Shown here one piece after another: positions 1 to 64,000 of a stretch of DNA of 64,000 nucleotides. The translations under genes and the position numbers were made by a program. The stretch covers positions 1-64,000 of the forward strand of contig JAFDWN010000024.1 of NCBI GenBank assembly GCA_018268465.1, given 5' to 3'. The DNA comes from Actinomycetota bacterium (GTDB lineage Bacteria > Actinomycetota > Actinomycetes > Mycobacteriales > Mycobacteriaceae). Under the pieces are notes generated by a model. The model was not told the origin of the DNA, did no database searches, and saw only the letters and a program-made list of their open reading frames with translations. Numbering within the stretch: position 1 is the first letter of the stretch; the number at the start of each line of letters is the position of its first letter.

Positions 1-51
1 GTCCTCTTACTACGCACGCTCGCGAAGGGGGTGCGAAGGGGGGTGCGGGGG

Positions 52-729
52 TCAGCTGCGCAGCCTGTCGATGAGCAGCCGGATCTGGATGTCGAAGACC
101 AGTTTCGGGTCGGTCAAAGTGTCCGCACCGTACTGGCCGAACACCTCGAGGCTGATCGCGCCGACGAGGCCCGCCCACAGCATGAAGCATTTGGCGACTG
201 CGATGTCGTCACCGGTGAAGCCGAAATCGGCCCGCAGCCGGTCGAAATCCGACGATAGTGGTTGCGGCACAGATGTATTCGTGACAGGGATGTCGCCGGC
301 GGCGATTCCCGCCGCGATCGCGCGGAACGCCGCCGCGACGACGCGGGTGCCGGGGCCCACGGTGCGATCGGCCGGAGCTTCGTAGCCGGGAACGGGACTG
401 CCGTACAACAATGCCCACCGCGCCGGCTGGTCGGTCGCCCAGGACCGGACGGTGTGCGCGATACCCAGAAGCTGCGCCTGCCAGGATTCGCCGCCGGCGC
501 AGGCCTCATCCACCGCATCGGCCAGTTCGGTGTAGGCGTCGACAACCAGCAGCGTCAGCAGCTCGTCGCGACTGGCCACATAGCGATAGACGGCCGACGA
601 GACCATGCCCAGATCGCGGGCGATCGCCCGCAGTGACAGCGCCGCCGCACCGTCGGTGGTGAGATGGCGGCGGCCGTATTCGATGATCTGCGCCTCGATG
701 CGGTCACGCGCGTCCTGCCGTTTGCCCAT
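52..729 (-). CDS. TetR family transcriptional regulator
   Basis: This 225-residue protein has the TetR layout: an N-terminal helix-turn-helix at about residues 30-55 (LSLRAIARDLGMVSSAVYRY) followed by a helical ligand-binding domain. The ATG at 727-729 was chosen because the HTH then sits at the usual distance from the N-terminus; the longer reading frame runs back into the operator region. It is transcribed divergently from an F420-type nitroreductase gene, with two palindromic sites between them, so it probably represses itself and that neighbour. The ligand is unknown. Confidence 0.93.
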   Translation of the reverse strand: MGKRQDARDRIEAQIIEYGRRHLTTDGAAALSLRAIARDLGMVSSAVYRYVASRDELLTLLVVDAYTELADAVDEACAGGESWQAQLLGIAHTVRSWATDQPARWALLYGSPVPGYEAPADRTVGPGTRVVAAAFRAIAAGIAAGDIPVTNTSVPQPLSSDFDRLRADFGFTGDDIAVAKCFMLWAGLVGAISLEVFGQYGADTLTDPKLVFDIQIRLLIDRLRS

Positions 730-750
730 GGTCCCAGTGTGACATAAAAC

Positions 751-765
751 GAGAGCGATGCTCTT
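751..765. promoter_or_regulatory. Probable TetR operator, site 1
   Basis: The inverted repeat GAGAGC-GAT-GCTCTT lies 21 bases upstream of the TetR start. It has five of six matching arm positions and shares the flank AACGAGAGC with the second site at 806-820. Binding here would cover the regulator's own promoter. The assignment to the adjacent regulator is inferred from position and symmetry. Confidence 0.7.
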
Positions 766-805
766 GAATTCTGTGCGATGCGAAGGCATAGTGGGTACCG
801 GAAAC

Positions 806-820
806 GAGAGCGCTGCTCTC
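806..820. promoter_or_regulatory. Probable TetR operator, site 2 (perfect palindrome)
   Basis: This is a perfect inverted repeat, GAGAGC-GCT-GCTCTC, 22 bases upstream of the nitroreductase start. It repeats site 1 with a centre-to-centre distance of 55 bp, about five helical turns, so both sites lie on the same DNA face. One regulator probably controls both divergent genes. Confidence 0.75.
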
Positions 821-842
821 CAGACACCGAAAGGCCACTCCC

Positions 843-1283
843 ATGACCACGCGCTACGACATTCCTCATCGCTCCGCACGCATCGGCAACCAGGTGGTGC
901 TCTGGCTGGCGGAGGCCGGGATCAGCATCGCGGGCACCCGGGCGCTGCGGGTCCGCGGCCGCACGTCCGGGAAGCTGCGCGGTGTGGTCATCAACCTGCT
1001 CACCGTCGACGGCACCGATTACGTGGTGTCCCCACGCGGAAACACCCAGTGGGCGCGCAACGCGCGCGCAGCCGGCTACGTCGAGATGGGGCCGCGCTGG
1101 CGCAGCAGGCGGATGCGCGTGCTCGAGGTCGCCGACGACGCCAAACCCGAACTGCTCAAACGCTATCTGGACAGGTGGTACTGGGAGGTCAAGAACCACA
1201 TGGGCGGGCTCACCCCGACATCCACCGATGACGAACTGCGTGCGGGCGCCCCGTCGATCCCGATCTTCGAGCTGGCTCGCTGA
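843..1283 (+). CDS. Nitroreductase/deazaflavin (F420)-dependent oxidoreductase family protein
   Basis: This 146-residue protein matches the Ddn-like split beta-barrel family of actinobacterial F420H2-dependent quinone and nitro reductases. Visible family features are the N-terminal RSARIGNQVVLWLAEAG helix, then TRALRVRGRTSGKLRGVVINLL and YVVSPRGNTQWARNARAAG, the conserved phosphate-binding (G-R-x-S-G-K-x-R) and G-x-x-x-W-x-x-N elements. It is divergent from the TetR gene and is probably de-repressed when that regulator binds its ligand. It ends two bases from the convergent protease gene. The substrate cannot be read from sequence. Confidence 0.85.
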   Translation: MTTRYDIPHRSARIGNQVVLWLAEAGISIAGTRALRVRGRTSGKLRGVVINLLTVDGTDYVVSPRGNTQWARNARAAGYVEMGPRWRSRRMRVLEVADDAKPELLKRYLDRWYWEVKNHMGGLTPTSTDDELRAGAPSIPIFELAR

Positions 1284-1285
1284 CG

Positions 1286-1957
1286 CTAGGCAGGTGCCGC
1301 GACGGTGGCCGCGATGACATCGCCGCTGGCCTGCCGGCTGGCCGACTCCCACGACACGGCGGCCGGGTACTGACCCCACGTGCTGTTGAACATGCCGATG
1401 ATGACGGCCCGCCCGTCACCGGTGGCGACGTAGACCGGGCCGCCGGAATCGCCCTTCTGGCTGACCACCCCGTTGGCCATGGTGAACCAGCCGTTGTTGA
1501 CGGCTTCGACCGTGCCACAGCTCTCGCCGGTGATCACTCCGAAGTGGCAGACCGGCTGGCCGGGCTGCGGCACCACCGCCGGATCGGACACCAGCGGGCG
1601 CCCGCTCGGCAGGATGTTGTTGACGGTGACGCTGCCGGCCAACGTGATGGCCTCCCAGTCGGAGATCTGGTGGTTGGTGTCGATCGTGGCACCGTCGGGG
1701 GTGTTGTCGCGGTACACGGCCAGGTTGCCGATGTAGTTGCCGTCCCGATCGGTGACGGGACCGCTGCCCCGGCAGTGACCGGCGGTGAACGCGATACGCG
1801 TCTGCGGATCGACGTAACCCAGTGTGCACACGTTGGTGTCCTGGCGGATCTCCATGCCCGGATACACCAGAACACCGGGGTTGGCCTGGGCCGGCGCGGC
1901 CAGCAGCGCCGCGGCGATCGGGAGGATCGCCGCGGCCGACACACCGCGTCCGAGCAC
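1286..1957 (-). CDS. Secreted S1-family (chymotrypsin-like) serine protease
   Basis: This 223-residue protein has a signal peptide (residues 1-26, cleavage after AQA) and a trypsin-like triad: His61 in TAGHC, probable Asp100 in SDWEA and Ser171 in KGDSGGP. Cys44/Cys62 and Cys137/Cys147 could form disulfides. The GTG start is supported by a GGAGGG ribosome binding site four bases upstream. It resembles small mycobacterial secreted S1 proteases and probably acts in the envelope or outside the cell. It lies tail-to-tail with the nitroreductase gene. Confidence 0.87.
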
Positions 1958-2045
1958 TGCGCCCTCCCATCGCCGGTCCGGTCAAAGGTCCAGGGTACCG
2001 GCGCGGGACGACGTTGGCGCAGCGTATTGAGTTGCCGACCCAGAT

Positions 2046-2672
2046 TTACGGGATCGTCAAAACCTGGCCGGGATGGATCAGGTCGGGGTTGGCGATACCG
2101 CTGGCGTCCGCGATGGACTGATATCTGTTGCCGTCACCGTAGAAGCGTTCCGCGATGGCCCACAGCGTGTCACCCGGGACGACGGTGTAGGTGCGGGGCG
2201 CAGGGGGCGGAGGAGGCGGCGGTGCCGCTTCGGCCGGGGGCGGCGCGGCCGCTTCGGCCGGAGGCTCGGGCGCGGGTTCCTCGGCGGCCGCGGGCACGAC
2301 GTCGGGTTCCGGCGCCGCGGCCGCCGGTTCCGGCACCTCGTCGGTCTCGGTGTTGGACGCCCACGCGGGACCGTCGAACCCGTACAGCACGAGGTTGCGG
2401 TCGTCCTGCAGGACCAGGCGGACGTCCTTGGCACCCTTGGTGTCGCTGTGCCACACCGGTTTGTCAGGTGTGTAGAGGACGAAGTTGCCGTCGGTCTGGA
2501 CCTCGGCGCGCTCGACGTTCTGGCCGTCGGTGCCGGTCGCCCACACCGCCTGCTCCCCCGCGTAGAGCACCAGGTTGCCGTCCTCCTGCAACGTCAGCCG
2601 GTAGGCGCCGTTGCGGGACGTCAGCGACGCGCCCTTGTCCAGCTTCTCACCCTTGAGGAGTCGGTCGGTCAT
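2046..2672 (-). CDS. Bulb-type mannose-binding lectin domain plus LysM protein
   Basis: In this 208-residue protein, residues 1-107 form a B-lectin domain with three copies of the QxDxNxVxY sugar-binding motif (from Q29, Q59 and Q89). A Pro/Ala/Glu-rich linker (about 112-158) follows, then a C-terminal LysM domain (about 161-207, beginning TYTVVPGDTLWAIAERFYG). It could bridge mannose-containing glycans and peptidoglycan. There is no signal peptide from the ATG at 2670-2672, and that start is backed by a GAAAGGGA ribosome binding site, so export would need a non-classical route. Upstream codons in frame overlap the oxidase gene and are unlikely to be used. Confidence 0.88.
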   Translation of the reverse strand: MTDRLLKGEKLDKGASLTSRNGAYRLTLQEDGNLVLYAGEQAVWATGTDGQNVERAEVQTDGNFVLYTPDKPVWHSDTKGAKDVRLVLQDDRNLVLYGFDGPAWASNTETDEVPEPAAAAPEPDVVPAAAEEPAPEPPAEAAAPPPAEAAPPPPPPPAPRTYTVVPGDTLWAIAERFYGDGNRYQSIADASGIANPDLIHPGQVLTIP

Positions 2673-2721
2673 ATCGTCCCTTTCGCCGTAGGCATCGCCG
2701 AGCCTACTGAGCGCCGCGCGG

Positions 2722-4128
2722 TCACGAGTCGAAACCGAGCCCGAGCGCGTCGAGCGTCTTGAGCAGGATGTTGCGGCGTCCCGCGGAATGGTCCGCGCGG
2801 TCCAGCGACCAGCGGGTGGCCTGGATGCCCGCGCTGGCCAGGGGTTCGGGCGGGAACGGCAGGGGGCGCTTGCGCACCATCTCCAATTCGGTGCGCGCGG
2901 TGGGTTTCCCGTCGAGCAGATCGAGGCAGACGTCGGCGGCGAAACGGGTGGCGGCGACCCCGAGGCCGGTGAAACCGTTGACGTAGGCCACCCGGCCGCC
3001 GTGGGCGGTGCCCCAATGCGCGCAGAACCGGGTGTTCGTGTCGATGGCACCGGCCCATCGGTGGCTGAAACGGACGTCGTCGAGCTGTGGGAACGTGATG
3101 AAGAAGTGCGCCGCCAACCGGCGGTAGGTCTGCGGCCGGTCCTCGTAGGCGGCCCGCAGTTTGCGGCCGAAATAATAGACGGCGTCGTAGCCGCCCCACA
3201 CGATGCGGTTGTCCATCGAGAGGCGGTAGTAGTGGAACTGGTTGGCGCTGTCGCCGATCCCCTGCCGTCCCCGCCAGCCGATGCGGTCGAGCTGCTCGTC
3301 GGTGAGCGGTTCGGTCGCTAGCACGTAGTCGTACACCGGCACGGTGTAGAGCCGGTTGCGTTTGACCAGACTCGGGAAGACGTTGGTGGCCAGCACGACC
3401 TGCGTCGCGGTGATGGTGGCGGCCCCGGTGTCCACCCGGATGCTGCCCCCGGTGGATTCCAGCGCCTTGGCGTCGGTGTTCTCGTAGACGCTCACGCCGG
3501 CCTCCGCGCAGGCGCGGGCGAGTTCGAGCGCCAGCTTGGCGGGGTGCACGATCGCGCAGGTGTCGGCACTGAGCAGCCCGGCCAGGTAGGTCGGCGAATG
3601 GACCTCCGCACGGATCTCGGGCAGACCGAGCAGTGTGCCGTGCCCCTCGGCGGCCGCGTCGCGCAGCCAGTCGACCTGATGGGGTTCGGTGGCCACCGAG
3701 AGCATTCCGGTGCGTTGCCACTCGGCGTCCAGGGCCAGCCGCTCGATATCGGCCTGCATACCGTCGAGGTTCTGCAGTCCCAGCGCGTCGAGCTCGTCGA
3801 TGTCCTCGGGCCAGCGGGACTTTCCGTTCTCGAACCCGTGGGTCAGGCTGGCGTCGACGAATCCGCCGTTGCGCCCGGAGGCCGCCCAGCCCACCCGATT
3901 GGCCTCGATGAGCACGATGCGCCGTCCGGGATGGCGTTCGGCGGCGTGCAGCGCGGTCCACAGACCCGTGTAGCCGCCCCCGACGACCAGCAGGTCGCAG
4001 GCGACCGGACCGTCCAAGGCAGGATGACCGGGCCGCGGGATGTCCAGCCACATCGAACCGAACGCGCTTGCGGCAAGGGAACGTTCGATCAGGCCGGGGT
4101 CGACGTGGGCATCAAAGACCGTGTGCAC
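2722..4128 (-). CDS. FAD-dependent amine/amino-acid oxidoreductase (DAO family, PuuB-like)
   Basis: This 468-residue flavoprotein has an N-terminal Rossmann dinucleotide motif (DLLVVGGGYTGLWTALHAAE, about 45-64) followed by IVLIEANRVGWAASGRNGGF, typical of glycine/D-amino-acid oxidase and gamma-glutamylputrescine oxidase homologues. The C-terminal GFTGLGVAATRFAADVCLDLL is the second FAD-contact region. It probably oxidises an amine or secondary amino acid. It starts at a GTG 47 bases after the antiporter gene and may be the distal gene of that unit. No putrescine pathway genes are adjacent, so the substrate stays open. Confidence 0.87.
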   Translation of the reverse strand: MHTVFDAHVDPGLIERSLAASAFGSMWLDIPRPGHPALDGPVACDLLVVGGGYTGLWTALHAAERHPGRRIVLIEANRVGWAASGRNGGFVDASLTHGFENGKSRWPEDIDELDALGLQNLDGMQADIERLALDAEWQRTGMLSVATEPHQVDWLRDAAAEGHGTLLGLPEIRAEVHSPTYLAGLLSADTCAIVHPAKLALELARACAEAGVSVYENTDAKALESTGGSIRVDTGAATITATQVVLATNVFPSLVKRNRLYTVPVYDYVLATEPLTDEQLDRIGWRGRQGIGDSANQFHYYRLSMDNRIVWGGYDAVYYFGRKLRAAYEDRPQTYRRLAAHFFITFPQLDDVRFSHRWAGAIDTNTRFCAHWGTAHGGRVAYVNGFTGLGVAATRFAADVCLDLLDGKPTARTELEMVRKRPLPFPPEPLASAGIQATRWSLDRADHSAGRRNILLKTLDALGLGFDS

Positions 4129-4175
4129 ACCGCGGACAATACGGGTTCGCTGCCGTGGCGGGCGGGCATTGGGTG

Positions 4176-5360
4176 CTACCGCGTTTCGGGCGCGGGCGGC
4201 GGGCCGCCGATCGCCGGCCGGTGCCGTGGCAGCCGCCCCCCGGTGTAGCGGGTGAGCACCGGGCCGACGATGGCCAGGATGAACACGTACGGCGTGGCGA
4301 CGGCGGCGACCGCCGCGATGGACGTCCCGACGAGTCCGATGATCACCAGCGAGAATTCGCCGCGCGCGATCAGCGCAGTGCCCGCGCGCAACTGCCCGGG
4401 CCGCCCGACGCCTTCGCGCCGGGCGGCGAACTGTCCGGTCACCACCTTCGTACCCGCGGTGACGATGGCCAGCACCATCGCGGCCGGCAGCATCGGCAGC
4501 AGATCCGTCGGGTCGACCGCGACGCCGATCGCCAGGAAGAAGATCGCCGCGAACAGATCGCGCAGCGGGCTGAGCACCGTGCGGGCCCGCTCGGCGGCCT
4601 CTCCGGTGAGGGTGAGTCCGACCAGGAACGCACCCACCGCCGCCGACGCGTGGACGAATTCGGCGAGGGCCGCGACGATCAGGGTCAGGCCCATGACTCG
4701 CAACAGCAGCTGCTCGTTGTCGGGATGGGCCACCAGCCGGCCGACGTGGTGACCCCAGTGGAAGGACGCGACGAACGCCATTCCGAGGGCGGCGACGGCG
4801 ATCGCCATCCCGAACAGCGCCTGCGGCCAGGTGCCCCCGGTGGCGAGCACGGCCAGCAGCGGCAGGTACGCCGCCATGGCGAAGTCCTCGAGCACCAGCA
4901 CCGACAGCACCGCGGGCGTTTCGCGGTTACCGAGCCTGCGCAGGTCGCCCAGCAGCCGGGCGATCACCCCCGACGACGAGATGTAGGTGATACCGGCCAA
5001 CGCGAGGATGCCCACGGTGTTCAGGCCGAGCAGCCAGCCGGCGACTGCGCCGGGAACGGCGTTGAGGACGAGGTCGACCCACGCCGACGGCAGGTGGCGG
5101 CGCAAGCTGCCGGCGAACTCGCCGATCGAGAACTCCAGGCCGAGGGTGAGCAGGAGCAGCACCACGCCGATGGACGCGCCGGTGCTGATGAAGTTCGCCG
5201 CCGCGGGGACCGGGGCGATACCCCCCTCGCCGAGAGCGAGGCCCGCGAGGAGGTAGAGCGGAATCGGCGACAGCGCGAATCGGCGCGCGGCGGTGCCCAT
5301 CACGGTCAGCGCCGTGAGGATGATGCCGAGTTCGAGCAGCAGTACCGCCGAAACCTGCAC
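4176..5360 (-). CDS. khtU: K+/H+ antiporter membrane subunit, CPA2/Kef type (KhtU-like)
   Basis: This 394-residue integral membrane protein has about 12 hydrophobic segments. The hallmark CPA2 stretches are GVVLLLLTLGLEFSIGEF, ITYISSSGVIARLLGDL and VLVLEDFAMAAYL. It lacks a fused TrkA-N/TrkA-C tail, and the gene three bases upstream supplies that regulatory domain separately, as in Bacillus KhtTU. The GTG start is preceded by GGAGG inside the end of khtT. It should expel K+ in exchange for protons during alkaline or electrophile stress. The ion specificity is inferred from the pairing. Confidence 0.87.
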   Translation of the reverse strand: MQVSAVLLLELGIILTALTVMGTAARRFALSPIPLYLLAGLALGEGGIAPVPAAANFISTGASIGVVLLLLTLGLEFSIGEFAGSLRRHLPSAWVDLVLNAVPGAVAGWLLGLNTVGILALAGITYISSSGVIARLLGDLRRLGNRETPAVLSVLVLEDFAMAAYLPLLAVLATGGTWPQALFGMAIAVAALGMAFVASFHWGHHVGRLVAHPDNEQLLLRVMGLTLIVAALAEFVHASAAVGAFLVGLTLTGEAAERARTVLSPLRDLFAAIFFLAIGVAVDPTDLLPMLPAAMVLAIVTAGTKVVTGQFAARREGVGRPGQLRAGTALIARGEFSLVIIGLVGTSIAAVAAVATPYVFILAIVGPVLTRYTGGRLPRHRPAIGGPPPAPETR

Positions 5361-5363
5361 GGA

Positions 5364-5846
5364 TCAGCCTCCGGAGACGATCTGTTCCACTCCGGCGATG
5401 CCGTCCGCGGTGCCGATGACCACCAGCACGTCGCCGGCCCGCAGCAGTTCGGCGGGTCCCGGCGAGGCGAGCACTTCCTCGTCGCGGACAATCGCGACGA
5501 TCGACGCACCGGTGCGGGTGCGGGCCCGGGTGTCGCCCAGCGGATGGTCGACGTACGGGCTGCCGGCGCGGATCGGGAGTTGCCCGGCGTTGAGGCCGGG
5601 CACCTCCCGGGTCAGGTCGGCGAATCTCTCCGCGATGCGCGGTGCTCCGAGGATCTGGGCCAGTGCTTCGGCTTCGTCGTCGGTGAGCCGGAACACCTGG
5701 TGGGCCTGGTCGGGGTCCTCGCGCGGGTAGACGACGACCTCGAAATCGCCGGTGCGCCTGGCGACGACGCCGATGCGGTCGCCGTCGCGGTTCTCGAATT
5801 CGAACCGCAGACCGACACCGGGCAGCATGACCTCTTTGACATCCAT
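5364..5846 (-). CDS. khtT: Cation:proton antiporter regulatory subunit (KhtT-like, RCK/TrkA-C domain)
   Basis: The first half of this 160-residue soluble protein (MDVKEVMLPGVGLRFEFENRDG) is the KhtT-type N-terminal domain. The second half is a TrkA-C (RCK C-lobe) nucleotide-binding domain ending LLRAGDVLVVIGTADGIAGVEQIVSGG. It would gate the antiporter encoded immediately downstream, responding to nucleotide and pH as known for Bacillus KhtT. Tight spacing implies translational coupling. No transmembrane segment is seen. Confidence 0.87.
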   Translation of the reverse strand: MDVKEVMLPGVGLRFEFENRDGDRIGVVARRTGDFEVVVYPREDPDQAHQVFRLTDDEAEALAQILGAPRIAERFADLTREVPGLNAGQLPIRAGSPYVDHPLGDTRARTRTGASIVAIVRDEEVLASPGPAELLRAGDVLVVIGTADGIAGVEQIVSGG

Positions 5847-5902
5847 GAGGCCATATTCGGTGACGGTGCCGGGCCGTGCTGGCGTACCGGCTGAATGGGC
5901 CG

Positions 5903-6820
5903 CTACCTATTCGCGCCGACGGCGGTGGGCCGTGCCGGCGCGGGTGCCCACCCGGGCGGGCCGAAGACATAGCCGAGGCGGTCACGCCACCGCGCGGCCC
6001 GGCGGACGTCGTGTGCGATGGCCACGTATTCGTGGGTCTGCAGGGTCCAGATGTTGACGCTGTCGACGGGTTTGGTCAGGCCGTAGTGGGGACGGAACAG
6101 CTCGGGTGAGAAGGTGCCGAACAGCCGATCCCACACGATGAGGATGCCCCCGTAGTTGCGGTCCAGGTATTCGGCGTCCATCCCATGGTGCACCCGGTGG
6201 TGCGATGGTGTGTTGAAGACGAATTCGATTGGCCACCAAAGCTTGTCGATGCGCTCGGTGTGAATCCAGAACTGGTAGACGAGATTGACCGAGAACGCGG
6301 CGAACACCATCCACGGTGGCACCCCCAGCAGTGGCAGGGGTAACCACATCAGGATCTCGCCGCTGTTGTTCCACTTCTGGCGCAGTGCGGTGGCGAAGTT
6401 GAAGTACTCGCTGGAGTGGTGGGCCTGATGGGTCGCCCAGATCAGGCGGACCCGGTGCGCGATGCGGTGATAGGCATAGAACAACAAGTCGACGCCGACG
6501 ATCGCGATCACCCACGTGTACCACTGTGTCGACGGCAGGTGCCACGGCACGACATAGGCGTAGAGCGCGGCATATCCCAGGAGTGCCACGAACTTCCAGC
6601 CGGCCGTGGTGGCGACCGACACCAACCCCATCGAGATGCTGGCCCATGCGTCGCGCCGGGCGTAGGCGCCCGCAGGCGCCCTGTCGCCCTCGGCGTGCTC
6701 CAGCCGCCGCGCCGCCGTCCATTCGAGGATCAGCAGCAGTAGGAAGAACGGGATGGCGAACAGCACGGGATCGCGCATCTGCGGTGGCAGCGCGTCCAGC
6801 ACCGCACGCATTGTGTCCAC
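5903..6820 (-). CDS. Sterol desaturase / fatty acid hydroxylase superfamily membrane protein
   Basis: This 305-residue membrane protein has the di-iron histidine clusters of the family: HRIAH (118-122), HQAHH (131-135) and HHRVHH (207-212), with an extra His187 in YQFWIHTE. Four or five hydrophobic segments surround them. Such enzymes desaturate or hydroxylate sterols, carotenoids or fatty acids using O2. No electron-transfer partner lies next to it. It is oriented with the esterase gene upstream, 35 bases away, and could be co-transcribed. The substrate is unknown. Confidence 0.88.
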   Translation of the reverse strand: MDTMRAVLDALPPQMRDPVLFAIPFFLLLLILEWTAARRLEHAEGDRAPAGAYARRDAWASISMGLVSVATTAGWKFVALLGYAALYAYVVPWHLPSTQWYTWVIAIVGVDLLFYAYHRIAHRVRLIWATHQAHHSSEYFNFATALRQKWNNSGEILMWLPLPLLGVPPWMVFAAFSVNLVYQFWIHTERIDKLWWPIEFVFNTPSHHRVHHGMDAEYLDRNYGGILIVWDRLFGTFSPELFRPHYGLTKPVDSVNIWTLQTHEYVAIAHDVRRAARWRDRLGYVFGPPGWAPAPARPTAVGANR

Positions 6821-6855
6821 CGTCGCACCTCCGCGGTGAGTGTATCCGCCGGGGG

Positions 6856-8427
6856 CTACCGGAAGTTGAGCACCTGATCGCCCCAGGCGGTGCGGATGTC
6901 GCCGTCGAGGTCTTCGACCACCGCGTCGTGTTTGTCGATGACCAGGGTGGCCCGGTCATCGGCACGGTAGCGCCGCCATACCGGTTCACCGGGTGGTCCG
7001 GCGGGGTCGGCGGTGGCGGCGAAGTTGACCCACCGCCGCTGCATCCGCTCCGACACCGCTCTGCCGTCTTTGAGCCCGCCGAGCTTGAATGTCGGATCCT
7101 TGGGCCCGGCGATCAGATTGCCCCACACGTACGGCAATTCGGTCGCGTGGGCGGCGCCCAGCCGAATCATCCGCAGCAGTCGCGTCGACCAGTCGAAGCG
7201 GTAGAGATACACCGGGGCCACGGCGTCGTGCCCGTCGGCGAACCACACCGACGGCATCCGGAACCCGACGTCGCGGGCGACGTGCAGGCCCAGCACCTTG
7301 GGACGTTTGCGCGGGTATGCCGACAGGATGTCGGCTTCACTGGGGATCTGCAGCCCGGGCTGTTCGGCGGCGATCGTGGTGAACATCGTCCTGAGGGCGT
7401 CGGGGGTGATCGGCATCAACGGCGACTTCATCCACCGGAACAGCGCCGCCTCATGCTCGTTGGTGCCGATGATCAACGGCACCGGATGCGATCTCCCCTC
7501 CCGCGCCACCTTCACCGGGTAGTCCGGCACGAGGTCACCGTCGATGATCGGGGCGAACGCCAGCGTGCCCGGGGTCTGTTGGGGCACCTCGTTGAAGGCC
7601 CGTTTCGCGGCCGCCAGGATCGCCGGCAGCGGCGCGTCGACGAGCCGTTTCGCCTCGTCCTGGGCGACGCCAAGCAGGTCGAGCAGCTGCGCGGCCATCC
7701 GGCGGCCCCGCTCGGCGTCGTACACCGAGGTCGCCGGTGAGCTCTGGGCGATGGCGGCGGAGAACAGCCCCGCCGCGGCGGGACTCGTCAGCAGGGTGGT
7801 GACGATGCCGCCGCCGGCGGATTCGCCGAACAGCGTGACCCGCTCGGGATCTCCGCCGAATGCGGCGATGTTGTCGCGGACCCACTGCAGCGCGAACAAC
7901 ACGTCGCGCAGGCCGGGATTGGTGTCGAACAGGCCGGGTCCGAACGACGAGAGGTCCAGGAAGCCGAATGCGCCGAGCCGGTAGTTGAGGGTGACGACGA
8001 CCACGTCGCCGCCGGCGGCCAGCGCACGTCCGTGATACAGCGACTGGCTGGCCGCCCCGATCACGTACGCGCCGCCGTGCACCCACACCATCACCGGTTT
8101 GCCCGCCCCGGGTTCGGTGCCCGGGGGCGCCCACACGTTGAGGACCAGGCTGTCCTCACCCTGCGGTGCGCCGAGGTCGAGCGGGATACGCGGGTCGGTG
8201 GGCTGCGGGCAGGACGGGCCGACCCTGGCGGCGTCGGCGACCTCACGCCACGGAGCGGGTGGTTGCGGGGCGCGCCAGCGCAGTTCGCCGACGGGTGCGG
8301 CGGCGTAGCGGATGCCCTTCCAGGCCTTCACGGTTCCGTCGTCAGTTCCCCGGACGGGGCCGTGGGTGGTCTCCACGACGGGCCGATCGAGCAGGACAGC
8401 GCCGGTCGAGGGGGCGGCATCGGTCAC
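6856..8427 (-). CDS. Type B carboxylesterase
   Basis: This 523-residue alpha/beta hydrolase has the type B signature EDSLVLNVWAP (about 91-101), the oxyanion-hole WVHGGAYVIG, and the nucleophile elbow FGESAGG with Ser203. A candidate acidic residue is in GTNEHEAALF, and the base is probably the His of GAAHATELPYVWGN. The GTG at 8425-8427 is preferred over upstream starts because GGAAGGAG sits nine bases before it. There is no signal peptide, so it is probably cytoplasmic. It hydrolyses esters of unknown nature. Confidence 0.87.
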   Translation of the reverse strand: MTDAAPSTGAVLLDRPVVETTHGPVRGTDDGTVKAWKGIRYAAAPVGELRWRAPQPPAPWREVADAARVGPSCPQPTDPRIPLDLGAPQGEDSLVLNVWAPPGTEPGAGKPVMVWVHGGAYVIGAASQSLYHGRALAAGGDVVVVTLNYRLGAFGFLDLSSFGPGLFDTNPGLRDVLFALQWVRDNIAAFGGDPERVTLFGESAGGGIVTTLLTSPAAAGLFSAAIAQSSPATSVYDAERGRRMAAQLLDLLGVAQDEAKRLVDAPLPAILAAAKRAFNEVPQQTPGTLAFAPIIDGDLVPDYPVKVAREGRSHPVPLIIGTNEHEAALFRWMKSPLMPITPDALRTMFTTIAAEQPGLQIPSEADILSAYPRKRPKVLGLHVARDVGFRMPSVWFADGHDAVAPVYLYRFDWSTRLLRMIRLGAAHATELPYVWGNLIAGPKDPTFKLGGLKDGRAVSERMQRRWVNFAATADPAGPPGEPVWRRYRADDRATLVIDKHDAVVEDLDGDIRTAWGDQVLNFR

Positions 8428-8558
8428 GAATGCACTCTCCTTCCGGTGAGACGTCAACTTAGCCAGGCTACTCACAGACGGTGGTGGGCCCGCCGAACAG
8501 CGCATCGGCGCACCGTGCGGCACGGCACGCCGACCGGGCCCTCGGCTAGTTTGTAGCC

Positions 8559-8903
8559 GTGCACAAGTGGGCGTTGTTGCTGGCGGCCATCGTCACCGAG
8601 GTCGCGGCAACGCTGTCGCTGCGGGCGTCCCAGGATCATTCGGCCTGGCTGGCGGTGGTAGTGGCGGGTTACGTCAGCTCGTTCCTGTTGCTGACGCTGG
8701 TCCTGCGCACGGGCATGCCGGTGGGTGTGGCCTACGGCATCTGGGGTGCCCTCGGCACCGCGACCACCGCCGTGCTCGGTGCCGCGCTCTTCGGTGATCC
8801 CTTCACGTGGCCGATCGTGGCGGGTATCGGCCTGATCATCGGCGGGGTGCTGCTCATCGAGCTTGGATCGCATCCGGCCCGCGCCGGGGAGCCCTCGGCA
8901 TGA
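8559..8903 (+). CDS. Small multidrug resistance (SMR) efflux subunit 1
   Basis: This 114-residue, four-helix protein has the invariant membrane-embedded glutamate of SMR proteins in helix 1 (AIVTEVAATLSLRAS, Glu14) and the helix 3 signature GVAYGIWGALGTA. It starts at GTG, and its stop overlaps the start of a second SMR gene by four bases (ATGA). Such pairs, like EbrAB or YkkCD, usually act as heterodimers with opposed topology and export cationic drugs, or guanidinium in some subfamilies. No riboswitch-like leader is evident in the 131 bases upstream. Confidence 0.92.
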   Translation: MHKWALLLAAIVTEVAATLSLRASQDHSAWLAVVVAGYVSSFLLLTLVLRTGMPVGVAYGIWGALGTATTAVLGAALFGDPFTWPIVAGIGLIIGGVLLIELGSHPARAGEPSA

Positions 8904-9226
8904 TGTGGATGACCCTGGCGGCGGCCATCGTCGTCGAGGTGTTCGCCACACTTTCGCTGCGTGCCTCGGAGGGGTTCCGCAAAAAGGTCTGGATCCTGCC
9001 CGTGGTGGCCGGCTACACCGTGGCGTTCACCCTGCTGTGGGCGACGTTGGCGCTGGGCATGCCGGTCGGCATCGCCTACGGCATCTGGACCGCATGCGGT
9101 GTCGCCCTCGTCGCGATCGTCGCCCGGTTCCTGTTCGGCGAACCTCTGACGTGGGTGATGGCGTCGGGTATCGCGCTGATCGTGGGCGGGGTGCTCACGA
9201 TCGAGACGGTCGGGCTCGCGCACTGA
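8900..9226 (+). CDS. Small multidrug resistance (SMR) efflux subunit 2
   Basis: This 108-residue partner of the preceding SMR gene has the helix 1 glutamate in IVVEVFATLSLRAS and the helix 3 signature GIAYGIWTACGVA. It retains a positively charged FRKK loop that the first subunit lacks (FRKKVWIL against DHSAWLAV), which fits an inverted topology for the two subunits. Its start overlaps the first gene by four bases. Its last 32 bases overlap the convergent MFS gene. Confidence 0.92.
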   Translation: MMWMTLAAAIVVEVFATLSLRASEGFRKKVWILPVVAGYTVAFTLLWATLALGMPVGIAYGIWTACGVALVAIVARFLFGEPLTWVMASGIALIVGGVLTIETVGLAH

Positions 9227-10394
9227 GAGTGCCGGCCAGTGCCACCGCGAGCAGGCCCGCGACCGGGACGCTGAGCAGCCCGACGCGCAGGTTCGTGGCG
9301 TCGGCGACGACGCCGACGAGTAGCGGGGCGCCCAGGAAGCCGATGCGCATCAACCAGGTCACCACCATCAGCCCGGTGCCGGGACGCAGCCCGGTGAGCT
9401 GATCGGCGCTGTGCATCGCCGCCGGGATCAGGGTCGCTGTTCCGAATCCCGCGGCGGCGAATCCCGCGATGGTGCCCGGCAGGGACGGTAGTGCCAGCGC
9501 CGCGCCCATCCCGGCCGCCGCGAGCAGGCCGCCCGCCCGGACGACGGCGCGTTCCCCGAACCGGTCGACCATCCGGTCACCGACGAGTCGGCCGGCGAAC
9601 ATGAAGCCGGCCAGCGCGACGTAGCCGAACGCCGCGATCGCGGCCGGGGCGCCGATGCTGTCCCGCAGATACAGGGTGGCCCAGGAACTGCCGGCGTCCT
9701 CGATCGTGGCGCCGGCGATCGCGATGAGCGCCAGCGCCAGCAGCGTCGCATAGCCCCGGAGCCCGGCGCCCCCGCCTGCGGGTGCCCGCGCCGCCGGGTG
9801 GTCGTCGTGATCGGGGCCGGGCAACAGGTAGGGGAAGCAGGCCAGCACCACCCCGACGAACACCGCCCCGGTGATGGACAGATGCAGCGCACGCGGCATA
9901 TGCAGCGCGATGGCCGCCGCACCCAGTGATCCGCCCAGCACCGCGCCGATCGCCCACACCGCGTGGAACGAGTTGATGATCGACCGGCCGTAGGTGCGCT
10001 GGACCCGTAAGGCGTGGGCGTTCTGCGCGACATCGGTGATGGCGTCGGAGGCGCCCGCCACGAACAGCGCCGCTGCCAGCAGCGCCACCGATGGCGCCAG
10101 CCCGGCCGCCACCACGAACACCGCGATGCCGGCGGTGCCCGCGACCGCCACCCGCGAGGAGCGGAAGCGTCTGATCAGGTAGCCCGCGGTCAGCCCGGCG
10201 GCCAGGGCGCCTGCGGGAAATGCGGCGATCGCGGCGCCGTACATCGCGTTGCTCAACTGCAGGTCGGCCTTGATCTCGGGATACCGCGGGAGCAGGTTGG
10301 CGAAGATCGCGCCATTGGTCAGGAACAGCGCCGCGGTGGCCACCCGGGCCCGCCGGTTGCGCGCGACAGTCGCGTCGAGCAGTTCCGGGGCCAT
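9195..10394 (-). CDS. MFS transporter
   Basis: This 399-residue protein has about 12 hydrophobic helices of the major facilitator fold. It begins with RRARVATAALFLTNGAIFANLLPRY and carries two basic cytoplasmic loops, YLIRRFRSSR after helix 2 and VGDRMVDRFGERAVVR in the second half, equivalent to the MFS motif A positions. This sugar/drug-carrier-like subgroup (FucP/YbjJ-like) is common in actinobacteria. The substrate cannot be assigned. It overlaps the SMR gene tail-to-tail and is divergent from the DUF202 pair. Confidence 0.87.
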   Translation of the reverse strand: MAPELLDATVARNRRARVATAALFLTNGAIFANLLPRYPEIKADLQLSNAMYGAAIAAFPAGALAAGLTAGYLIRRFRSSRVAVAGTAGIAVFVVAAGLAPSVALLAAALFVAGASDAITDVAQNAHALRVQRTYGRSIINSFHAVWAIGAVLGGSLGAAAIALHMPRALHLSITGAVFVGVVLACFPYLLPGPDHDDHPAARAPAGGGAGLRGYATLLALALIAIAGATIEDAGSSWATLYLRDSIGAPAAIAAFGYVALAGFMFAGRLVGDRMVDRFGERAVVRAGGLLAAAGMGAALALPSLPGTIAGFAAAGFGTATLIPAAMHSADQLTGLRPGTGLMVVTWLMRIGFLGAPLLVGVVADATNLRVGLLSVPVAGLLAVALAGTLSARARPSRS

Positions 10395-10470
10395 GACCCG
10401 GACACTACCGATGGGTGAAATCTCGGAGTTGGGCGAATCCGGCCGTGCCGACAGGCGATCATGGCGGGTG

Positions 10471-10836
10471 ATGAGTGACCTCGGTGAGGAACGACCGCTC
10501 GACCAGGAGCCGGACTACCGGTTCACCCTGGCCAACGAGCGCACCTATCTTGCGTGGATCCGGACGGCGCTCGCGCTCATCGCGGGCGGGGTGGCGGTGG
10601 TCCAGCTGGTTCCGGAGTTCGGCTTCCCGATCGCCCGCCTGGTCATCGGTCTGGCACTGACCGCGGGCGGCGGCCTGCTGGCGGTGTCGGCGGTGCAGCG
10701 GTGGCGGCGGGTGCAGGCGGCGATGGGCAGGGGCGACGACCTGCCGCCGTCGCGGCTGCCGCAGCTGTTGGCCGGCGGTCTGCTGGTGGTCGTACTGCTG
10801 ATCCTGGCCGTCCTTCTTGCCCAGGCCTTCTCGTGA
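10471..10836 (+). CDS. DUF202 (YidH-like) membrane protein, subunit 1
   Basis: This 121-residue protein has the DUF202 signature in RFTLANERTYLAWIRTALALIAGGVAV followed by two more hydrophobic segments (about 55-75 and 98-120), giving three predicted helices. The ATG at 10471 was chosen because the conserved NERTYLAWIRT block then lies near the N-terminus as in other members; a GTG one codon earlier is possible. It overlaps the next DUF202 gene by four bases (GTGA). The function of the family is not established. Confidence 0.87.
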   Translation: MSDLGEERPLDQEPDYRFTLANERTYLAWIRTALALIAGGVAVVQLVPEFGFPIARLVIGLALTAGGGLLAVSAVQRWRRVQAAMGRGDDLPPSRLPQLLAGGLLVVVLLILAVLLAQAFS

Positions 10837-11165
10837 CCGCACCCCAGGAGAAGCCCGGGTTGCAGGCGGAACGGACACTGCTGTCGTGGGAACGCACCGC
10901 GCTGGGGTTTCTGGTCGGCGGGGCGATCCCGCTGTTCCGGGAGCACGGCCCGTTGCACGTGGGACGCGCCCTGCTGGCCGCGATGGCTGTGGCGGCGGCG
11001 CTGCTCGTCATCGGGCTGGGCCGGGCCCGGGCGCGGCGCATCGGCCGGACCCGGGTCGTCGCGGGGACGCCGGTGGTCCCCGCGCCCGGGCGGGCCGTGC
11101 TGCTCACCGGCGCCGTGGTGGCCGGATTCGCGGCCACCGTCGCGGTGATCATGCTGCTGCGTTGA
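10833..11165 (+). CDS. DUF202 membrane protein, subunit 2
   Basis: This 110-residue protein has the same family signature (LQAERTLLSWERTALGFLVGGAIPL) and two further hydrophobic helices. The GTG start at 10833 overlaps the stop of the first DUF202 gene, so the two are translationally coupled. Tandem, diverged copies suggest a hetero-oligomeric membrane protein. A stem-loop follows at 11191. Confidence 0.85.
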   Translation: MTAPQEKPGLQAERTLLSWERTALGFLVGGAIPLFREHGPLHVGRALLAAMAVAAALLVIGLGRARARRIGRTRVVAGTPVVPAPGRAVLLTGAVVAGFAATVAVIMLLR

Positions 11166-11190
11166 TGGCCGCGCTCCGGTGATGTGACCC

Positions 11191-11210
11191 GGCCGCCGAG
11201 CGCGGCGGCC
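11191..11210. terminator. Candidate stem-loop after the DUF202 pair
   Basis: The arms GGCCGCC and GGCGGCC enclose a six-base loop 25 bases after the second DUF202 stop and about 85 bases before malQ. There is no T-tract, which is usual for mycobacterial hairpins, so termination is only a possibility. Confidence 0.35.
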
Positions 11211-11295
11211 CGACGTTGAGCAAGATTGGCCGGGTGACCGATGAGCACCTGCCGATGGGGGCCCCACCCGCCCGAGGGGCAGCGGGGCTGCCCAC

Positions 11296-13440
11296 ATGAC
11301 CCCGCTGCCGGCCTCGCTGCTGGACCTGGCCCACCGCCACGGCGTCGCCACCGACTACGTCGACTGGACGGGGCGATACGTCACCGTCGCTGAGTCGACC
11401 CTGGTGGCGGTTCTCGACGGGCTCGGCGTGGCCGCCGACACCGAAGACCTCCGGATCGGGGCCCTCGCCGCGCTGGAACGCGGCTACTGGCAGCGCCCGC
11501 TGCCGCCCATCGTGGTGGGGCGGGCGGGGGCGGTGTCGGCGTTCTGGGTGCACGTCACCCACGGCGACCCGGTCGAGGTGTGGATTCGGCTGGAGGACGG
11601 CTCCGTGCGGGCCGGTCTGCGCCAGCTGGAGAACAACAACGGACCCAACGAGCTCGACGGGCGGCTGGTCGGCGAGGCGAGTTTCGAGCTGCCCGCCGAC
11701 CTGCCGCTGGGATACCACCGCCTGCACATGCGGTCGGGTTCGTCCGAGGCGAGCACCCCGGTGCTCATCTCCCCCGCATCGCTCGGTCCGCCGGCCAGGC
11801 TCGGCGGCGCCCGCGCATGGGGCCTGGCCGCCCAGCTCTACAGCGTGCGGTCGCGGCAGTCCTGGGGTATCGGCGACCTGACCGATCTGGCCGACCTGGC
11901 GGTGTGGTCGGCCGCCCGCCACCGCGCCGGGTTCGTCCTGATCAATCCGCTGCACGCCGCGGCGCCGACCGCTCCGATGGAACCGTCGCCGTACCTCCCG
12001 ACGTCGCGGCGTTTCGTGAACCCGATCTATCTGCGGGTCGAGGCGATCCCCGAGTTCGCCCATGTGCCGGGCCGATCCGGGCTGCGCAAGGCCCGGGCCG
12101 CCGTGCAGGCCCGCGCCGACCGCGACGCACTGATCGACCGCGACGCCGTGTGGAAGGTCAAACGGGCCGCGCTGCGGCAGGTCTACCGGGTCCGCCGCTC
12201 GGCCGGGCGCGAACTGGCCTACCAGGCATTCCGCGACCGCGAGGGCCGCAGCCTCGACGATTTCGCGACGTGGTGCGCGCTGGCCGAGAAGTACGGCAGT
12301 GACTGGCACCGCTGGCCCGGCGAGTTGCGCCATCCCGGGTCGCGCGCGGTCGCGCGGTTCGCCCGCAAGCACCCCGACCGGATCGACTTCCATCGCTGGC
12401 TGCAATGGCAGCTCGACGACCAGCTGGCGTCGGCCCAGTCGGCCGCGCTGCGGGCGGGGATGAGCCTGGGTGTCATGGGTGACCTCGCCGTCGGTGTCGA
12501 CCCCGACGGCGCGGATGCCTGGGCGCTGCAGGACGTGCTGGCCCGCGGTGTCACCGCCGGAGCGCCGCCCGACGAGTTCAACCAGCTCGGGCAGGACTGG
12601 TCGCAGCCGCCGTGGCGTCCCGACCAGCTCGTCGAGCAGGCCTACGAGCCCTTCCGGGCGCTGGTCGCCGCCGCCCTGCGGCATTCCGGGGCGCTGCGTA
12701 TCGACCACATCATCGGGCTGTTCCGGTTGTGGTGGATCCCCCGGGGCGCGGGCCCCATGGACGGCACGTACGTGCGGTACGACCACGAGGCGATGATCGG
12801 GATCGTCGCTCTGGAGGCGCACCGGGCGGGCGCGGTGGTGGTCGGTGAGGACCTGGGAACGGTGGAGCCGTGGGTGCGCGACTACCTCCGCGACCGCGGC
12901 CTGTTCGGGACGTCGATCCTGTGGTTCGAGATGGATCACCACGGCGGCGGCGGCCCGTTGCCCGCCGAGCGGTGGCGCGAGTACTGCCTGTCCTCGGTGA
13001 CCACCCACGACTTGCCGCCGACGGCCGGTTATCTGGCCGGTGAACACATCCGGTTGCGCGAACGGCTGGGGCTGCTGACCCGCCCGGCCGAGCAGGAGTT
13101 GGCCGAGGACCACGCCACCCATACGGCGTGGCTGGACGAACTGCGCCGCCGCGGGCTGCTCGACCCGGAGGTCGCCGAACCGCCGGTCGACGACGTCGTG
13201 ACGGCGCTGTACCGCTATCTGGGCCGGACCCCATCGAAGCTGCTGGCGCTGTCGCTGGCCGACGCGGTCGGCGAGCTGCGGACCCAGAATCAGCCGGGCA
13301 CCGTCGACGAATACCCGAACTGGCGGGTGCCCCTGGGCGGTCCCGACGGGCGCAGACTGCTGCTGGAGGACGTGTTCACCGACCCGCGCGCCGCGGCCCT
13401 CGCCGAGGCGTTACGCGAGCAGGTCGGCCCGTCTCTGTAA
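11296..13440 (+). CDS. malQ: 4-alpha-glucanotransferase (amylomaltase, GH77)
   Basis: This 714-residue enzyme transfers alpha-1,4-glucan segments in maltodextrin and glycogen metabolism. The GH77 core starts near residue 170 (RAWGLAAQLYSVRSRQSWGIGDLTDL). The catalytic residues are the nucleophile Asp470 in ALRIDHIIGLFRLWW, the acid/base Glu518 in VVVGEDLGTVEP and the stabiliser Asp572 in VTTHDLP. The N-terminal 160-residue extension with a beta-sandwich is typical of actinobacterial MalQ, about 720 residues long. The ribosome binding site before the ATG is weak. Confidence 0.95.
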   Translation: MTPLPASLLDLAHRHGVATDYVDWTGRYVTVAESTLVAVLDGLGVAADTEDLRIGALAALERGYWQRPLPPIVVGRAGAVSAFWVHVTHGDPVEVWIRLEDGSVRAGLRQLENNNGPNELDGRLVGEASFELPADLPLGYHRLHMRSGSSEASTPVLISPASLGPPARLGGARAWGLAAQLYSVRSRQSWGIGDLTDLADLAVWSAARHRAGFVLINPLHAAAPTAPMEPSPYLPTSRRFVNPIYLRVEAIPEFAHVPGRSGLRKARAAVQARADRDALIDRDAVWKVKRAALRQVYRVRRSAGRELAYQAFRDREGRSLDDFATWCALAEKYGSDWHRWPGELRHPGSRAVARFARKHPDRIDFHRWLQWQLDDQLASAQSAALRAGMSLGVMGDLAVGVDPDGADAWALQDVLARGVTAGAPPDEFNQLGQDWSQPPWRPDQLVEQAYEPFRALVAAALRHSGALRIDHIIGLFRLWWIPRGAGPMDGTYVRYDHEAMIGIVALEAHRAGAVVVGEDLGTVEPWVRDYLRDRGLFGTSILWFEMDHHGGGGPLPAERWREYCLSSVTTHDLPPTAGYLAGEHIRLRERLGLLTRPAEQELAEDHATHTAWLDELRRRGLLDPEVAEPPVDDVVTALYRYLGRTPSKLLALSLADAVGELRTQNQPGTVDEYPNWRVPLGGPDGRRLLLEDVFTDPRAAALAEALREQVGPSL

Positions 13441-13517
13441 CGCCGGGGCACCTTTCACCGGTTTCACATTCGTTACCACTGCGATATGTTCGCAGCGCAC
13501 CGACCTACGGAGGACAC

Positions 13518-13934
13518 GTGAACAAGTTCGCCCTTCTCGGCGCGGGAATCGCCGCAGCCGGCGCTGCCGCCGCCCTCCTCGGCGCGGGCGCTGCCAGCTC
13601 CCAACCGCGGGATATGTCCTCCTACAACGTGGTCGGAGAGCCGTATTCCCGGGCACTGGCCATTCTCAAGAGCCAGGGTGTCAAGGCGACGTTCGGCGGT
13701 TCCTTCGGCAGTGTGCTGCCGCAGTCGCAGTGCCTCGTCGACTCCCAGAAGGTGAACTCCAGCGGCAAGATGATCCTGATGCTGGACTGCTCGCAGAAGG
13801 CCGCCGACCTGGCGCAGGATTCGGCGATACCCGGTGCCCCGTCGGTCGGCGCCAACGGTGTCACCACCGTGACTCCCACCCCCGTGGTGCCGATCGCCGG
13901 CGCCCCGGGCGCGGGGACGCCGCCGCCCGCCTAA
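13518..13934 (+). CDS. Secreted PASTA-like protein
   Basis: This 138-residue protein has a signal or anchor sequence (residues 1-31, Ala-rich) and a PASTA-like segment SSYNVVGEPYSRALAILKSQGVKATFGGSFGSVLPQSQCLVDSQ. Its two cysteines (QCLV and LDCS) probably pair. A Pro/Thr/Ala-rich tail follows. The GTG start has GGAGG four bases upstream. PASTA folds bind peptidoglycan fragments or beta-lactams in other proteins. Its position just before a Ser/Thr kinase that itself lacks a PASTA domain makes a shared signalling role possible, though this is inferred. Confidence 0.8.
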   Translation: MNKFALLGAGIAAAGAAAALLGAGAASSQPRDMSSYNVVGEPYSRALAILKSQGVKATFGGSFGSVLPQSQCLVDSQKVNSSGKMILMLDCSQKAADLAQDSAIPGAPSVGANGVTTVTPTPVVPIAGAPGAGTPPPA

Positions 13935-14006
13935 GGCTGCCGCCACGCACTCACCGCACTCGGTGCGGGCCCGGCGCATCGAGTGTGGTTCAGTACTATT
14001 CCGCCC

Positions 14007-15503
14007 ATGCCGTTGGCCGATGGCGCGACGTTCGCCGGATACACCGTGCTGCGGATGCTCGGATCCGGAGGCATGGGCGAGGTCTATCTCGTGCAGCATC
14101 CCCGGCTGCCGCGCCGCGACGCGCTGAAGGTCTTGCCCGCGTCGGTGTCGGCCGACCCGGAGTACCGCCAGCGGTTCCACCGCGAGGCCGATATCGCCGC
14201 CACCCTGTGGCATCCACACATCGTGGGGGTGCACGACCGGGGCGAGGACCGGGACCAGCTGTGGATCTCGATGGACTACGTGGACGGCACCGACGCCGGC
14301 CGGCTGCTGCGCGACCACCATCCCCGCGGTCTGCCGCCGGCGGCGGTCGCCGAGATCGTCACCGCCGTCGCCTCCGCGCTCGACTACGCCCACCAGCGCA
14401 ATCTGCTGCACCGCGACGTCAAACCCGCGAACATTCTCATCGCCCAGCCGGAGGCGGGCGATGAGCGGATCATGCTGGCCGATTTCGGCATCGCCCGCTG
14501 GGCCGACGAGGTCAGCGGACTGACCGCGACCAACATGACGGTGGGCACCGTGTCCTACGCCTCCCCCGAACAGCTGCTCGGCGGCGACCTGGACGGCCGG
14601 GCCGACCAGTACTCGCTGGCCGCGACGGCATTTCACCTGCTCACCGGTTCGCCACCGTTCGAGCATTCCAATCCGGCCGTGGTCATCAGCCAGCATCTGC
14701 GCGCCGAGCCGCCCGCGGTGAGCCAGCGCCGCCCTGAGGTGGCTGCGCTGGACCCGGTGCTGGCGAAGGCGCTGGCGAAGGATCCCGGGGATCGCTATGA
14801 GCAGTGTTCGGACTTCGCCAGAGCGCTGAGCCACCGGCTCGGTGGCGGCGAACCGGCGGCGACCCGGCTGGCCGCCGCCGCGCCGGCCGGCCAGGAGGCA
14901 CCTGTCGCGCCGGCCGGCCAGGAGGCACCCGTCGCGGCCCGGTCGCGGGGTGTGCTGCGCGCCGGGGTCGTCCTGCCAGCCGTGCTCGCGGTGCTGTTGG
15001 TCGCGGCGATCGTGGTGGCGATCGCCGAGTTCCGCCGCGCCGACGACCATCCGGTGCCACCACCTGCCGCCCACCCGTCGACGACCACGACCACGACCAT
15101 GACGACGACCATGACGACGACGACCGCTCCCGCACCACCCCCGCCGCCACCTGCACCGACGGATACCGTGACCCAGACCGAGACGCAGACCGACGTGCCG
15201 ACGACGGCCCCCGCCGGTGCGGTCGTCGGCGCCGCCTGCTCACCGGTGGGCAGCACCGCCACCACCGCCGCGGGCGCGACGGCGTACTGTTCGACGCTGC
15301 AGACCACCGGCTCGCCGATCTGGTCGCTGACTCCCGGCGACGTGCCCGCGCCCACGGTCACGGTGACCGCGGCACCGACCGAGGAACCGCTGCCCCCGGA
15401 ACTGGAGTCGCCGGTGCGGGTGTGCATGCAGCAGACGGGTATGACCCGCCGCGAATGCCGCGAGGCGATCCGCGCGAGCAACGCCGGCGGCGGGCAGCCG
15501 TGA
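14007..15503 (+). CDS. Transmembrane serine/threonine protein kinase (PknF-type) with Cys-rich extracellular tail
   Basis: In this 498-residue protein the kinase domain (12-275) is intact: glycine loop GSGGMGEV (19-26), Lys41, catalytic HRDVKP (Asp137), DFG (159-161) and activation loop [13 protein letters not shown] juxtamembrane linker carries a duplicated APAGQEAPV unit, then one transmembrane helix (about 317-341). The outside part has a run of Thr/Met and a Pro-rich stalk, then two cysteine pairs (Cys411/428 and Cys473/484). The Cys411/428 segment matches modules in secreted proteins elsewhere in this window. It phosphorylates unknown targets, probably in envelope physiology. Confidence 0.95.
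14880..14933 (+). repeat. 27-bp tandem duplication inside the kinase gene
   Basis: Two adjacent 27-base units (14880-14906 and 14907-14933) differ by one silent base and encode APAGQEAPV twice in the linker between kinase domain and membrane helix. The near-identity suggests recent slippage, so the copy number may vary between strains. Confidence 0.85.
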
Positions 15504-15538
15504 CGGTGGCGAGGTGAGGTTCGGCCGGGCGCCGACCA

Positions 15539-16051
15539 TCAACGCGATCGAGACCCGGCCGGTTCGCCGTGTGCGCCCTCATCCTCCCCGGGGCGGCAAC
15601 GCACCAGAAGCTCGTCGAGCGCCGGACGCTGACCCGCCAGCAGCTTCTCCCGCGCCACTGCCGCCGGATACCAGGCGACCCGGTCGATTTCCGGAAACTC
15701 CCTGAGCCGGCCCGACCCCTTCGGCCATTCCAGCGTGAACGTATTGCTATGTGCGCCTTCGATGTCGAGGTCGGCGCGGACCGCGAACACGGTGACGACC
15801 TTGCCGCCGGGCTGTTTGACCGGTTCGAGCTGCAGGCGCGGGCCGTCGGGCGGCGCCATGCCGAGCTCCTCCAGGAACTCGCGCTGCGCCACCGCCCACG
15901 GATCCTCCCCCTGGCCGTACTCCCCCTTGGGTACGGACCATGCCCCGTCGTCCCTACGCGCCCAGAACGGGCCTCCCGGATGGGCGATGAGCACCTCGAC
16001 ACCGGCGTCGGTCATTCGGTAGAGCAGAAGTCCCGCACTGCGTTTCGGCAC
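15539..16051 (-). CDS. Nudix hydrolase
   Basis: This 170-residue protein carries a complete Nudix box: Gly43, Glu49, Arg57-Glu58 and Glu61-Glu62 with Gly64, in PKGEYGQGED through FLEELGM. Its N-terminus RSAGLLLYR is typical of small Nudix enzymes that cleave nucleoside diphosphate derivatives. The GTG at 16049-16051 gives the usual family N-terminus; another GTG three codons earlier is possible. It starts 17 bases after the histidine kinase gene and probably belongs to that operon. It faces the kinase gene tail-to-tail. Confidence 0.87.
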   Translation of the reverse strand: MPKRSAGLLLYRMTDAGVEVLIAHPGGPFWARRDDGAWSVPKGEYGQGEDPWAVAQREFLEELGMAPPDGPRLQLEPVKQPGGKVVTVFAVRADLDIEGAHSNTFTLEWPKGSGRLREFPEIDRVAWYPAAVAREKLLAGQRPALDELLVRCRPGEDEGAHGEPAGSRSR

Positions 16052-16068
16052 GACAGCCACAGTAGCGA

Positions 16069-17343
16069 TCAACAGCGGCCCAGCGGGCAGTCCCGAGGCG
16101 GTGCGGCGCTCCGTTCGGGCCGGTCGGCGATGGCCCGGTCGGGCAGCCAGATGACGAAGGTGCTGCCCACCCCGAGCGTGCTGAACAGCGCCATCCGGCC
16201 CTCGTGGCTCTCCACGATCTGGCGGGCGATCGCCAGTCCCAGACCCGAGCCGCGCCGCCGGCGCACCTGTCCGGGGACGTCGCCCTCGCCGTTGGCGGCG
16301 CGCCGGAACCGGTCGAACACGCCTTCCTGTTCCTCTTCGGCGATGCCGGGACCCTCGTCCTGAACGGCCATCCACGCCCAGCCGCCGACGCTGCCGCTGG
16401 CGACGGTGAGCGTCGAACCCGCGGGTGCGAGCCGGACGGCGTTGGACAGCAGGTTGGCCAGGGCCCGTGCCAGCGACTCCGGGTCGGCATAGACCACCGG
16501 CCCCGGCGAGATCCGGGTGGCCACGTGCAGCGGTCGCTCCCTGGCCAGCAGCCGGTGCTCTTCGACCACGTCGCCGACGAACGTGTGCAGGTCGACGCGC
16601 TGATCGGCGAACGAACCCGACCGCCGGCGCGCGGTGGCCAGGAGGTCTTCGAGCAGTCGCGACATCCGGGCGGTGGCCCGCGAGATCACCGCCAGCGCGT
16701 GGGCCCGCTCCTCGGGGGTGGAGTGCTCGTCGGCGAGCACCGCCTCCACATTGGCCTGGACGACCGCGACCGGATTGCGCAGCTCGTGGGAGACGTCTTC
16801 GACCAGGGCGCGTTCGGCCCGGAACGCGGCGTCGAGCCGGTCGAGCATGCCGTCGATGGTGTCGGCCAGGGTGCGCAGCTCGTCGCGGGGCCCGTCCGCG
16901 TGGATCCGTTCGGAGAGATCGCTGGCGCGGAGCCGGTCGGCGGTCGAGGTGATCGTGCCGATGGGGCGCAGCATCCGGCCCGCCACGAACCATCCGACGA
17001 GCGCGCTGATCAGAAAGATCGCGGCGAGGGCGACCAGCGAATAGTTGCGCAGCGTGTCCAGCGTCGATTGGTTGACGGCGCGCTGCACACTCTCCAGGTC
17101 GGCCGCTTCGAAGCTCTCGCCGACCCGGTAGACCATGGTGCCGTCGGAGCGGCGTTCGAACCGTTTCACGGTCACGGGGTCCAGGGGTCCGGCGTCGATG
17201 GTCTGCGACAGCGCGAGGTAGATCGCCACCACGATCAGCGCCGAGATCGCGAACAGCCATGCCGACGTGATCAGGGCGAGCCTAATCCGCAGGGTGCCCC
17301 GGATGGCGTCCAACGTCCGTGGCAGCACCGCGCCGGGCCTCAT
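16069..17343 (-). CDS. Sensor histidine kinase (two-component)
   Basis: This 424-residue protein has two transmembrane helices (about 21-45 and 101-121) flanking a short 55-residue extracytoplasmic sensor. A HAMP domain (about 122-175) follows, then HisKA with phospho-acceptor His186 in DVSHELRNP, and a HATPase_c domain with NLLSNAV, DEGPGIAEEE and GSGLGLAIARQIVESHEG. The start overlaps the response regulator stop by four bases, so the two are a cognate pair. The signal is unknown; the short periplasmic loop leaves room for membrane-state or small-ligand sensing. Confidence 0.95.
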   Translation of the reverse strand: MRPGAVLPRTLDAIRGTLRIRLALITSAWLFAISALIVVAIYLALSQTIDAGPLDPVTVKRFERRSDGTMVYRVGESFEAADLESVQRAVNQSTLDTLRNYSLVALAAIFLISALVGWFVAGRMLRPIGTITSTADRLRASDLSERIHADGPRDELRTLADTIDGMLDRLDAAFRAERALVEDVSHELRNPVAVVQANVEAVLADEHSTPEERAHALAVISRATARMSRLLEDLLATARRRSGSFADQRVDLHTFVGDVVEEHRLLARERPLHVATRISPGPVVYADPESLARALANLLSNAVRLAPAGSTLTVASGSVGGWAWMAVQDEGPGIAEEEQEGVFDRFRRAANGEGDVPGQVRRRRGSGLGLAIARQIVESHEGRMALFSTLGVGSTFVIWLPDRAIADRPERSAAPPRDCPLGRC

Positions 17344-18062
17344 GAACTGCGGACCGCGGCGTGCGGGGAGGCCGGTGCGGCACGCAACCGGTAGCCGCGG
17401 CCCACCAGCGTGTGCAGCACCTGCTCCTCGTCACCGACGGTAAGTTTGCGCCGCAGCGTGCCCACCGTGACCCGTACGGTCTGGGTGAACGGATCGGCAT
17501 TCTCGTCCCACACGTGTTCGAGAATCTGCTCGGCGGAGACCACGTGGTCGGCCCGTGACATGAGGAACCGCAGCACGGAGAACTCCTTGAGCGTGAGTTC
17601 GACCTCCCGCCGGCCCCGGAAGACGACCTGCCGCGCGGTGTCGAGCGTGATGTCACCGGTTCGCAGGGTCGACGATTGCCCGCGTGTGGTGCGTCGCAGC
17701 ACGGCGCGCAGGCGGGCGGCCAGTTCGGCCAGCGCGAACGGTTTGACGATGTAGTCGTCGGCGCCGGCGTCGAGGCCGCGGACGCGGTCGGGCAGGGTGC
17801 CCAGCGCGGTGAGCATCACGATGCGCAGGTCGCTGCCCGACTGGCAGGCCGCCACACCCGCCCGCAGCGCACGGGCCAGTTCCAGGCCGTCGCCGTCGGG
17901 CAGGTTCACGTCGAGCAGCGCGACGTCGTACTCGTTGAGGGCCAGCCGTTCCATGGCATCGGCGGCGGTGAACGCGGTGTCGACGGCGTATCCCTCGCGC
18001 TGCAGGCCGATGCGCAGGGCACTGACCAGGCCCTCTTCGTCCTCGACGATCAGGACTCGCAT
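17340..18062 (-). CDS. OmpR/PhoB-family response regulator
   Basis: This 240-residue regulator has a receiver domain (1-120) with phospho-acceptor Asp51 in VALLDVNLPDGDG, a conserved Lys in DYIVKPF, and a C-terminal winged helix (about 140-230) containing LTLKEFSVLRFLMSRADHVVSAEQILEHVW. The ATG at 18060-18062 is the only start giving a normal receiver N-terminus (MRVLIVEDEE). It is the first gene of a regulator-kinase-Nudix unit and is divergent from the moxR operon about 100 bases away, which it might control. Confidence 0.95.
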   Translation of the reverse strand: MRVLIVEDEEGLVSALRIGLQREGYAVDTAFTAADAMERLALNEYDVALLDVNLPDGDGLELARALRAGVAACQSGSDLRIVMLTALGTLPDRVRGLDAGADDYIVKPFALAELAARLRAVLRRTTRGQSSTLRTGDITLDTARQVVFRGRREVELTLKEFSVLRFLMSRADHVVSAEQILEHVWDENADPFTQTVRVTVGTLRRKLTVGDEEQVLHTLVGRGYRLRAAPASPHAAVRSS

Positions 18063-18166
18063 ATGCGCCGAGGATAGCCCGGCTACTGGCGGGCGACCAC
18101 CTGCCTTTCGGTCGGCTTTCGCTGCACCTTGCGCCCGTTTTCGGCCACCGGTGCTGCACTGGGCCC

Positions 18167-19189
18167 ATGAGCACTTCCGAGGAATCCACCGCGGCGGCGG
18201 TGTCCACCGCATTGGTGGAGCGCGCGCTGTTCGAGATGAAACATGTTGTCGTCGGCCAGGATCTGATGCTCGAACGCCTGTTGGTCGGTCTGCTGGCCGG
18301 CGGGCACATCCTGTTGGAGGGAGTGCCGGGGATCGCCAAGACGCTGGCGGTGCGCACCGTCGCGGCGGTGGTCGGGGGCACCTTCCACCGGCTGCAGTTC
18401 ACGCCGGATCTGATGCCCGGTGACATCCTGGGGACGCGGGTGTGGCGGCCGTCGACGGAGACCTTCGACATCGAACTGGGCCCGATCTTCGGCAACCTGA
18501 TCCTCGCCGACGAGATCAACCGGGCGCCGGCCAAGGTGCAGTCGGCGCTGCTGGAGGCGATGGCCGAGGGGCAGGTCAGCATCGGTGGGCGGAGCTTCGC
18601 GCTGCCCGATCCCTTCCTGGTGCTGGCGACCCAGAATCCCATCGAGACCGACGGCGTCTATCACCTGCCCGAGGCGCAGCGCGACCGGTTTCTGCTCAAG
18701 GTGGACCTGTCGCATCCCGGTGAACTCGACGAGATGGCGATCCTGGCGCGGATGGGTGCGCGGCCGCCGCGGGCGCGGCGGCTGATGACCCCCGAGGATG
18801 TGCTCCGGTTGCAGCGCACCACCGAGGAGGTGTTCGTCCACCACGCGGTGGCCCATTACATCGTGCGGCTGGTGATGGCGACCCGCCAGCCGGCGGAGTA
18901 CGGGGTGGCGCCGATCGCCCCGCTGCTGGAGTACGGGGTGAGCCCGCGCGGTTCGCTGGGCCTGCTGTCGGCCAGCCGGGCGCTGGCGTTGCTGCGCGGA
19001 CGCGACTACGTCCTGCCGTCCGACGTCGCCGACATCGCGCCGGACGTGCTGGCGCACCGGCTGGTGCTGACGTTCGACGCCGTCGCCGACGGTGTGGATC
19101 CGCGGGCCGTCGTCGGCGAGGTGCTCGCCGCCGTCCCCGCACCCCAGATTGCGCCGCGGGCCGACGAACTGGCCGAGGCCGCGTCGTGA
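18167..19189 (+). CDS. moxR: MoxR-family AAA+ ATPase
   Basis: This 340-residue ATPase has Walker A EGVPGIAKT (51-59), Walker B ILADEINRAPAKVQ (112-125) and sensor/Arg-finger elements around NPIETDGVYHLPEAQRDRF. MoxR proteins act as chaperones that assemble or activate complexes together with VWA proteins. The next two genes encode exactly such DUF58 and VWA partners, each overlapping by four bases. The arrangement parallels the moxR-DUF58-VWA sets of mycobacteria. Confidence 0.93.
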   Translation: MSTSEESTAAAVSTALVERALFEMKHVVVGQDLMLERLLVGLLAGGHILLEGVPGIAKTLAVRTVAAVVGGTFHRLQFTPDLMPGDILGTRVWRPSTETFDIELGPIFGNLILADEINRAPAKVQSALLEAMAEGQVSIGGRSFALPDPFLVLATQNPIETDGVYHLPEAQRDRFLLKVDLSHPGELDEMAILARMGARPPRARRLMTPEDVLRLQRTTEEVFVHHAVAHYIVRLVMATRQPAEYGVAPIAPLLEYGVSPRGSLGLLSASRALALLRGRDYVLPSDVADIAPDVLAHRLVLTFDAVADGVDPRAVVGEVLAAVPAPQIAPRADELAEAAS

Positions 19190-20112
19190 GTGCCGATCCG
19201 CTGCGCACGCTGGATCTGGGTATCCGGCGGCGCATCGACAGTCTCGTTGCGGGCGATCACGAAGGTGTGCGGCTCGGGGTGGGCAGCGAACGCGAGGAGG
19301 TGGTGCGTTACCAGCCCGGCGACGATGTGCGCCGCATCGACTGGAATATCACCGCGCGATCGGCCGACGTGCACGTGTGGCGGCCGCGGGCCGACAATCA
19401 GCTCGACACCTGGGTGCTGCTCGACGAGTCGCCGAGTATGGCGTTCGGCACTGCGTCGTGTGAAAAGCGTGATCTGGCAACGCAGATCGTCTGGGCGGTG
19501 GGGATGCTCACCGACGCGCCCGGCAACCGGCTGGGGTTGTGCACGTTTGGCCCCGACGGGTTGCGGTGGCATCGGCCCGACCGGTCGCGGCTGGCGGCGC
19601 ACCGGGCCGTGCGTCTGCCCGCGGCCGGGCATCGGGTCGGCGCGGGCGCGCCCGGCCTGGATGCGGCGTTGGAGGCGTTCGGGCAGCGCAGACACCGGCC
19701 CGGCCTGCGCGTCGTGGTCTCCGACTTCCTCGATCCGCACGGCGATCTTCACCGCCCGTTCGCCTGGGAGCCTGCGCTGCGCCGCCTCGCCGCACGCCAC
19801 GACGTCATCGCGGTCGAGGTGGTCGACCCGCGTGAGCTGTCGTTGCCCGACGTGGGGTCGGTGCTGCTCGTCGACCCTGAATCGGGCAGGCAGCGTCAGC
19901 TGTGGACCTCCGATCGGCGGCTGCGGCGCCGCTACGCCGATGCGGCGGCGGCGCATCGGGCCGAGGTTGCCGCCGCGATCCGCGCCTGCGGGGCCGAACA
20001 TCTCCCGGTGAGCACGGGCCGCGACTGGGTACGTGATCTGGCCAGGTTCGTCGGTCGCCGGCAGCGCACCCGGCGCACCGCCGGCCGGGCGCGGGGGGAT
20101 CGGCGGCGATGA
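19186..20112 (+). CDS. DUF58 domain protein
   Basis: This 308-residue protein has the DUF58 signature VRYQPGDDVRRIDWNITARSADVHVWRPRADNQ near residues 43-75, followed by a VWA-like fold (DTWVLLDESPSMAFG, a degenerate MIDAS motif). There is no transmembrane segment, so it is cytosolic. The GTG start overlaps moxR by four bases (GTGA), and its own stop overlaps the VWA gene. It probably bridges the ATPase and the membrane VWA protein. Confidence 0.92.
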   Translation: MSADPLRTLDLGIRRRIDSLVAGDHEGVRLGVGSEREEVVRYQPGDDVRRIDWNITARSADVHVWRPRADNQLDTWVLLDESPSMAFGTASCEKRDLATQIVWAVGMLTDAPGNRLGLCTFGPDGLRWHRPDRSRLAAHRAVRLPAAGHRVGAGAPGLDAALEAFGQRRHRPGLRVVVSDFLDPHGDLHRPFAWEPALRRLAARHDVIAVEVVDPRELSLPDVGSVLLVDPESGRQRQLWTSDRRLRRRYADAAAAHRAEVAAAIRACGAEHLPVSTGRDWVRDLARFVGRRQRTRRTAGRARGDRRR

Positions 20113-21053
20113 GTTTTCTGTTCCCGCTCGGCTTGTTGATGCTGGTACCGGTCGCGCTGATGGCGGTGGCGTACGTCGCCGCGCTGCGCCGCCGGCAGCG
20201 TTACGCCGTGCGCTACGCCGCTCTTCCCCTGCTGGACAAGGTGATTCCCGAACGACCCCAGTGGCGGCGTCATCTGCCCGCGGTGCTGATGCTCGTCACG
20301 CTCGGCCTGGTCGGCCTCGCGGTGGCCCGGCCCGAGATGCCGGTGCGCGTACCCTACGAACGAGCCACCATCATCGTGGCGATCGACACGTCGGAGTCCA
20401 TGCAGGCCCGCGACGTCAGCCCGGACCGGCTGACGGCGGCGCTGGCCGCGGCCGGTGATTTCATCGAGCGGTTACCCGCGACGTTCAACGTCGGGGTGGT
20501 CACCTTCTCCGGGTCGACCGTCGTGGCGCACGCGGCCGACACGAACCACGAATCAGCCAGGGCCAGCTTGTCTTCGGTCACCACCAACTCCCGGACGGCC
20601 ATCGGCGAAGGGGTGTTCACCTCGCTGGACCAGATCCGCGCGGCCACCGGCCTGGACGGCGATCAGCTACCCGCGCACATCGTGCTGCTCTCCGACGGCA
20701 GCAACACGAGTGGGCGCAGCCCCGCCGCGGCGGCCCTCGCGGCCTCGGCGGCGGGCGTGCCGGTGTCCACCATCGCCTACGGCACCGCCGACGGTGTCCT
20801 GGACAGCGGCGGTTACCCGATCCGGGTCCCGGTGGACGCCGCGACCCTCGAGGAGCTTTCCGAGTCCACCGGCGGCATCGCGTATTCGGCCGGGAGCAGC
20901 GACGAACTGCGTGACGTGTACCGCGACATCGGCTCGTCGATCGGCTGGCGTACCGAGTGGCGGGAGGTGACGCCGTACGTGGCCGCCGTGGCGCTGCTGT
21001 TCGGCCTGCTCGCCGCGGCACTGTCCCTGCGCTGGTTTTCCCGCCTGATCTGA
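20109..21053 (+). CDS. Membrane VWA-domain protein (BatA-like)
   Basis: In this 314-residue protein two N-terminal hydrophobic segments (about 5-26 and 56-74) precede a VWA domain with a full MIDAS motif DTSES (Asp93, Ser95, Ser97), SGST and the later LLSDGSNTSG. A C-terminal helix (about 292-312) returns to the membrane. It is the third gene of the MoxR operon, translationally coupled by a four-base overlap. In this family the VWA domain binds protein partners that MoxR remodels; the client here is unknown. Confidence 0.93.
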   Translation: MSFLFPLGLLMLVPVALMAVAYVAALRRRQRYAVRYAALPLLDKVIPERPQWRRHLPAVLMLVTLGLVGLAVARPEMPVRVPYERATIIVAIDTSESMQARDVSPDRLTAALAAAGDFIERLPATFNVGVVTFSGSTVVAHAADTNHESARASLSSVTTNSRTAIGEGVFTSLDQIRAATGLDGDQLPAHIVLLSDGSNTSGRSPAAAALAASAAGVPVSTIAYGTADGVLDSGGYPIRVPVDAATLEELSESTGGIAYSAGSSDELRDVYRDIGSSIGWRTEWREVTPYVAAVALLFGLLAAALSLRWFSRLI

Positions 21054-21062
21054 GGAGCCGAT

Positions 21063-22016
21063 ATGACCGACGTATTCGACCTCGGCCGCCGGGCCGGCCC
21101 GGACTTCCTGCCCGCGCAGGACGTTCCCGTCGGGGACGCGCCGCCAACACCGGCCGGGCCGCCCATCAGGCCCGTGCCGACCCGGATCGGGATCGGCCCG
21201 CCCGCCGCCGGCCGGGCGGCGGTGGAGCCGCTGCAGCCCGCCGCGCCGCCGCCGGCCACGCTCCGGCGACGTGCCGGGCGCACCGCGGCCTTCGCGGCGG
21301 TGTGCCTGTTGGCGGGCGCGATGACCGGCGGCGGCGCGGGCTACCTCGTCGCGTCGGCCGTGGGCGGGCCGTCGGCCATCCGTCAGTATCAGCCGGCCGC
21401 GGGCGGTGCGGGGGTCGTGCCCGACGCGAGCGCGGCAGCCGACGCGGTGCTGCCCACCGTGGTGGAGGTGAGCGCCGGGCGCTCGCGCGGGTCGGGCTTC
21501 GCCATCGACGGCCAGGGTCGCATCTTGACCAACAGCCATGTGATACAAGGATTCTCGCGGGTGCTGGTGCGGATGTCCGACGGGCGCCAGATGTCGGCAC
21601 GGGTGGTCGGCACCGACCCGGACACCGACGTCGCGGTCCTCGAGGTGACCGGCCCTCCGCCCCCGGCCGCGACGCTCGGCCTGAGTTCGGCGCTGCGGAT
21701 CGGGCAGCCGGTCATCGCGGTCGGCGCGCCGCTCGGGCTCAACAGCACGGTGACGGCCGGCATCGTCAGTGCGGTCGACCGCAGCGCCCGGCTGGGGCCG
21801 GGCCGCCCGCAACAGCTGGAGATGGTGCAGACCGACGCGTCGATCAACCCGGGCAACTCGGGCGGGCCGCTGGCCAATCTGCAGGGTCAGGTGGTCGGGA
21901 TGAACACCGCCATCGCCACGATCGGCGGCACCGAGTCCGGCAATATCGGCATCGGGTTCGCGGTGCCGATCGACCGTGCCGCCGCGGTGGCCCGCCGGAT
22001 CATCGACAACGATTGA
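21063..22016 (+). CDS. HtrA-like membrane-anchored trypsin-type serine protease without PDZ
   Basis: This 317-residue protein has a Pro/Ala-rich cytoplasmic segment and one transmembrane helix (about 72-96), then a protease domain with triad His159 (LTNSHV), Asp189 (DTDVAVL) and Ser266 (NPGNSGGP). It ends at VPIDRAAAVARRIIDND, so no PDZ domain is present, unlike most HtrA/DegP proteins. It starts nine bases after the VWA gene and probably belongs to the MoxR operon, suggesting envelope protein quality control. Confidence 0.92.
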   Translation: MTDVFDLGRRAGPDFLPAQDVPVGDAPPTPAGPPIRPVPTRIGIGPPAAGRAAVEPLQPAAPPPATLRRRAGRTAAFAAVCLLAGAMTGGGAGYLVASAVGGPSAIRQYQPAAGGAGVVPDASAAADAVLPTVVEVSAGRSRGSGFAIDGQGRILTNSHVIQGFSRVLVRMSDGRQMSARVVGTDPDTDVAVLEVTGPPPPAATLGLSSALRIGQPVIAVGAPLGLNSTVTAGIVSAVDRSARLGPGRPQQLEMVQTDASINPGNSGGPLANLQGQVVGMNTAIATIGGTESGNIGIGFAVPIDRAAAVARRIIDND

Positions 22017-22037
22017 CTGACAACGCTTCTCACCGCT

Positions 22038-22874
22038 TCACCCGATCGGCCCGGTCGGTCCGAACCGCTCGTGGAACTGCCTGGTCATCGCCGGCCACAC
22101 GTGGGGGTCGTGGCCGGGTATCAGCGGGTAGCCCTTGTCGGTGGCCAGCCGTTTGAGCCGGCGGATGGGTTCGACCGTCTCCTGCGGATCGACATCGATG
22201 AAACCGCCGATGGCGAGTTCCTGCTCGATGTTCTCGGTCAGATCGGCGGCGTCGAAAGCGAAGACGAACCCGCCGCCGCCCACCGATTCGTCGAGTTCGA
22301 CGACGAAACTCTGGTGCCCCGGCGTATGCCCGTAGGTCGGGACCGCCGTGACGCCCGGCGCGATCTCCGCCTCGCCGTCGGCGAGGCGCCAGTCGATTCG
22401 CGGATCGTCGAAATCCACCCGGAAGATCGAATGCCGCTCGGGTTCGGGATGATTGGACAGTCCGTAATCGAGTTCGCGGCGCTGCGCACACACCGGCACC
22501 CGCCCGGCGAACAGCTTGAGACCGCCGGCGTGGTCGACGTGCAGGTGGCTGACCGCGACGAGGTGGATGTCGTCGATGTCCACCCCGATCCCGGCCAGCG
22601 ATTCCTCGATGGGCTCACCGTCCCCCGGTAGCACCGGCCGGTAGTCCAGCGCGGGGTAATACCGCCGGTACAGCGCCGGGTCACGGATCAGCGCCGTGTT
22701 GAACCCGGTGTCGAGCAGCACCCACCCGCCGTCGGTCTGCAGCAGAACCCCCGGCACGGGTTCGCGCAGCCGGATGTCGTCGGGCGCCCCGTGCACCGAC
22801 ACCGACTTGGGCAGATCCTCCCAGCCCAGGGTCAGCAGGACGATCCTGCGGACCTTGCCGGTCGGCCGGGTCAC
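22038..22874 (-). CDS. Metallo-beta-lactamase-fold hydrolase (AHL lactonase-like)
   Basis: This 278-residue protein has the zinc motif SHLHVDHAGG (His110, His112, Asp114, His115), further ligand candidates in TYGHTPGHQS and FAFDAADL, and a final His in IPGHDPHVW. The pattern and spacing resemble N-acyl-homoserine-lactone lactonases of the AttM/AiiA group, which also hydrolyse other lactones. The GTG at 22872-22874 is chosen because AGGAG lies six bases upstream. It faces the HtrA gene tail-to-tail. The substrate is inferred only from the fold. Confidence 0.85.
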   Translation of the reverse strand: MTRPTGKVRRIVLLTLGWEDLPKSVSVHGAPDDIRLREPVPGVLLQTDGGWVLLDTGFNTALIRDPALYRRYYPALDYRPVLPGDGEPIEESLAGIGVDIDDIHLVAVSHLHVDHAGGLKLFAGRVPVCAQRRELDYGLSNHPEPERHSIFRVDFDDPRIDWRLADGEAEIAPGVTAVPTYGHTPGHQSFVVELDESVGGGGFVFAFDAADLTENIEQELAIGGFIDVDPQETVEPIRRLKRLATDKGYPLIPGHDPHVWPAMTRQFHERFGPTGPIG

Positions 22875-23034
22875 CGGGCGCTCCTGCGACACCGCAGGGA
22901 CGTGCCGGCAGCTCGGACATCGTTCACCGGGGACGGGAGGATGGCACCGCGAGACCTCACCGGACAAGGGTACGGCGACGCGCGGGGTCTCTGGATACGC
23001 TTCACTGCGCGCCCGGATGGCGGATGCTGGTGGG

Positions 23035-23844
23035 ATGACCCACCCGCAGCCACGTGGCTGGGACCCGTTTCGGCCGCTGGACATGCTGACCTCGCTGTGG
23101 TCGACGGCGGCGGTGGCGCCGGTGAGCAACGGCGCCGCGATGGCCTATCGCACGGTGTTCATGACCTTGCGCCGGCTGGTGGTGGGTCGCCGGCTGACGG
23201 TCCGTCTCCCCGACGGTGAGGTGCGGTTGACCGTGACCGAGTTCGATTCGCGCCTGGACCTGGCGGCACTGTCGGTCGGCCAGCTCAACGACGTGCGGAT
23301 CGCGGCGCGCGACATCGAGTGGAACGGATCGCATTTCGACGCCGCGTCGGCGGTCTTGCACAACGTGCACATGCGGCCGTCGGCGCCGCCGGTGCTCGTG
23401 GCCGCACCCGTGGACGTCACCCTCGACATCGCCACCCCGGTGGCCGCCGACCTGCTCGGACGTCTCGTGCCCCGGGTGGCGGCCGGCGTCGACGACAACG
23501 GTGTGGCCAGGCTGCGTCTGGCGCGCCGACCGCGGCTGGGCAGCCTCGCGGTGGAGGCCGGTATCGACGGTTCCACGGTGTGGCTGCGGCCCCGTGACGT
23601 GGTGTTGGGACGTACCCGCCTCCCCCTGCCGGCACGCATGCCCGCCTATCCGGTACGGCTGCCCGAACTGCCCCACCAGCTCATCCTGACGGGGGTCGGC
23701 ATCGAGGCCGACCGGGTGCGGCTGAGCGGCACGGTCCCGCAATGGCGGCAAGCCGTTCCGCGAAAGGTGTTGGACGACATCATCAATCAGCTCAGTGCGG
23801 TGGGCAGGCCGCTGAACCTCACCCGGCTGCCCCGGTTGATGTAG
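23035..23844 (+). CDS. Conserved hypothetical protein, possibly DUF2993/LmeA-like
   Basis: This 269-residue protein is rich in amphipathic beta-strands (LTVRLPDGEVRLTVTEF, HFDAASAVLHNVHMRP, LVAAPVDVTLDIATPVAADLLGRLVP). The repeating strand pattern and the element RLAR..LGSLAVEAGIDG resemble the lipid-binding LmeA/DUF2993 fold, but I am not sure of the family. There is no clear signal peptide. A start at 23017 is also possible. It lies 49 bases before an SGNH esterase gene and a mycolic acid methyltransferase gene, so a lipid role is plausible. Confidence 0.78.
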   Translation: MTHPQPRGWDPFRPLDMLTSLWSTAAVAPVSNGAAMAYRTVFMTLRRLVVGRRLTVRLPDGEVRLTVTEFDSRLDLAALSVGQLNDVRIAARDIEWNGSHFDAASAVLHNVHMRPSAPPVLVAAPVDVTLDIATPVAADLLGRLVPRVAAGVDDNGVARLRLARRPRLGSLAVEAGIDGSTVWLRPRDVVLGRTRLPLPARMPAYPVRLPELPHQLILTGVGIEADRVRLSGTVPQWRQAVPRKVLDDIINQLSAVGRPLNLTRLPRLM

Positions 23845-23893
23845 CGGTCCGTCGCGGGGAACGGCGCGCGGCGCCGCGGGTTAGAGTCACGCT

Positions 23894-24682
23894 GTGGTGT
23901 ACACCCGCTACGTCGCACTCGGCGACAGCCAGACCGAGGGCTTGTGGGACGGCGACGATTCCGGCGCGCTGGTCGGATTCGCCGACCGATTGGCCGATCT
24001 CGTCGATACACACCATCCCGGCCTGGAGTACGCCAACCTCGCGGTGCGCGGCAAGCGGATCGCCGACGTGCTCGACGAGCAGTTGCCCATGGCCCTGGCG
24101 ATGCGGCCGGACCTGGTGACGGTGTGCATCGGCATGAACGATGTGACCCGTCCCGGACGCAGCTTCGACCGTGCGCTGGCAGATCTGGATCGTATGTACG
24201 AACGGCTGGCCGCATCGGGCGCCACCGTCGCGACCACGACGTTTCCCGACCTTGCACAGATCCTGCCGGTGGGGCGGCTGTTGGCGCCGCGGGTGCTGCG
24301 GATCAACGACGCGATCACCGCCGCGGCTGAGCGCCACGGGCTGCGCCTCGTCGACCTGTACCGCGCGCCGTCGATGACCCAGCCCGACACCTGGAGCCCC
24401 GACCGGGTGCACGGTTCGACCAAGGGGCACATCCTGTTCGCCGAAGCGGCCGCCGAAGCGCTCGGGCTGCCCGGCAGCAGCCACGACTGGGCCGACGCGT
24501 CGGCGCCGGCGGGGCGCCCGTCGCTGGGTGCGCGGATGCACTCCCAGCTGCTGTGGACGCAGAACATGCTCGTGCCGTGGCTGTGGCGCCACGCCAGGGG
24601 TCTGTCGATCGGCGACGACCACCCGGCCCGGCGGCCGCAGCTGCACGGTGTCGGGGACCAGCGTCCGGTGGCCGGTCCGTAG
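23894..24682 (+). CDS. SGNH/GDSL-family esterase
   Basis: This 262-residue protein has all four SGNH blocks: GDSQTEG (Ser12), NLAVRGK (Gly), GMNDV (Asn82) and SPDRVHGS with Asp170 and His173. There is no signal peptide, so it is predicted cytosolic. It starts at GTG and ends nine bases before the cyclopropane synthase gene. It probably cleaves an acyl or acetyl ester. The C-terminal 60 residues, rich in Trp and Arg, extend beyond the catalytic core. Confidence 0.9.
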   Translation: MVYTRYVALGDSQTEGLWDGDDSGALVGFADRLADLVDTHHPGLEYANLAVRGKRIADVLDEQLPMALAMRPDLVTVCIGMNDVTRPGRSFDRALADLDRMYERLAASGATVATTTFPDLAQILPVGRLLAPRVLRINDAITAAAERHGLRLVDLYRAPSMTQPDTWSPDRVHGSTKGHILFAEAAAEALGLPGSSHDWADASAPAGRPSLGARMHSQLLWTQNMLVPWLWRHARGLSIGDDHPARRPQLHGVGDQRPVAGP

Positions 24683-24691
24683 GCTGACGAA

Positions 24692-25564
24692 ATGCCACCG
24701 CACGGGGACGACCTGACGCCGCACTTCGACGACGTCCAGGCCCACTACGACCTGTCCGACGAGTTCTTCCGGTTGTTCCTGGACCCCACCCGGACCTACA
24801 GCTGCGCCTACTTCGAACGCGACGATATGACGCTGGAGCAGGCCCAGATCGCCAAGATCGACCTCGCGCTCGGCAAGCTCGGGCTGCGGCCGGGGATGAC
24901 GCTGCTCGACGTCGGATGCGGCTGGGGCTCGACGATGATGCGGGCCCGTGAGGTCTATGACGTCGACGTCGTGGGCCTGACCCTGAGCCGCAACCAGGCC
25001 GACCACGTCGGGGGGCTGCTGGACGGGGCGGCCGGTGAGCGCGGGGGGCGCGTCCTGCTGCGGGGCTGGGAGCAGTTCGACGAACCGGTCGACCGGATCG
25101 TCTCCATCGGCGCGTTCGAACACTTCGGCCACGAACGCTACGACGATTTTTTCGCGATGGCCCACCGGGTGCTGCCCGATGACGGGGTGATGCTGTTGCA
25201 CACCATCACCGGCCTGCATCCGCGGGAGATGGTCGAACGCGGGATGCCGCTGTCGTTCGAGTTCGCCCGGTTCATCAAGTTCATCGTGACCGAGATCTTC
25301 CCGGGCGGACGGCTGCCGTCGGTTCCGATGGTGACCGAGCGCGCCACCGCGGCCGGCTTCGCGGTGGTACGGGTCCAGTCGCTGCAGGAGCATTACGCCA
25401 GGACGTTGGACCTGTGGGCGGCGGCACTGGAGGCGCGCAGGGATGACGCCGTGGCGATCCAGTCCCAGGAGGTCTACGACCGGTACATGAAGTACCTCAC
25501 CGGCTGCGCGGAGCTGTTCCGCGTCGGCTATATCGACGTCAATCAGTTCACGCTGCGCGCATAG
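24692..25564 (+). CDS. Cyclopropane mycolic acid synthase family methyltransferase
   Basis: This 290-residue SAM-dependent enzyme has the family start LTPHFDDVQAHYDLSDEFFRLFLDPTRTYSCAYF, SAM-binding LLDVGCGWGS (71-80), and SIGAFEHFGHERYDDFF containing the catalytic-region Glu of CmaA/MmaA/PcaA enzymes. The C-terminus RVGYIDVNQFTL is also typical. These enzymes cyclopropanate or methylate unsaturated mycolic acids. Length and motifs indicate an intact enzyme, but which mycolate position it modifies cannot be read. Confidence 0.93.
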   Translation: MPPHGDDLTPHFDDVQAHYDLSDEFFRLFLDPTRTYSCAYFERDDMTLEQAQIAKIDLALGKLGLRPGMTLLDVGCGWGSTMMRAREVYDVDVVGLTLSRNQADHVGGLLDGAAGERGGRVLLRGWEQFDEPVDRIVSIGAFEHFGHERYDDFFAMAHRVLPDDGVMLLHTITGLHPREMVERGMPLSFEFARFIKFIVTEIFPGGRLPSVPMVTERATAAGFAVVRVQSLQEHYARTLDLWAAALEARRDDAVAIQSQEVYDRYMKYLTGCAELFRVGYIDVNQFTLRA

Positions 25565-25568
25565 CGTC

Positions 25569-26132
25569 TCAGGCGCCTGACCATGCGGCGTCGAGCCGGT
25601 CTGCGACGTCGATGACCTTCGCCTCGACGGATTCCGGGCTGTCGATCTCGCCGGCCACGTGCGCGGCGATGAACCGCTTGATCTCGCCGTCAACCCCGCC
25701 GATGATCCGCACGACCTCGGCGCGCAGCGATTTCGACGTCACGTGGATGGAGATGTCGGACGGGCGCGGTTTCTTGACGTCGAGGATGAGCAGCAGCGGC
25801 TCGGCGGCCAGGGCGGTGGCGCGCAGCGCGATGTCGCCGAACACGACGAAGCGCGGCTTGTCGATGCGCAGGTCGACGATCATGTCGATCTCCAGCGGGA
25901 TCCGGATGGTGAACGTGATCATCTCGCCGACGTGGCGGCTCACCCGGGGCGGCTGAATGGTGACCTTGGCGCTGACCCTGGCGATCTTGCCCGGTCCCTG
26001 CGCGATCGGCCCGATCTCGAAGGCGTCCCCGGCGATCGCCGCGATCGCGTCGCCGACGCGCTCCTCGGTCACCGCGACCTCGAAGAACCGCCGGCCGAAC
26101 TCTTCGTAGGTGACGTACTGGTGGTCAGGCAT
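25569..26132 (-). CDS. Conserved hypothetical protein
   Basis: I do not recognise this 187-residue protein. It has alternating beta-strands (VSAKVTIQPPRVSRHVGEMITFTIRIPLEIDMIVDLRIDKPRF is split by charged turns) and a C-terminal helical stretch IKRFIAAHVAGEIDSPESVEAKVIDVADRL. There is no signal peptide or membrane helix. It lies four bases from the convergent methyltransferase gene and shares strand with the NTF2-like gene upstream. A lipid- or hydrophobic-ligand-binding fold is possible but unproven. Confidence 0.75.
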   Translation of the reverse strand: MPDHQYVTYEEFGRRFFEVAVTEERVGDAIAAIAGDAFEIGPIAQGPGKIARVSAKVTIQPPRVSRHVGEMITFTIRIPLEIDMIVDLRIDKPRFVVFGDIALRATALAAEPLLLILDVKKPRPSDISIHVTSKSLRAEVVRIIGGVDGEIKRFIAAHVAGEIDSPESVEAKVIDVADRLDAAWSGA

Positions 26133-26165
26133 GATCCTGATACCGTCTCACGCCGCGTGTCCTGC

Positions 26166-27002
26166 TCAGCGCAACCCGGCCGAATCTGGTGTGTACCCCT
26201 CGTGCCGCGGGGACTCGAAGTACCGCAACCGGTCGATCCGCAGCGATTTCGGCTCCATGTCGACGATGAGCACCCCGCGGGCATGGTCGTGTTCGATGCC
26301 GGCGGCGACGTGGCGACCCGAGGCGATCACCTTGCGGAACCGCGCCCCGCGCAACCGGTCGACGAGGCCCGACATACCCAGTGGCACGGAGTCGCCGATG
26401 GTGACCGACGTGCCCCTGGCCAATCGCCGGCGCACGGCGACCTCGTCGCCGGCGCACACATCCCGCAGGAGTTGTTCGACCCGCTGCTTACCCGGCACCC
26501 GGACGCCGCGGATACCTCCGACGAACGCCGCGGCGCCGCCGAATCCCTGACTGCTCAGCAGTGCCAGCGACAACCGTCCGCCGGCGGGTACGGATTTGAC
26601 TCCCCCGCGCATGAAGGTCGCCAGCATCACCGGAAGTTCCCAAAATGCCTGTAGCCGAGAGATTTTCAATTCCCCACCGATCGGCTCGAGGTCGTAGCGC
26701 AGGTAGGCGGGGGCGTTGAGTCCCACCCCGGGGGTGATGGTGATCGTGCGTTCCAGATCGCGGATCACCGTCGTGCCGACGACGATGTCGGCGTCCGGGC
26801 GGAACACGACGTTGCACGGATCGATGAACGCGTCGTAAAAACGCCCGATCGACGCGTGCCCCTGATGCGGCCGGGAGCCGACGGGGTCCTCCAGCACGGC
26901 GTTGTCGGTGAACAGGGCCAGCCAGGCCGCGCGGTCGTGTGCGCCCGCCGCGGCGGGCGACCGTTCGACTGCGGCCAGCATGTCGTCGTGTGTGTAGGTC
27001 AT
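26166..27002 (-). CDS. NTF2-like / ketosteroid isomerase-fold protein
   Basis: In this 278-residue protein the first 125 residues match the SnoaL/NTF2 fold: AGAHDRAAWLALFTDNAVLEDPVGSRPHQGHASIGRFYDAFI. The second half resembles a degenerate repeat of the same fold (VCAGDEVAVRRRLARGTSVTIGDSVP), suggesting a fused pair. Such proteins bind or isomerise steroids and other hydrophobic molecules. The start at 27000-27002 was preferred over an ATG five codons earlier because a GGA-containing purine patch precedes it; both remain possible. Confidence 0.83.
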   Translation of the reverse strand: MTYTHDDMLAAVERSPAAAGAHDRAAWLALFTDNAVLEDPVGSRPHQGHASIGRFYDAFIDPCNVVFRPDADIVVGTTVIRDLERTITITPGVGLNAPAYLRYDLEPIGGELKISRLQAFWELPVMLATFMRGGVKSVPAGGRLSLALLSSQGFGGAAAFVGGIRGVRVPGKQRVEQLLRDVCAGDEVAVRRRLARGTSVTIGDSVPLGMSGLVDRLRGARFRKVIASGRHVAAGIEHDHARGVLIVDMEPKSLRIDRLRYFESPRHEGYTPDSAGLR

Positions 27003-27090
27003 GTGTGCGTCCATCATGGCGCTGTCTCACCGCGGCGCGCACACGGGTGACTACCCTGGTGTCCAAGAGGTCGCCATAAGGAGGACGGCA

Positions 27091-27450
27091 ATGGGTACCA
27101 ATGGACCGTTTGGCTTCGATCCGGACGACTTCGATCGTGTCGCCCGTGAGGCTCTCGAAGGGGTCACCAGGTTCTTCTCGACGTCGGGCGAGCGGGCCGG
27201 CTGGGGCACGCTGCTCGACGAATTCGCCAGACGGTCACGCCAGGAGCCGGAGACCACCGGTGAGGCCGGTGACGGTGTGTGGGCCATCTTCACCGTCGAC
27301 GCCGACGGCGGCGCGCACATCGAGCAGGTGTTCCCCACCGAACTCGACGCCTTGCGGGCCAACAAGACCAACACCGATCCTGCGCGCCGGGTGCGGTTCC
27401 TGCCCTACGGCATCGCGGTCGGCGTGCTGGACTCCGACGCCGCCGACTAG
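27091..27450 (+). CDS. Conserved hypothetical protein
   Basis: This 119-residue acidic soluble protein begins MGTNGPFGFDPDDFDRVAREALEG and includes DGVWAIFTVDADGGAHIEQVFPTELDALRANKTN. The ATG has a strong AAGGAGG ribosome binding site seven bases upstream (27078-27084), which settles the start. It is divergent from the NTF2-like gene, with about 90 bases between. I do not recognise a domain; similar small proteins occur in other mycobacteria as far as I can judge. Confidence 0.8.
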   Translation: MGTNGPFGFDPDDFDRVAREALEGVTRFFSTSGERAGWGTLLDEFARRSRQEPETTGEAGDGVWAIFTVDADGGAHIEQVFPTELDALRANKTNTDPARRVRFLPYGIAVGVLDSDAAD

Positions 27451-27528
27451 TTCGGCAAAACAGAGTTGCCGGCGGTCGCACCCGTTAGGCTCATGGCCAC
27501 CCGATCCAGCCGAGTGTGGGGAAGGCCG

Positions 27529-27945
27529 ATGATTCGCGCACTGATCGCCGCCGCGGCCTTTGCCGCGGCCGTCGTCGGCTCCGCATCCGCCGCCGCGGCG
27601 GATCCGCCGTCCTCGGACAGTCCGGGCCGCTATTCGACGGACGTGCCCGGTATGAGTTACGAGGCGTCGCTGGGCGCGCCGTGCACCAGCTGGCAGGTCA
27701 ATGTTTTCGGCCGGGGCCCCGGCGGTGAGGCGTTGCAGTGCCGGTGGATCCCCAATCAGTGGCCGCCGATCTACACCGGGTTCTGGGTGGCGTCCTATCC
27801 GCTCTATGGCGTTCAGGACATCGGTGCCCCGTGCCCCGGCTCCCAGGCGGCGGCGCAATCCCCCGACGGGCGCCCGATGCTGTGCCTGGGCGCGCGAGGC
27901 TGGCAGCCGGGCGTGTACACCGGCAACGGGTTCTTCCCCGTCTGA
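27529..27945 (+). CDS. Secreted protein with two Cys-pair modules
   Basis: This 138-residue protein has a signal peptide (residues 1-24, cleavage after AAA-AD). The mature part holds two similar modules, each with a GAPC start and a second Cys: Cys52/Cys71 and Cys102/Cys119, the second reading IGAPC, SPDG, LC and then W. The same layout appears in the protein at 31642-32019 and in the extracellular tail of the Ser/Thr kinase at 14007-15503. It is probably an envelope-located binding protein. The function is unknown. Confidence 0.83.
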   Translation: MIRALIAAAAFAAAVVGSASAAAADPPSSDSPGRYSTDVPGMSYEASLGAPCTSWQVNVFGRGPGGEALQCRWIPNQWPPIYTGFWVASYPLYGVQDIGAPCPGSQAAAQSPDGRPMLCLGARGWQPGVYTGNGFFPV

Positions 27946-28030
27946 CCTCTTCGGCACCCGCGCATCAGGCCATACAGTCACCGCCCATGTGTATGGTCGG
28001 GGTATCCGCGTCCGTGCACACAGGAGTGCC

Positions 28031-29695
28031 ATGAGTTCCGCGCAATTCGATCTGTCGACGGTGTTCTCGGCGGTTGCCGCCGCAATCCCGGAGGCCACCT
28101 TCCTGATATGGCGTGACCTCAGGCTCACCTACCGCGAGACGGATGCCCGTGTCGACGGGTTCGCCCGCTACCTCGTCTCGCACGGACTGGGTTGCCACAC
28201 GGACCGCGACCGTCTGCGCGGACACGAGTCGGGCCAGGACCACTGCGGCATCTACCTGCGCAACGGCAACCAGTACCTCGAGGCGATGATCGGCAGCTAT
28301 CGCGCCAGGGTGGCACCGTTCAACGTCAGCTACCGGTACGTGGAGGACGAACTGGTCTACCTGCTGACCGACTCGCGGGCCAGGGCACTGGTGTACAACG
28401 CCGAGTTCGCGCCGCGTGTGGCCGCGATCCGGGACCGGCTGCCCGGGTTGGCACTGCTCGTCCAGGTGGCCGACGGATCCGGCCACCCGCTGCTGGCCGG
28501 GGCGATCGACTACGAGGAGGCGCTGGCCACCCCCGACCCCGGGGCAATGCCGACACCGTCGGGGGACGACCTCTACATCCTCTACACCGGCGGCACGACG
28601 GGCATGCCGAAGGGCGTGCTGTGGCGCCAGCACGACATCTTCCTGTCGGCAATGGGCGGCAGACCCTTCGGCACCAGCCGATTCCTGGCGTCCTACGACG
28701 AACTGGCCCAGCAGGCCGCGCGCTCGGCCGGGGCGATGTCGATGCTGATGATCCCGCCGTTCATGCACGGAGCGGCGCAGTGGGCCGCCTACAACGCCAT
28801 CGCGATGGGCGGAAAGCTCGTCATTCCCGACGACGTCGATCGGCTGGTGCCCGGCGCCGCCCTGCGACTGGCCGAACGTGAACGGGTACTGAGCATTCCG
28901 GTGGTCGGGGACGCGATCGCGCGTCCACTCGCCGACGAGATCGAACGCGGGGACTATGACCTGTCCGGGCTGGTCACCATCTCCAACGGCGGAGCCGCCC
29001 TGTCGCCGACGCTGCGTGACCGCATCCTCGCCGCACTGCCGCACGTCATGCTGCTCGACGCGGTCGGCGCCTCCGAATCCGGCGCGCAGATGAGCACGTT
29101 CACCGCCGCGGGTGCGGGCGGCGAGGTCGCGACGTTCACCCCGCAGGACGACACCGCTGTGCTGTCGGCCGATCTGGACCGGGTTCTGCAGCCCGGCGAG
29201 GGGCAGGGCTGGCTGGCCCGCCGCGACCGCATCCCCCTGGGCTATCTGGGTGACGAGGCGAAGTCGGCGCGGACCTTCCCCACCGTCGGCGGCGTGCGGT
29301 GGTCGGTGCCCGGCGATCGTGCCGATGCGCGCGCCGACGGCCGCATCGAACTGCTTGGCCGCGATTCGGTGACCGTCAACTCCGGCGGGGAGAAGATTTT
29401 CGTCGAGGAGGTCGAACGCGCGCTCGCGGCCCACCCCGCGGTCTATGACGTCGTGGTCGTCGGCAGACCGTCGCCACGATGGGGCAGCGAGGTGGTCGCG
29501 GTGATCCAGTTCGCCGAGGGCGATTCGGCGGGCGACGACGAACTTGCCGACCTCTGCGCCCGGTCCCTGGCCCGGTACAAGATTCCCAAGGCCTTCGTCA
29601 CGGTGCCGGCCATCGTGCGCTCACCGGCGGGTAAGGCCGACTACCGGTGGGCGAAGTCCGTCGCGGTCGCCGCCGCACCGGCCGCGGCGCGCTGA
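28031..29695 (+). CDS. Acyl-CoA synthetase (FadD family)
   Basis: This 554-residue adenylate-forming enzyme has an AMP-binding P-loop YTGGTTGMPKG followed by VLWRQHDIF, a pattern of the FadD19/FadD3-like steroid side-chain group. The A5-type motif is GASESGAQ and the C-terminal catalytic Lys is in RSPAGKADYRW. It activates a fatty or steroid acid as acyl-AMP and then acyl-CoA. The start has CAGGAG seven bases upstream. It is convergent with the Mam genes of the mce region, consistent with use of imported lipids. Confidence 0.92.
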   Translation: MSSAQFDLSTVFSAVAAAIPEATFLIWRDLRLTYRETDARVDGFARYLVSHGLGCHTDRDRLRGHESGQDHCGIYLRNGNQYLEAMIGSYRARVAPFNVSYRYVEDELVYLLTDSRARALVYNAEFAPRVAAIRDRLPGLALLVQVADGSGHPLLAGAIDYEEALATPDPGAMPTPSGDDLYILYTGGTTGMPKGVLWRQHDIFLSAMGGRPFGTSRFLASYDELAQQAARSAGAMSMLMIPPFMHGAAQWAAYNAIAMGGKLVIPDDVDRLVPGAALRLAERERVLSIPVVGDAIARPLADEIERGDYDLSGLVTISNGGAALSPTLRDRILAALPHVMLLDAVGASESGAQMSTFTAAGAGGEVATFTPQDDTAVLSADLDRVLQPGEGQGWLARRDRIPLGYLGDEAKSARTFPTVGGVRWSVPGDRADARADGRIELLGRDSVTVNSGGEKIFVEEVERALAAHPAVYDVVVVGRPSPRWGSEVVAVIQFAEGDSAGDDELADLCARSLARYKIPKAFVTVPAIVRSPAGKADYRWAKSVAVAAAPAAAR

Positions 29696-29704
29696 CACGG
29701 CACC

Positions 29705-29722
29705 CGCCGCTGGACCGCGGCG
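29705..29722. terminator. Candidate bidirectional stem-loop between fadD and mam genes
   Basis: The perfect arms CGCCGC and GCGGCG enclose the loop TGGACC in the 34-base gap between two convergent stops. No T-run follows on either strand, so strong intrinsic termination is unproven. Confidence 0.4.
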
Positions 29723-29729
29723 CCCGCGT

Positions 29730-30332
29730 CTAGACCGGATCGAACGCCGAGATGAGCCATGCACCATTGACTTTCGTCATGCCGACCATGACGCTGCTTG
29801 CGGTCTGGGCCGGATCGGGCCGGTCCCTGCTGGTGGTCACCTGGTTGAGGAACACCAGCACCTTGGCCGAGTCCGGGTGTAACTCGCTCACGGCGGCACG
29901 CACGACGCTGACGTCGGCGGTGACGGCCTTGTCCCGGACCGCCGGTGCGACGACCTGATCGGCGAAATCGGTGTAGTACGCCAGGAAGTCGCCGGTCAGG
30001 TGGGATTTGGCGGTCGCAAGGTCGCCGTCGAGGTTGTCCGGGGTGTAGGACAGCAACGAGGTGGTGGCCGCCGATGCGGCGCGCACGACCTCGGCGGCCA
30101 CCGCGGCGTCGGTCTGCCGGTCGACGCGGTGCTGGGTGAGGTACAGGACGGTGGCCAGCACGGCCGACGCCACCAGCAGTGTGACGACGGCGATGGCGGG
30201 CCAGCGCACGCGCCACCCGCCCCGGGCGGGCGTTGCCCCGGCAGCGGGGTCCGTCTCGGCGGCGGGATCGGCGGCCCGGTCCGGTTCCTCGGTGGTGTCG
30301 AGCGCGTCGGCGCTCATCTCGTCGACGGTCAC
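29730..30332 (-). CDS. Mce-associated membrane protein (Mam), second of pair
   Basis: This 200-residue protein has an acidic N-terminal tail, a single transmembrane helix (about 47-68, WPAIAVVTLLVASAVLATVLYL) and an extracytoplasmic SnoaL-like domain containing NLDGDLATAKSHLTGDFLAYYTDF and VLVFLNQVTTS. Both blocks are typical of Mam proteins that stabilise Mce complexes. It overlaps the upstream Mam gene by four bases. It lies about 5 kb from mceF, separated by genes on both strands. Confidence 0.9.
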   Translation of the reverse strand: MTVDEMSADALDTTEEPDRAADPAAETDPAAGATPARGGWRVRWPAIAVVTLLVASAVLATVLYLTQHRVDRQTDAAVAAEVVRAASAATTSLLSYTPDNLDGDLATAKSHLTGDFLAYYTDFADQVVAPAVRDKAVTADVSVVRAAVSELHPDSAKVLVFLNQVTTSRDRPDPAQTASSVMVGMTKVNGAWLISAFDPV

Positions 30333-31147
30333 GGCACGAACTCGACTTTCGACATCTTGATCCGGTCTCCGTCCCGTTGGACGTCCACGCTCAGGCGCCA
30401 GGTGCGCGGGGCGTCTTTGGCCCCTGCGGCGTTGGTGACCGTGGAGGCGGCGGTGACCAGCACGACCGCCGAGTCCGAGGTCATCGACTCGACCGCGGCC
30501 GCCTTGACCGTCGCGTTGGTGGTCACCTTGGCGTCCGTGGCAACTTTGATGAAATCATCTGCGGCACTGGCAAAGTCGTCACGAAACGGGCCCGTGGAAT
30601 TGTCGATGATCCGGTCGACGTCGCCCTGGGCGTTGTTGAAGTCGATCGACATCAGGGTCACGACGATCTGACGTGCGGCCGCCGTGAACTCCGCCGAGTT
30701 GCGCTGTTGCTGCACGGCCTCGCGGTGGTGCCAGGTCATGTAGCCGCTGGCCGCCAGGAGCGCACAGGTGGACAGCAACGCGAGCGCGGCCGCGACGGTC
30801 GTCCATCGCGGTGCACGGATTCTGTGCCACCGCCGCCATCGTGGGCGACGCGGGCGGGACGTGTCCCCGTCGGCCGGCGATTCCGCCACGGATTGCGTGG
30901 CGTCTGCGGAGGTATCGTCCTGTTCCCCGGCGGTTTCGGTGTCCGTTTCGGTGGTGCTGACAGCGGATTCGGTTACCGACGCCTGCGCCTGCCTGCGCAG
31001 CCGGATGGCCCTGGCTCTGGCACGGGCCGCGGCCGCGAGCGCTTCGGCTTCGGCCGCTTCGGCTTCGGCCTCCTCGGCGAGGGTGAGCGCGTCCGCCCCG
31101 ACCGCATCGGCATCGCCGTGCCGCGGCGGGTCGCTGTCGTCGGGCAC
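30329..31147 (-). CDS. Mce-associated membrane protein (Mam), first of pair
   Basis: This 272-residue protein has a long charged N-terminal region with an Ala/Glu-rich helix (TLAEEAEAEAAEAEALAAAA) that may form a coiled coil. A transmembrane helix (about 118-139, VAAALALLSTCALLAASGYMTW) follows, then the Mam extracytoplasmic domain (QIVVTLMSIDFNNAQGDVDRIIDNSTGPFRDDF). The GTG at 31145-31147 is chosen; a TTG 16 codons earlier is the alternative. It couples to the next Mam gene by a four-base overlap. Confidence 0.88.
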   Translation of the reverse strand: MPDDSDPPRHGDADAVGADALTLAEEAEAEAAEAEALAAAARARARAIRLRRQAQASVTESAVSTTETDTETAGEQDDTSADATQSVAESPADGDTSRPRRPRWRRWHRIRAPRWTTVAAALALLSTCALLAASGYMTWHHREAVQQQRNSAEFTAAARQIVVTLMSIDFNNAQGDVDRIIDNSTGPFRDDFASAADDFIKVATDAKVTTNATVKAAAVESMTSDSAVVLVTAASTVTNAAGAKDAPRTWRLSVDVQRDGDRIKMSKVEFVP

Positions 31148-31241
31148 TGGGCGAGAATACTCGCCGGGCCGTTTCAGCCGTGTTCCGTTCCGCAAATCGT
31201 TTCCCTACCTGTTGGTCCGGGCGGCTGTCGCCGTCCGCTGT

Positions 31242-31649
31242 TCACCAGTGCCGCAATGCGCACAAGGCACCCTTCGGTCCGTCGTCGGAGGCGACCACGA
31301 CCCCGTCCACCGCCAGCTGGCAACGGAACGTCGGCGTGACCGCGGAGAGCCCGTTGCTGGCGGTGACCATCGCCCATCGATCGGGGTCGGCCAGCATGAC
31401 GTCGAGTACCCACGGCGTATCCGGGCCTACGTCGACGACCGCCCTCGGGCTGAACACGTACGGGTTGTGGCTGTAGTCGGCCCAGGTCGGCGGGTCGGTG
31501 TCCCGATAGTAGATGTCGGCAGACACCGGACTGTCCGCCGTGACGGTGTAGGTGACGTGGCGCAGCACAGGCTCGTCGGCATACGCCGGAACCGTTGTGG
31601 CGGCGGCGATCACCGCCGCGGCCAGTAGTGCCGTCACCGCCCTAGGCAT
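31242..31649 (-). CDS. Small secreted protein, MmpS-like beta fold suspected
   Basis: This 135-residue protein has a signal peptide (residues 1-24, cleavage after AYA). The mature part reads HVTYTVTADSPVSADIYYRD, then VDVGPDTPWVLDVMLADPDRW and FRCQLAVDGVVV, with two Cys near the C-terminus. This is the strand pattern seen in mycobacterial MmpS-type secreted domains, but the match is by eye only. Its start overlaps the upstream secreted-protein gene by eight bases, so the two are co-transcribed. Confidence 0.8.
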   Translation of the reverse strand: MPRAVTALLAAAVIAAATTVPAYADEPVLRHVTYTVTADSPVSADIYYRDTDPPTWADYSHNPYVFSPRAVVDVGPDTPWVLDVMLADPDRWAMVTASNGLSAVTPTFRCQLAVDGVVVASDDGPKGALCALRHW

Positions 31650-32019
31650 CGCCGCGCACCCAGGTCGCCGCGCCGTCGGTCGATGTGCACGTGAGGAAGA
31701 GCCCGTCGGGGGCCTGGGCGACGCGGTTCTCGAAACCGGTGCAGTTCGCGCCGAACTCCTTGATACCCATCAACGACGGCGACCGGAAGTAGCGCGGCTC
31801 GTAGCGTCTGGGCGAACCGCAGAACACCAGGCGGCCCCATGACGTGGTGCCGAATACGTAGTGGCTGGTGTCGGCGCACGGCGCACCGAGTACGACGCCG
31901 GGAGTGATACCCGGTACGCAGTACGGGTCGTCGCAGGCCGGTGGCTGTGCGGCGGCGGGCACAGGCGACGTCATCCCTGCGGTCAGCAGTGCGGCGACGA
32001 CAGCGACGAGTACTCGCAC
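31642..32019 (-). CDS. Secreted protein with two Cys-pair modules
   Basis: This 125-residue protein has a GTG start and a signal peptide of about 24 residues (cleavage after AAA). Mature cysteines are Cys29, 34, 48, 67, 93 and 111. Cys48/67 and Cys93/111 frame two modules (GAPC...G..VFC and GANC...APDG..LTC...W) homologous to those at 27529-27945. It lies upstream of the MmpS-like gene and the Mam pair on the same strand, so it may belong to the mce-associated set. Function unknown. Confidence 0.8.
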   Translation of the reverse strand: MRVLVAVVAALLTAGMTSPVPAAAQPPACDDPYCVPGITPGVVLGAPCADTSHYVFGTTSWGRLVFCGSPRRYEPRYFRSPSLMGIKEFGANCTGFENRVAQAPDGLFLTCTSTDGAATWVRGDA

Positions 32020-32159
32020 TCCGCCACTGTGACATGTCCCCTGCGGACCCGGGTTCGAACTGTCCGGTCAGTGGGCGGTTTCGCCGCCGCCACCGGCGGC
32101 CCGGTGTTAGTGTCGGGCGCTTCGAATCCGCTCCCCCGACCAGTCCCGAGGAGCCGGCC

Positions 32160-32684
32160 ATGCTGCGTATGTCCGCGGTGTCGATGGGTGCGGCCGCGGC
32201 CGCGGCGGTGTGCCTCGGCATGACCCCCCCGCCGGCGGCGCACGCGGGCAACGACTGGGGCCTCAACGGAACCTATGTCGCCACGTCCAACGGCGAATGG
32301 GCACGAAAGAACGAGATCTTCTTCGAGCAGGCCAGTCTGCGCAGTACGTGGACGATCAGCACCCGGTGCAGCTACCCCGGGGAGTGCACGGGGACGGTCG
32401 ACAGCAGCTGGGGCTGGTCCGCGCCGATCTACCAGAAGAGCGGTGTGTGGTACGTCAAACGCACCGTGGACAACTGGATACCGTGCCCCGACGGCACGAC
32501 CGCGCCGGGATTCCAGATCTTTCGGTTCCGGCCGACGACCCCCGACGGCGCGGTGACCGATCCGACGTCGACGACATTGGTCGGAGAGGATCAGACCACG
32601 GGCGTCAGCGGTGCCTGTGGGGTGAGCAAATCGATGTTCATCAACATGCCGTTCAAACTCGTCAAGGCCGACCAGGTCGACTAG
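32160..32684 (+). CDS. Secreted protein of unknown function
   Basis: This 174-residue protein has a signal peptide (residues 1-29, cleavage after AHA). The mature domain reads DWGLNGTYVATSNGEWARKNEIFFEQ, then WTISTRCSYPGECTGTVDSSWGW and RTVDNWIPCPDGTTAPGFQIFRF, with four cysteines. The strand-rich pattern with GEW and TVDSSWGWSAP is familiar from small mycobacterial exported proteins, but I cannot name a function. GAGGAG precedes the ATG. Its last four bases overlap the convergent TDT exporter gene. Confidence 0.83.
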   Translation: MLRMSAVSMGAAAAAAVCLGMTPPPAAHAGNDWGLNGTYVATSNGEWARKNEIFFEQASLRSTWTISTRCSYPGECTGTVDSSWGWSAPIYQKSGVWYVKRTVDNWIPCPDGTTAPGFQIFRFRPTTPDGAVTDPTSTTLVGEDQTTGVSGACGVSKSMFINMPFKLVKADQVD

Positions 32685-33817
32685 GACTGCACTGGATCCT
32701 TGTGCGGCCGCACCGGGCCGGTGTTCGGTGGCGGTTGCAACAGATTGCCCCGCACACTGCCGCGCATCGTGCGAGCGGCGACCAGCAGCCAGGTGCTCAG
32801 CAACGCGACGTAGACGATCACCGCGGCGTAGCGGAAGGCGGGCAGATGCGTGTGCAGGGCCAGTTGCGTGGTGCCGGTGACGAAGGTGCCGACCGGGAAC
32901 GTCAAACTCCACCATGTCAGCGCGAACGGCATACCGCGGCGCATCGTTCGAATGGTCAACGACGCCGCCAGCGCGATCCACAGCACCGCGAATCCCCACA
33001 CCGGCACCCCGAACAGGATCGCGAAGGCGTTCATCGGCCCGGCTATCGCCGGTTCGACTGCCAGGATGGCCTGGGTTCCGAGAAGTCCTGCGACAGTGAT
33101 GGATTGGCCCAGCGGCCCGAGGACGATCCACAGGGTGGGCACGCGCGCGGTCCCGGAGGTGCCGTACAGGGTGAGGCGGGTCCAGATCATCGACACGATG
33201 AGCAGTGACGCGACCAACGACAGGCCGAACATGGCGTAGCAGCCGTAGAGCAGGGTGGCCCGCGCGGTGCCGGGCGGCAGGTGGCCGATGAGCAGCGCCC
33301 CCGTCGCGGCCGAAACCATCGGTGGCACCACGGGCATGAGCCAGCCGCCGAACGCCGAACTGGCTTCCACGTTGTACTGGGTGAACATCAGGAACGGGAT
33401 GCTGACCGCGGTGAACAATCCGCCCAGCGTTCCCGCGGCCCACAGTGTCCAGGCGAGGTCGACCGCCACACGTTCGCCGATGAGGTCCTTGCCCACCAGC
33501 AGCGCACCGGACGCGACCGTCAGCAGCGCCATCGGTGCGGCGCCGTAGAAGTGAGCCATCTGCGGGTTGCGGGCGTGGCTGCGCGCCACGGTCGGGTGCC
33601 GCAGCCAGTGCCCGCCGACCAGGACCGTCAGGACGACCAGGAGCAGGGCGGCGACCACCCACACGATCTCGGTGAAACCCCGCAGGCCGGGAAGGTGCAC
33701 CGGCAGCGTCGCACCGGCGTTCGCCACGATGCCGGTGCCCATCACCGAGGCGAACCAGTTCGGGCCGAGGTTCCCCAACACCTCGACTCGGTCCTGCTGG
33801 CGATCCGTCATCGGCAT
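32681..33817 (-). CDS. TDT/SLAC1-family transporter (TehA-like)
   Basis: This 378-residue membrane protein has about ten hydrophobic helices. The family start is NLGPNWFASVMGTGIVANAGATLP, and further conserved blocks are NPQMAHFYGAAPMALLTV and MPFALTWWSLTFPVGTFVTGTTQLA. Relatives export tellurite, dicarboxylates or sulfite or act as anion channels. The substrate is not determinable here. ATG at 33817 or two codons later. It is divergent from the VOC-ArsR unit. Confidence 0.88.
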   Translation of the reverse strand: MPMTDRQQDRVEVLGNLGPNWFASVMGTGIVANAGATLPVHLPGLRGFTEIVWVVAALLLVVLTVLVGGHWLRHPTVARSHARNPQMAHFYGAAPMALLTVASGALLVGKDLIGERVAVDLAWTLWAAGTLGGLFTAVSIPFLMFTQYNVEASSAFGGWLMPVVPPMVSAATGALLIGHLPPGTARATLLYGCYAMFGLSLVASLLIVSMIWTRLTLYGTSGTARVPTLWIVLGPLGQSITVAGLLGTQAILAVEPAIAGPMNAFAILFGVPVWGFAVLWIALAASLTIRTMRRGMPFALTWWSLTFPVGTFVTGTTQLALHTHLPAFRYAAVIVYVALLSTWLLVAARTMRGSVRGNLLQPPPNTGPVRPHKDPVQS

Positions 33818-33894
33818 AGCTTCACAGACCCGCCGGTGTTGCGGGGCTTATGTGCGGACGGCCATCGTCGATCGAGTAGCCGGCGCCGCCTGTG

Positions 33895-33924
33895 TTGACA
33901 TTTCGGATTATTCCTAAATATTCT
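33895..33924 (+). promoter_or_regulatory. SigA-like promoter with probable ArsR operator
   Basis: A consensus TTGACA (33895-33900) lies 18 bases before TATTCT (33919-33924) in an unusually AT-rich patch. The spacer and -10 area form an imperfect inverted repeat with outer arms CGGA and TCCG (33904-33927), where an ArsR dimer would block RNA polymerase. It points at the VOC-ArsR genes, whose GGAGGAGG site starts at 33949. Confidence 0.6.
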
Positions 33925-33961
33925 CCGAATGCGAACGTCCACCGATCCGGAGGAGGCACAC

Positions 33962-34297
33962 ATGCCGGCAGGACCAGCTGTGGTCGGCCATTTCGACGTG
34001 GCGGGGACGCATATCGACACACTCTCGTCGTTCTACCGCTCGGTGTTCGGTTGGGACGTCGAGCCGCGCGGGCCCGGGTATGCGCAGCTGTCCACACCAA
34101 CTCTTCGAGGCGCCCTGGTCGAAGCGCCGGAGGCGTCGCTGACGCTCGGCGTCGTCGTCGACGACCTCGATGCGGCGCTCACCGACGCCCAGACGGCCGG
34201 CGGGCGAATCGTGATGCCCGCGACCGACACTGGGTGGGTACGCAAAGCCCAGGTAGAGGACCCCGCAGGCAACCTCCTGACCGTCATCCAGAAGTGA
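33962..34297 (+). CDS. VOC-family (glyoxalase/bleomycin-resistance fold) protein
   Basis: This 111-residue single-module protein reads VVGHFDVAGTHIDTLSSFYRSVFGWDVEP at the start and WVRKAQVEDPAGNLLTVIQK at the end, typical of the vicinal oxygen chelate fold. The ATG at 33962 has a strong GGAGGAGG upstream and is preferred over an earlier ATG at 33929. It heads a three-gene unit with an ArsR regulator and a hypothetical. It could be a small-molecule binding or lyase protein induced by the regulator's ligand. Confidence 0.87.
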   Translation: MPAGPAVVGHFDVAGTHIDTLSSFYRSVFGWDVEPRGPGYAQLSTPTLRGALVEAPEASLTLGVVVDDLDAALTDAQTAGGRIVMPATDTGWVRKAQVEDPAGNLLTVIQK

Positions 34298-34325
34298 CAC
34301 CGATCGCGCAGCCGGATCGCCGGGG

Positions 34326-34613
34326 GTGAGCATCGAGGAGGAAAACCTGAGCGAGGCACTGCGCGCCCTGTCACACCACGACCGGCGGGTGTTCGTGCAT
34401 GCGTGCGGCGGCGGAGCGCGATCAGCGGGAGAACTGTCGGAGCTGTCACACCTTTCGCTGCCATCGGTGTCGGAGCATCTGAAGGTGCTCCGGAAATCGG
34501 GTCTGCTGATTCTGGACCGCCAGGGCCGGAACTGGATGTACCAGACGGATACCGAGCTGCTGGCGGAAGTCGCCGCCGCGGTGCAACGACTGGGGATGGC
34601 AGATGGGGCGTGA
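34326..34613 (+). CDS. ArsR-family transcriptional regulator
   Basis: This 95-residue winged-helix protein has HTH recognition element LSHLSLPSVSEHLKVLRKSGLL (about 39-60) and a wing ILDRQGRNWMYQTDTE. Its only Cys (Cys27, VHACGGGAR) does not form a classic metal site, so sensing of an organic ligand, as in many VOC-linked ArsR proteins, is likely. GTG start. It probably binds the palindrome at 33904-33927 and represses its own operon. It overlaps the next gene by 11 bases. Confidence 0.9.
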   Translation: MSIEEENLSEALRALSHHDRRVFVHACGGGARSAGELSELSHLSLPSVSEHLKVLRKSGLLILDRQGRNWMYQTDTELLAEVAAAVQRLGMADGA

Positions 34614-35196
34614 AGCGGTCGTGCACGCACGGGTCGGAGACGAAGCCGGAGAGGTCGCCGGAGAGGTCAAGGCCCTGTTGGAGGCGCGCGAGCTGATCCT
34701 GCGCGGCGACATCCGCCGTCGTTACCCGATCGCCGCGATGACCGACGTCCTCGCCGATGCGGCGTCGCTGCGCTTCCGCTGTGCGGGCGAGACGGCGGAG
34801 TTGGAACTCGGTGAGCGAGCCGCCGCGGCGTGGGCCACCGCGATCCTGACCCCGCCGCCGACGCTGCGCGCCAAGCTCGGACTCGACCGCGGCGCCACGG
34901 CATTGCTGATCGGACCGTGCGACGACGCGGAGCTCGCGCAAGCGTTGGACGGCGTGGTCACCGATGAGCGCGAGGACGCCGCGATGGTCATCGCGCGCGT
35001 CGACGGCCCTGACCGGCTCGACGAATCCCGGACCATAGCCGGCTCCTTGCCGCTGTGGGTCGTATATCCGAAGGGCCGCGGGGTGGGTTTCGGCGACGCC
35101 GCGATACGAGAGATCCTGCGCGCGCAGGGCTGGCGCGACTCCAAGTCCTGTTCGGTCTCCGAGCGGCTCACTGCCACTCGCTACATCCGCCGCTAG
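34603..35196 (+). CDS. Conserved hypothetical protein of the ArsR operon
   Basis: This 197-residue soluble protein starts within the end of the ArsR gene (11-base overlap), so it is translationally coupled. Visible blocks are VKALLEARELILRGDIRRRYPI, a central ILTPPPTLRAKLGLDRGATALLIG and a C-terminal LWVVYPKGRGVGFGDAAIREILRAQGWRDSKSCSVSERLTATRYIRR. The last block is probably the functional core because it is the densest in Gly, Lys and Arg. I do not recognise the family. Confidence 0.83.
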   Translation: MGREAVVHARVGDEAGEVAGEVKALLEARELILRGDIRRRYPIAAMTDVLADAASLRFRCAGETAELELGERAAAAWATAILTPPPTLRAKLGLDRGATALLIGPCDDAELAQALDGVVTDEREDAAMVIARVDGPDRLDESRTIAGSLPLWVVYPKGRGVGFGDAAIREILRAQGWRDSKSCSVSERLTATRYIRR

Positions 35197-35206
35197 GCCA
35201 CCACCC

Positions 35207-36760
35207 TCACTTCGGGAGCAGGTCCTGCCACGTGGCGGCCGGGGCGACGAGATCGGGCTGGCTGTACACCTTCCCGTCCGGGGTGGCGTACTGCCCGGTC
35301 TGCGGGTCGTAGGTGGCGGTCGCCACCGACGGGCCACCGGCCTGGTCGGGTGCGAACGCGCTCGGTGCGGCACCGGGCGCGGGCGGTGCGTCGGCCGGGG
35401 CAGGCGGCGTCCCGTCCGGCGGTGGCGCCGCGGCCGGGGGTGCCGGTGGCGGCATGGGCGTGCCCAGCAGCGGGCCGAAGATCTGGTCGCCGAAGTCGAC
35501 ACGGTCGTCGGGCGGAATGCCCTGCGCGACCAGGTTGGGGTCGAACGGATACGGGCCCAGGGCGTGCTGGCGCATCGCCAGCGGTTCGAAGGGTTTGTCG
35601 CTCTCACAGATCTCGACGGTCGGCGCGCGCTTACCCGGCTCTCCCATGCAGGGGTAGTTGCGGGCGCCACGCACGCCGATCGAGGAGTCCTGGGGCAGTT
35701 TGCAGTACAGCCCGTCGGGGGTGTCGACGTCGCTGAGGTCCTCGGCAGATCGCCAGGACGAGGGCGGCAGGAAACCCACCGTGCAGGGCGGCGGGTCGTT
35801 CATCGTGATGGTGAAGTCGCCCAGTGACATCCCGGTGGGGTTGTTCTTCGGTGCTCCGTAGGACTGTGTGGACGCCAGGTAGGGCGGGAACAGCACCAGC
35901 AGCTGCTCCAGGGATGCGTGATAGGTGATTCCGATCTGCCCGATGGTGGTGAGATTGGCCAGGAGCAGGGGCAGCGTGGGCCGGACCTGGTCGAGCAGCC
36001 GGGACGCCTCGTTCGCGCCTTCCGGCCCGGTCCGCAGGATGGTGCGTACCTGGGCGTCGTTCGCCGCGACCTGGCCGGTGATCCCGGCGAGGCTGCGCGC
36101 CCAGGTCCTGATCGCGTCGGCCGACGCGAGCTGTCCGTCCAGCAGCGGGCGGCTGTCGTCGATCAGCGCGCGGGCGTGGCCTGCCGACGCGTTGGCGTCG
36201 GCGGCGAGTCTGCTCGACGAATCGAACAGCGATCCGAGGTCGTAGCCGGCGCCGTCGAGCGCAGTGAAGGATTCGTCGAGCAGCGCGCTGAGCTGGCCGG
36301 AGGGGATGCTGTCCACCAGGGCGCTGACCTGGTCCAACATGGGTCCGACGGCCTGCGGGATCGACGCGTTCTCCGTGGTGATCACCGATCCGTCGCTCAG
36401 ATACGGTCCGCTGTCGGTGCGCGGCCGCAGGTCGACGTACTGTTCGCCGACCGCCGAGACACTGCGGACGTCGGCCTGCAGGTCTGCGGGGATCTTCGTC
36501 GACGAGCTGAGTGAGAGGGTCGCCTCGGCGCCGTCGCGGGTGGCGCGCACATCGGTGACCTTGCCGACCGCGACACCGCGGTAGGTGACGTTGGAGAACC
36601 GGTAGAGCCCGCCGGTGGACGGCAGTTTCAGCGTCACTTCGATGCGGCCGATGCCGAGCAGCGTCGGCGCCTGGATGTACGCGAACACCATGACCGTCAG
36701 GCCGATCACCGATGCGATGGTGAAGAGGATCAACTGGTTTCGGACGAAGCGCGTCAGCAT
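35207..36760 (-). CDS. mceF: Mce family protein MceF
   Basis: This 517-residue protein is the last gene of the mce operon. A transmembrane helix (about 9-28) is followed by an MlaD/Mce domain (about 38-115, IEVTLKLPSTGGLYRFSNVTYRGVAVGKV), a long helical MCE region with LLDQVRPTLPLLLANLTTIGQI and a Pro/Ala-rich C-terminal tail. It would form part of the hexameric periplasmic tunnel that carries lipids to the YrbE permease. The ATG at 36758-36760 shares one base with the mceE stop (TGATG). Confidence 0.95.
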   Translation of the reverse strand: MLTRFVRNQLILFTIASVIGLTVMVFAYIQAPTLLGIGRIEVTLKLPSTGGLYRFSNVTYRGVAVGKVTDVRATRDGAEATLSLSSSTKIPADLQADVRSVSAVGEQYVDLRPRTDSGPYLSDGSVITTENASIPQAVGPMLDQVSALVDSIPSGQLSALLDESFTALDGAGYDLGSLFDSSSRLAADANASAGHARALIDDSRPLLDGQLASADAIRTWARSLAGITGQVAANDAQVRTILRTGPEGANEASRLLDQVRPTLPLLLANLTTIGQIGITYHASLEQLLVLFPPYLASTQSYGAPKNNPTGMSLGDFTITMNDPPPCTVGFLPPSSWRSAEDLSDVDTPDGLYCKLPQDSSIGVRGARNYPCMGEPGKRAPTVEICESDKPFEPLAMRQHALGPYPFDPNLVAQGIPPDDRVDFGDQIFGPLLGTPMPPPAPPAAAPPPDGTPPAPADAPPAPGAAPSAFAPDQAGGPSVATATYDPQTGQYATPDGKVYSQPDLVAPAATWQDLLPK

Positions 36761-38058
36761 CAGCCGACACCTCCCACCGGTGCGGGGCCGCCAGGCACTG
36801 GCTGATCCGCCGGGGCCGCGGGTGCCGCCGGGCCTGCCGGCACTGGCTGATCGGCCGGGGCCGCCGCGTGATCGATCGGCGCCGGATCTGCCGTCGTCTC
36901 CGGCGGGATGTCGACAAGGGGCGGCATCGTCGCGACGTCCGTGGGGGGCGGCGCGATCGGCGCTTTGAGCGGGTCGTAGGTGTAGGAGAGGTACCACGGG
37001 TCGCCCGGGGCGGGCACCAGTGTGGCTCCCTCCTGACCCCAGCGGGTGCCCAGAAACATGCCGCGTTTGAGTCTGGGGATGGTGAAGTCGAACTGGATGA
37101 ACTGGTTCATGTAGTCGCCGCGGATCGCCCGGTCGATGAAGTCCTGCGTGTAGGGGTACGTGGGCAGGTAGATCAGTCCCGTGGGCAGATCGGGGCCCAG
37201 GTCGGCCAGCGCCTTCACCGTCGGCTCGAGATTCTCCAGGTTGCGCACCAGGTCGGCCTGGGAGTCGTTGATCAACCCGGATGCCGTGTCGCTGAACGTG
37301 CCCAGCTTCTCCAGGGCCGTGGTGAGACGTGGGCGTTCCCGGTCGAGTACCTCCAGCGCGTGCGGAATGCGTTGCAGCGCATCGGTGATCACGTCACGCT
37401 GGCCGGCGAACGTGCCCGCCAGCCGGTTGAGCGCGCCGATGGTGGCGTTGATGTCGTCTCGCTGTCCGTCGAGCATGCCAACGACATTGTTCAACCGTCG
37501 CAACAGGTCACGGATCTGGTCTTCGCGCCCGTTGAGCGCGGCGTTGAAGTTGGTGACGATGTCACCGATCTGGGTCAGCCCGCCCCCGTTGATCACTACC
37601 GACAGCGACGACAGCGTCTGTTCGGTGGACGGATAGGTCGACGTCCGGTCCAGCGGGATGGTGGCGCCGGGCTGCAGCCGTCCGCTCGGCGGCTCGCCCG
37701 GCGGCGGGTTCAGCGCCAGGTGCATCGACCCCAGCAGGCTGGTCTGCCCGACGGTGGCGATCGCATTGGCCGGGACGGCGACATCGGGCCGCACGGAGAC
37801 CTCGACGTCGGCGCGCCAGTCCCGCACCGTCATCCTGCCGACCGTCCCGACCACCACGTCGGACACCATCACGGGCGAATTCGATTCCAGGGAGCCGACA
37901 TTGGCGATCTGGACATGGTAGGTGGTGGAGTCGCGCCCGGTGCCGACGGTGCCGGGCAGCGGCAGCGAGTTCACGCCTTCGAAGGCGCATCCGCTCACCG
38001 TGAGCGCGACACACGAGGCGAGCGCCGCCAGGCTTCGCGCCGCCCTGCGGGCGCTCAC
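36760..38058 (-). CDS. mceE: Mce family lipoprotein MceE (LprM/LprN-like)
   Basis: This 432-residue protein has a lipoprotein signal peptide with lipobox VSGC (Cys24; LASC at Cys16 is a weaker alternative). The Mce domain (about 50-125) contains VQIANVGSLESNSPVMVSDVVVGTVG, and a helical region and a Pro/Ala-rich tail follow. The tail holds a duplicated ADQPVP segment. GTG start overlapping mceD by four bases. It anchors the Mce assembly as the lipid-modified subunit. Confidence 0.95.
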   Translation of the reverse strand: MSARRAARSLAALASCVALTVSGCAFEGVNSLPLPGTVGTGRDSTTYHVQIANVGSLESNSPVMVSDVVVGTVGRMTVRDWRADVEVSVRPDVAVPANAIATVGQTSLLGSMHLALNPPPGEPPSGRLQPGATIPLDRTSTYPSTEQTLSSLSVVINGGGLTQIGDIVTNFNAALNGREDQIRDLLRRLNNVVGMLDGQRDDINATIGALNRLAGTFAGQRDVITDALQRIPHALEVLDRERPRLTTALEKLGTFSDTASGLINDSQADLVRNLENLEPTVKALADLGPDLPTGLIYLPTYPYTQDFIDRAIRGDYMNQFIQFDFTIPRLKRGMFLGTRWGQEGATLVPAPGDPWYLSYTYDPLKAPIAPPPTDVATMPPLVDIPPETTADPAPIDHAAAPADQPVPAGPAAPAAPADQPVPGGPAPVGGVG

Positions 38059-39536
38059 GGCGTTCCCCCGGGCGGGGCCGGTTGCGCTTCTGCCGGCAGC
38101 AGGATGTCCTGCAGATTCGACGGGCCCGGTGGCGGCGGTGGCGGCGGCACACCCGGGGGGATCGTCGCCCCGGGGAAGAGGGCGGGCTGCGGCGGCGCGG
38201 GCAGGCCGTGCGGTGCGTAGGCGCCGGGCGGCGCCGACGGATCGGTCCAACCCGCCGGGGGCGCGACGTCCCCGGCGCCGGTGTACGCCGAGACCGCGGG
38301 CGGAATCTCGACGGCGCCGGGGGGTGTCCCTCCCCCGCCCGGCGCCAGCCCCGGTTCGGAGTAGACGAGGTTCTCCGGGCTCGGCGACTTCTGCAGATAG
38401 GCGTTGAACGGGAAGGGCAGATAGTTGAAGTTCATCAGCCGCAACGCCGGACCGAGATACTGCGCACAGATCTTCGCCGTTTCGGGCGCCGTCGCATTGG
38501 ATACCGCACCGATCGCCGAGCAGACCACCGCCACGGGGTTGGAGAAGTTGCTCATCGCGAACGCCCCGAGCGCCGTCCCGGTGTCGGGGTTGTAGATGTT
38601 GTAGCCGTTGGCGAGAGCGGTTGGCGCGGTGTGCAATACGTTCTTCAGCGCCATGCTGTTGTCGGAGAGGTTCTGGGTGACGGCGGTCAGCCGCTGGATC
38701 TGTTCGACGGTCTGGTCGCGGCTGCCGGAGATGAATCGCCGCACGTCACCGATGGCGATCGACAGGTTGTCCAGCGCCGCGTCGAGGTCGGCGCGGCTGC
38801 CGTCCACCACGCTGGTCAGCGAGGCGAGCCGGTTCTGGAACTCCACGATCTGAACATTGCTGTCGCGCAATGCGGTGACGAAGATCTGGAGATTCTCGAT
38901 CACGTCGGCGATGTTGCCGCTGCCGTCGGCGAGGATACGACCCATGCTTGACAGCTGGGCGATGGTCTCGCGCAGTTTCCCGCCGTTGCCGTCCATGGCG
39001 TTGGCGGCGGTGTCGATGAACCGGCCGACCGAGGTCGCCGAGACGTCGCCGGTCGGCCCCAGATCGGTGGCCAGCCGCGTCAACTGCTCCTTGATCTCAT
39101 CCCACTCGACGGGGACGGCGGTGCGGTCCTGACCGATCTCGGCGCCGTCGGGCAGCGTCGGCCCGTCGGGAGCCGCGCTGGATCCGTATGCCGGCGTCAG
39201 CTGTACATAGCGCGCGGCCACCAGGTTCTGAGCCACGATGACCGCCCTGGCATCGGCGGGAATGGGCACATTGCGGTCGACGGCCAGGGTGACTTTGGCC
39301 CGGGTGCCCTGCGGTTCGATGGCGCCGATCGTCCCGACTTTCACCCCGGCGACCCGGACCTCATCGCCGGGGTAGATGGCGGTCGCCGCGCTGAAGTACG
39401 CGGTGATCGTCTTCGGGCTGAACAACGCCCGGTGCACCACGAACGCCGAACCGGCGACCAGCAGTGCCACCAGGGCCACCAGCACGGCCTTGCTGACTGC
39501 GGGGTTTCTGAACCTCCCCTCGGCGACCATCATCAA
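38055..39536 (-). CDS. mceD: Mce family protein MceD
   Basis: This 493-residue protein has a transmembrane helix (about 15-36), a Mce domain (about 42-118, ITAYFSAATAIYPGDEVRVAGVKVGTIG), a helical domain with GSGNIADVIENLQIFVTALRDS, then a Pro/Gly-rich tail of about 110 residues. It overlaps mceC and mceE by four bases on each side, which favours stoichiometric synthesis. Two further in-frame ATG codons directly follow the first. Confidence 0.95.
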   Translation of the reverse strand: MMMVAEGRFRNPAVSKAVLVALVALLVAGSAFVVHRALFSPKTITAYFSAATAIYPGDEVRVAGVKVGTIGAIEPQGTRAKVTLAVDRNVPIPADARAVIVAQNLVAARYVQLTPAYGSSAAPDGPTLPDGAEIGQDRTAVPVEWDEIKEQLTRLATDLGPTGDVSATSVGRFIDTAANAMDGNGGKLRETIAQLSSMGRILADGSGNIADVIENLQIFVTALRDSNVQIVEFQNRLASLTSVVDGSRADLDAALDNLSIAIGDVRRFISGSRDQTVEQIQRLTAVTQNLSDNSMALKNVLHTAPTALANGYNIYNPDTGTALGAFAMSNFSNPVAVVCSAIGAVSNATAPETAKICAQYLGPALRLMNFNYLPFPFNAYLQKSPSPENLVYSEPGLAPGGGGTPPGAVEIPPAVSAYTGAGDVAPPAGWTDPSAPPGAYAPHGLPAPPQPALFPGATIPPGVPPPPPPPGPSNLQDILLPAEAQPAPPGGTP

Positions 39537-40609
39537 CCTCCGGGAATTCCGTTGTAGGGGAAGGGGATCTCGGCGCGCGGGCCCGCATTGTCGGGCGGCT
39601 GCCCGGCGTTCACGCCCCGCCGGAACCCCAGCGCGTAGTCCAGGAACGGCTGGAGAGTCTGCGCCGGCAGCAGGTTGGCGACCATCACGTTGTAGTAGAA
39701 CCCGTTGTTGACCGCCTCACCCTGGGTCACTTGGTATTTCGCGAGACCGGTCAGTGCCTTGGCGATGTTGTCGCTGTTGCGCTGCAGCATCTCCGAGACG
39801 GTGTTCAGCCGTTCCAGGGTCGGGGCGAGGTCCTTTTCGTTGTCCGCGACGAGTCCCGACAGCTGCTGGGCCACCGCGGAGGTGTTGGCCAGCAGGTTGA
39901 CGATCGCGTGCCGCCGTTGCTGCAGCACGTCGAGCAGGTCGTTGGCGTTGAGGATCAGGGTGTTCACCTGCTGGCTGCGCTCCGACAGGATCCCGGTCAC
40001 GTCGGCGGCACTCTTGAGTAATCCGCGCAACGATTCGTCGCGGCTGTTCAACGACTGCGACAGCCGGGTCAAGCCGTCGAAGGTGGGTGCCAGCTGCGGC
40101 GCCACCCGCTCGATGGTCTCCGACAGGGTGTCGAGGGCCTGGTTGATCGCGGCGGTGTCGGTGCCTGCGCTGTTGGAGGTGAATTCGCCGATGGCGTCGC
40201 TGAGCGAGTACGGCGACGCGGTCCGTGTCAGCGGGATCACGCCGGCGGCGCCGAGGCTACCGGGGCCCTGCGGTTCCAGGGTCAGCACCCGCTCGCCCAG
40301 CAGGGTACCGGTGCGGATGTGAGCGGTGGTCTCCTCACCGAGCCGCACCGTGCTTTTCACGGCGAACGTCACGCGCGCGCTGCCGTGGTCGAGTTCGACG
40401 CTGGAGACACTGCCCACGGTCACGCCGGAGACCTTCACCGCGTTGCCCGCCGCCAGTCCGCCTGCCTCGGCGAACAGCGCGTGGTAGCGGACGGAGGTCG
40501 CCATCGACCATAGCTGTTGGGGTTGCAGCCCGACCGCGATCACCAGCGCGATGAGCACCACGCCGATGAAGCCGGTCCGGATCAGGGAGTTTCCTCGGTA
40601 TTTCAGCAT
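39533..40609 (-). CDS. mceC: Mce family protein MceC
   Basis: This 358-residue protein has a transmembrane helix (about 12-28) and a Mce domain (about 40-118, YHALFAEAGGLAAGNAVKVSGVTVGSVSSVEL), then a helical coiled region including SERSQQVNTLILNANDLLDVLQQRR and a tail FPYNGIPGG. The start at 40607-40609 shares one base with the mceB stop. Family length is normal, with no sign of damage. Confidence 0.95.
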   Translation of the reverse strand: MLKYRGNSLIRTGFIGVVLIALVIAVGLQPQQLWSMATSVRYHALFAEAGGLAAGNAVKVSGVTVGSVSSVELDHGSARVTFAVKSTVRLGEETTAHIRTGTLLGERVLTLEPQGPGSLGAAGVIPLTRTASPYSLSDAIGEFTSNSAGTDTAAINQALDTLSETIERVAPQLAPTFDGLTRLSQSLNSRDESLRGLLKSAADVTGILSERSQQVNTLILNANDLLDVLQQRRHAIVNLLANTSAVAQQLSGLVADNEKDLAPTLERLNTVSEMLQRNSDNIAKALTGLAKYQVTQGEAVNNGFYYNVMVANLLPAQTLQPFLDYALGFRRGVNAGQPPDNAGPRAEIPFPYNGIPGG

Positions 40610-41640
40610 CAGGGTTCGGCACACCTTCCGGTGTTCTGCACGATCCACGGGAAGTACGCGGTTCGGCCCTGCAGATCGGTCACCCGCACGGACAGGCCGC
40701 ACAGGTACTGGTTGATCCAGCTGCCGTAGGAGCCGAGCCGCACGAGTTTGCGGTAGTTGGCCGGCGCCTTCTGCAGGGTCAGGTCCAGGCGGGCCAGGTC
40801 GGTGTCGTTGGACAGCAGCGGGGCCATCCGATTGAGTTGGTCGACCGTGCCGGCCAGTCCCGGGCGGGCCTGGGTGAGCAGGCCGGCCACCGACGCGGTG
40901 CCGTTGTCGAGTGCGGTGATCGCCTCCCCGATCGGGTCCCGGTCGGCGGCCAATCCGGTGACCAGACGCTCGAGACCGTCTACGGCACTGGAGAATTCGT
41001 CGCCGCGCTGGGCGACGGTGGCCAGGGTGTCGTTGAGGTTGTCGATCAGCTGCTGCACGGTCTGACCGTTGTCGGCGATCGTATTGCTGAACGACGACGT
41101 CCTGGCGAACAGGGATTCCACGTCACCGCTCTGCCCCTGCAGGATCTGGATCAACGAATTCGTCAGCGCGTTGACGTCCTGCGGGTTGAGCCCGCGGATC
41201 ACGGGTTTGAGGCCGCCCAGCAGCAGGTCGAGGTCGAGCGCCGGTTCGGTGCGGTCGCTGTCGATACGCGACCCCGGCGGCTGGATGCGTGTCGAGCCGG
41301 GTCCGTCCACGAGTTCCAGGTACCGGTCGCCGACCAGATTGAGATAGCGGACGGCGACCTTGGTCCCGGACGTGAGCGTGATGTCGCGGTCGGCGTCGAA
41401 GTCGACCACCACCGTGTTGTCGGGCTGCAGCGCCACGTCGTGGACCGTGCCGATGCGAATACCGGCCACCCGCACCGAATCTCCCGACTTCAGACTCGAC
41501 ACGTCGGTGAAGACGGCGGAGTAGCCGTTCGTCGACCCCGAGCGGTACTGCCCGAAGATGGCGAATAGCGCCGCGGTCACCAGCACCATCACGACGGCGA
41601 ACGCTCCGAATTTGACGGCGGTCCGTCCCGATCCGTTCAT
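40609..41640 (-). CDS. mceB: Mce family protein MceB
   Basis: This 343-residue protein has a transmembrane helix (about 11-30), a Mce domain (about 38-118, YSAVFTDVSSLKSGDSVRVAGIRIGTVHDV) and helical regions ending in LGSYGSWINQYLCGLSVRVT, the usual MceB C-terminal element with a conserved Cys. It overlaps mceA by four bases (ATGA). Confidence 0.95.
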   Translation of the reverse strand: MNGSGRTAVKFGAFAVVMVLVTAALFAIFGQYRSGSTNGYSAVFTDVSSLKSGDSVRVAGIRIGTVHDVALQPDNTVVVDFDADRDITLTSGTKVAVRYLNLVGDRYLELVDGPGSTRIQPPGSRIDSDRTEPALDLDLLLGGLKPVIRGLNPQDVNALTNSLIQILQGQSGDVESLFARTSSFSNTIADNGQTVQQLIDNLNDTLATVAQRGDEFSSAVDGLERLVTGLAADRDPIGEAITALDNGTASVAGLLTQARPGLAGTVDQLNRMAPLLSNDTDLARLDLTLQKAPANYRKLVRLGSYGSWINQYLCGLSVRVTDLQGRTAYFPWIVQNTGRCAEP

Positions 41641-42824
41641 CCCGGCTGTCCGATCTGAGCGGAGTTGCGCGGCGGCCCGTCCAGCGGTCCGTACAACATC
41701 TGCTTGAGACCGTCGGAGTTCAGCAGGATCCCCTGGTTGCCGTACTGGGCACGGTTGGCGTTGACGTCGGTGACCAGGTAGGGCGGACGCTGCTGGAAGC
41801 CGATGGTGGGCAGGCCCTGGCACTGCGGGCCGCCGGTGGCCGCCACCTTCGGCAGGTTGCCCGGGTAGCGGTAGCGTTCGCTGCCGAGGACGAAGGACTG
41901 GAGCAGGATGACGCCGGGCACCGGCTGACCGGGCCCCTTGGCCAAGGTGGCGGCGCCGCCCAGCGCGCAGTTGAGCGCCTCGTGGTACTCGTTGGTGAGG
42001 TCGGTGGTGGGCACCAACAGGTCCAGCACGGTCGTGATGGCCTGCCGGTTGCCGCCGATCACGTCGGTGCCGATGTCGGCGAGTCCGATCATGCTGACGA
42101 GCAGCGCATCCAGATTGTGCTGTTCGTCGACGAGGGTGCCGCTGATGCGGGTGGCGCTGTCAGCGGTCGCGACGAGATCCGGTGCAGCGTCGGCGTAGGC
42201 GTTGATCACCTGCGGGCTGACGGTGAGCTCGTGGTCCAGGTTCGGCAGGCTCGGTTCGATGGTCGCCAGGAATGCGTCGAGATCCGACAGCATCTGGCCG
42301 ATCTGTCCGCCGCGCCCGTCCAGCGCCTGCGCCAGGGCGCCGAGTGTCTCGTTGAGTTTGGCCGGTTCGATCTTGTCCAGCACCGAGGACAGCTGCTGGA
42401 ACACGGTGTTGATCTCCACGGTGACGTGCTCGGCGTCGAGCACCTGACCGGCGCGCAGGGCGGCCGGGGACGGATTCTCGGGCGGAACCAGTTGTACGAA
42501 CTTTGCACCGAAGACCGTCGACGAGGCGATGTCGACGCGCACGTTGTCCGGGATCAGATCCATCTGTCCGGGATCCATCGCCAGGTGGATGGCGGCCTGG
42601 CCGTCCGGCAGTGATTCGACCGACGCGACCGTGCCCACCTGCACGCCGTGCAGTTTCACCTTGGCGTCGGGGTTCATCACCAATCCGGCGCGGGGCGACA
42701 GCACGGTCACCGGGACCGTGTCGGTGAAGCTGCCACGGAAGAGCCCCACGGCGACGACGACCGCCGTGACGATGGCCGTCACGGTGGCCAGCCCCGCCAG
42801 GGGCCGGGCGATATGCGCCTTCAT
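41637..42824 (-). CDS. mceA: Mce family protein MceA
   Basis: This 395-residue protein is the first Mce subunit after the permeases. It has a transmembrane helix (about 9-29), a Mce domain (about 36-118, PVTVLSPRAGLVMNPDAKVKLHGVQVGTVA) and an extended helical domain with NLDALLVSMIGLADIGTDVIGGNRQAI. It starts 13 bases after yrbEB. It should form the needle-like tunnel with the other Mce proteins. I cannot tell from sequence alone which of the known mycobacterial mce operons it matches. Confidence 0.95.
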   Translation of the reverse strand: MKAHIARPLAGLATVTAIVTAVVVAVGLFRGSFTDTVPVTVLSPRAGLVMNPDAKVKLHGVQVGTVASVESLPDGQAAIHLAMDPGQMDLIPDNVRVDIASSTVFGAKFVQLVPPENPSPAALRAGQVLDAEHVTVEINTVFQQLSSVLDKIEPAKLNETLGALAQALDGRGGQIGQMLSDLDAFLATIEPSLPNLDHELTVSPQVINAYADAAPDLVATADSATRISGTLVDEQHNLDALLVSMIGLADIGTDVIGGNRQAITTVLDLLVPTTDLTNEYHEALNCALGGAATLAKGPGQPVPGVILLQSFVLGSERYRYPGNLPKVAATGGPQCQGLPTIGFQQRPPYLVTDVNANRAQYGNQGILLNSDGLKQMLYGPLDGPPRNSAQIGQPG

Positions 42825-42837
42825 CGAATGCCCTCGC

Positions 42838-43695
42838 CTACCCCGACAGATTGAAGTTTCCGTTGGCGCCGTACACCGACAGCGATACGAGCAGGGTCAC
42901 CGAGATCACCACGATCAGCGAGGTGCGCACCGCATTGCCGACCGCGACCCCCACCCCGGCAGGGCCGCCGGAGGCGAAGTAGCCGAAATAGGTGTGCACC
43001 AGCAGGACGGCCAGCGCCATCAGCACGGCCTGCAAGAACGACCACAGCAGGTCGATCGGGTTGAGGAAGGTGGAGAAGTAGTGGTCGTAGAGTCCGGCCG
43101 ACTGCCCGAACAGCACGACCGTGGTCATTTTGCTGGCGACGAAGGACAGGATGACGGCGATCGAGTACAGCGGAGCTATCGCGATCATCCCGGCCACGAT
43201 GCGGGTGCTCACCAGGTATTCGATCGGGCGGATCCCCATCGTCTCGAGGGCGTCGATCTCCTCGTTGATCCGCATCGCGCCGAGTTGGGCGGTGACACCG
43301 GCGCCGAAGGTGGCCGCCAACCCGATGCCGGCCACCACCGGCGCCGATATTCGCACGTTGATGAACGCGGCGAGGAACCCGGTGAGAGCTTCGATGCCGA
43401 TGTTGCCCAGCGAGCTGTAACCTTGCACCGCAAGCGTTCCGCCCGCGGCGAGGGTGAGAAAACCGACGATCACCACGGTGCCGCCGATCATCGCCAAAGT
43501 CCCTGCACCCATGCTGATCTCGGCGATCAGCCGGATGATCTCCTTGCGGTAGTGCAGGAACGCGTGGGGTGTTCCGGCGATGGCCCGCGCGTAGAACAGC
43601 GTGTGATCGCCGATGCCGGAGAGGATTCTGACGGGCCGCGCGAGTTGCCGCGTGACGCGCGGGTAGGTCGACCGCAGCGATGTCAGCGTTCCCAC
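42838..43695 (-). CDS. yrbEB: MlaE-family ABC permease YrbEB
   Basis: This 285-residue integral membrane protein has five or six hydrophobic helices. The MlaE core includes GGTLAVQGYSSLGNIGIEALTGF and the conserved EEIDALETMGIRPIEYLVSTRI coupling helix that contacts the ATPase. It is the second permease of the importer. It starts at GTG three bases after yrbEA. No MceG-type ATPase gene is in the window, as usual for mce operons. Confidence 0.95.
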   Translation of the reverse strand: MGTLTSLRSTYPRVTRQLARPVRILSGIGDHTLFYARAIAGTPHAFLHYRKEIIRLIAEISMGAGTLAMIGGTVVIVGFLTLAAGGTLAVQGYSSLGNIGIEALTGFLAAFINVRISAPVVAGIGLAATFGAGVTAQLGAMRINEEIDALETMGIRPIEYLVSTRIVAGMIAIAPLYSIAVILSFVASKMTTVVLFGQSAGLYDHYFSTFLNPIDLLWSFLQAVLMALAVLLVHTYFGYFASGGPAGVGVAVGNAVRTSLIVVISVTLLVSLSVYGANGNFNLSG

Positions 43696-43698
43696 CGG

Positions 43699-44571
43699 CT
43701 AGCCCGCCGTCATCCGGATGCCGATCGCGGTGACGACGACGTTGACCACGAACAGCGCCATGAATGCGTACACCACGGTTTCGTTCACCGCGTTGCCGAC
43801 GGCCTTGGCGCCGCCGCCGCCGATCGTCAGCCCGCGATAGCAGGCGACCAATCCCGCGATCAGACCGAACAACGCGGCCTTGACCGAGGAGATGATGAGT
43901 TCGGGCACCCCCGTCAGCAGCGTGATGCCTGCGGCGAACGCGCCCGGGTTGACGTCCTGGACATATACCGAGAAGAAGTAGCCGCCGAGGATTCCGATGA
44001 TGCACACCAGGCTGTTGAGCAGCAGCGCGACCAGCCCGGAGGCCAGCATGCGCGGCGTGACCAGCCGCTGCACCGGGTTGATGCCGAGGACCTCCATGGC
44101 GTCGATTTCCTCGCGGATGGTGCGGGATCCGAGATCGGCGCACATTGCGGTGGCGCCGGCGCCCGCGACGATCAGCACCGTCACCAGCGGGCCGACCTGG
44201 GTGACGGCGCCGAATGCGGCCCCGGCGCCGCTGAGGTCGGCCGCGCCGAGTTCGCGCAGCAGGATGTTGAGCGTGAAGCTGACCAGCACCGTGAACGGGA
44301 TCGCCACCAGCAGGGTCGGCATCAACGAGACGCGTGCGACGAACCAGGACTGCTCGAGGAACTCCTTGCCCTGAAACGGTCGCCGGAACACGTACCTGAC
44401 GGCGTCGGCAGACATCGCGAACAGCCCGCCGATCGCTTGCATGGGCGTTGCCAGGTCCCGCGTCAGACGGATGCCGGGAGACCACCGGTCCGCGGGGTTA
44501 CCGCCCATCGGCACCGTGGCCCTCCGGCGCGCCGCCGGGCCGATCGTCGATGCCCAAGGATGATCTCCCAT
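43699..44571 (-). CDS. yrbEA: MlaE-family ABC permease YrbEA, first gene of the mce operon
   Basis: This 290-residue membrane permease has the MlaE core GAGATAMCADLGSRTIREEIDAMEVLGINPVQRLVTPRM. The ATG at 44569-44571 gives an N-terminal extension of about 40 residues compared with its partner; a second ATG at 44506-44508 would shorten it by 21 residues. No ribosome binding site is obvious at either. The upstream 560 bases carry the control region and the divergent IclR gene. Confidence 0.93.
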   Translation of the reverse strand: MGDHPWASTIGPAARRRATVPMGGNPADRWSPGIRLTRDLATPMQAIGGLFAMSADAVRYVFRRPFQGKEFLEQSWFVARVSLMPTLLVAIPFTVLVSFTLNILLRELGAADLSGAGAAFGAVTQVGPLVTVLIVAGAGATAMCADLGSRTIREEIDAMEVLGINPVQRLVTPRMLASGLVALLLNSLVCIIGILGGYFFSVYVQDVNPGAFAAGITLLTGVPELIISSVKAALFGLIAGLVACYRGLTIGGGGAKAVGNAVNETVVYAFMALFVVNVVVTAIGIRMTAG

Positions 44572-44602
44572 CGAAAGTCACGAACGCGTTGACGGAGGCT
44601 CA

Positions 44603-44622
44603 GACGGTTTACCAAAACCGTC
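44603..44622. promoter_or_regulatory. Hairpin/operator upstream of yrbEA
   Basis: The inverted repeat GACGGTTT-ACCA-AAACCGTC has perfect 8-bp arms, 31 bases upstream of the yrbEA start. It could be a second regulator operator or a structured 5' leader element of the mce mRNA. The regulator is unknown. Confidence 0.5.
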
Positions 44623-45070
44623 CGCCCCCCGGCGGATTCATGACCGGTCAGTGGAACACTGTAGATTCTGCGATTCGCCCATCAGGCATGTTTGCCGGGA
44701 TCGGTACCCGTCGGGGTGCGGACACCGCTGTGCCGGCGTCCGGCTCCCGCCGTGATTTCCCGATGTCGGCGCGGCGGCTGCCTGTCGGGGCGCTTCGACC
44801 GCCGGGGTCGACTGCGGACCGCGCATACCGTCCACCGACGGCGGCGCGCGGGCCGCTGGGGCCGCCGGTGCCGAAGTCGGCGTCGCCGATCGTGCTTTGC
44901 GGGGTGGTGAGATGCCCGCCGCGTCGCGGGCGGTCGACGGTCCGTGACCCCCACATTGGATTTCGTCAATTTTGCCAAACAACCGTGCAAAACTGACATG
45001 AGTCAGGCATCATCGGTTCGATCCGTCACACCGGGCCGTTGTGTGTGACAAGCCGCACACTTCTATGGTA

Positions 45071-45107
45071 CAAAGAGGAATATTCCTATTAGGAATATTC
45101 CTCTTTG
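45071..45107. promoter_or_regulatory. 37-bp palindrome, probable IclR operator
   Basis: This is a symmetrical site with perfect 18-bp arms (CAAAGAGGAATATTCCTA and its complement) around one central base, 26 bases before the IclR start. Inside it, the 12-mer palindrome AGGAATATTCCT occurs twice, at 45076-45087 and 45091-45102, three bases apart. This fits cooperative binding of two dimers or a tetramer, as IclR proteins do. A TATGGT element just upstream (45065-45070) could be the -10 of the IclR gene, so binding would autoregulate. Confidence 0.75.
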
Positions 45108-45133
45108 GTAGTTGATTGCGGCACGGAGGCCCC

Positions 45134-45979
45134 ATGACATCGACCGTCGAACCGACCACTCCCAGCGCGGTCATCGATCGCATTTCGTTGGTCCTCGACG
45201 CATTCGACGGACCCGGCCGGCTCACCCTCGCCCAGATCGTGCGCCGTACGGGACTGCCCCGGTCGTCGGCGCACCGGATGCTGGAGCGGCTGGTCCAGCT
45301 GCGGTGGCTGCGCCGCAACGGCCGCGACTACGAACTCGGCATGCGCCTGGTGGAACTGGGTTCGCTGGCGGTGCACCAAGACCGGCTGGTCCGCGCCGCG
45401 CAGCCGCTGCTGCACGAACTGCACCGCGCCACAGGGCTTGTCGTTCACCTCGCGGTCCTCGACGGCGCCGACGTCGTGTACCTCGAGAAGATCGGCGACC
45501 GGATGACCGCGGCCATCCCCACTCGTGTCGGCGGGCGTCAGCCGTCGCACTGTGCGGCCGTCGGAAAGGCCATCCTCGCCTACAACGACCACCCCGACGC
45601 CGTCGATCTGACGGTCCGCAAGACGAAGTACTCCATCAACACCGATGCGCAGCTGGCCACCGAACTGGACAAGGTCCGCACCCACGGCGTCGCGGTCGAC
45701 CGCGAAGAGTCCCTTCCGGGATTCGGGTGTGTCGCGGCGCCGATCGGAAACCCCGGTGACGCCGTCGCCGCCGTGTCGGTATGCGGGCCGATGGGCCGTA
45801 TGACGTTCGATCAACGGCTCGCCGGCCCGGTGCGGATGACGGCGATGCGCGTCTGGCGCACCCTGGAAAACGGTCACCAGCGGGTGGCGCCGACCCTGCA
45901 GCAGGTGCGGCCGCCGCGCGGTGTTCCCACGGCCCGGCCGGCCTGCGGCCACGGGGCGGCCGACGTGCAGTACGCGTGA
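45134..45979 (+). CDS. IclR-family transcriptional regulator
   Basis: In this 281-residue protein an N-terminal winged helix (about 10-70, LTLAQIVRRTGLPRSSAHRMLERLVQL) precedes an IclR effector domain with VVYLEKIGDRMTAAIPTRVGGRQPSHCAAVGKAILA and GFGCVAAPIGNPGDAVAAVSVCGP. The ATG has GGAGG five bases upstream; an earlier TTG at 45116 is less likely. It is divergent from the mce operon and sits right behind the 37-bp palindrome, so it is the best candidate regulator of this lipid importer. Confidence 0.92.
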   Translation: MTSTVEPTTPSAVIDRISLVLDAFDGPGRLTLAQIVRRTGLPRSSAHRMLERLVQLRWLRRNGRDYELGMRLVELGSLAVHQDRLVRAAQPLLHELHRATGLVVHLAVLDGADVVYLEKIGDRMTAAIPTRVGGRQPSHCAAVGKAILAYNDHPDAVDLTVRKTKYSINTDAQLATELDKVRTHGVAVDREESLPGFGCVAAPIGNPGDAVAAVSVCGPMGRMTFDQRLAGPVRMTAMRVWRTLENGHQRVAPTLQQVRPPRGVPTARPACGHGAADVQYA

Positions 45980-46055
45980 GCCCTGCCGGGCGGTCCGCCC
46001 GTCGGATCGGGCACCGGATCACGCGTCGCCGCCGGGCGTGTTCTGTACTTGAGCG

Positions 46056-46514
46056 ATGACGCTGTATTTCGAGGACTTCTCCCCCGGACAGGAATTCCAG
46101 ACCCAGGCCAGGACCATCACCGAGGCCGACGTGGTGTCGTTCGCGGCCTGGAGCTGGGATACCAACCCGGTCCACACCGATGCCGAATCGAGCCGGCACG
46201 GCCGATTCGGTCAGCGAATCGGCCACGGACTGCTGGGTTTGTCGGTGGCGATGGGGCTCGCGGCGCGGCTGGGCGTGTTCGAGGGCAGCTCGATCGCACT
46301 GCTCGACGTCGCCGAATGGCGTTTCGTCGCACCGATTCTCATCGGCGACACCGTGCACTGCCGGGTCGAGATTCTGCACACCCGGTTGACCAGCAAGGGC
46401 GACGCGGGCATCCTCGACCGCCGGTTCACCCTCGTCAACCAGCACGGAGACACGGTGCAGGAGGGCCGGATCGGGTTGATGGTGGCGCTCAGTGCGGCCA
46501 CCGCTCCGCGGTGA
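46056..46514 (+). CDS. MaoC-like hotdog-fold dehydratase
   Basis: This 152-residue protein has the (R)-hydratase motif: FAAWSWDTNPVHTDAESSRHGRFGQRIGHGLLGLSVAMGL, with the catalytic Asp-x4-His pattern (D35 and H40 by position). It probably hydrates enoyl-CoA in beta-oxidation or related lipid metabolism. It is downstream of the IclR gene by 76 bases on the same strand and may be co-expressed. Confidence 0.9.
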   Translation: MTLYFEDFSPGQEFQTQARTITEADVVSFAAWSWDTNPVHTDAESSRHGRFGQRIGHGLLGLSVAMGLAARLGVFEGSSIALLDVAEWRFVAPILIGDTVHCRVEILHTRLTSKGDAGILDRRFTLVNQHGDTVQEGRIGLMVALSAATAPR

Positions 46515-46587
46515 TGTGCCGCTGCCGCGACGCCGACGGGCTGCTCAGCCCATTGCGCCGGCAGTCGGCTGTCCGGGTGGCGCGGGA

Positions 46588-47271
46588 CTAGGCGGGTGCG
46601 GGATCGTCGCGGCCGTCGACGGCCACCCGATCGGCCGCCTCCGGCCATGGTGCCGCCCCGGGACGGGGAAAGCCCGCCGCGCCGCCCGACCGCAGGTACA
46701 GCTCTTCGGCCTCGTCGAGGTCCTTGATCATCTCCAGCGCGAGTTCCCGTTCGGCCGCGTAGTAGCGCGCGGCCCAGCGGATAGCCAGGCGGGGGTAGGC
46801 CCACGCGTCGAGCGCCTCGGCACCGTGAGCGTCGCGCGCGGCGTCGCGTTCCATCTTCTCGGCGAACGCGACGTGTTCGCGCAGGAGCTCCTTGAGTCGC
46901 GCGGCGTCGGTCAGATGCCCGAAAGCCACCCGGAGCAGGACGCTGTGTTTGAGCACCGGCGGGTCGGCGGGCGCGCCGGTGGCCCACCCGCGAACGGCTT
47001 CCAAGCCCTTCCCGGTGATCTTGTACAGCCGGCGGCTGCGGGCGGTGTTGTCGTGGTCCAACCGCGACGTCACCAGCCCGAGGCGTTCGAGTTTCTTCAG
47101 CTCGGTGTAGATCTGGCTGAACGACGGGCTCCAGTAGAAGTACCGGATGCTTCGCCCGGTCACCTTCTTGATGTCGTAGCCGGAGAGCTCCTCTTCGTAG
47201 GACAGGATGGCCAGGATCGCCCAGCTCGTCGCGGCCAGAGGCGACGCACCCGGCCGATCGCTCGCGTCCAT
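46588..47271 (-). CDS. PadR-family transcriptional regulator
   Basis: This 227-residue protein has the N-terminal PadR winged helix: TSWAILAILSYEEELSGYDIKKVTG, then WSPSFSQIYTELKKLERLGLVTSRL. A C-terminal helical Vir domain (LKELLREHVAFAEKMERDA) should dimerise. There is no obvious ribosome binding site before the ATG at 47269-47271. The likely target is not evident; the upstream gap contains the large hairpin at 47346. Confidence 0.9.
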   Translation of the reverse strand: MDASDRPGASPLAATSWAILAILSYEEELSGYDIKKVTGRSIRYFYWSPSFSQIYTELKKLERLGLVTSRLDHDNTARSRRLYKITGKGLEAVRGWATGAPADPPVLKHSVLLRVAFGHLTDAARLKELLREHVAFAEKMERDAARDAHGAEALDAWAYPRLAIRWAARYYAAERELALEMIKDLDEAEELYLRSGGAAGFPRPGAAPWPEAADRVAVDGRDDPAPA

Positions 47272-47345
47272 TTCGGGAGCCTAACAACACAGGTCAGAGC
47301 TGCCGCCGATACTCACCACTGGCCGGGAACCTCTGTCCTAATCCG

Positions 47346-47402
47346 CGAGATCAGACTTACGGCACGTGTTTCCCTCGCGCGCGTGCCGTAAGTCTGATCT
47401 CG
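47346..47402. repeat. 57-bp perfect long inverted repeat (21-bp arms)
   Basis: Arms 47346-47366 and 47382-47402 are exact complements (core AGATCAGACTTACGGCACG) around a 15-base loop. The repeat runs up to the stop codon of the aldo/keto reductase gene. No T-tract follows, so it is either a factor-assisted terminator, an mRNA 3' stabiliser, or a dispersed palindromic repeat element. The perfect, non-GC-only arms are unlike ordinary mycobacterial hairpins. Confidence 0.85.
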
Positions 47403-48260
47403 TCACGCCTCGGCGATGGCCTTGAAGTCCTCGTCGCTGAGTTCGACGCCGGCGCCGGCGATGTTGTCCTCCAGGTGGGCCACCGACGAGGTGCCCGGAA
47501 TCGGCAGCATGACGGGCGAGCGCTTGAGCAGCCACGCCAGGGCGAGCTGCGACGGGCTGTGTCCGGTCCGCTCCGAGATCGCCGCGAGCGGTCCTCCCGG
47601 CTGCGACAGGGCACCGGTGGCCAGGGGGAACCACGGGATGAACCCGATACTCTGCCCGGCGGAGAAGTCCAGCACATCCTCGGCGTTGCGGTTGGTGACG
47701 TTGTAGAGGTTCTGCACCGTCACGATGTCGGCGACCTGCTGAGCGGCCTCGATCTGGGCGACGGTCACCTCGGACAGGCCGATATGGCGGATCTTGCCTT
47801 CGTCCTGAAGCTTCTTGAGTTCACCGACCTGGTCCTCCAGCGGGACCTCCGGATCGACGCGGTGCAGCTGGAACAGGTCGATGCGATCCACACCCAGGTT
47901 GCGCAGGCTCAGCTCGGCCTGCTGGCGCAGGTAGGCGGGCCTGCCGACGGGCGTCCACAGGTCGGGGCCCTGCCGGGTGAGCCCCGCTTTGGTCGCGATG
48001 ACCAGGTCGTCGGGATAGGGATGCAGCGCCTCCCGAATGAGCTGTTCGGCGACCACCGGACCGTACGAGTCCGCCGTGTCGATGAAGTTGACGCCGAGTT
48101 CGACCGCGCGCCGCAGAACGCGTACGGCTTCGGCTGGGTCGGCGGGGTCGCCCCAGACGCCCTTGCCCGTCAGCCGCATGGAGCCGAAGCCCAGCCGGTT
48201 GACCGTGAGATCGCCGCCGATGGTGAAGCTGCCGGATGCGGCAGCCGTGGATGTGGCCAT
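47403..48260 (-). CDS. Aldo/keto reductase
   Basis: This 285-residue TIM-barrel NADPH enzyme has the catalytic tetrad recognisable as Asp and Tyr in [11 protein letters not shown], Lys in LVIATKAGL and His in LFQLHRVD. The C-terminal cofactor loop is [25 protein letters not shown]. It reduces aldehydes or ketones of unknown identity. AAGGAGG lies a few bases before the ATG. The hairpin at 47346 directly follows its stop. Confidence 0.92.
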
Positions 48261-48782
48261 GATGCCTCCTTACACCGAGGCAAACTGAACGACCAGTTCC
48301 CCGTATTCCCCGCGGCGCAGAGCGTCGATCCCACGCCGATCGGACGTCGCTGATCGCCGTGTCCGGCGCCCGGCCGATCGAACGCGTCAGGGGCCGGGAT
48401 CATCGGTGCCCGACAATGCCCTGAAATCCGTTGACTACCAGCTTTTTTGATCGAGTTGACGCCGATGGGCGGACACCGCGCACCGTCACGTGTGACGCAT
48501 GACACGACAAAGATCGGATCGGTGCCACCCTGCCGTGAGCTATGCTTTCCCTCAGATTGGACTGTCGATGACCGACACCAATACGTCGTGGACGCTTCCC
48601 TCATCCTCGGCGGCGCCAGCCCAGCGCGTAGCTGCCGCCGACTTCAGGTGAACAGTGCACCAGCACCAGCTAGACCGCGGCGAACGATATTGCCCGCCGG
48701 CAATCTCGCCACCTCGTGCTGTGGGCTGCCGTCCGACGCGGTCGCCACCCGGCACGCCAATGCCTGAAAGGCACTCCGAAAT
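48261..48782. other. 522-base gap with possible leader and two short ORFs before rhlE
   Basis: No standard gene is visible. On the plus strand a weak promoter-like TATGCT (48541-48546) precedes a 27-codon ORF (48568-48651, MTDTNTSWTLPSSSAAPAQR...). Its stop overlaps by four bases (GTGA) a 39-codon ORF (48648-48767) ending 15 bases before the helicase start. These may be upstream ORFs in a long rhlE leader. The left part carries the AKR ribosome binding site and promoter on the minus strand; nothing else is recognised. Confidence 0.45.
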
Positions 48783-50126
48783 ATGGCTTCCGACAACTCT
48801 TTTGCCGATCTGGGCGTACCGGGACCGCTGGTCCACGCGCTCGCCGAGCAAGGCATCACCGCACCTTTCCCCATCCAGGTCGAAACCCTGCCCGACACCC
48901 TGGCCGGCCGCGACGTACTCGGCCGTGGCAAGACTGGCAGCGGTAAGACACTGGCCTTCTCGCTTCCGCTGGTCAGCCGCCTGCGCGAGCACCGCGCCGG
49001 GCGAGCCCGCCCGGCAGGTCTGGTGCTCGCACCCACCCGGGAACTGGCGACGCAGATCACCGCGACGCTGCAACCGCTGGCGGACGCCTGCGGTCTGCGG
49101 GTCACCACGATCTTCGGCGGCGTTCCGCAAGCCCGGCAGGTCCGCGCGCTGGAGTCCGGCGTCGACATCGTCGTGGCCTGCCCGGGCCGGTTGGAAGATC
49201 TCATGCGGCAGGGGCTGATCAGCCTCGACCGTGTCGAGGTCACGGTGATCGACGAGGCCGACCACATGGCCGACCTCGGCTTCCTGCCCGGGGTGACCAG
49301 GATCCTGGCCGCCACCCCCGCGGGTGGACAGCGCCTGCTGTTCTCGGCGACGCTCGACAACGGGGTGGACAAGCTGGTCAAGCGCTTCCTGCGCGACTCG
49401 GTGATGCATTCCGTCGACCAGGCGAACTCCCCGGTCGCGCAGATGACCCATCACGTCTTCCACGTCGCGGGCGCCGAGGTCAAGAAGGAATTGGTAGAGC
49501 GACTCGCGTCGGGCACCGGGCGTCGCATCCTGTTCATGCGCACCAAACACCAGGCACGCAAACTGGCCAAGCAGCTGACCGAATCGGGGATCCCGTCGGT
49601 CGACCTGCACGGCAACCTGTCCCAACCTGCGCGTGATCGCAACCTCGCGGCGTTCGCCGCCGGACACGCCCGGGTCCTGGTGGCCACCGACATCGCCGCG
49701 CGCGGTGTGCACGTCGACGACGTCGAACTCGTGGTGCATATCGATCCGCCCGCCGAACACAAGGCCTACCTGCATCGATCCGGCCGTACCGCGCGGGCGG
49801 GCAGCGCCGGAGACGTCGTCACCGTCGTGCTGCCCGAACAGCGCAAGGACACCCAGGGCCTGTTGCGCCGCGCCGGCATCGCGGTGGCACCCCAGCAGGT
49901 GACCGCCGACTCCGACGTGGTCACGGCGCTGGTGGGTGAGATCGCTCCGTACCGGGCACCCGAGCCCAAGCCCGTGGTGGCGCCCAGGCAGGCACCGCAC
50001 GGCGGCGGCTCGGGGCGTCCGGGGCGTCAGCGCGGTCCGCGCAGCGGCGGTCAGTCGTCGTCGGAGCGCGGTCACAACCCCGCGCGCCGGCGCGGTTCGT
50101 CGCGTCCGCGGCGTACCACAACCTGA
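48783..50126 (+). CDS. rhlE: DEAD-box RNA helicase RhlE
   Basis: This 447-residue helicase has Q-motif PFPIQ, motif I GRGKTGSGKT (47-56), Ia PTRELA, II DEAD (157-160), III SAT (188-190) and VI HRSGRTARAG. The tail (about 400-447) is Arg/Gly/Ser rich (GGGSGRPGRQRGPRSGGQ) and probably binds RNA. It remodels RNA in ribosome assembly or degradosome-related decay, often in the cold. The long leader upstream suggests post-transcriptional control. Motif I has GRGK where most members have AQ, a variant seen in actinobacterial RhlE as far as I recall. Confidence 0.93.
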   Translation: MASDNSFADLGVPGPLVHALAEQGITAPFPIQVETLPDTLAGRDVLGRGKTGSGKTLAFSLPLVSRLREHRAGRARPAGLVLAPTRELATQITATLQPLADACGLRVTTIFGGVPQARQVRALESGVDIVVACPGRLEDLMRQGLISLDRVEVTVIDEADHMADLGFLPGVTRILAATPAGGQRLLFSATLDNGVDKLVKRFLRDSVMHSVDQANSPVAQMTHHVFHVAGAEVKKELVERLASGTGRRILFMRTKHQARKLAKQLTESGIPSVDLHGNLSQPARDRNLAAFAAGHARVLVATDIAARGVHVDDVELVVHIDPPAEHKAYLHRSGRTARAGSAGDVVTVVLPEQRKDTQGLLRRAGIAVAPQQVTADSDVVTALVGEIAPYRAPEPKPVVAPRQAPHGGGSGRPGRQRGPRSGGQSSSERGHNPARRRGSSRPRRTTT

Positions 50127-50157
50127 TCCCCCGGCCCGCCGACGCGGCTGCGACCGG

Positions 50158-50718
50158 CTATCGGAGGGGGCGGCGTGCCAACAGCCAGGCCTGGCCGTCG
50201 CCCTCACCGCAGGCGATCACGTCGAGATCGCCGAATGCCGCGGGCAACTCGCCGGGTTCGGCCCGGTAGGCGCCCGAAACCGCGCCGACGCGGCTCAGAG
50301 CGGCGATCGCCAGCAGTCCGCCCGGCGCCAGCCGCCGCATGATCGGGCCGTCCAGACGACGGTCCCGGAATAGGTGGCACAGCACGACGTCGACCGGGGG
50401 GCCGCCGGGCAGTCCCCCGTCGAGGTCGACGACCGAGAATCGGCACCGGTCACCGACCCCGCTGCGGCGGGCCAGGTCCCGCGCCCGGCCGATCGCCACC
50501 GGGGACACGTCGACACCCCAGACCCGCATCCCGCGACCCGCGAGCCACACGGCGCCCTCACCCTGCCCGCAGGCGAGATCCAGCGCGTGCCCGGCGGCCG
50601 GAAAGGCGTCGGCGAACGCTGCGAACGTCACGGGCGGGGCCGACGGGGGCAGGTCCGTCACCGCCGGGACGCGGACGGTGTACTTCTCGTCCCAGCGGAT
50701 CCGGTCGTCGTCGCTCAC
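50158..50718 (-). CDS. SAM-dependent class I methyltransferase (TehB/UbiE-like)
   Basis: This 186-residue protein has SAM motif I HALDLACGQGEGAVWLAGRG, motif II WGVDVSPVAIGRARDLA, and a post-motif PVDVVLCHLFRDRRL. It is short, close to the minimal Rossmann fold, with no extra substrate domain. It starts nine bases after the ATP-grasp gene on the same strand, which makes it the distal gene of the signalling operon. It might modify the product of that ligase. The substrate is unknown. Confidence 0.88.
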   Translation of the reverse strand: MSDDDRIRWDEKYTVRVPAVTDLPPSAPPVTFAAFADAFPAAGHALDLACGQGEGAVWLAGRGMRVWGVDVSPVAIGRARDLARRSGVGDRCRFSVVDLDGGLPGGPPVDVVLCHLFRDRRLDGPIMRRLAPGGLLAIAALSRVGAVSGAYRAEPGELPAAFGDLDVIACGEGDGQAWLLARRPLR

Positions 50719-50727
50719 CCGCGCACC

Positions 50728-52314
50728 CTACGAAACGGGTAGCGGTATCGCCGCCAGCGACTCCCTGGCCTCGGCGAGCAGCGCAGACTGCGCGCGGTCG
50801 TAGAAGTCCTGGGCGCTGGCGGGGCTGTCGCCGATCGCCGTCATCCCGACGCGACCGCATTCGGTGATCGAGCTGATCATGTGGAACACCACGCCTTGTT
50901 GCCGCGACTGGTCGAAGTGCAGCCCGGCGCGGGCGACGAAGTCGAACAGGTCCGCGACCCGCATGCCGCGCAGCGCGGGGTCCTCCAGGTGGTCGGTGGC
51001 CACGAGATGGCGCTGCGCGCCCGACGGCGTGACGAAGCGGGCCTGTCCGTGTTCGTAGACACCGTCGGTGAGGAACTGCAGAGTCAGGAACGGGTGGGTG
51101 GTGCCGCCCTTGCGGAGATTGACCTCGATGGCGTGCGCCTCCCACTCCTCGCCGTGACGCACAACGACGAAGTCGAGTGCGAACCTGCCGAGCACACCTT
51201 TGCCGGCGAGGACGCGGCCGACGGCCTCGGCGGATCGGGTGATGGTCGTCGCGTATGCGGGGTCGGCGGGGAATCGTGCCCCGAGGTAGACCTGTCCACT
51301 CGGCCCGCCGAGGATCTGGTCGTGCGTCGAGAGGATCTCCAGCTCACCGGTCGGGGTCACCCGCATCTGGACGCTGGGACTGCGCACCTCGTCGCCGACG
51401 ATCCGCTCCTCGACGATGCCGCCGCGCGCGTCGAGACGGTCGAGATAGGCGGTGAGAGTGATCTTCTGGCTCTCCAGCTGCATGGAACGCACCCGCTGCT
51501 CGATACGTTCGCGCAGGGCGCCCGGGCCCTCGTCGACACCCCTGAGGTCGACCAGCGCGTTGCCCGATCCCGATGCGCCTTCGTTGAGTTTGACCATCGC
51601 CCACTCGGCGCGCGGGCGCTGCCCGTGCAGTTCGGTCAGGGCGTCGACGACGTCGGACACGCTGTGCAGGTCCTCCGATCCCGCGGGGTAGAGCACGCCG
51701 GCCTCGCCGAACAGGGTGCGGCAGCCGGTCTTGGTGCCCAGGTCGAACAGCCGCGGATCGGCCGCGTACATCGGGATGCCCAACACCAGCGACAGGTCGC
51801 GTTCCCGTGTCGTGCTGTTGTAGGGGATGAGGTGACAGCGGCCGGTGTCGGGGATGTGGGACACGATCTCGGCCAGCACCCTGGGTCGGGCAAGCAGCTT
51901 GTCGGTGAGCGATTCTGGCATCGAATCCCCCACCGCGACAAGGGAAAGCCGCGATCTGGCATGGCTGGGGATGACGCCGGGCAGCAGCGAGAGATAGTAC
52001 TCGATGATCTGCGGGTCGACGGGCATCGAGGTGACGTACACCATCCGCAGCTTGGGCTGGCGCAACAGCAGCAACAGGAACAGCAGACGTTCTTCCATGG
52101 CCTGGTTCATCGCGCCGGCGGCCGGGCCGAGGCGGTCGATACTCATCGACGGCACGACGACCACCGACTCCCCGGGTTCGTCGCGGCGCATCAGGTTCCA
52201 CACCGGCGCCAGGCTTTCCTGCAGCCTGTCGAACGCGGCGTAGCGGGCCCCTTCGTCGAGATCGGCAAGCCGCACCCGCTGTGTCGAATCCTGTTGCTGC
52301 GCAGTAGTGGTCAT
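50728..52314 (-). CDS. ATP-grasp peptide/carboxylate-amine ligase, PGM1-related
   Basis: This 528-residue protein has ATP-grasp elements: WAMVKLNEGASGSGNALVDL (nucleotide-binding Lys and Gly-rich loop), VQMRVTPTGELEILSTHDQIL, and LDFVVVRHGEEWEAHAIEVNLRKGGTTHPF with the metal-binding Glu-x-Asn. The overall layout and the NLRKGGTTHP signature match the PGM1-type peptide ligases known from pheganomycin biosynthesis. It should join a carboxylate to an amine through an acyl-phosphate. Its ATG overlaps the cyclase gene by four bases, so it is made together with three signalling proteins. No peptide precursor or biosynthetic cluster lies nearby. Confidence 0.85.
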   Translation of the reverse strand: MTTTAQQQDSTQRVRLADLDEGARYAAFDRLQESLAPVWNLMRRDEPGESVVVVPSMSIDRLGPAAGAMNQAMEERLLFLLLLLRQPKLRMVYVTSMPVDPQIIEYYLSLLPGVIPSHARSRLSLVAVGDSMPESLTDKLLARPRVLAEIVSHIPDTGRCHLIPYNSTTRERDLSLVLGIPMYAADPRLFDLGTKTGCRTLFGEAGVLYPAGSEDLHSVSDVVDALTELHGQRPRAEWAMVKLNEGASGSGNALVDLRGVDEGPGALRERIEQRVRSMQLESQKITLTAYLDRLDARGGIVEERIVGDEVRSPSVQMRVTPTGELEILSTHDQILGGPSGQVYLGARFPADPAYATTITRSAEAVGRVLAGKGVLGRFALDFVVVRHGEEWEAHAIEVNLRKGGTTHPFLTLQFLTDGVYEHGQARFVTPSGAQRHLVATDHLEDPALRGMRVADLFDFVARAGLHFDQSRQQGVVFHMISSITECGRVGMTAIGDSPASAQDFYDRAQSALLAEARESLAAIPLPVS

Positions 52315-53492
52315 GACCCCTCCTCGTGATTCTGTCGGCCGATCACCTCGTGGACGTCGACGGGCCGCGCGAGCCCGCGCAGCTCGATGGCTCCGAGCGG
52401 GCGGGTGGTGTAGCGCTCGCCCAGCGCGCTTCGCACCCGCGGACTGATGAGCACCTGCCCGGGCAGGGCGACCGAACACAGCCGCGCGGCCAGATTGGTC
52501 ACGGTGCCGATCGCCGCGTAATCCCAGCGGCCCTCGAAGCCGATGCGTCCGAGCGTCGCGTAGCCCTGAGCGATGCCGACCCCGAACCCGAGTTCGTGGC
52601 CGCGGCCCCGCCAGGTGTGCGACAGGGCCGCGACCCGCTCCCGCATCTCCAGCGCCATCCGCACGGCGCGGTCCGGGGCGTCGGGGCACGGGGCCGGATC
52701 GTTGAAGAAGACCATCAGGCCGTCCCCTTCGAAGTGTTCCAGGGTGCCCTCGTAGGCGAAGACGAGTTCGCCGAGTACGGCGTGGTACTGGTGCAGCACC
52801 GACATCGTCTCCTCGGGCTCGGTCGTCTCGGCGAACGCCGTGAAACCCCGCAGGTCGGTGAACACCGTGGTGATCTCGCGGCGGTGACTCTCCAGGAACG
52901 ATTCGTCGCCGGACTCCACGATCGGCCCCGCGATCTGCGGCGCCAGGAACCGCCGCAACCGGCCCAGTCGCTCCAGGTCGGCCACTTGCGCGGCGATGCG
53001 CGTCTCCAGTTCGGCGTTCCAGCGTTCCAGCGCGGCCGCCTGTTCGACGACGGTGTCGTGCAGCCGCTTGACGCGGGCCAGCGAGCGCACCCGCGCCAGC
53101 AGTTCGGCCTGGTCGAACGGTTTGGTGATGAATTCGTCGGCGCCCACCTCGAGGGCGCGCAGGCGCTGCTGGGCGCCGCTGGCGGTGACCATGACGACCG
53201 GCAGCATCGCGGTGCGCTCGTCGGATTTGATCCTGGCGCACGTCTGGTAGCCGTCGAGACCGGGCATGAGGATGTCGAGCAGCACCACGTCGACCTCGGT
53301 CTCGGAGAGGATCTGCAGGGCCTGTTCGCCCGAGGTCGCCGACAGCACGGTGAAGCCTCGGGGCTCCAGTACGGCGTACATCAGTTTCACGTTCTGGGCG
53401 AGGTCGTCGACGACGAGCACCCGCACCCCCGTCAGCGGCGGTGTCATCGCGCCCGGAACCTTGTCGGCCTTCTGGGCCGCCGGCTCGGTCAT
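52311..53492 (-). CDS. Response regulator fused to class III adenylate/guanylate cyclase
   Basis: In this 393-residue protein the receiver domain (about 22-140) has phospho-acceptor Asp73 and TKPF. A coiled-coil linker (about 145-180) follows, then a CHD cyclase domain (about 200-390) with metal-binding Asp213 (FTDLRGFTAF) and Asp257 (HFEGDGLMVFF), and the Asn/Arg of TNLAARL. The Lys that usually reads adenine is replaced by His253, so product specificity is open. Phosphorylation by the kinase two genes upstream probably controls cyclic nucleotide output. It overlaps both neighbours by four bases. Confidence 0.92.
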   Translation of the reverse strand: MTEPAAQKADKVPGAMTPPLTGVRVLVVDDLAQNVKLMYAVLEPRGFTVLSATSGEQALQILSETEVDVVLLDILMPGLDGYQTCARIKSDERTAMLPVVMVTASGAQQRLRALEVGADEFITKPFDQAELLARVRSLARVKRLHDTVVEQAAALERWNAELETRIAAQVADLERLGRLRRFLAPQIAGPIVESGDESFLESHRREITTVFTDLRGFTAFAETTEPEETMSVLHQYHAVLGELVFAYEGTLEHFEGDGLMVFFNDPAPCPDAPDRAVRMALEMRERVAALSHTWRGRGHELGFGVGIAQGYATLGRIGFEGRWDYAAIGTVTNLAARLCSVALPGQVLISPRVRSALGERYTTRPLGAIELRGLARPVDVHEVIGRQNHEEGS

Positions 53493-53878
53493 CTCGTCTC
53501 GCCGTCGCCGCGCAGGTGCTCACGCACCTGGGTCGGGAAATCGCGGACGCTGATCGGCTTCTCGAGGTAACCGTCGAAGCCCGACGATAGGACGCGCTCG
53601 CGGTCCTGGGCCATGGCGAACGCGGTCAGGGCGACGACGGGGATGGAGACCGTGTCGTCGTGGCGGCGGATCCGCTCCAGCGCCTCGTATCCGTCGATCC
53701 CTGGCAACTGCAGATCCATGAGGATGACGTCGGGCTGTGCACTGATTGCCAGGTCGACCGCGTCCTCGCCCGAGGCGGCCACGGCGACACCGAATCCCGC
53801 GTGTTCGAGGACGTCGCGGGCGAGTTTGAGATTGCGGGGGTTGTCCTCGACGAGCAGCACCAGCGGCCGGCGGCTCAT
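53489..53878 (-). CDS. Single-domain response regulator (DivK/CheY-like)
   Basis: This 129-residue protein is only a receiver: acidic pocket VEDNPRN, phospho-acceptor Asp55 (ILMDLQLPGIDGYEAL), Thr in ALTAF and Lys in YLEKPIS. Without an output domain it probably shuttles phosphoryl groups or docks on the kinase. It overlaps the kinase gene and the cyclase gene by four bases each, so the three proteins form one relay. Confidence 0.93.
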   Translation of the reverse strand: MSRRPLVLLVEDNPRNLKLARDVLEHAGFGVAVAASGEDAVDLAISAQPDVILMDLQLPGIDGYEALERIRRHDDTVSIPVVALTAFAMAQDRERVLSSGFDGYLEKPISVRDFPTQVREHLRGDGETR

Positions 53879-56526
53879 GTCACGGCTCCGTCCCGGCCCG
53901 CGACGTCGGCCAGCCGCCGCGCCAGCGTCGCGAGGTCGAGCCCCGCCTTTTCCGCGACGAACGCGATGCGCCCTTCGAGCCGTCCCCGATCCTCCTGGGT
54001 GAGCGACTTTCCGGTGAGCACGACGATCGGCGGACCGCTCGACGACGCATCCGAGCGCAGCTCGTCGATGACGGCGAACCCGTCGACCTCGGGCATGAGC
54101 AGGTCCATGATTACGACGGAGGGGGCGACGGTGCGCACGACGTCGGCCGCCGTGCGGCCCGTCGAGCAGGTGTGCACGGTCCAGCCGAGCGGTTCGAGGG
54201 TGCTGCGGACCAGTTTGAGCGCCATGGGGTCGTCATCGACCACGACGAGGGTGCGCGCCTGCCCGCCTTCGCCCGTACGGTGCGTGAGCCGTGACACCGC
54301 GGTCAGGAGATGCTCGCCGCGCACCGGTTTGACGAGGTATTCGGCGGCGCCGAGGGAGAATCCGCGGCCCCGGCCCGGTTCCACGCTCACCACGATCACC
54401 GGCACCGCGGCGGTGGCCGGGTCGGCTTTGAGTGCCGCCAGGACGTCCCAGCCGGTGATGCCGGGGAGGTTGATGTCGAGGATGACCGCGGCCGGCGCGG
54501 AGGCGCGGACCGCCTCAAGGCCGGCCTCGCCGGAGCCGACACCGACCACCCGCAGACCCGCGGTGTGCAGATGCAGCTCGATCAGTTCGGCCGAGCGGGG
54601 GTCGTCCTCGATGACGACGATGGTCGGCTGGCCGGCGTTCCCGTGCTCGAGGTCGCGCGTCCTTGGCGCACCGATAGCGGTGAAGTCGTTGCGCGCCTGC
54701 GGAATCGAGAATCCGAATGTGCTGCCCGCGCCGGGTGCGCTGTGTACCCACAACGTCCCGCCGTGCAACTCGACGATCCGCTTGCTCAGGGTCAGGCCGA
54801 GCCCGGTGCCCTCGGCCGTCGACGGCAAACGCCCGCCCTGCTGGAAGGAGTCGAAGATGCGCTGCTGGTCTTCGGGGGCGATGCCGATTCCGGTGTCGGC
54901 GACGGTGACCACCAGGTCGTCGTCCTCCCACGTCGCGCGGACCGTCACCGAACCACCCCGGAGGGTGAACTTGACGGCGTTGCTCAACAGGTTGACCACG
55001 ACCTGCTTGAGCCGGAGTTCGTCGGCGGTGATCCATCCCAGGCCGTCGCCGGTGTCCACGCTCATCCGCAGATCCTGGGCGGCGGCACGCTCACGCAGCA
55101 GCGACATCGCCTGATGCAGGATGTCGCGGAGCGGGAAGGTCGTCCGGTCGAGTTCCATGCGGCCCGCCTCGATCTTCGACAGGTCGAGGATGTCGGCCAG
55201 CAGGGCCAGGAGATGGCTTCCGGCGGCGTGGATGTCGTGCAGGTACTCCTCCTGCTTGTCGTTGATTTCCCCGAACATCCGTTCCAGCAGCACCTCGGAG
55301 AAGCCGATCACCGCATTGAGCGGTGTCCTGAGTTCGTGGGACATATTCGCGAGGAATTCGGATTTGTGCCTGCTGGCCTGGGCGAGTGCGGCGCTCTGCT
55401 GTTCGAGTTCCTGGTAGAGCCGGGCGTTGGTCAGCGCCACCGCCGACTGGTTGGCGAACGCGGCGAGCATCTCACACGTCTCGTCGCTGAACGATCCCGT
55501 GGACATGCGGCGCACGACCAGCGCACCCAGCACCCGGTCGGGGCGCACCAGCGGGATCGCGACCAGCGAGCGCCATCCGGCCCGGTGCAACACCTCCAGA
55601 TGCGGGTCGCGTTCGGCGGCGCCGAGGTCGGCGAGCTGCAACACGGTGCCTGTCCGCGCGGCCCGGCCCATCCACGAGGTGTCGATGTGGATGTCGGCGG
55701 CTCGCAGGCCCGCGGTGACCTCGTCGCTGGTTCCGTACACCGCGCGCACCCGGAACAGCCCGGTGGCGTCCTCGTATTCGAACAGCGAGCCGCCGTCGGT
55801 TTCGGACAGTTCGACGGCGTGGGACATGATCGTCGTGAACACCTCGTCCGGCACGAGGGTCGAGCTGATGGCGGCACCGACTTCGGCGAGGGCTTCGAGC
55901 TGGTCGACCTTGCGGCTCAGCTCGGCCGAACGGTTCTCCAGTGCGGAGAACAGTTCGACGTGGCGCAGCGCGAGCGCCGCCTGCTCGGCGAACGTGACGA
56001 GCAGGCGCTCGGCCGCCGCGTCGAACGGGTCGACTTCGTTGCGCCACACCGACAGTGAGCCCACCACCTGGTCGCCGACCATCATCGGTGCGCCCATCAT
56101 CGAGCGGTAACCGCCCACCCGCTGGAAATCCGAGCGGCCGTATTCCGGATCGGCCAGGACGTCGGGGATGTGCTGAATCGTGCGGTCGATGGTGACCCGC
56201 CCCACGAGCGTGGCCCGATCGCGGTTGATCGGGTGCTGTTCGACGAATTCGCGGAACGCGGGCGACAGCCCGCTGGACCGGGCCAGCACGTAGGAATCGC
56301 CGCGTAGGAGGTGGATCTGCGCGACGGCGGCACCGAGGAGCACCCGGGCGTTGTCGACGACGGCGTCGAACACCTGGTCCTGCTCGGCGGTGCCGCTGGT
56401 GAGAACCTTCAGGATGTCGCTGGTGGCCCGGAACTGCTCCTGGGCCTGGGTGAGGCGGGTCTCGAGGGCCTCCCTCGTTGCGGCGTCGTCACCGCCCATG
56501 CCGCCGGCCATCCCGAACCCGACCAT
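53875..56526 (-). CDS. Hybrid sensor histidine kinase: GAF-GAF-HisKA-HATPase-REC-REC
   Basis: This 883-residue soluble kinase has GAF domains at about 45-190 and 215-370 as sensors. HisKA (388-455) contains His397 in FLANMSHELRTP, and HATPase_c (500-610) has NLLSNAVKF, DTGIGIAPED and GTGLGLTLSKRI. Two receivers follow (635-745, Asp684; 757-870, Asp808). The second receiver has EKAG in place of the usual Lys-Pro. It has no membrane helix, so it senses a cytosolic cue. It heads the overlapping operon with two regulators and the ATP-grasp ligase. Confidence 0.94.
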   Translation of the reverse strand: MVGFGMAGGMGGDDAATREALETRLTQAQEQFRATSDILKVLTSGTAEQDQVFDAVVDNARVLLGAAVAQIHLLRGDSYVLARSSGLSPAFREFVEQHPINRDRATLVGRVTIDRTIQHIPDVLADPEYGRSDFQRVGGYRSMMGAPMMVGDQVVGSLSVWRNEVDPFDAAAERLLVTFAEQAALALRHVELFSALENRSAELSRKVDQLEALAEVGAAISSTLVPDEVFTTIMSHAVELSETDGGSLFEYEDATGLFRVRAVYGTSDEVTAGLRAADIHIDTSWMGRAARTGTVLQLADLGAAERDPHLEVLHRAGWRSLVAIPLVRPDRVLGALVVRRMSTGSFSDETCEMLAAFANQSAVALTNARLYQELEQQSAALAQASRHKSEFLANMSHELRTPLNAVIGFSEVLLERMFGEINDKQEEYLHDIHAAGSHLLALLADILDLSKIEAGRMELDRTTFPLRDILHQAMSLLRERAAAQDLRMSVDTGDGLGWITADELRLKQVVVNLLSNAVKFTLRGGSVTVRATWEDDDLVVTVADTGIGIAPEDQQRIFDSFQQGGRLPSTAEGTGLGLTLSKRIVELHGGTLWVHSAPGAGSTFGFSIPQARNDFTAIGAPRTRDLEHGNAGQPTIVVIEDDPRSAELIELHLHTAGLRVVGVGSGEAGLEAVRASAPAAVILDINLPGITGWDVLAALKADPATAAVPVIVVSVEPGRGRGFSLGAAEYLVKPVRGEHLLTAVSRLTHRTGEGGQARTLVVVDDDPMALKLVRSTLEPLGWTVHTCSTGRTAADVVRTVAPSVVIMDLLMPEVDGFAVIDELRSDASSSGPPIVVLTGKSLTQEDRGRLEGRIAFVAEKAGLDLATLARRLADVAGRDGAVT

Positions 56527-56810
56527 GCGAGTCCCCCATCACCCTCCGGACGCTGGGTGCGCCCCCTGAGCAGTGTCCACCAGTCTGCGCCCGGGTGCGT
56601 TCGAATTCGCGCAACTGCCACGGCCGTGGAGCGGATGTGTCGCCTCGCCGCTGTCGGGTGCGTCACACCGAAGTACGTGCGATTACAAGGATTTTCCCGG
56701 GCGCGGTGGCGAATGCAGCACCGAGTTGTGCTGCGAGCGCGCCCATCTGGTCCGCTGCGACGGACCGATCGCTGGCATGGCCGATGACCGGCGCCGGTGG
56801 GCCAGTCACC

Positions 56811-58568
56811 TCATGGCCGCATCGCGTAGGCGCCGTCGTAGGCCCGGACACGTTCCCACACCCGGTCGAAGCGCCCGGCGTCGGCCACCGGTTTGCGGAT
56901 CGCACCGAGCGCCCAGTCCTGCTGCGCACGAGTCGAACTCGGTTTGCCGTGTAAGGCGACAGCGTAAGTGTTGAAGTCGCGGATCTGGAAGTCGAAGATC
57001 TGATCGACGACGTCGACGCCCGATCCGGAGGCGAGCCCGGTCAACGCCGCCTCTTCGAGGATCAGCTGCCCGTAGACGATCAACGAGAACAGGTGCCCGA
57101 TGTCGAGCAGGAAGTCCAGATCCTTGAGCTGGTCGGCGTCGGGGCCGGCGGTGGCGAGCAGCGTGGTGAACGCCTGCGCCTGTTCGTAGAAGCGCGCCAC
57201 GTTGGGGATGGCGGCGAACTTCTCGTAGACCGGCCGCCAGTCGGCGAACTGGACCTTCCCCGCGCCTCGGGTCGGGCCCTGGTTCCAGAAGAAAGTGTCG
57301 TCGGCGGGATCGTCGCGGACGGGGACCTCCGCATAGGCACGCGGGTTGAACAGGTAGTTCGGCATGAATTTGAGGACGAGGCCGACGTTGACGTGGACGG
57401 TGCCCTCCAGTCGCGGCAGTGTCCCGATGAGCTGGGCGACCTCGCGGAACATCGTGTCCTTCTCGTAGCCCTTGGCGGCGATCACGTCGTGCAGCAGCCG
57501 CAGCACGGTCTCACCCTCCATCGTGACCTTGGCCTTGGTCATCGGGTTGAACAGCAGGTAGCGCCGGTCGTCGAGGCCGGCGCTGCGGAAATAGTCCACG
57601 GCGCGGCGGCTGAACGACCGCATGGCCACCAGGCGTGTGTACGCGTCGACGAAATGGGATCGTACGTGGGCGAAGTCGGTGACCGGGTTGCCGTACAGGA
57701 TCCTGTTCTGGGCGTGGGTGATGGCCTCGTAGAACGCGTGTTCGGCCATTCCGATCGACGCCGAACACAGGTTGAACTTCCCGACATTCACCGTATTCAA
57801 TGCTGCGGCAAAGGCTTCCACACCGGTGTGCAGGATGTCCTCGCGTCGCACCGGATAGTTGTCGAGGCGGAAGGTGCTGACGTAGATCTGCATGTGCACG
57901 ACGTTGTCGATCAGGTGGTAGTTCTCGTGCCCGCTGTCGGCGACGAAGAACACGTACGCGTCCTCGTCCTCGACGCCGGCGCGGCGGCCGAACACCGAAA
58001 CCATGCTCGCCACGTTGCCGTTGCCGATGTAGTACTTCTCCCCCGACGCCCGGTAGAGGATGCCGTTGGCGCGATCCTCCTCGCCGGCGGGGGCCAGAAC
58101 CATGTCGGTGCGATAGACGTCGGCGCCGTGTTCACGTTCGGACAGCCCGAACGCCATGACGTGGCCGGCGTCGAGGTCGTCCGCGGCGCGCCGTTTGGCC
58201 TCGGCGTTGCCGCTCTGCCAGACCGGACCCAGGCCGAGGATGGTGACTTGCTCGGTGTACCAGTAAGTCAGCCCGTAGAACCCCAGGATCTCGGCCAGCG
58301 CGGCGTTTCGCGCGGCATCCCAGCGTTTGTCGGCGTCGCCGTCGGCGAATTCGGACGGTGTCAGGAACGTGGCGAACAACTTCTCCCGCTTGACGAACTC
58401 CACGAAGTCGGCGGGCCAGCCCGCCGCCAGGTCGTCGTCGAGCAGCCGCTTCTTACCCCGGCTCTCGAACCAGTCGATCGTCGCCCGCAGCATCCGCCGT
58501 GTCGCGGCGTCGAACTGCTCCGGGTCATAGGAGTTGGGGTCGAAGAGCAAGCCGTCCGTCTGCGTCAT
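56811..58568 (-). CDS. Acyl-CoA dehydrogenase family protein
   Basis: This 585-residue flavoenzyme is longer than the standard 380-residue ACADs. The central FAD/substrate segment (AFGLSEREHGADVYRTDMVLAPAG, ASGEKYYIGNGNVASMVSVFGRR) and the helical C-terminal domain with NVGKFNLCSASIGMAEHAFYEAITHAQNRI are clear. A C-terminal extension of about 150 residues follows. A catalytic Glu could not be assigned with certainty. The ATG at 58566-58568 gives a normal N-terminus. It would oxidise an acyl-CoA of unknown chain, perhaps lipids delivered by the Mce system. Confidence 0.9.
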   Translation of the reverse strand: MTQTDGLLFDPNSYDPEQFDAATRRMLRATIDWFESRGKKRLLDDDLAAGWPADFVEFVKREKLFATFLTPSEFADGDADKRWDAARNAALAEILGFYGLTYWYTEQVTILGLGPVWQSGNAEAKRRAADDLDAGHVMAFGLSEREHGADVYRTDMVLAPAGEEDRANGILYRASGEKYYIGNGNVASMVSVFGRRAGVEDEDAYVFFVADSGHENYHLIDNVVHMQIYVSTFRLDNYPVRREDILHTGVEAFAAALNTVNVGKFNLCSASIGMAEHAFYEAITHAQNRILYGNPVTDFAHVRSHFVDAYTRLVAMRSFSRRAVDYFRSAGLDDRRYLLFNPMTKAKVTMEGETVLRLLHDVIAAKGYEKDTMFREVAQLIGTLPRLEGTVHVNVGLVLKFMPNYLFNPRAYAEVPVRDDPADDTFFWNQGPTRGAGKVQFADWRPVYEKFAAIPNVARFYEQAQAFTTLLATAGPDADQLKDLDFLLDIGHLFSLIVYGQLILEEAALTGLASGSGVDVVDQIFDFQIRDFNTYAVALHGKPSSTRAQQDWALGAIRKPVADAGRFDRVWERVRAYDGAYAMRP

Positions 58569-58835
58569 GCCACCTGCATACCTCCGGCGGGTGGAAATCG
58601 ACACCGAACTCCCGAAATCGGGGTGCCGGCCGGGCATATGCGCACCGGTGGCCGGTCGACCGACCATCGACTGGCGGGCCGCACAGGATCGCCCGACGAC
58701 CGCGGTCGGCGCGCACCTCGTCGCCGCCGCCGGCAGCGGCCATGACATTTAGCTGTACGCACCGGCGCTCGTCGTCAGACAGCTGACGTCGTCGCCGACG
58801 TTCGCGCCGGGTGACGGCCACCCGGCCCGTCGCCG

Positions 58836-59030
58836 TCAGTGCGCCGGGGCGGCCTGCTCGGGTTTGAGAAGACCTTCCAGCGCCGTGCGCAGCTCCGCCG
58901 AATCGGCATGGCCGTGCGACGAAACTGCGTGTGCGACTGCGGCTTTGAGCACCTCGTCGTGTTCACCGGCGATGGTCAGAGTGCAGTTGATCTCATTGGG
59001 CTGGTCACGGCAATCCACGACATAGCGCAT
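58836..59030 (-). CDS. DUF1059 small protein
   Basis: This 64-residue protein begins MRYVVDCRDQPNEINCTLTIAGEHDEVLKAAVAHAVSSHGH, the DUF1059 pattern of a Cys-containing beta strand pair followed by a helix. GGAGG lies eight bases before the ATG at 59028-59030, which settles this start over much longer in-frame options. The function of the family is unknown; it resembles a small stress-associated protein. Confidence 0.88.
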   Translation of the reverse strand: MRYVVDCRDQPNEINCTLTIAGEHDEVLKAAVAHAVSSHGHADSAELRTALEGLLKPEQAAPAH

Positions 59031-59229
59031 GATGCGGCCCTCCTTTGTGGTGTGGTGATTGTCCCGCGCGCCGCGGTGCACCGCGGCGTTTCGGCACACC
59101 GGAGCCCGTTCGCCGCCGCGGCACGCAAGGAGCGTCGTTTGAGCTGATCGGCCGTGGGCGCGATGCCGCGGCAATATCATCGGTCGTGCGACGGCCCCGG
59201 TGCACGGCGGTCGCGTGTATCTGAGGTGG

Positions 59230-60492
59230 GTGATCACCACGGCACGGTTCGGCCTCCTGCGAGGGATCCCGCACGGCCCAGTACGGCGCAGGTCCAGAAT
59301 CGCCGCCATCGCGGCGGTGTGCGGGCTGATGGCCTCCTGTGCGGCGGCGCCGCACACCGCGCCCGCGCCGCCGCCCCCGGTCGACGGCCAGGTGACCCCT
59401 CTGCTCGACCGCACGTTGTCTGCCCCGCGGTGGTTCACCGGCACCGACGGTGAGGTTCACCTGGTCTACGAGCTGATGCTCACCAACGTCGCACCGGCGG
59501 CGGTCACCCTCAGCGCGGTGGAGGTGCGCGATGCCGATTCGGATACCACGCTGATTCGCCTGACCGATGACGCCCTTCGGGCGGCGACCTCGCTCGCGGC
59601 GGCACCGGACACACCGACCACACTGATGCCGTCGTCATCGGTCGGCGTCGTGTGGCTCGACATCCCGCTGGGCGCCGCGGCCGTACCCACCGCGGTCACC
59701 CATCGGCTGACCATCGATCCCCCGGCCGGGCTGGCGGCGTCGGAGATCGCACTGACGTTCGGCGGCATGCCGGTGGACGTGGACCAACGGCCGCCGGTCA
59801 CCATCGGTGCGCCATTGGCGGGCCAGGAGTGGGTAGCGCTCGGCAGCTGCTGTGACGGCCCGCACCGCCGCGCACCGTATCCGATCGACGGGCGGTGGTA
59901 TCTGGCCCAGCGGTTCGCGATCGACTTCAATCAGCTCGACGCCCAGCACCGTCCCGGTGTCGGTGACCCGCTGTCGCCCAGCAGTTTCCCCACCTTCGGC
60001 CAGCCCGTCTACGCGGTCGCCGACGGTACCGTCGTCGCAGCAGTGGACGGCAATCCGGATCTTCGGGTCAACGAGGCCCGCGAAGAGCCGACGCCGGCCA
60101 ACGCCGGGGGAAATCGGGTGGTGATCGACATCGGCGACGGGCGCTTCGCCGTCTACGCCCACCTGCACCGGGACAGCATCTCGGTGCGGGAGGGCGATCG
60201 GGTGACGCGCGGACTGCACATCGCCGATGTGGGCAGCTCCGGCACCTCGGGCGGGCCCCATCTGCACTTCCAGGTGACCGACCAACCCTCCGTCGTCCGC
60301 GCTGACGGACTGCCCTATGCGTTCGACACGTTCGAACTCACCGGCCAGACCCCGCCCCTGGCCGAGATGTTGCGTTACTACGACACGCTGGATCCCATTC
60401 CCATCAGTACCGGCAACAGCGGGCCGCGGCATGGAGAACTGCCGCTCTCACGCGATGTCGTGACCTTTCCTGCCCGGCAAGGCGGGCAGTAG
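59230..60492 (+). CDS. Lipoprotein M23-family peptidase, possibly degenerate
   Basis: This protein has about 420 residues. A hydrophobic stretch ends in the lipobox-like MASC (Cys37), giving a predicted lipoprotein. A beta-sandwich domain follows, then an M23 LytM domain at about 220-350 with VVIDIGDGRFAVYAHLHRDS and SSGTSGGPHLHFQV (His344, His346). The first zinc-ligand position in the HxxxD motif is Arg (RFAID, Arg228). The GTG at 59230 with GAGG upstream is preferred; a GTG at 59200 is the alternative. It may act on or bind peptidoglycan. Confidence 0.83.
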   Translation: MITTARFGLLRGIPHGPVRRRSRIAAIAAVCGLMASCAAAPHTAPAPPPPVDGQVTPLLDRTLSAPRWFTGTDGEVHLVYELMLTNVAPAAVTLSAVEVRDADSDTTLIRLTDDALRAATSLAAAPDTPTTLMPSSSVGVVWLDIPLGAAAVPTAVTHRLTIDPPAGLAASEIALTFGGMPVDVDQRPPVTIGAPLAGQEWVALGSCCDGPHRRAPYPIDGRWYLAQRFAIDFNQLDAQHRPGVGDPLSPSSFPTFGQPVYAVADGTVVAAVDGNPDLRVNEAREEPTPANAGGNRVVIDIGDGRFAVYAHLHRDSISVREGDRVTRGLHIADVGSSGTSGGPHLHFQVTDQPSVVRADGLPYAFDTFELTGQTPPLAEMLRYYDTLDPIPISTGNSGPRHGELPLSRDVVTFPARQGGQ

Positions 60493-60499
60493 GACCTCG

Positions 60500-61354
60500 T
60501 CAGTCCTGGCGCGCGACGATCACGGGTGTGGAACTGCCCTGGGTGACGGCGGCGCTGACCGAACCGAGCAGCTTTCCCGTCAGTTCGCCGTGGCCGCGGG
60601 TGCCCACGACCACGAGTTGCGCGGATGCCGCCTCCTGGAGCAGATGGTGTGCGGGCCGGTCGGCAACCACCACGCGACGCACGCGAACGTCGGGATAGCG
60701 TTCCTGCCATCCGGCCAGGCGCTCGGCCAGGGCCTCGGCCGCCTCCGACTCGGGCTGTTCCCGACCGCCGTCACGGCAGGCATGTACCGCCACCAATTCG
60801 ACGCCGCGCCAAGAGGCTTCGTCGAATGCGGTCGCGGTGGCCAGTTCCGACGCGGGTGAGCCGTCGACACCCAACACGACCGGGGCGTCCGGGGGCGGCA
60901 ACTCGTCATGGATGACCGCGACCGGGCAATGCGCGTGATGAATCATTGCTGTGCTGAGCGAGCCGAACGACAGCCCCGGCAGCACCGACTCACCACGCCG
61001 CCCTACCACGATCAACCGCGCCTGATCGGACAGGCCGAGGAAGGTGGCCACGGGCGCGCCGGTGACGACCTTGGTTTCGATCTGTACGCCCGCGACGGCG
61101 TCGTTGGCCGCCTTGGCGGCTTCGTCCATCAGGCGGTGGGCGTGATCCTGTTGCGCGCGTAGTACTTCCGACGGTCCGGGTCCGGCCCAGCTGATCAACG
61201 ACGGACCGGGCGCCTCCGGGGAGACGGCATGCACAATGGTCAATCCGGTAGTGCGCATCGCCGCTTCGTGTGCGGCCCAGCGCACCGCCGAGGCAGCGGC
61301 CGCCGATCCGTCGTACCCCACCACAATGCTGAAATGGGCTGATAGATTGGGCAT
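60500..61354 (-). CDS. Tandem-domain universal stress protein
   Basis: This 284-residue protein has two USP domains (about 6-142 and 152-282). The first has GYDGSAAAASAVRWAAHEA and VVGRRGES...GSLS; the second has VDGSPASELATATAF and VVGTRGHGELTGKLLGSVSAAV, each with the G2xG9xGS ATP-binding pattern. The AAAGGAG ribosome binding site five bases before the ATG settles the start. It probably binds ATP during hypoxia or other stress, as mycobacterial USP homologues do. Confidence 0.93.
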   Translation of the reverse strand: MPNLSAHFSIVVGYDGSAAAASAVRWAAHEAAMRTTGLTIVHAVSPEAPGPSLISWAGPGPSEVLRAQQDHAHRLMDEAAKAANDAVAGVQIETKVVTGAPVATFLGLSDQARLIVVGRRGESVLPGLSFGSLSTAMIHHAHCPVAVIHDELPPPDAPVVLGVDGSPASELATATAFDEASWRGVELVAVHACRDGGREQPESEAAEALAERLAGWQERYPDVRVRRVVVADRPAHHLLQEAASAQLVVVGTRGHGELTGKLLGSVSAAVTQGSSTPVIVARQD

Positions 61355-61556
61355 TTCGCTCCTTTGCGCTCGCCGGGCCGGATCCACAGCCAGCGACCCG
61401 ATGACACGGTGACCGTCTGGTGGACCACTGAATGTCACGGTATGTCCCTGACCCAGCGCCCGGCACGAGGCGAAGTTCCCAGACCGGATGGCCGAAATGC
61501 CCTATTGGCGTGACCGGCCCCCGGCGCCCCCCGGAGCCCCGGTCACGCCGATGGAC

Positions 61557-63977
61557 TCAGCGGCCGAAGCCCGCGTCGCGCAATGCCTGCGCCATCGACC
61601 CGGTGGCGTTGTTCGAATCGCGACGACCAGAATTCCGGCCGCGATCCGGGTTTCGCCACTCCCCCTGTGCCCTGCCGCCGCCGTCACGAACCTTGAGACC
61701 GCCGTCACGGCCCTTGCCGCCGCCCTCGCGCGCCCTGCCGCCGCCGTCACGGCCCTTGCCGCCAGTCTCGCGACGCGGCGCACCGCCCCGGTCGGGCCGG
61801 TTGTTTTCGTCGCGCGGCGGCGCGTCCTTCATACGCAGGCTGAGGCCGATGCGCTGGCGCTCCACGTCCACGGCGACGACCTTCACCCGCACCACCTGTC
61901 CGGAGCGCACCACCTCGTGCGGGTCGGACACGAACCGGTCGGCCATCGCCGAGACGTGCACGAGGCCGTCCTGGTGCACCCCCACGTCGACGAACGCGCC
62001 GAACGCCGCGACGTTGGTGACCACACCCTCCAGGATCATGCCCACCTCGAGATCGGCCACTTTCTCCACGCCGGCGGCGAAGGTGGCGGTGGTGAATGCG
62101 GGCCGCGGATCTCGTCCCGGCTTCTCCAGTTCGGCGAGGATATCGGTCACCGTGGGGATCCCGAATCGCTCGTCGGCGAAATCGCCGGGTTTGAGCGTGC
62201 GCAGCGAGCGCTCGTCACCGATGAGTTCGGCGAGGCCGACGCCGGCCCGATCGAGGATCCTGCGCACCACCGGATAGGCCTCGGGGTGCACACCCGATGC
62301 GTCGAGAGGGTCGTCACCGCCGCTGATACGCAAGAAACCCGCGCACTGTTCGAAGGCCTTGGGCCCCAGCCGCGGGACGTCCAGCAATGCGCCGCGGCTG
62401 CGGAACGCTCCGGTCTTTTCGCGGTGGGCGACGATCGACTCGGCCAGGGATTCCGAGACCCCCGACACGCGCGCGAGCAGCGGCACGGACGCGGTGTTGA
62501 GGTCGACACCGACGGCGTTCACGGCGTCCTCGACCACCGCGGCCAGGCTGCGGGCGAGCACACCGGGGGTGACGTCGTGCTGGTACTGCCCGACACCGAT
62601 GGATTTGGGCTCGATCTTCACCAGCTCGGCCAGCGGATCCTGCAGCCGCCGGGCGATCGACACGGCGCCGCGCAGTGTCACGTCGAGGTCGGGCAACTCG
62701 TGGGATGCGTACGCCGACGCCGAGTACACCGACGCACCGGCCTCGCTGACCATCGCCTTGGCCGGAGCGGTGGCACCGGAGGCCCGGATGTCGGCGATCA
62801 GTTCACCCGCGAGCGCATCGGTCTCGCGGGACGCCGTCCCGTTGCCGACGGCGATCAGCTCGACGCCGTGGCGCGCGACGATCGCCGCCAGGGTTGCCTT
62901 GGCCGCATCCCACTGCTTCTGCGGGGCGTGGGGGTAGATCGCGCACGTGTCGATCACCTTCCCGGTGCCGTCGACGACCGCAACCTTCACCCCGGTGCGG
63001 AACCCGGGATCCAGCCCCAGCGTGGTGCGGGTGCCGGCGGGTGCCGCCAACAGGAGGTCCTTGAGGTTCTTGGCGAAGACCGTGACTGCGTCTTCCTCCG
63101 CGCGCTGCCGCACCCGGATACGCGCGTCGACCCGGGCGGAGATCATCAGTTTCGTTCGCCACGCCCACTCGACGGTGCCCGCCAGCCACGGCGTCGCCGC
63201 CGCCGGCGCGGTCAGGTCGATGCCGAGGGTCTGCGCGATCATCGCGTGGTACTGCGCGTCGTCGCCACCGTCGAAGGTCAGCGCCAGAGCTTCTTCCTTC
63301 TCGCCGCGCAGCACCGCGAGCACCCGGTGTGACGGCATGTCCTGCAGCGGCTCGGAGAACAGGAAGTAGTCCCGGAACTTCTGTCCCGCAGGGCTTTTCG
63401 CCGCATCATCCGACCAGGGCTCCGTGCGCAGGGTGCCCCCGGCCCAGAATCGCTCCCGGATGGATCCGACCAGCCCGGCATCTTCGGCGGCACGCTCGGC
63501 GAGGATGTGCCGTGCCCCCTCCAGCGCCGCCGCGGTGTCTGCGACACCATCGCCGAGGAATTCGGCGGCGACGTCGGCGGGGACCAGCGCCGGGTCGGCC
63601 AGCAGCCGATCGGCCAGGGGTTCGAGACCGGCTTCACGCGCGATCTGCGCCTTCGTGCGGCGTTTGGGCTTGTAGGGCAGGTAGATGTCCTCGATGCGCG
63701 ATTTGGTGTCGGCGGCCACCAGCGCGGCCCTCAATTCCTCGGTGAGTTTGCCCTGCTCCTCGATGGAGGCGAGTACCGCGGCCCGGCGTTCGTCCAATTC
63801 CCGCAGGTAGCGCAGCCGCTCCTCAAGGGTGCGGAGTGCGGCGTCGTCGAGGCTGCCGGTGGCTTCCTTGCGGTAGCGGGCGATGAAGGGGACGGTTGCC
63901 CCCTCGTCGAGCAGCCGGACGGCGGCGTCCACCTGCGACTGCCCCACGGCCAGTTCCTCGGCGAGGCGGACGTTCAC
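61557..63977 (-). CDS. tex: Tex-family RNA-binding transcription accessory protein
   Basis: In this 806-residue protein, order and motifs match Tex: N-terminal helical domains (QSQVDAAVRLLDEGATVPFIARYRKEATGSLDD), a YqgF-like fold (LDPGFRTGVKVAVVDGTGKV), helix-hairpin-helix repeats (LNTASVPLLARVSGVSESLAESIV), then an S1 RNA-binding domain (VGMILEGVVTNVAAFGAFVDVG). A Gly/Arg/Asp-rich tail follows (about 720-790) with repeated KGRDGG units. GTG start. The gene is complete inside the window. It acts in transcription and RNA metabolism; the exact target is unknown. Confidence 0.94.
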   Translation of the reverse strand: MNVRLAEELAVGQSQVDAAVRLLDEGATVPFIARYRKEATGSLDDAALRTLEERLRYLRELDERRAAVLASIEEQGKLTEELRAALVAADTKSRIEDIYLPYKPKRRTKAQIAREAGLEPLADRLLADPALVPADVAAEFLGDGVADTAAALEGARHILAERAAEDAGLVGSIRERFWAGGTLRTEPWSDDAAKSPAGQKFRDYFLFSEPLQDMPSHRVLAVLRGEKEEALALTFDGGDDAQYHAMIAQTLGIDLTAPAAATPWLAGTVEWAWRTKLMISARVDARIRVRQRAEEDAVTVFAKNLKDLLLAAPAGTRTTLGLDPGFRTGVKVAVVDGTGKVIDTCAIYPHAPQKQWDAAKATLAAIVARHGVELIAVGNGTASRETDALAGELIADIRASGATAPAKAMVSEAGASVYSASAYASHELPDLDVTLRGAVSIARRLQDPLAELVKIEPKSIGVGQYQHDVTPGVLARSLAAVVEDAVNAVGVDLNTASVPLLARVSGVSESLAESIVAHREKTGAFRSRGALLDVPRLGPKAFEQCAGFLRISGGDDPLDASGVHPEAYPVVRRILDRAGVGLAELIGDERSLRTLKPGDFADERFGIPTVTDILAELEKPGRDPRPAFTTATFAAGVEKVADLEVGMILEGVVTNVAAFGAFVDVGVHQDGLVHVSAMADRFVSDPHEVVRSGQVVRVKVVAVDVERQRIGLSLRMKDAPPRDENNRPDRGGAPRRETGGKGRDGGGRAREGGGKGRDGGLKVRDGGGRAQGEWRNPDRGRNSGRRDSNNATGSMAQALRDAGFGR
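61671..61770. repeat. Low-complexity repeat in the 3' end of tex
   Basis: The coding strand repeats a GGC-rich unit that yields KGRDGGGRAREGGGKGRDGG in the C-terminal tail. Several copies are near-identical at DNA level. Such tails are prone to slippage and usually bind RNA. Confidence 0.6.
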
Positions 63978-64000
63978 TGATCTGACGGTTGCGCTTCCGG

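Follow-up and report, generated by a model that had tools for sequence, protein, structure and literature searches.

The analysed DNA, hereafter the window, is a stretch of 64,000 nucleotides from a bacterium of the Mycobacteriaceae (assembly GCA_018268465.1, contig JAFDWN010000024.1). It carries the four genes of a predicted signalling cassette and, behind them, a methyltransferase gene:

53875–56526, minus strand: GAF-GAF hybrid histidine kinase, 883 aa (Pfam: GAF twice, HisKA, HATPase_c, Response_reg twice)
53489–53878, minus strand: lone receiver, 129 aa (Pfam: Response_reg, 1.4e-28), with a 4-nt overlap with the kinase gene
52311–53492, minus strand: receiver fused to a class III nucleotide cyclase (Pfam: receiver and Guanylate_cyc)
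50728–52314, minus strand: ATP-grasp ligase of the PGM1/BesA/IQCH type, 528 aa (Pfam: ATP-grasp_IQCH and PGM1_C)
50158–50718, minus strand: methyltransferase, a resident gene outside the cassette

The cassette genes overlap by 4 nt at all three junctions (kinase/receiver, receiver/receiver-cyclase and receiver-cyclase/ligase). Coordinates and Pfam assignments agree with an earlier sequence-only reading of this DNA, which had proposed four minus-strand genes with these domains and overlaps, and the aspartates it had named (Asp684 and Asp808 of the kinase, Asp55 of the lone receiver, Asp73 of the receiver-cyclase) each lie in a DxxxP motif. Of 29 loci, 24 offer a possible ligase start that reproduces the 4-nt overlap with the cyclase stop exactly; for this count the start nearest to that spacing was sought, and it denotes a possible start, not one proven to be used. 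The kinase-receiver-cyclase-ligase arrangement is far beyond chance.

The methyltransferase had been proposed as a fifth member of the same unit. Its start does lie 9 nt past the ligase stop, as had been noted, but the gene is a resident of the genus, absent from the scanned cassette loci. By tblastn (E 1e-4) it was found in none of 59 ligase-bearing loci, and loci L004–L017 gave no match above 60 bits. It was detected at 55–63% in six fetched loci of the genus, all from genomes without a ligase match, and in the cassette-free locus L123 it directly adjoins the same DEAD helicase as in the window. The flanking helicase and acyl-CoA gene are also found in relatives, among the matches listed in a DNA search of 25 genomes. 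The cassette-free relatives together with the absence from the scanned cassette loci rule out the methyltransferase as a fifth cassette gene.

The phospho-acceptor of the kinase is His397, and the SHELRTP box occurs in 28 of 29 aligned rows, the window among them. The sole row without it, L063, has no kinase: at this locus kinase and receivers have been lost, GAF-GAF is fused straight to the cyclase and the cyclase-ligase coupling is kept, pointing to the cyclase-ligase pair as the likely core of the cassette. The lone receiver seems optional, since no close separate match to it was found in eight mycobacteria-like loci (L060–L064, L066, L070, L071). Small-molecule binding is common among GAF domains.

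The window cyclase has the metal Asp213 and Asp257 together with Asn333 and Arg337. These positions, whose roles we take to be metal binding and transition-state stabilization, are kept in all 29 cyclase rows, as in class III cyclases. The positions which we take to be the adenine-selecting sites of the class IIIb adenylate cyclase CyaC, a Lys and a Thr, are occupied in the window by His253 and Ala326, and the window cyclase thus does not carry the class IIIb signature. Across the 29 rows the Lys position holds His in 16 and Arg in 13, while the Thr position holds Ala, Ser or Thr. The closest solved chains include CyaB (3r5g, 6.7e-34) and CyaC (1wc0, 2.1e-19). Some class III cyclases without the adenine-selecting Lys/Thr are active, and therefore these residues do not settle the nucleotide of the cassette cyclase.

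Both ligase domains score above the curated Pfam cut-offs (ATP-grasp_IQCH 2.5e-20, 73.4 bits, cut-off 27; PGM1_C 2e-11, 43.6 bits, cut-off 22.5), as expected for a PGM1/BesA-type ligase, and the BesA chain 8yi6 aligns with residues 47–514 (4.3e-32); sequence comparison gave no other convincing relative of solved structure. The earlier placement of the protein with the PGM1/BesA peptide ligases is thereby borne out. Its score with the NCBIfam BesA equivalog (NF042917) was 121.7 bits against a cut-off of 750. The candidate catalytic residues Lys242, Glu302, Asp381, Glu397 and Asn399 match their 8yi6 counterparts, and Glu302, Asp381, Glu397, Asn399 and Arg401 are invariant in 15 ligase rows; their ATP/Mg roles are presumed by analogy. 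The alignments thus show intact residues for the predicted phospho-transfer and cyclase catalysis and at the presumed ATP/Mg positions of the ligase. A non-exhaustive search of small open reading frames beside the window ligase recognised no precursor peptide, nor was a tailoring gene recognised there. Since the ligase is the only non-signalling enzyme of the cassette and no such gene was recognised, its probable reaction is the joining of common amino acids or, by analogy to RimK under c-di-GMP, the addition of an amino acid to a protein of the cell. Neighbours of distant ligases include arginase with DNA polymerase III alpha, an Alpha-E/circularly permuted ATP-grasp cluster and, judged by eye, NADH dehydrogenase genes; no common function emerges from them. 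A plasmid search gave six distant matches, five loci of which were fetched; one match, H5, is presumably the BesA locus of S. cattleya.

Within the genus, a ligase match was obtained in 14 of 248 genomes, namely the window genome, 12 genomes at 57–60% and one at 29%. A separate cyclase search (E 1e-60) returned exactly 13 of the 248, the same genomes as those with the close ligase. Ligase and cyclase are adjacent in the window and in 11 others; in G057 both lie at contig ends. The Intrasporangiaceae-type family of G346 gave a ligase match in 15 of 119 genomes, 12 of them at 60% or above, and in 11 of these 12 a full-length cyclase lies beside the ligase. The exception is Pedococcus (G688; loci L013/L160), where the ligase stands alone; G667 gave a partial cyclase match and no ligase match. 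When the 14 loci from the ligase search were scanned by tblastn, kinase, receiver and cyclase were found upstream of the ligase in 11 of 12 Intrasporangiaceae-type loci, the remaining one being Pedococcus L013, and in neither of two loci from other phyla (L015, and L016, which begins inside the ligase). Six of the family genomes appear to coincide with loci of the ligase search, and genome and locus counts are not additive. The matched ends of 22 adjacent ligase-cyclase pairs are separated by 18–162 nt. Fisher tests on the co-occurrence gave 6e-22 and 1e-14, values which ignore relatedness and treat related genomes that are not independent.

Rare adjacency of ligase and cyclase in other genomes would have spoken against a functional coupling; within the close clade this is not what the counts show (13/248 in the genus, 11/12 in the family). 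The coupling of relay, cyclase and ligase suggested by the sequence-only reading thus holds within the close clade but not beyond it, where ligases occur without the cyclase and relays without the ligase. At the level of the phylum, 51 of 396 genomes gave a ligase match, and for 40 of the other 50 genomes the loci were retrieved; the ten genomes outside this set are mostly fragments. Among the fetched loci the cyclase was found only at G346 and at one of two G276 loci, five of the loci (L086, L095, L098, L103, L105) having less than 1 kb upstream of the ligase. A cyclase match (1e-50) was obtained in 10 of 281 genomes of the phylum. Two of these ten, G345 and G366, carry a kinase-receiver-cyclase set, with the cyclase at 53%, and no ligase match, so the relay looks older than its partnership with the ligase. 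By these sequence comparisons the cyclase-ligase partnership is a property of one clade and no rule for either family.

Maximum-likelihood trees were calculated for the ligase (39 rows), the cyclase (29) and the kinase (29); rows below 200 bits, including the 29% ligase of L072, were left out. The window copy lies inside the Intrasporangiaceae clade in all three trees, the smallest well-supported sets holding it comprising 11, 12 and 12 rows, respectively, and the other carriers of the genus are placed elsewhere. By the agreement of the three trees on Intrasporangiaceae, the window cassette arrived as a block. The set of genes is conserved and has moved horizontally in one piece.

Accessory genes accompany the cassette in a lineage-dependent way. 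All 11 Intrasporangiaceae cassettes from the ligase search have, after the ligase, a gene on the opposite strand for a 62–69 aa protein, followed by one that encodes a cNMP-binding domain; with six further genomes, both follow the ligase in 16 of 17 distinct Intrasporangiaceae-type cassettes. The exception, G725, is without the small protein and has a cNMP match only about 6 kb away. In L010 the second gene is of the CRP type (Pfam: cNMP_binding 3.8e-22, HTH_Crp_2 8.8e-15), and the small protein gave no Pfam family. Its C-terminus is near-invariant in the 11 cassettes (HSASIxP/HSATIAA). The window has no match to the small protein and no cNMP-binding domain. A 20-nt element near the start of the CRP gene was conserved at 18 or more of 20 positions in 10 of 11 cassette loci and in L165, and was absent from Knoellia L014, L162 and L167. 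Elsewhere, no other match above 16/20 occurred among the best five per locus; before the kinase the element was not found, the best match in window positions 46001–61000 being 15/20. A CRP box shared across the cassette was rejected, as among these best five per locus the element has no second good match. Genes with a cNMP-binding domain also abut distant ligases in L015 (Gemmataceae), L072 and L079, the match in L089 not being adjacent; this adjacency, 3 of 4 matches in 48 loci, has a rough P of 0.016, is statistically weak and was scored with an HMM seeded with two of the three adjacent cases.

Other genes precede the set in the mycobacteria-like carriers. Seven of the 12 genus loci with a 57–60% ligase have PknG upstream (L070 has it alone); in L060, PP2C/VWA/FHA genes reach to the contig start. 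FHA by itself is present in L068, none of these genes in L065 and L069, and L067 is cut off. PknG and/or PP2C-VWA-FHA genes thus precede the set in 8 of 12 carriers. A different contig of the window genome (L130) carries a PknG-PP2C-VWA-FHA-kinase cluster, with no cyclase or ligase match in the 20 kb examined. This cluster and the presence of MCE proteins make a host from Mycobacterium in the broad sense likely.

Several known systems share parts of this design. RimK is of a different ATP-grasp family. Like the putative cassette ligase it is an ATP-grasp amino-acid ligase, and it is made more active by a cyclic nucleotide as well as by its partner proteins, the Pseudomonas enzyme being bound and stimulated by c-di-GMP (PMC4741518). 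The RimABK system differs in its messenger, c-di-GMP, and in RimA being a phosphodiesterase, whereas the cassette has a class III cyclase; no phosphodiesterase occurs in its Pfam content, and neither RimA nor RimB is represented. For the control of an ATP-grasp amino-acid ligase by a cyclic nucleotide, RimK offers the closest precedent.

BesA, an L-propargylglycine--L-glutamate ligase, belongs to an antimetabolite pathway. Its solved chain 8yi6 aligns with the cassette ligase, but the latter lies far below the equivalog cut-off and its partners are signalling genes. CyaC-type proteins are single chains of receiver, kinase, receiver and cyclase; the relay logic is the same and the catalytic domain aligns with CyaC 1wc0, but in the cassette the relay is split over three genes, the base-selecting Lys/Thr are replaced by His/Ala and a ligase is appended. 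The cyclase also matches PycC profiles of the Pycsar system (best 9.4e-19), yet PADLOC gave no match for the ligase and the best solved relatives of the cyclase are adenylate cyclases. With no PycTIR/PycTM-type effector among the five proteins scanned and better adenylate cyclase matches, an anti-phage Pycsar reading was rejected. PGM1 is the peptide ligase of pheganomycin according to PMC8939145, which also mentions adenylate cyclases near another ATP-grasp branch; the cassette ligase shares the PGM1_C domain, but precursor peptide and tailoring enzymes were not recognised in the cassette. The titles and abstract beginnings of the open-licence PMC literature searched contained no description of a cyclase-ligase cassette.

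We regard the locus as a horizontally moved four-gene signalling cassette in which a cyclic mononucleotide and/or protein contact would set ligase activity, and give this reading a probability of about one half. The GAF domains would perceive a small ligand or a redox signal and set off His-Asp transfer, the phosphorylated receiver would switch the cyclase, and the resulting cyclic mononucleotide and/or protein contact would tune the ligase, which would be translated from the same message; in Intrasporangiaceae, this messenger would also be read by the CRP-type regulator encoded next to the cassette. The co-occurrence counts, the possible 4-nt coupling, the joint inheritance in three trees, the fusion at L063, the cNMP-binding genes beside Intrasporangiaceae-type cassettes and three distant ligases, and the RimK precedent favour this reading. 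Against it stand the absence of the small protein and of a cNMP-binding domain from the window, the relay sets without ligase, the ligases without cyclase and the failure to find the 20-nt element before the kinase. A narrower version, which we hold only tentatively and consider rather improbable in all its parts, has the relay-driven class III cyclase with altered base-selecting residues make a cyclic mononucleotide, perhaps one other than cAMP, to which the co-translated ligase responds directly; the ligase would then yield an amino-acid amide or peptide as messenger, or tag a protein.

The order of events could also be reversed: the ligase would act upstream of the relay and synthesise a small amide or dipeptide, the GAF domains would perceive this product, and the cyclase relay would respond, together with CRP in those cassettes that have it. 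The frequent binding of small molecules by GAF domains and the joint inheritance of kinase, cyclase and ligase would suit such a pair. So would the PknG and/or PP2C-VWA-FHA genes before the set in 8 of 12 mycobacteria-like carriers, PknG being reportedly controlled through GlnH/GlnX (PMC9769921, PMC6069109). L063, however, keeps cyclase and ligase coupled with no kinase, and an exporter gene is absent from the four, which leaves this arrangement rather unlikely. Modification of a partner protein with amino acids, for which RimK offers a precedent and the 62–69 aa protein of Intrasporangiaceae, with its near-invariant C-terminus in 11/11 cassettes, a candidate substrate, appears quite unlikely to us: strong relatives of that protein occur in G679 and G744, both without a ligase match, and it was unmatched in the window genome (15 of 203 candidates scored) and in the mycobacteria-like loci. 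As an obligatory ligase substrate the small protein was rejected on these grounds. That an ordinary stress phosphorelay-cyclase system merely shares its transcript with a metabolic ligase would explain why the relay and ligase halves each exist separately, but is distinctly unlikely given their near-perfect co-occurrence and adjacency down to 57% identity and their block transfer.

A four-gene relay-cyclase-ligase cassette is thus present in some actinobacteria, and with it an orphan ligase family gains an input that can be tested. The GAF-cyclase fusion with ligase at L063 offers a natural shortened form for dissection. Peptide ligases with this fold have been described in antibiotic-type pathways; to see one placed under a two-component relay and a cyclase, in a cassette that is conserved and mobile, suggests peptide ligation as a regulated signalling output of bacteria.

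In several loci from the genus of the window, the GAF-GAF hybrid histidine kinase is directly preceded by a PknG-PP2C-VWA-FHA cluster, which was located as follows:

L061, L062, L064, L066 and L071 (mycobacteria-like loci): cluster upstream of the histidine kinase
L063 (kinase-less locus): cluster upstream of the GAF-cyclase gene
L130:4300-9431 (other contig of the window genome): cluster

In L063, PknG is itself preceded, two genes earlier, by a gene for a family 3 solute-binding protein. The C-terminal receivers of five mycobacteria-like kinases (L061, L062, L066, L068 and L069) carry Glu instead of the phospho-acceptor Asp at the aligned position. A distant ligase of the same genus (29 % identity; L072:9062-14273) lies divergent from an MFS gene whose product carries a cNMP-binding domain, and a Ser/Thr kinase gene follows this MFS gene.

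The eleven named Intrasporangiaceae-type cassettes (L004-L012, L014 and L017) encode an undescribed protein family of 62-69 aa with the motifs HHHP, WxWxCxCGGASxR and AL.HSA.I, and a Pfam search with the L010 copy gave no match. Close to the start of the CRP-type gene, a conserved, near-palindromic 20-nt element was found, with at least 18 of 20 positions present in ten of these cassettes. Examples of both features are:

L011:11595-11789, minus strand: small protein
L004, position 11882: 20-nt element
L012, position 11917: 20-nt element
L017, position 11938: 20-nt element

Paralogues of the small protein have genes for alanine dehydrogenase and ATP-dependent DNA ligase nearby (assigned by Pfam in L155 and by sequence likeness in L153 and L156), together with universal stress genes in L156. 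In Pedococcus, the lone ligase is oriented divergently from an alanine dehydrogenase gene (L013:8698-11533), a type of gene that adjoins the small-protein paralogue in other genomes.
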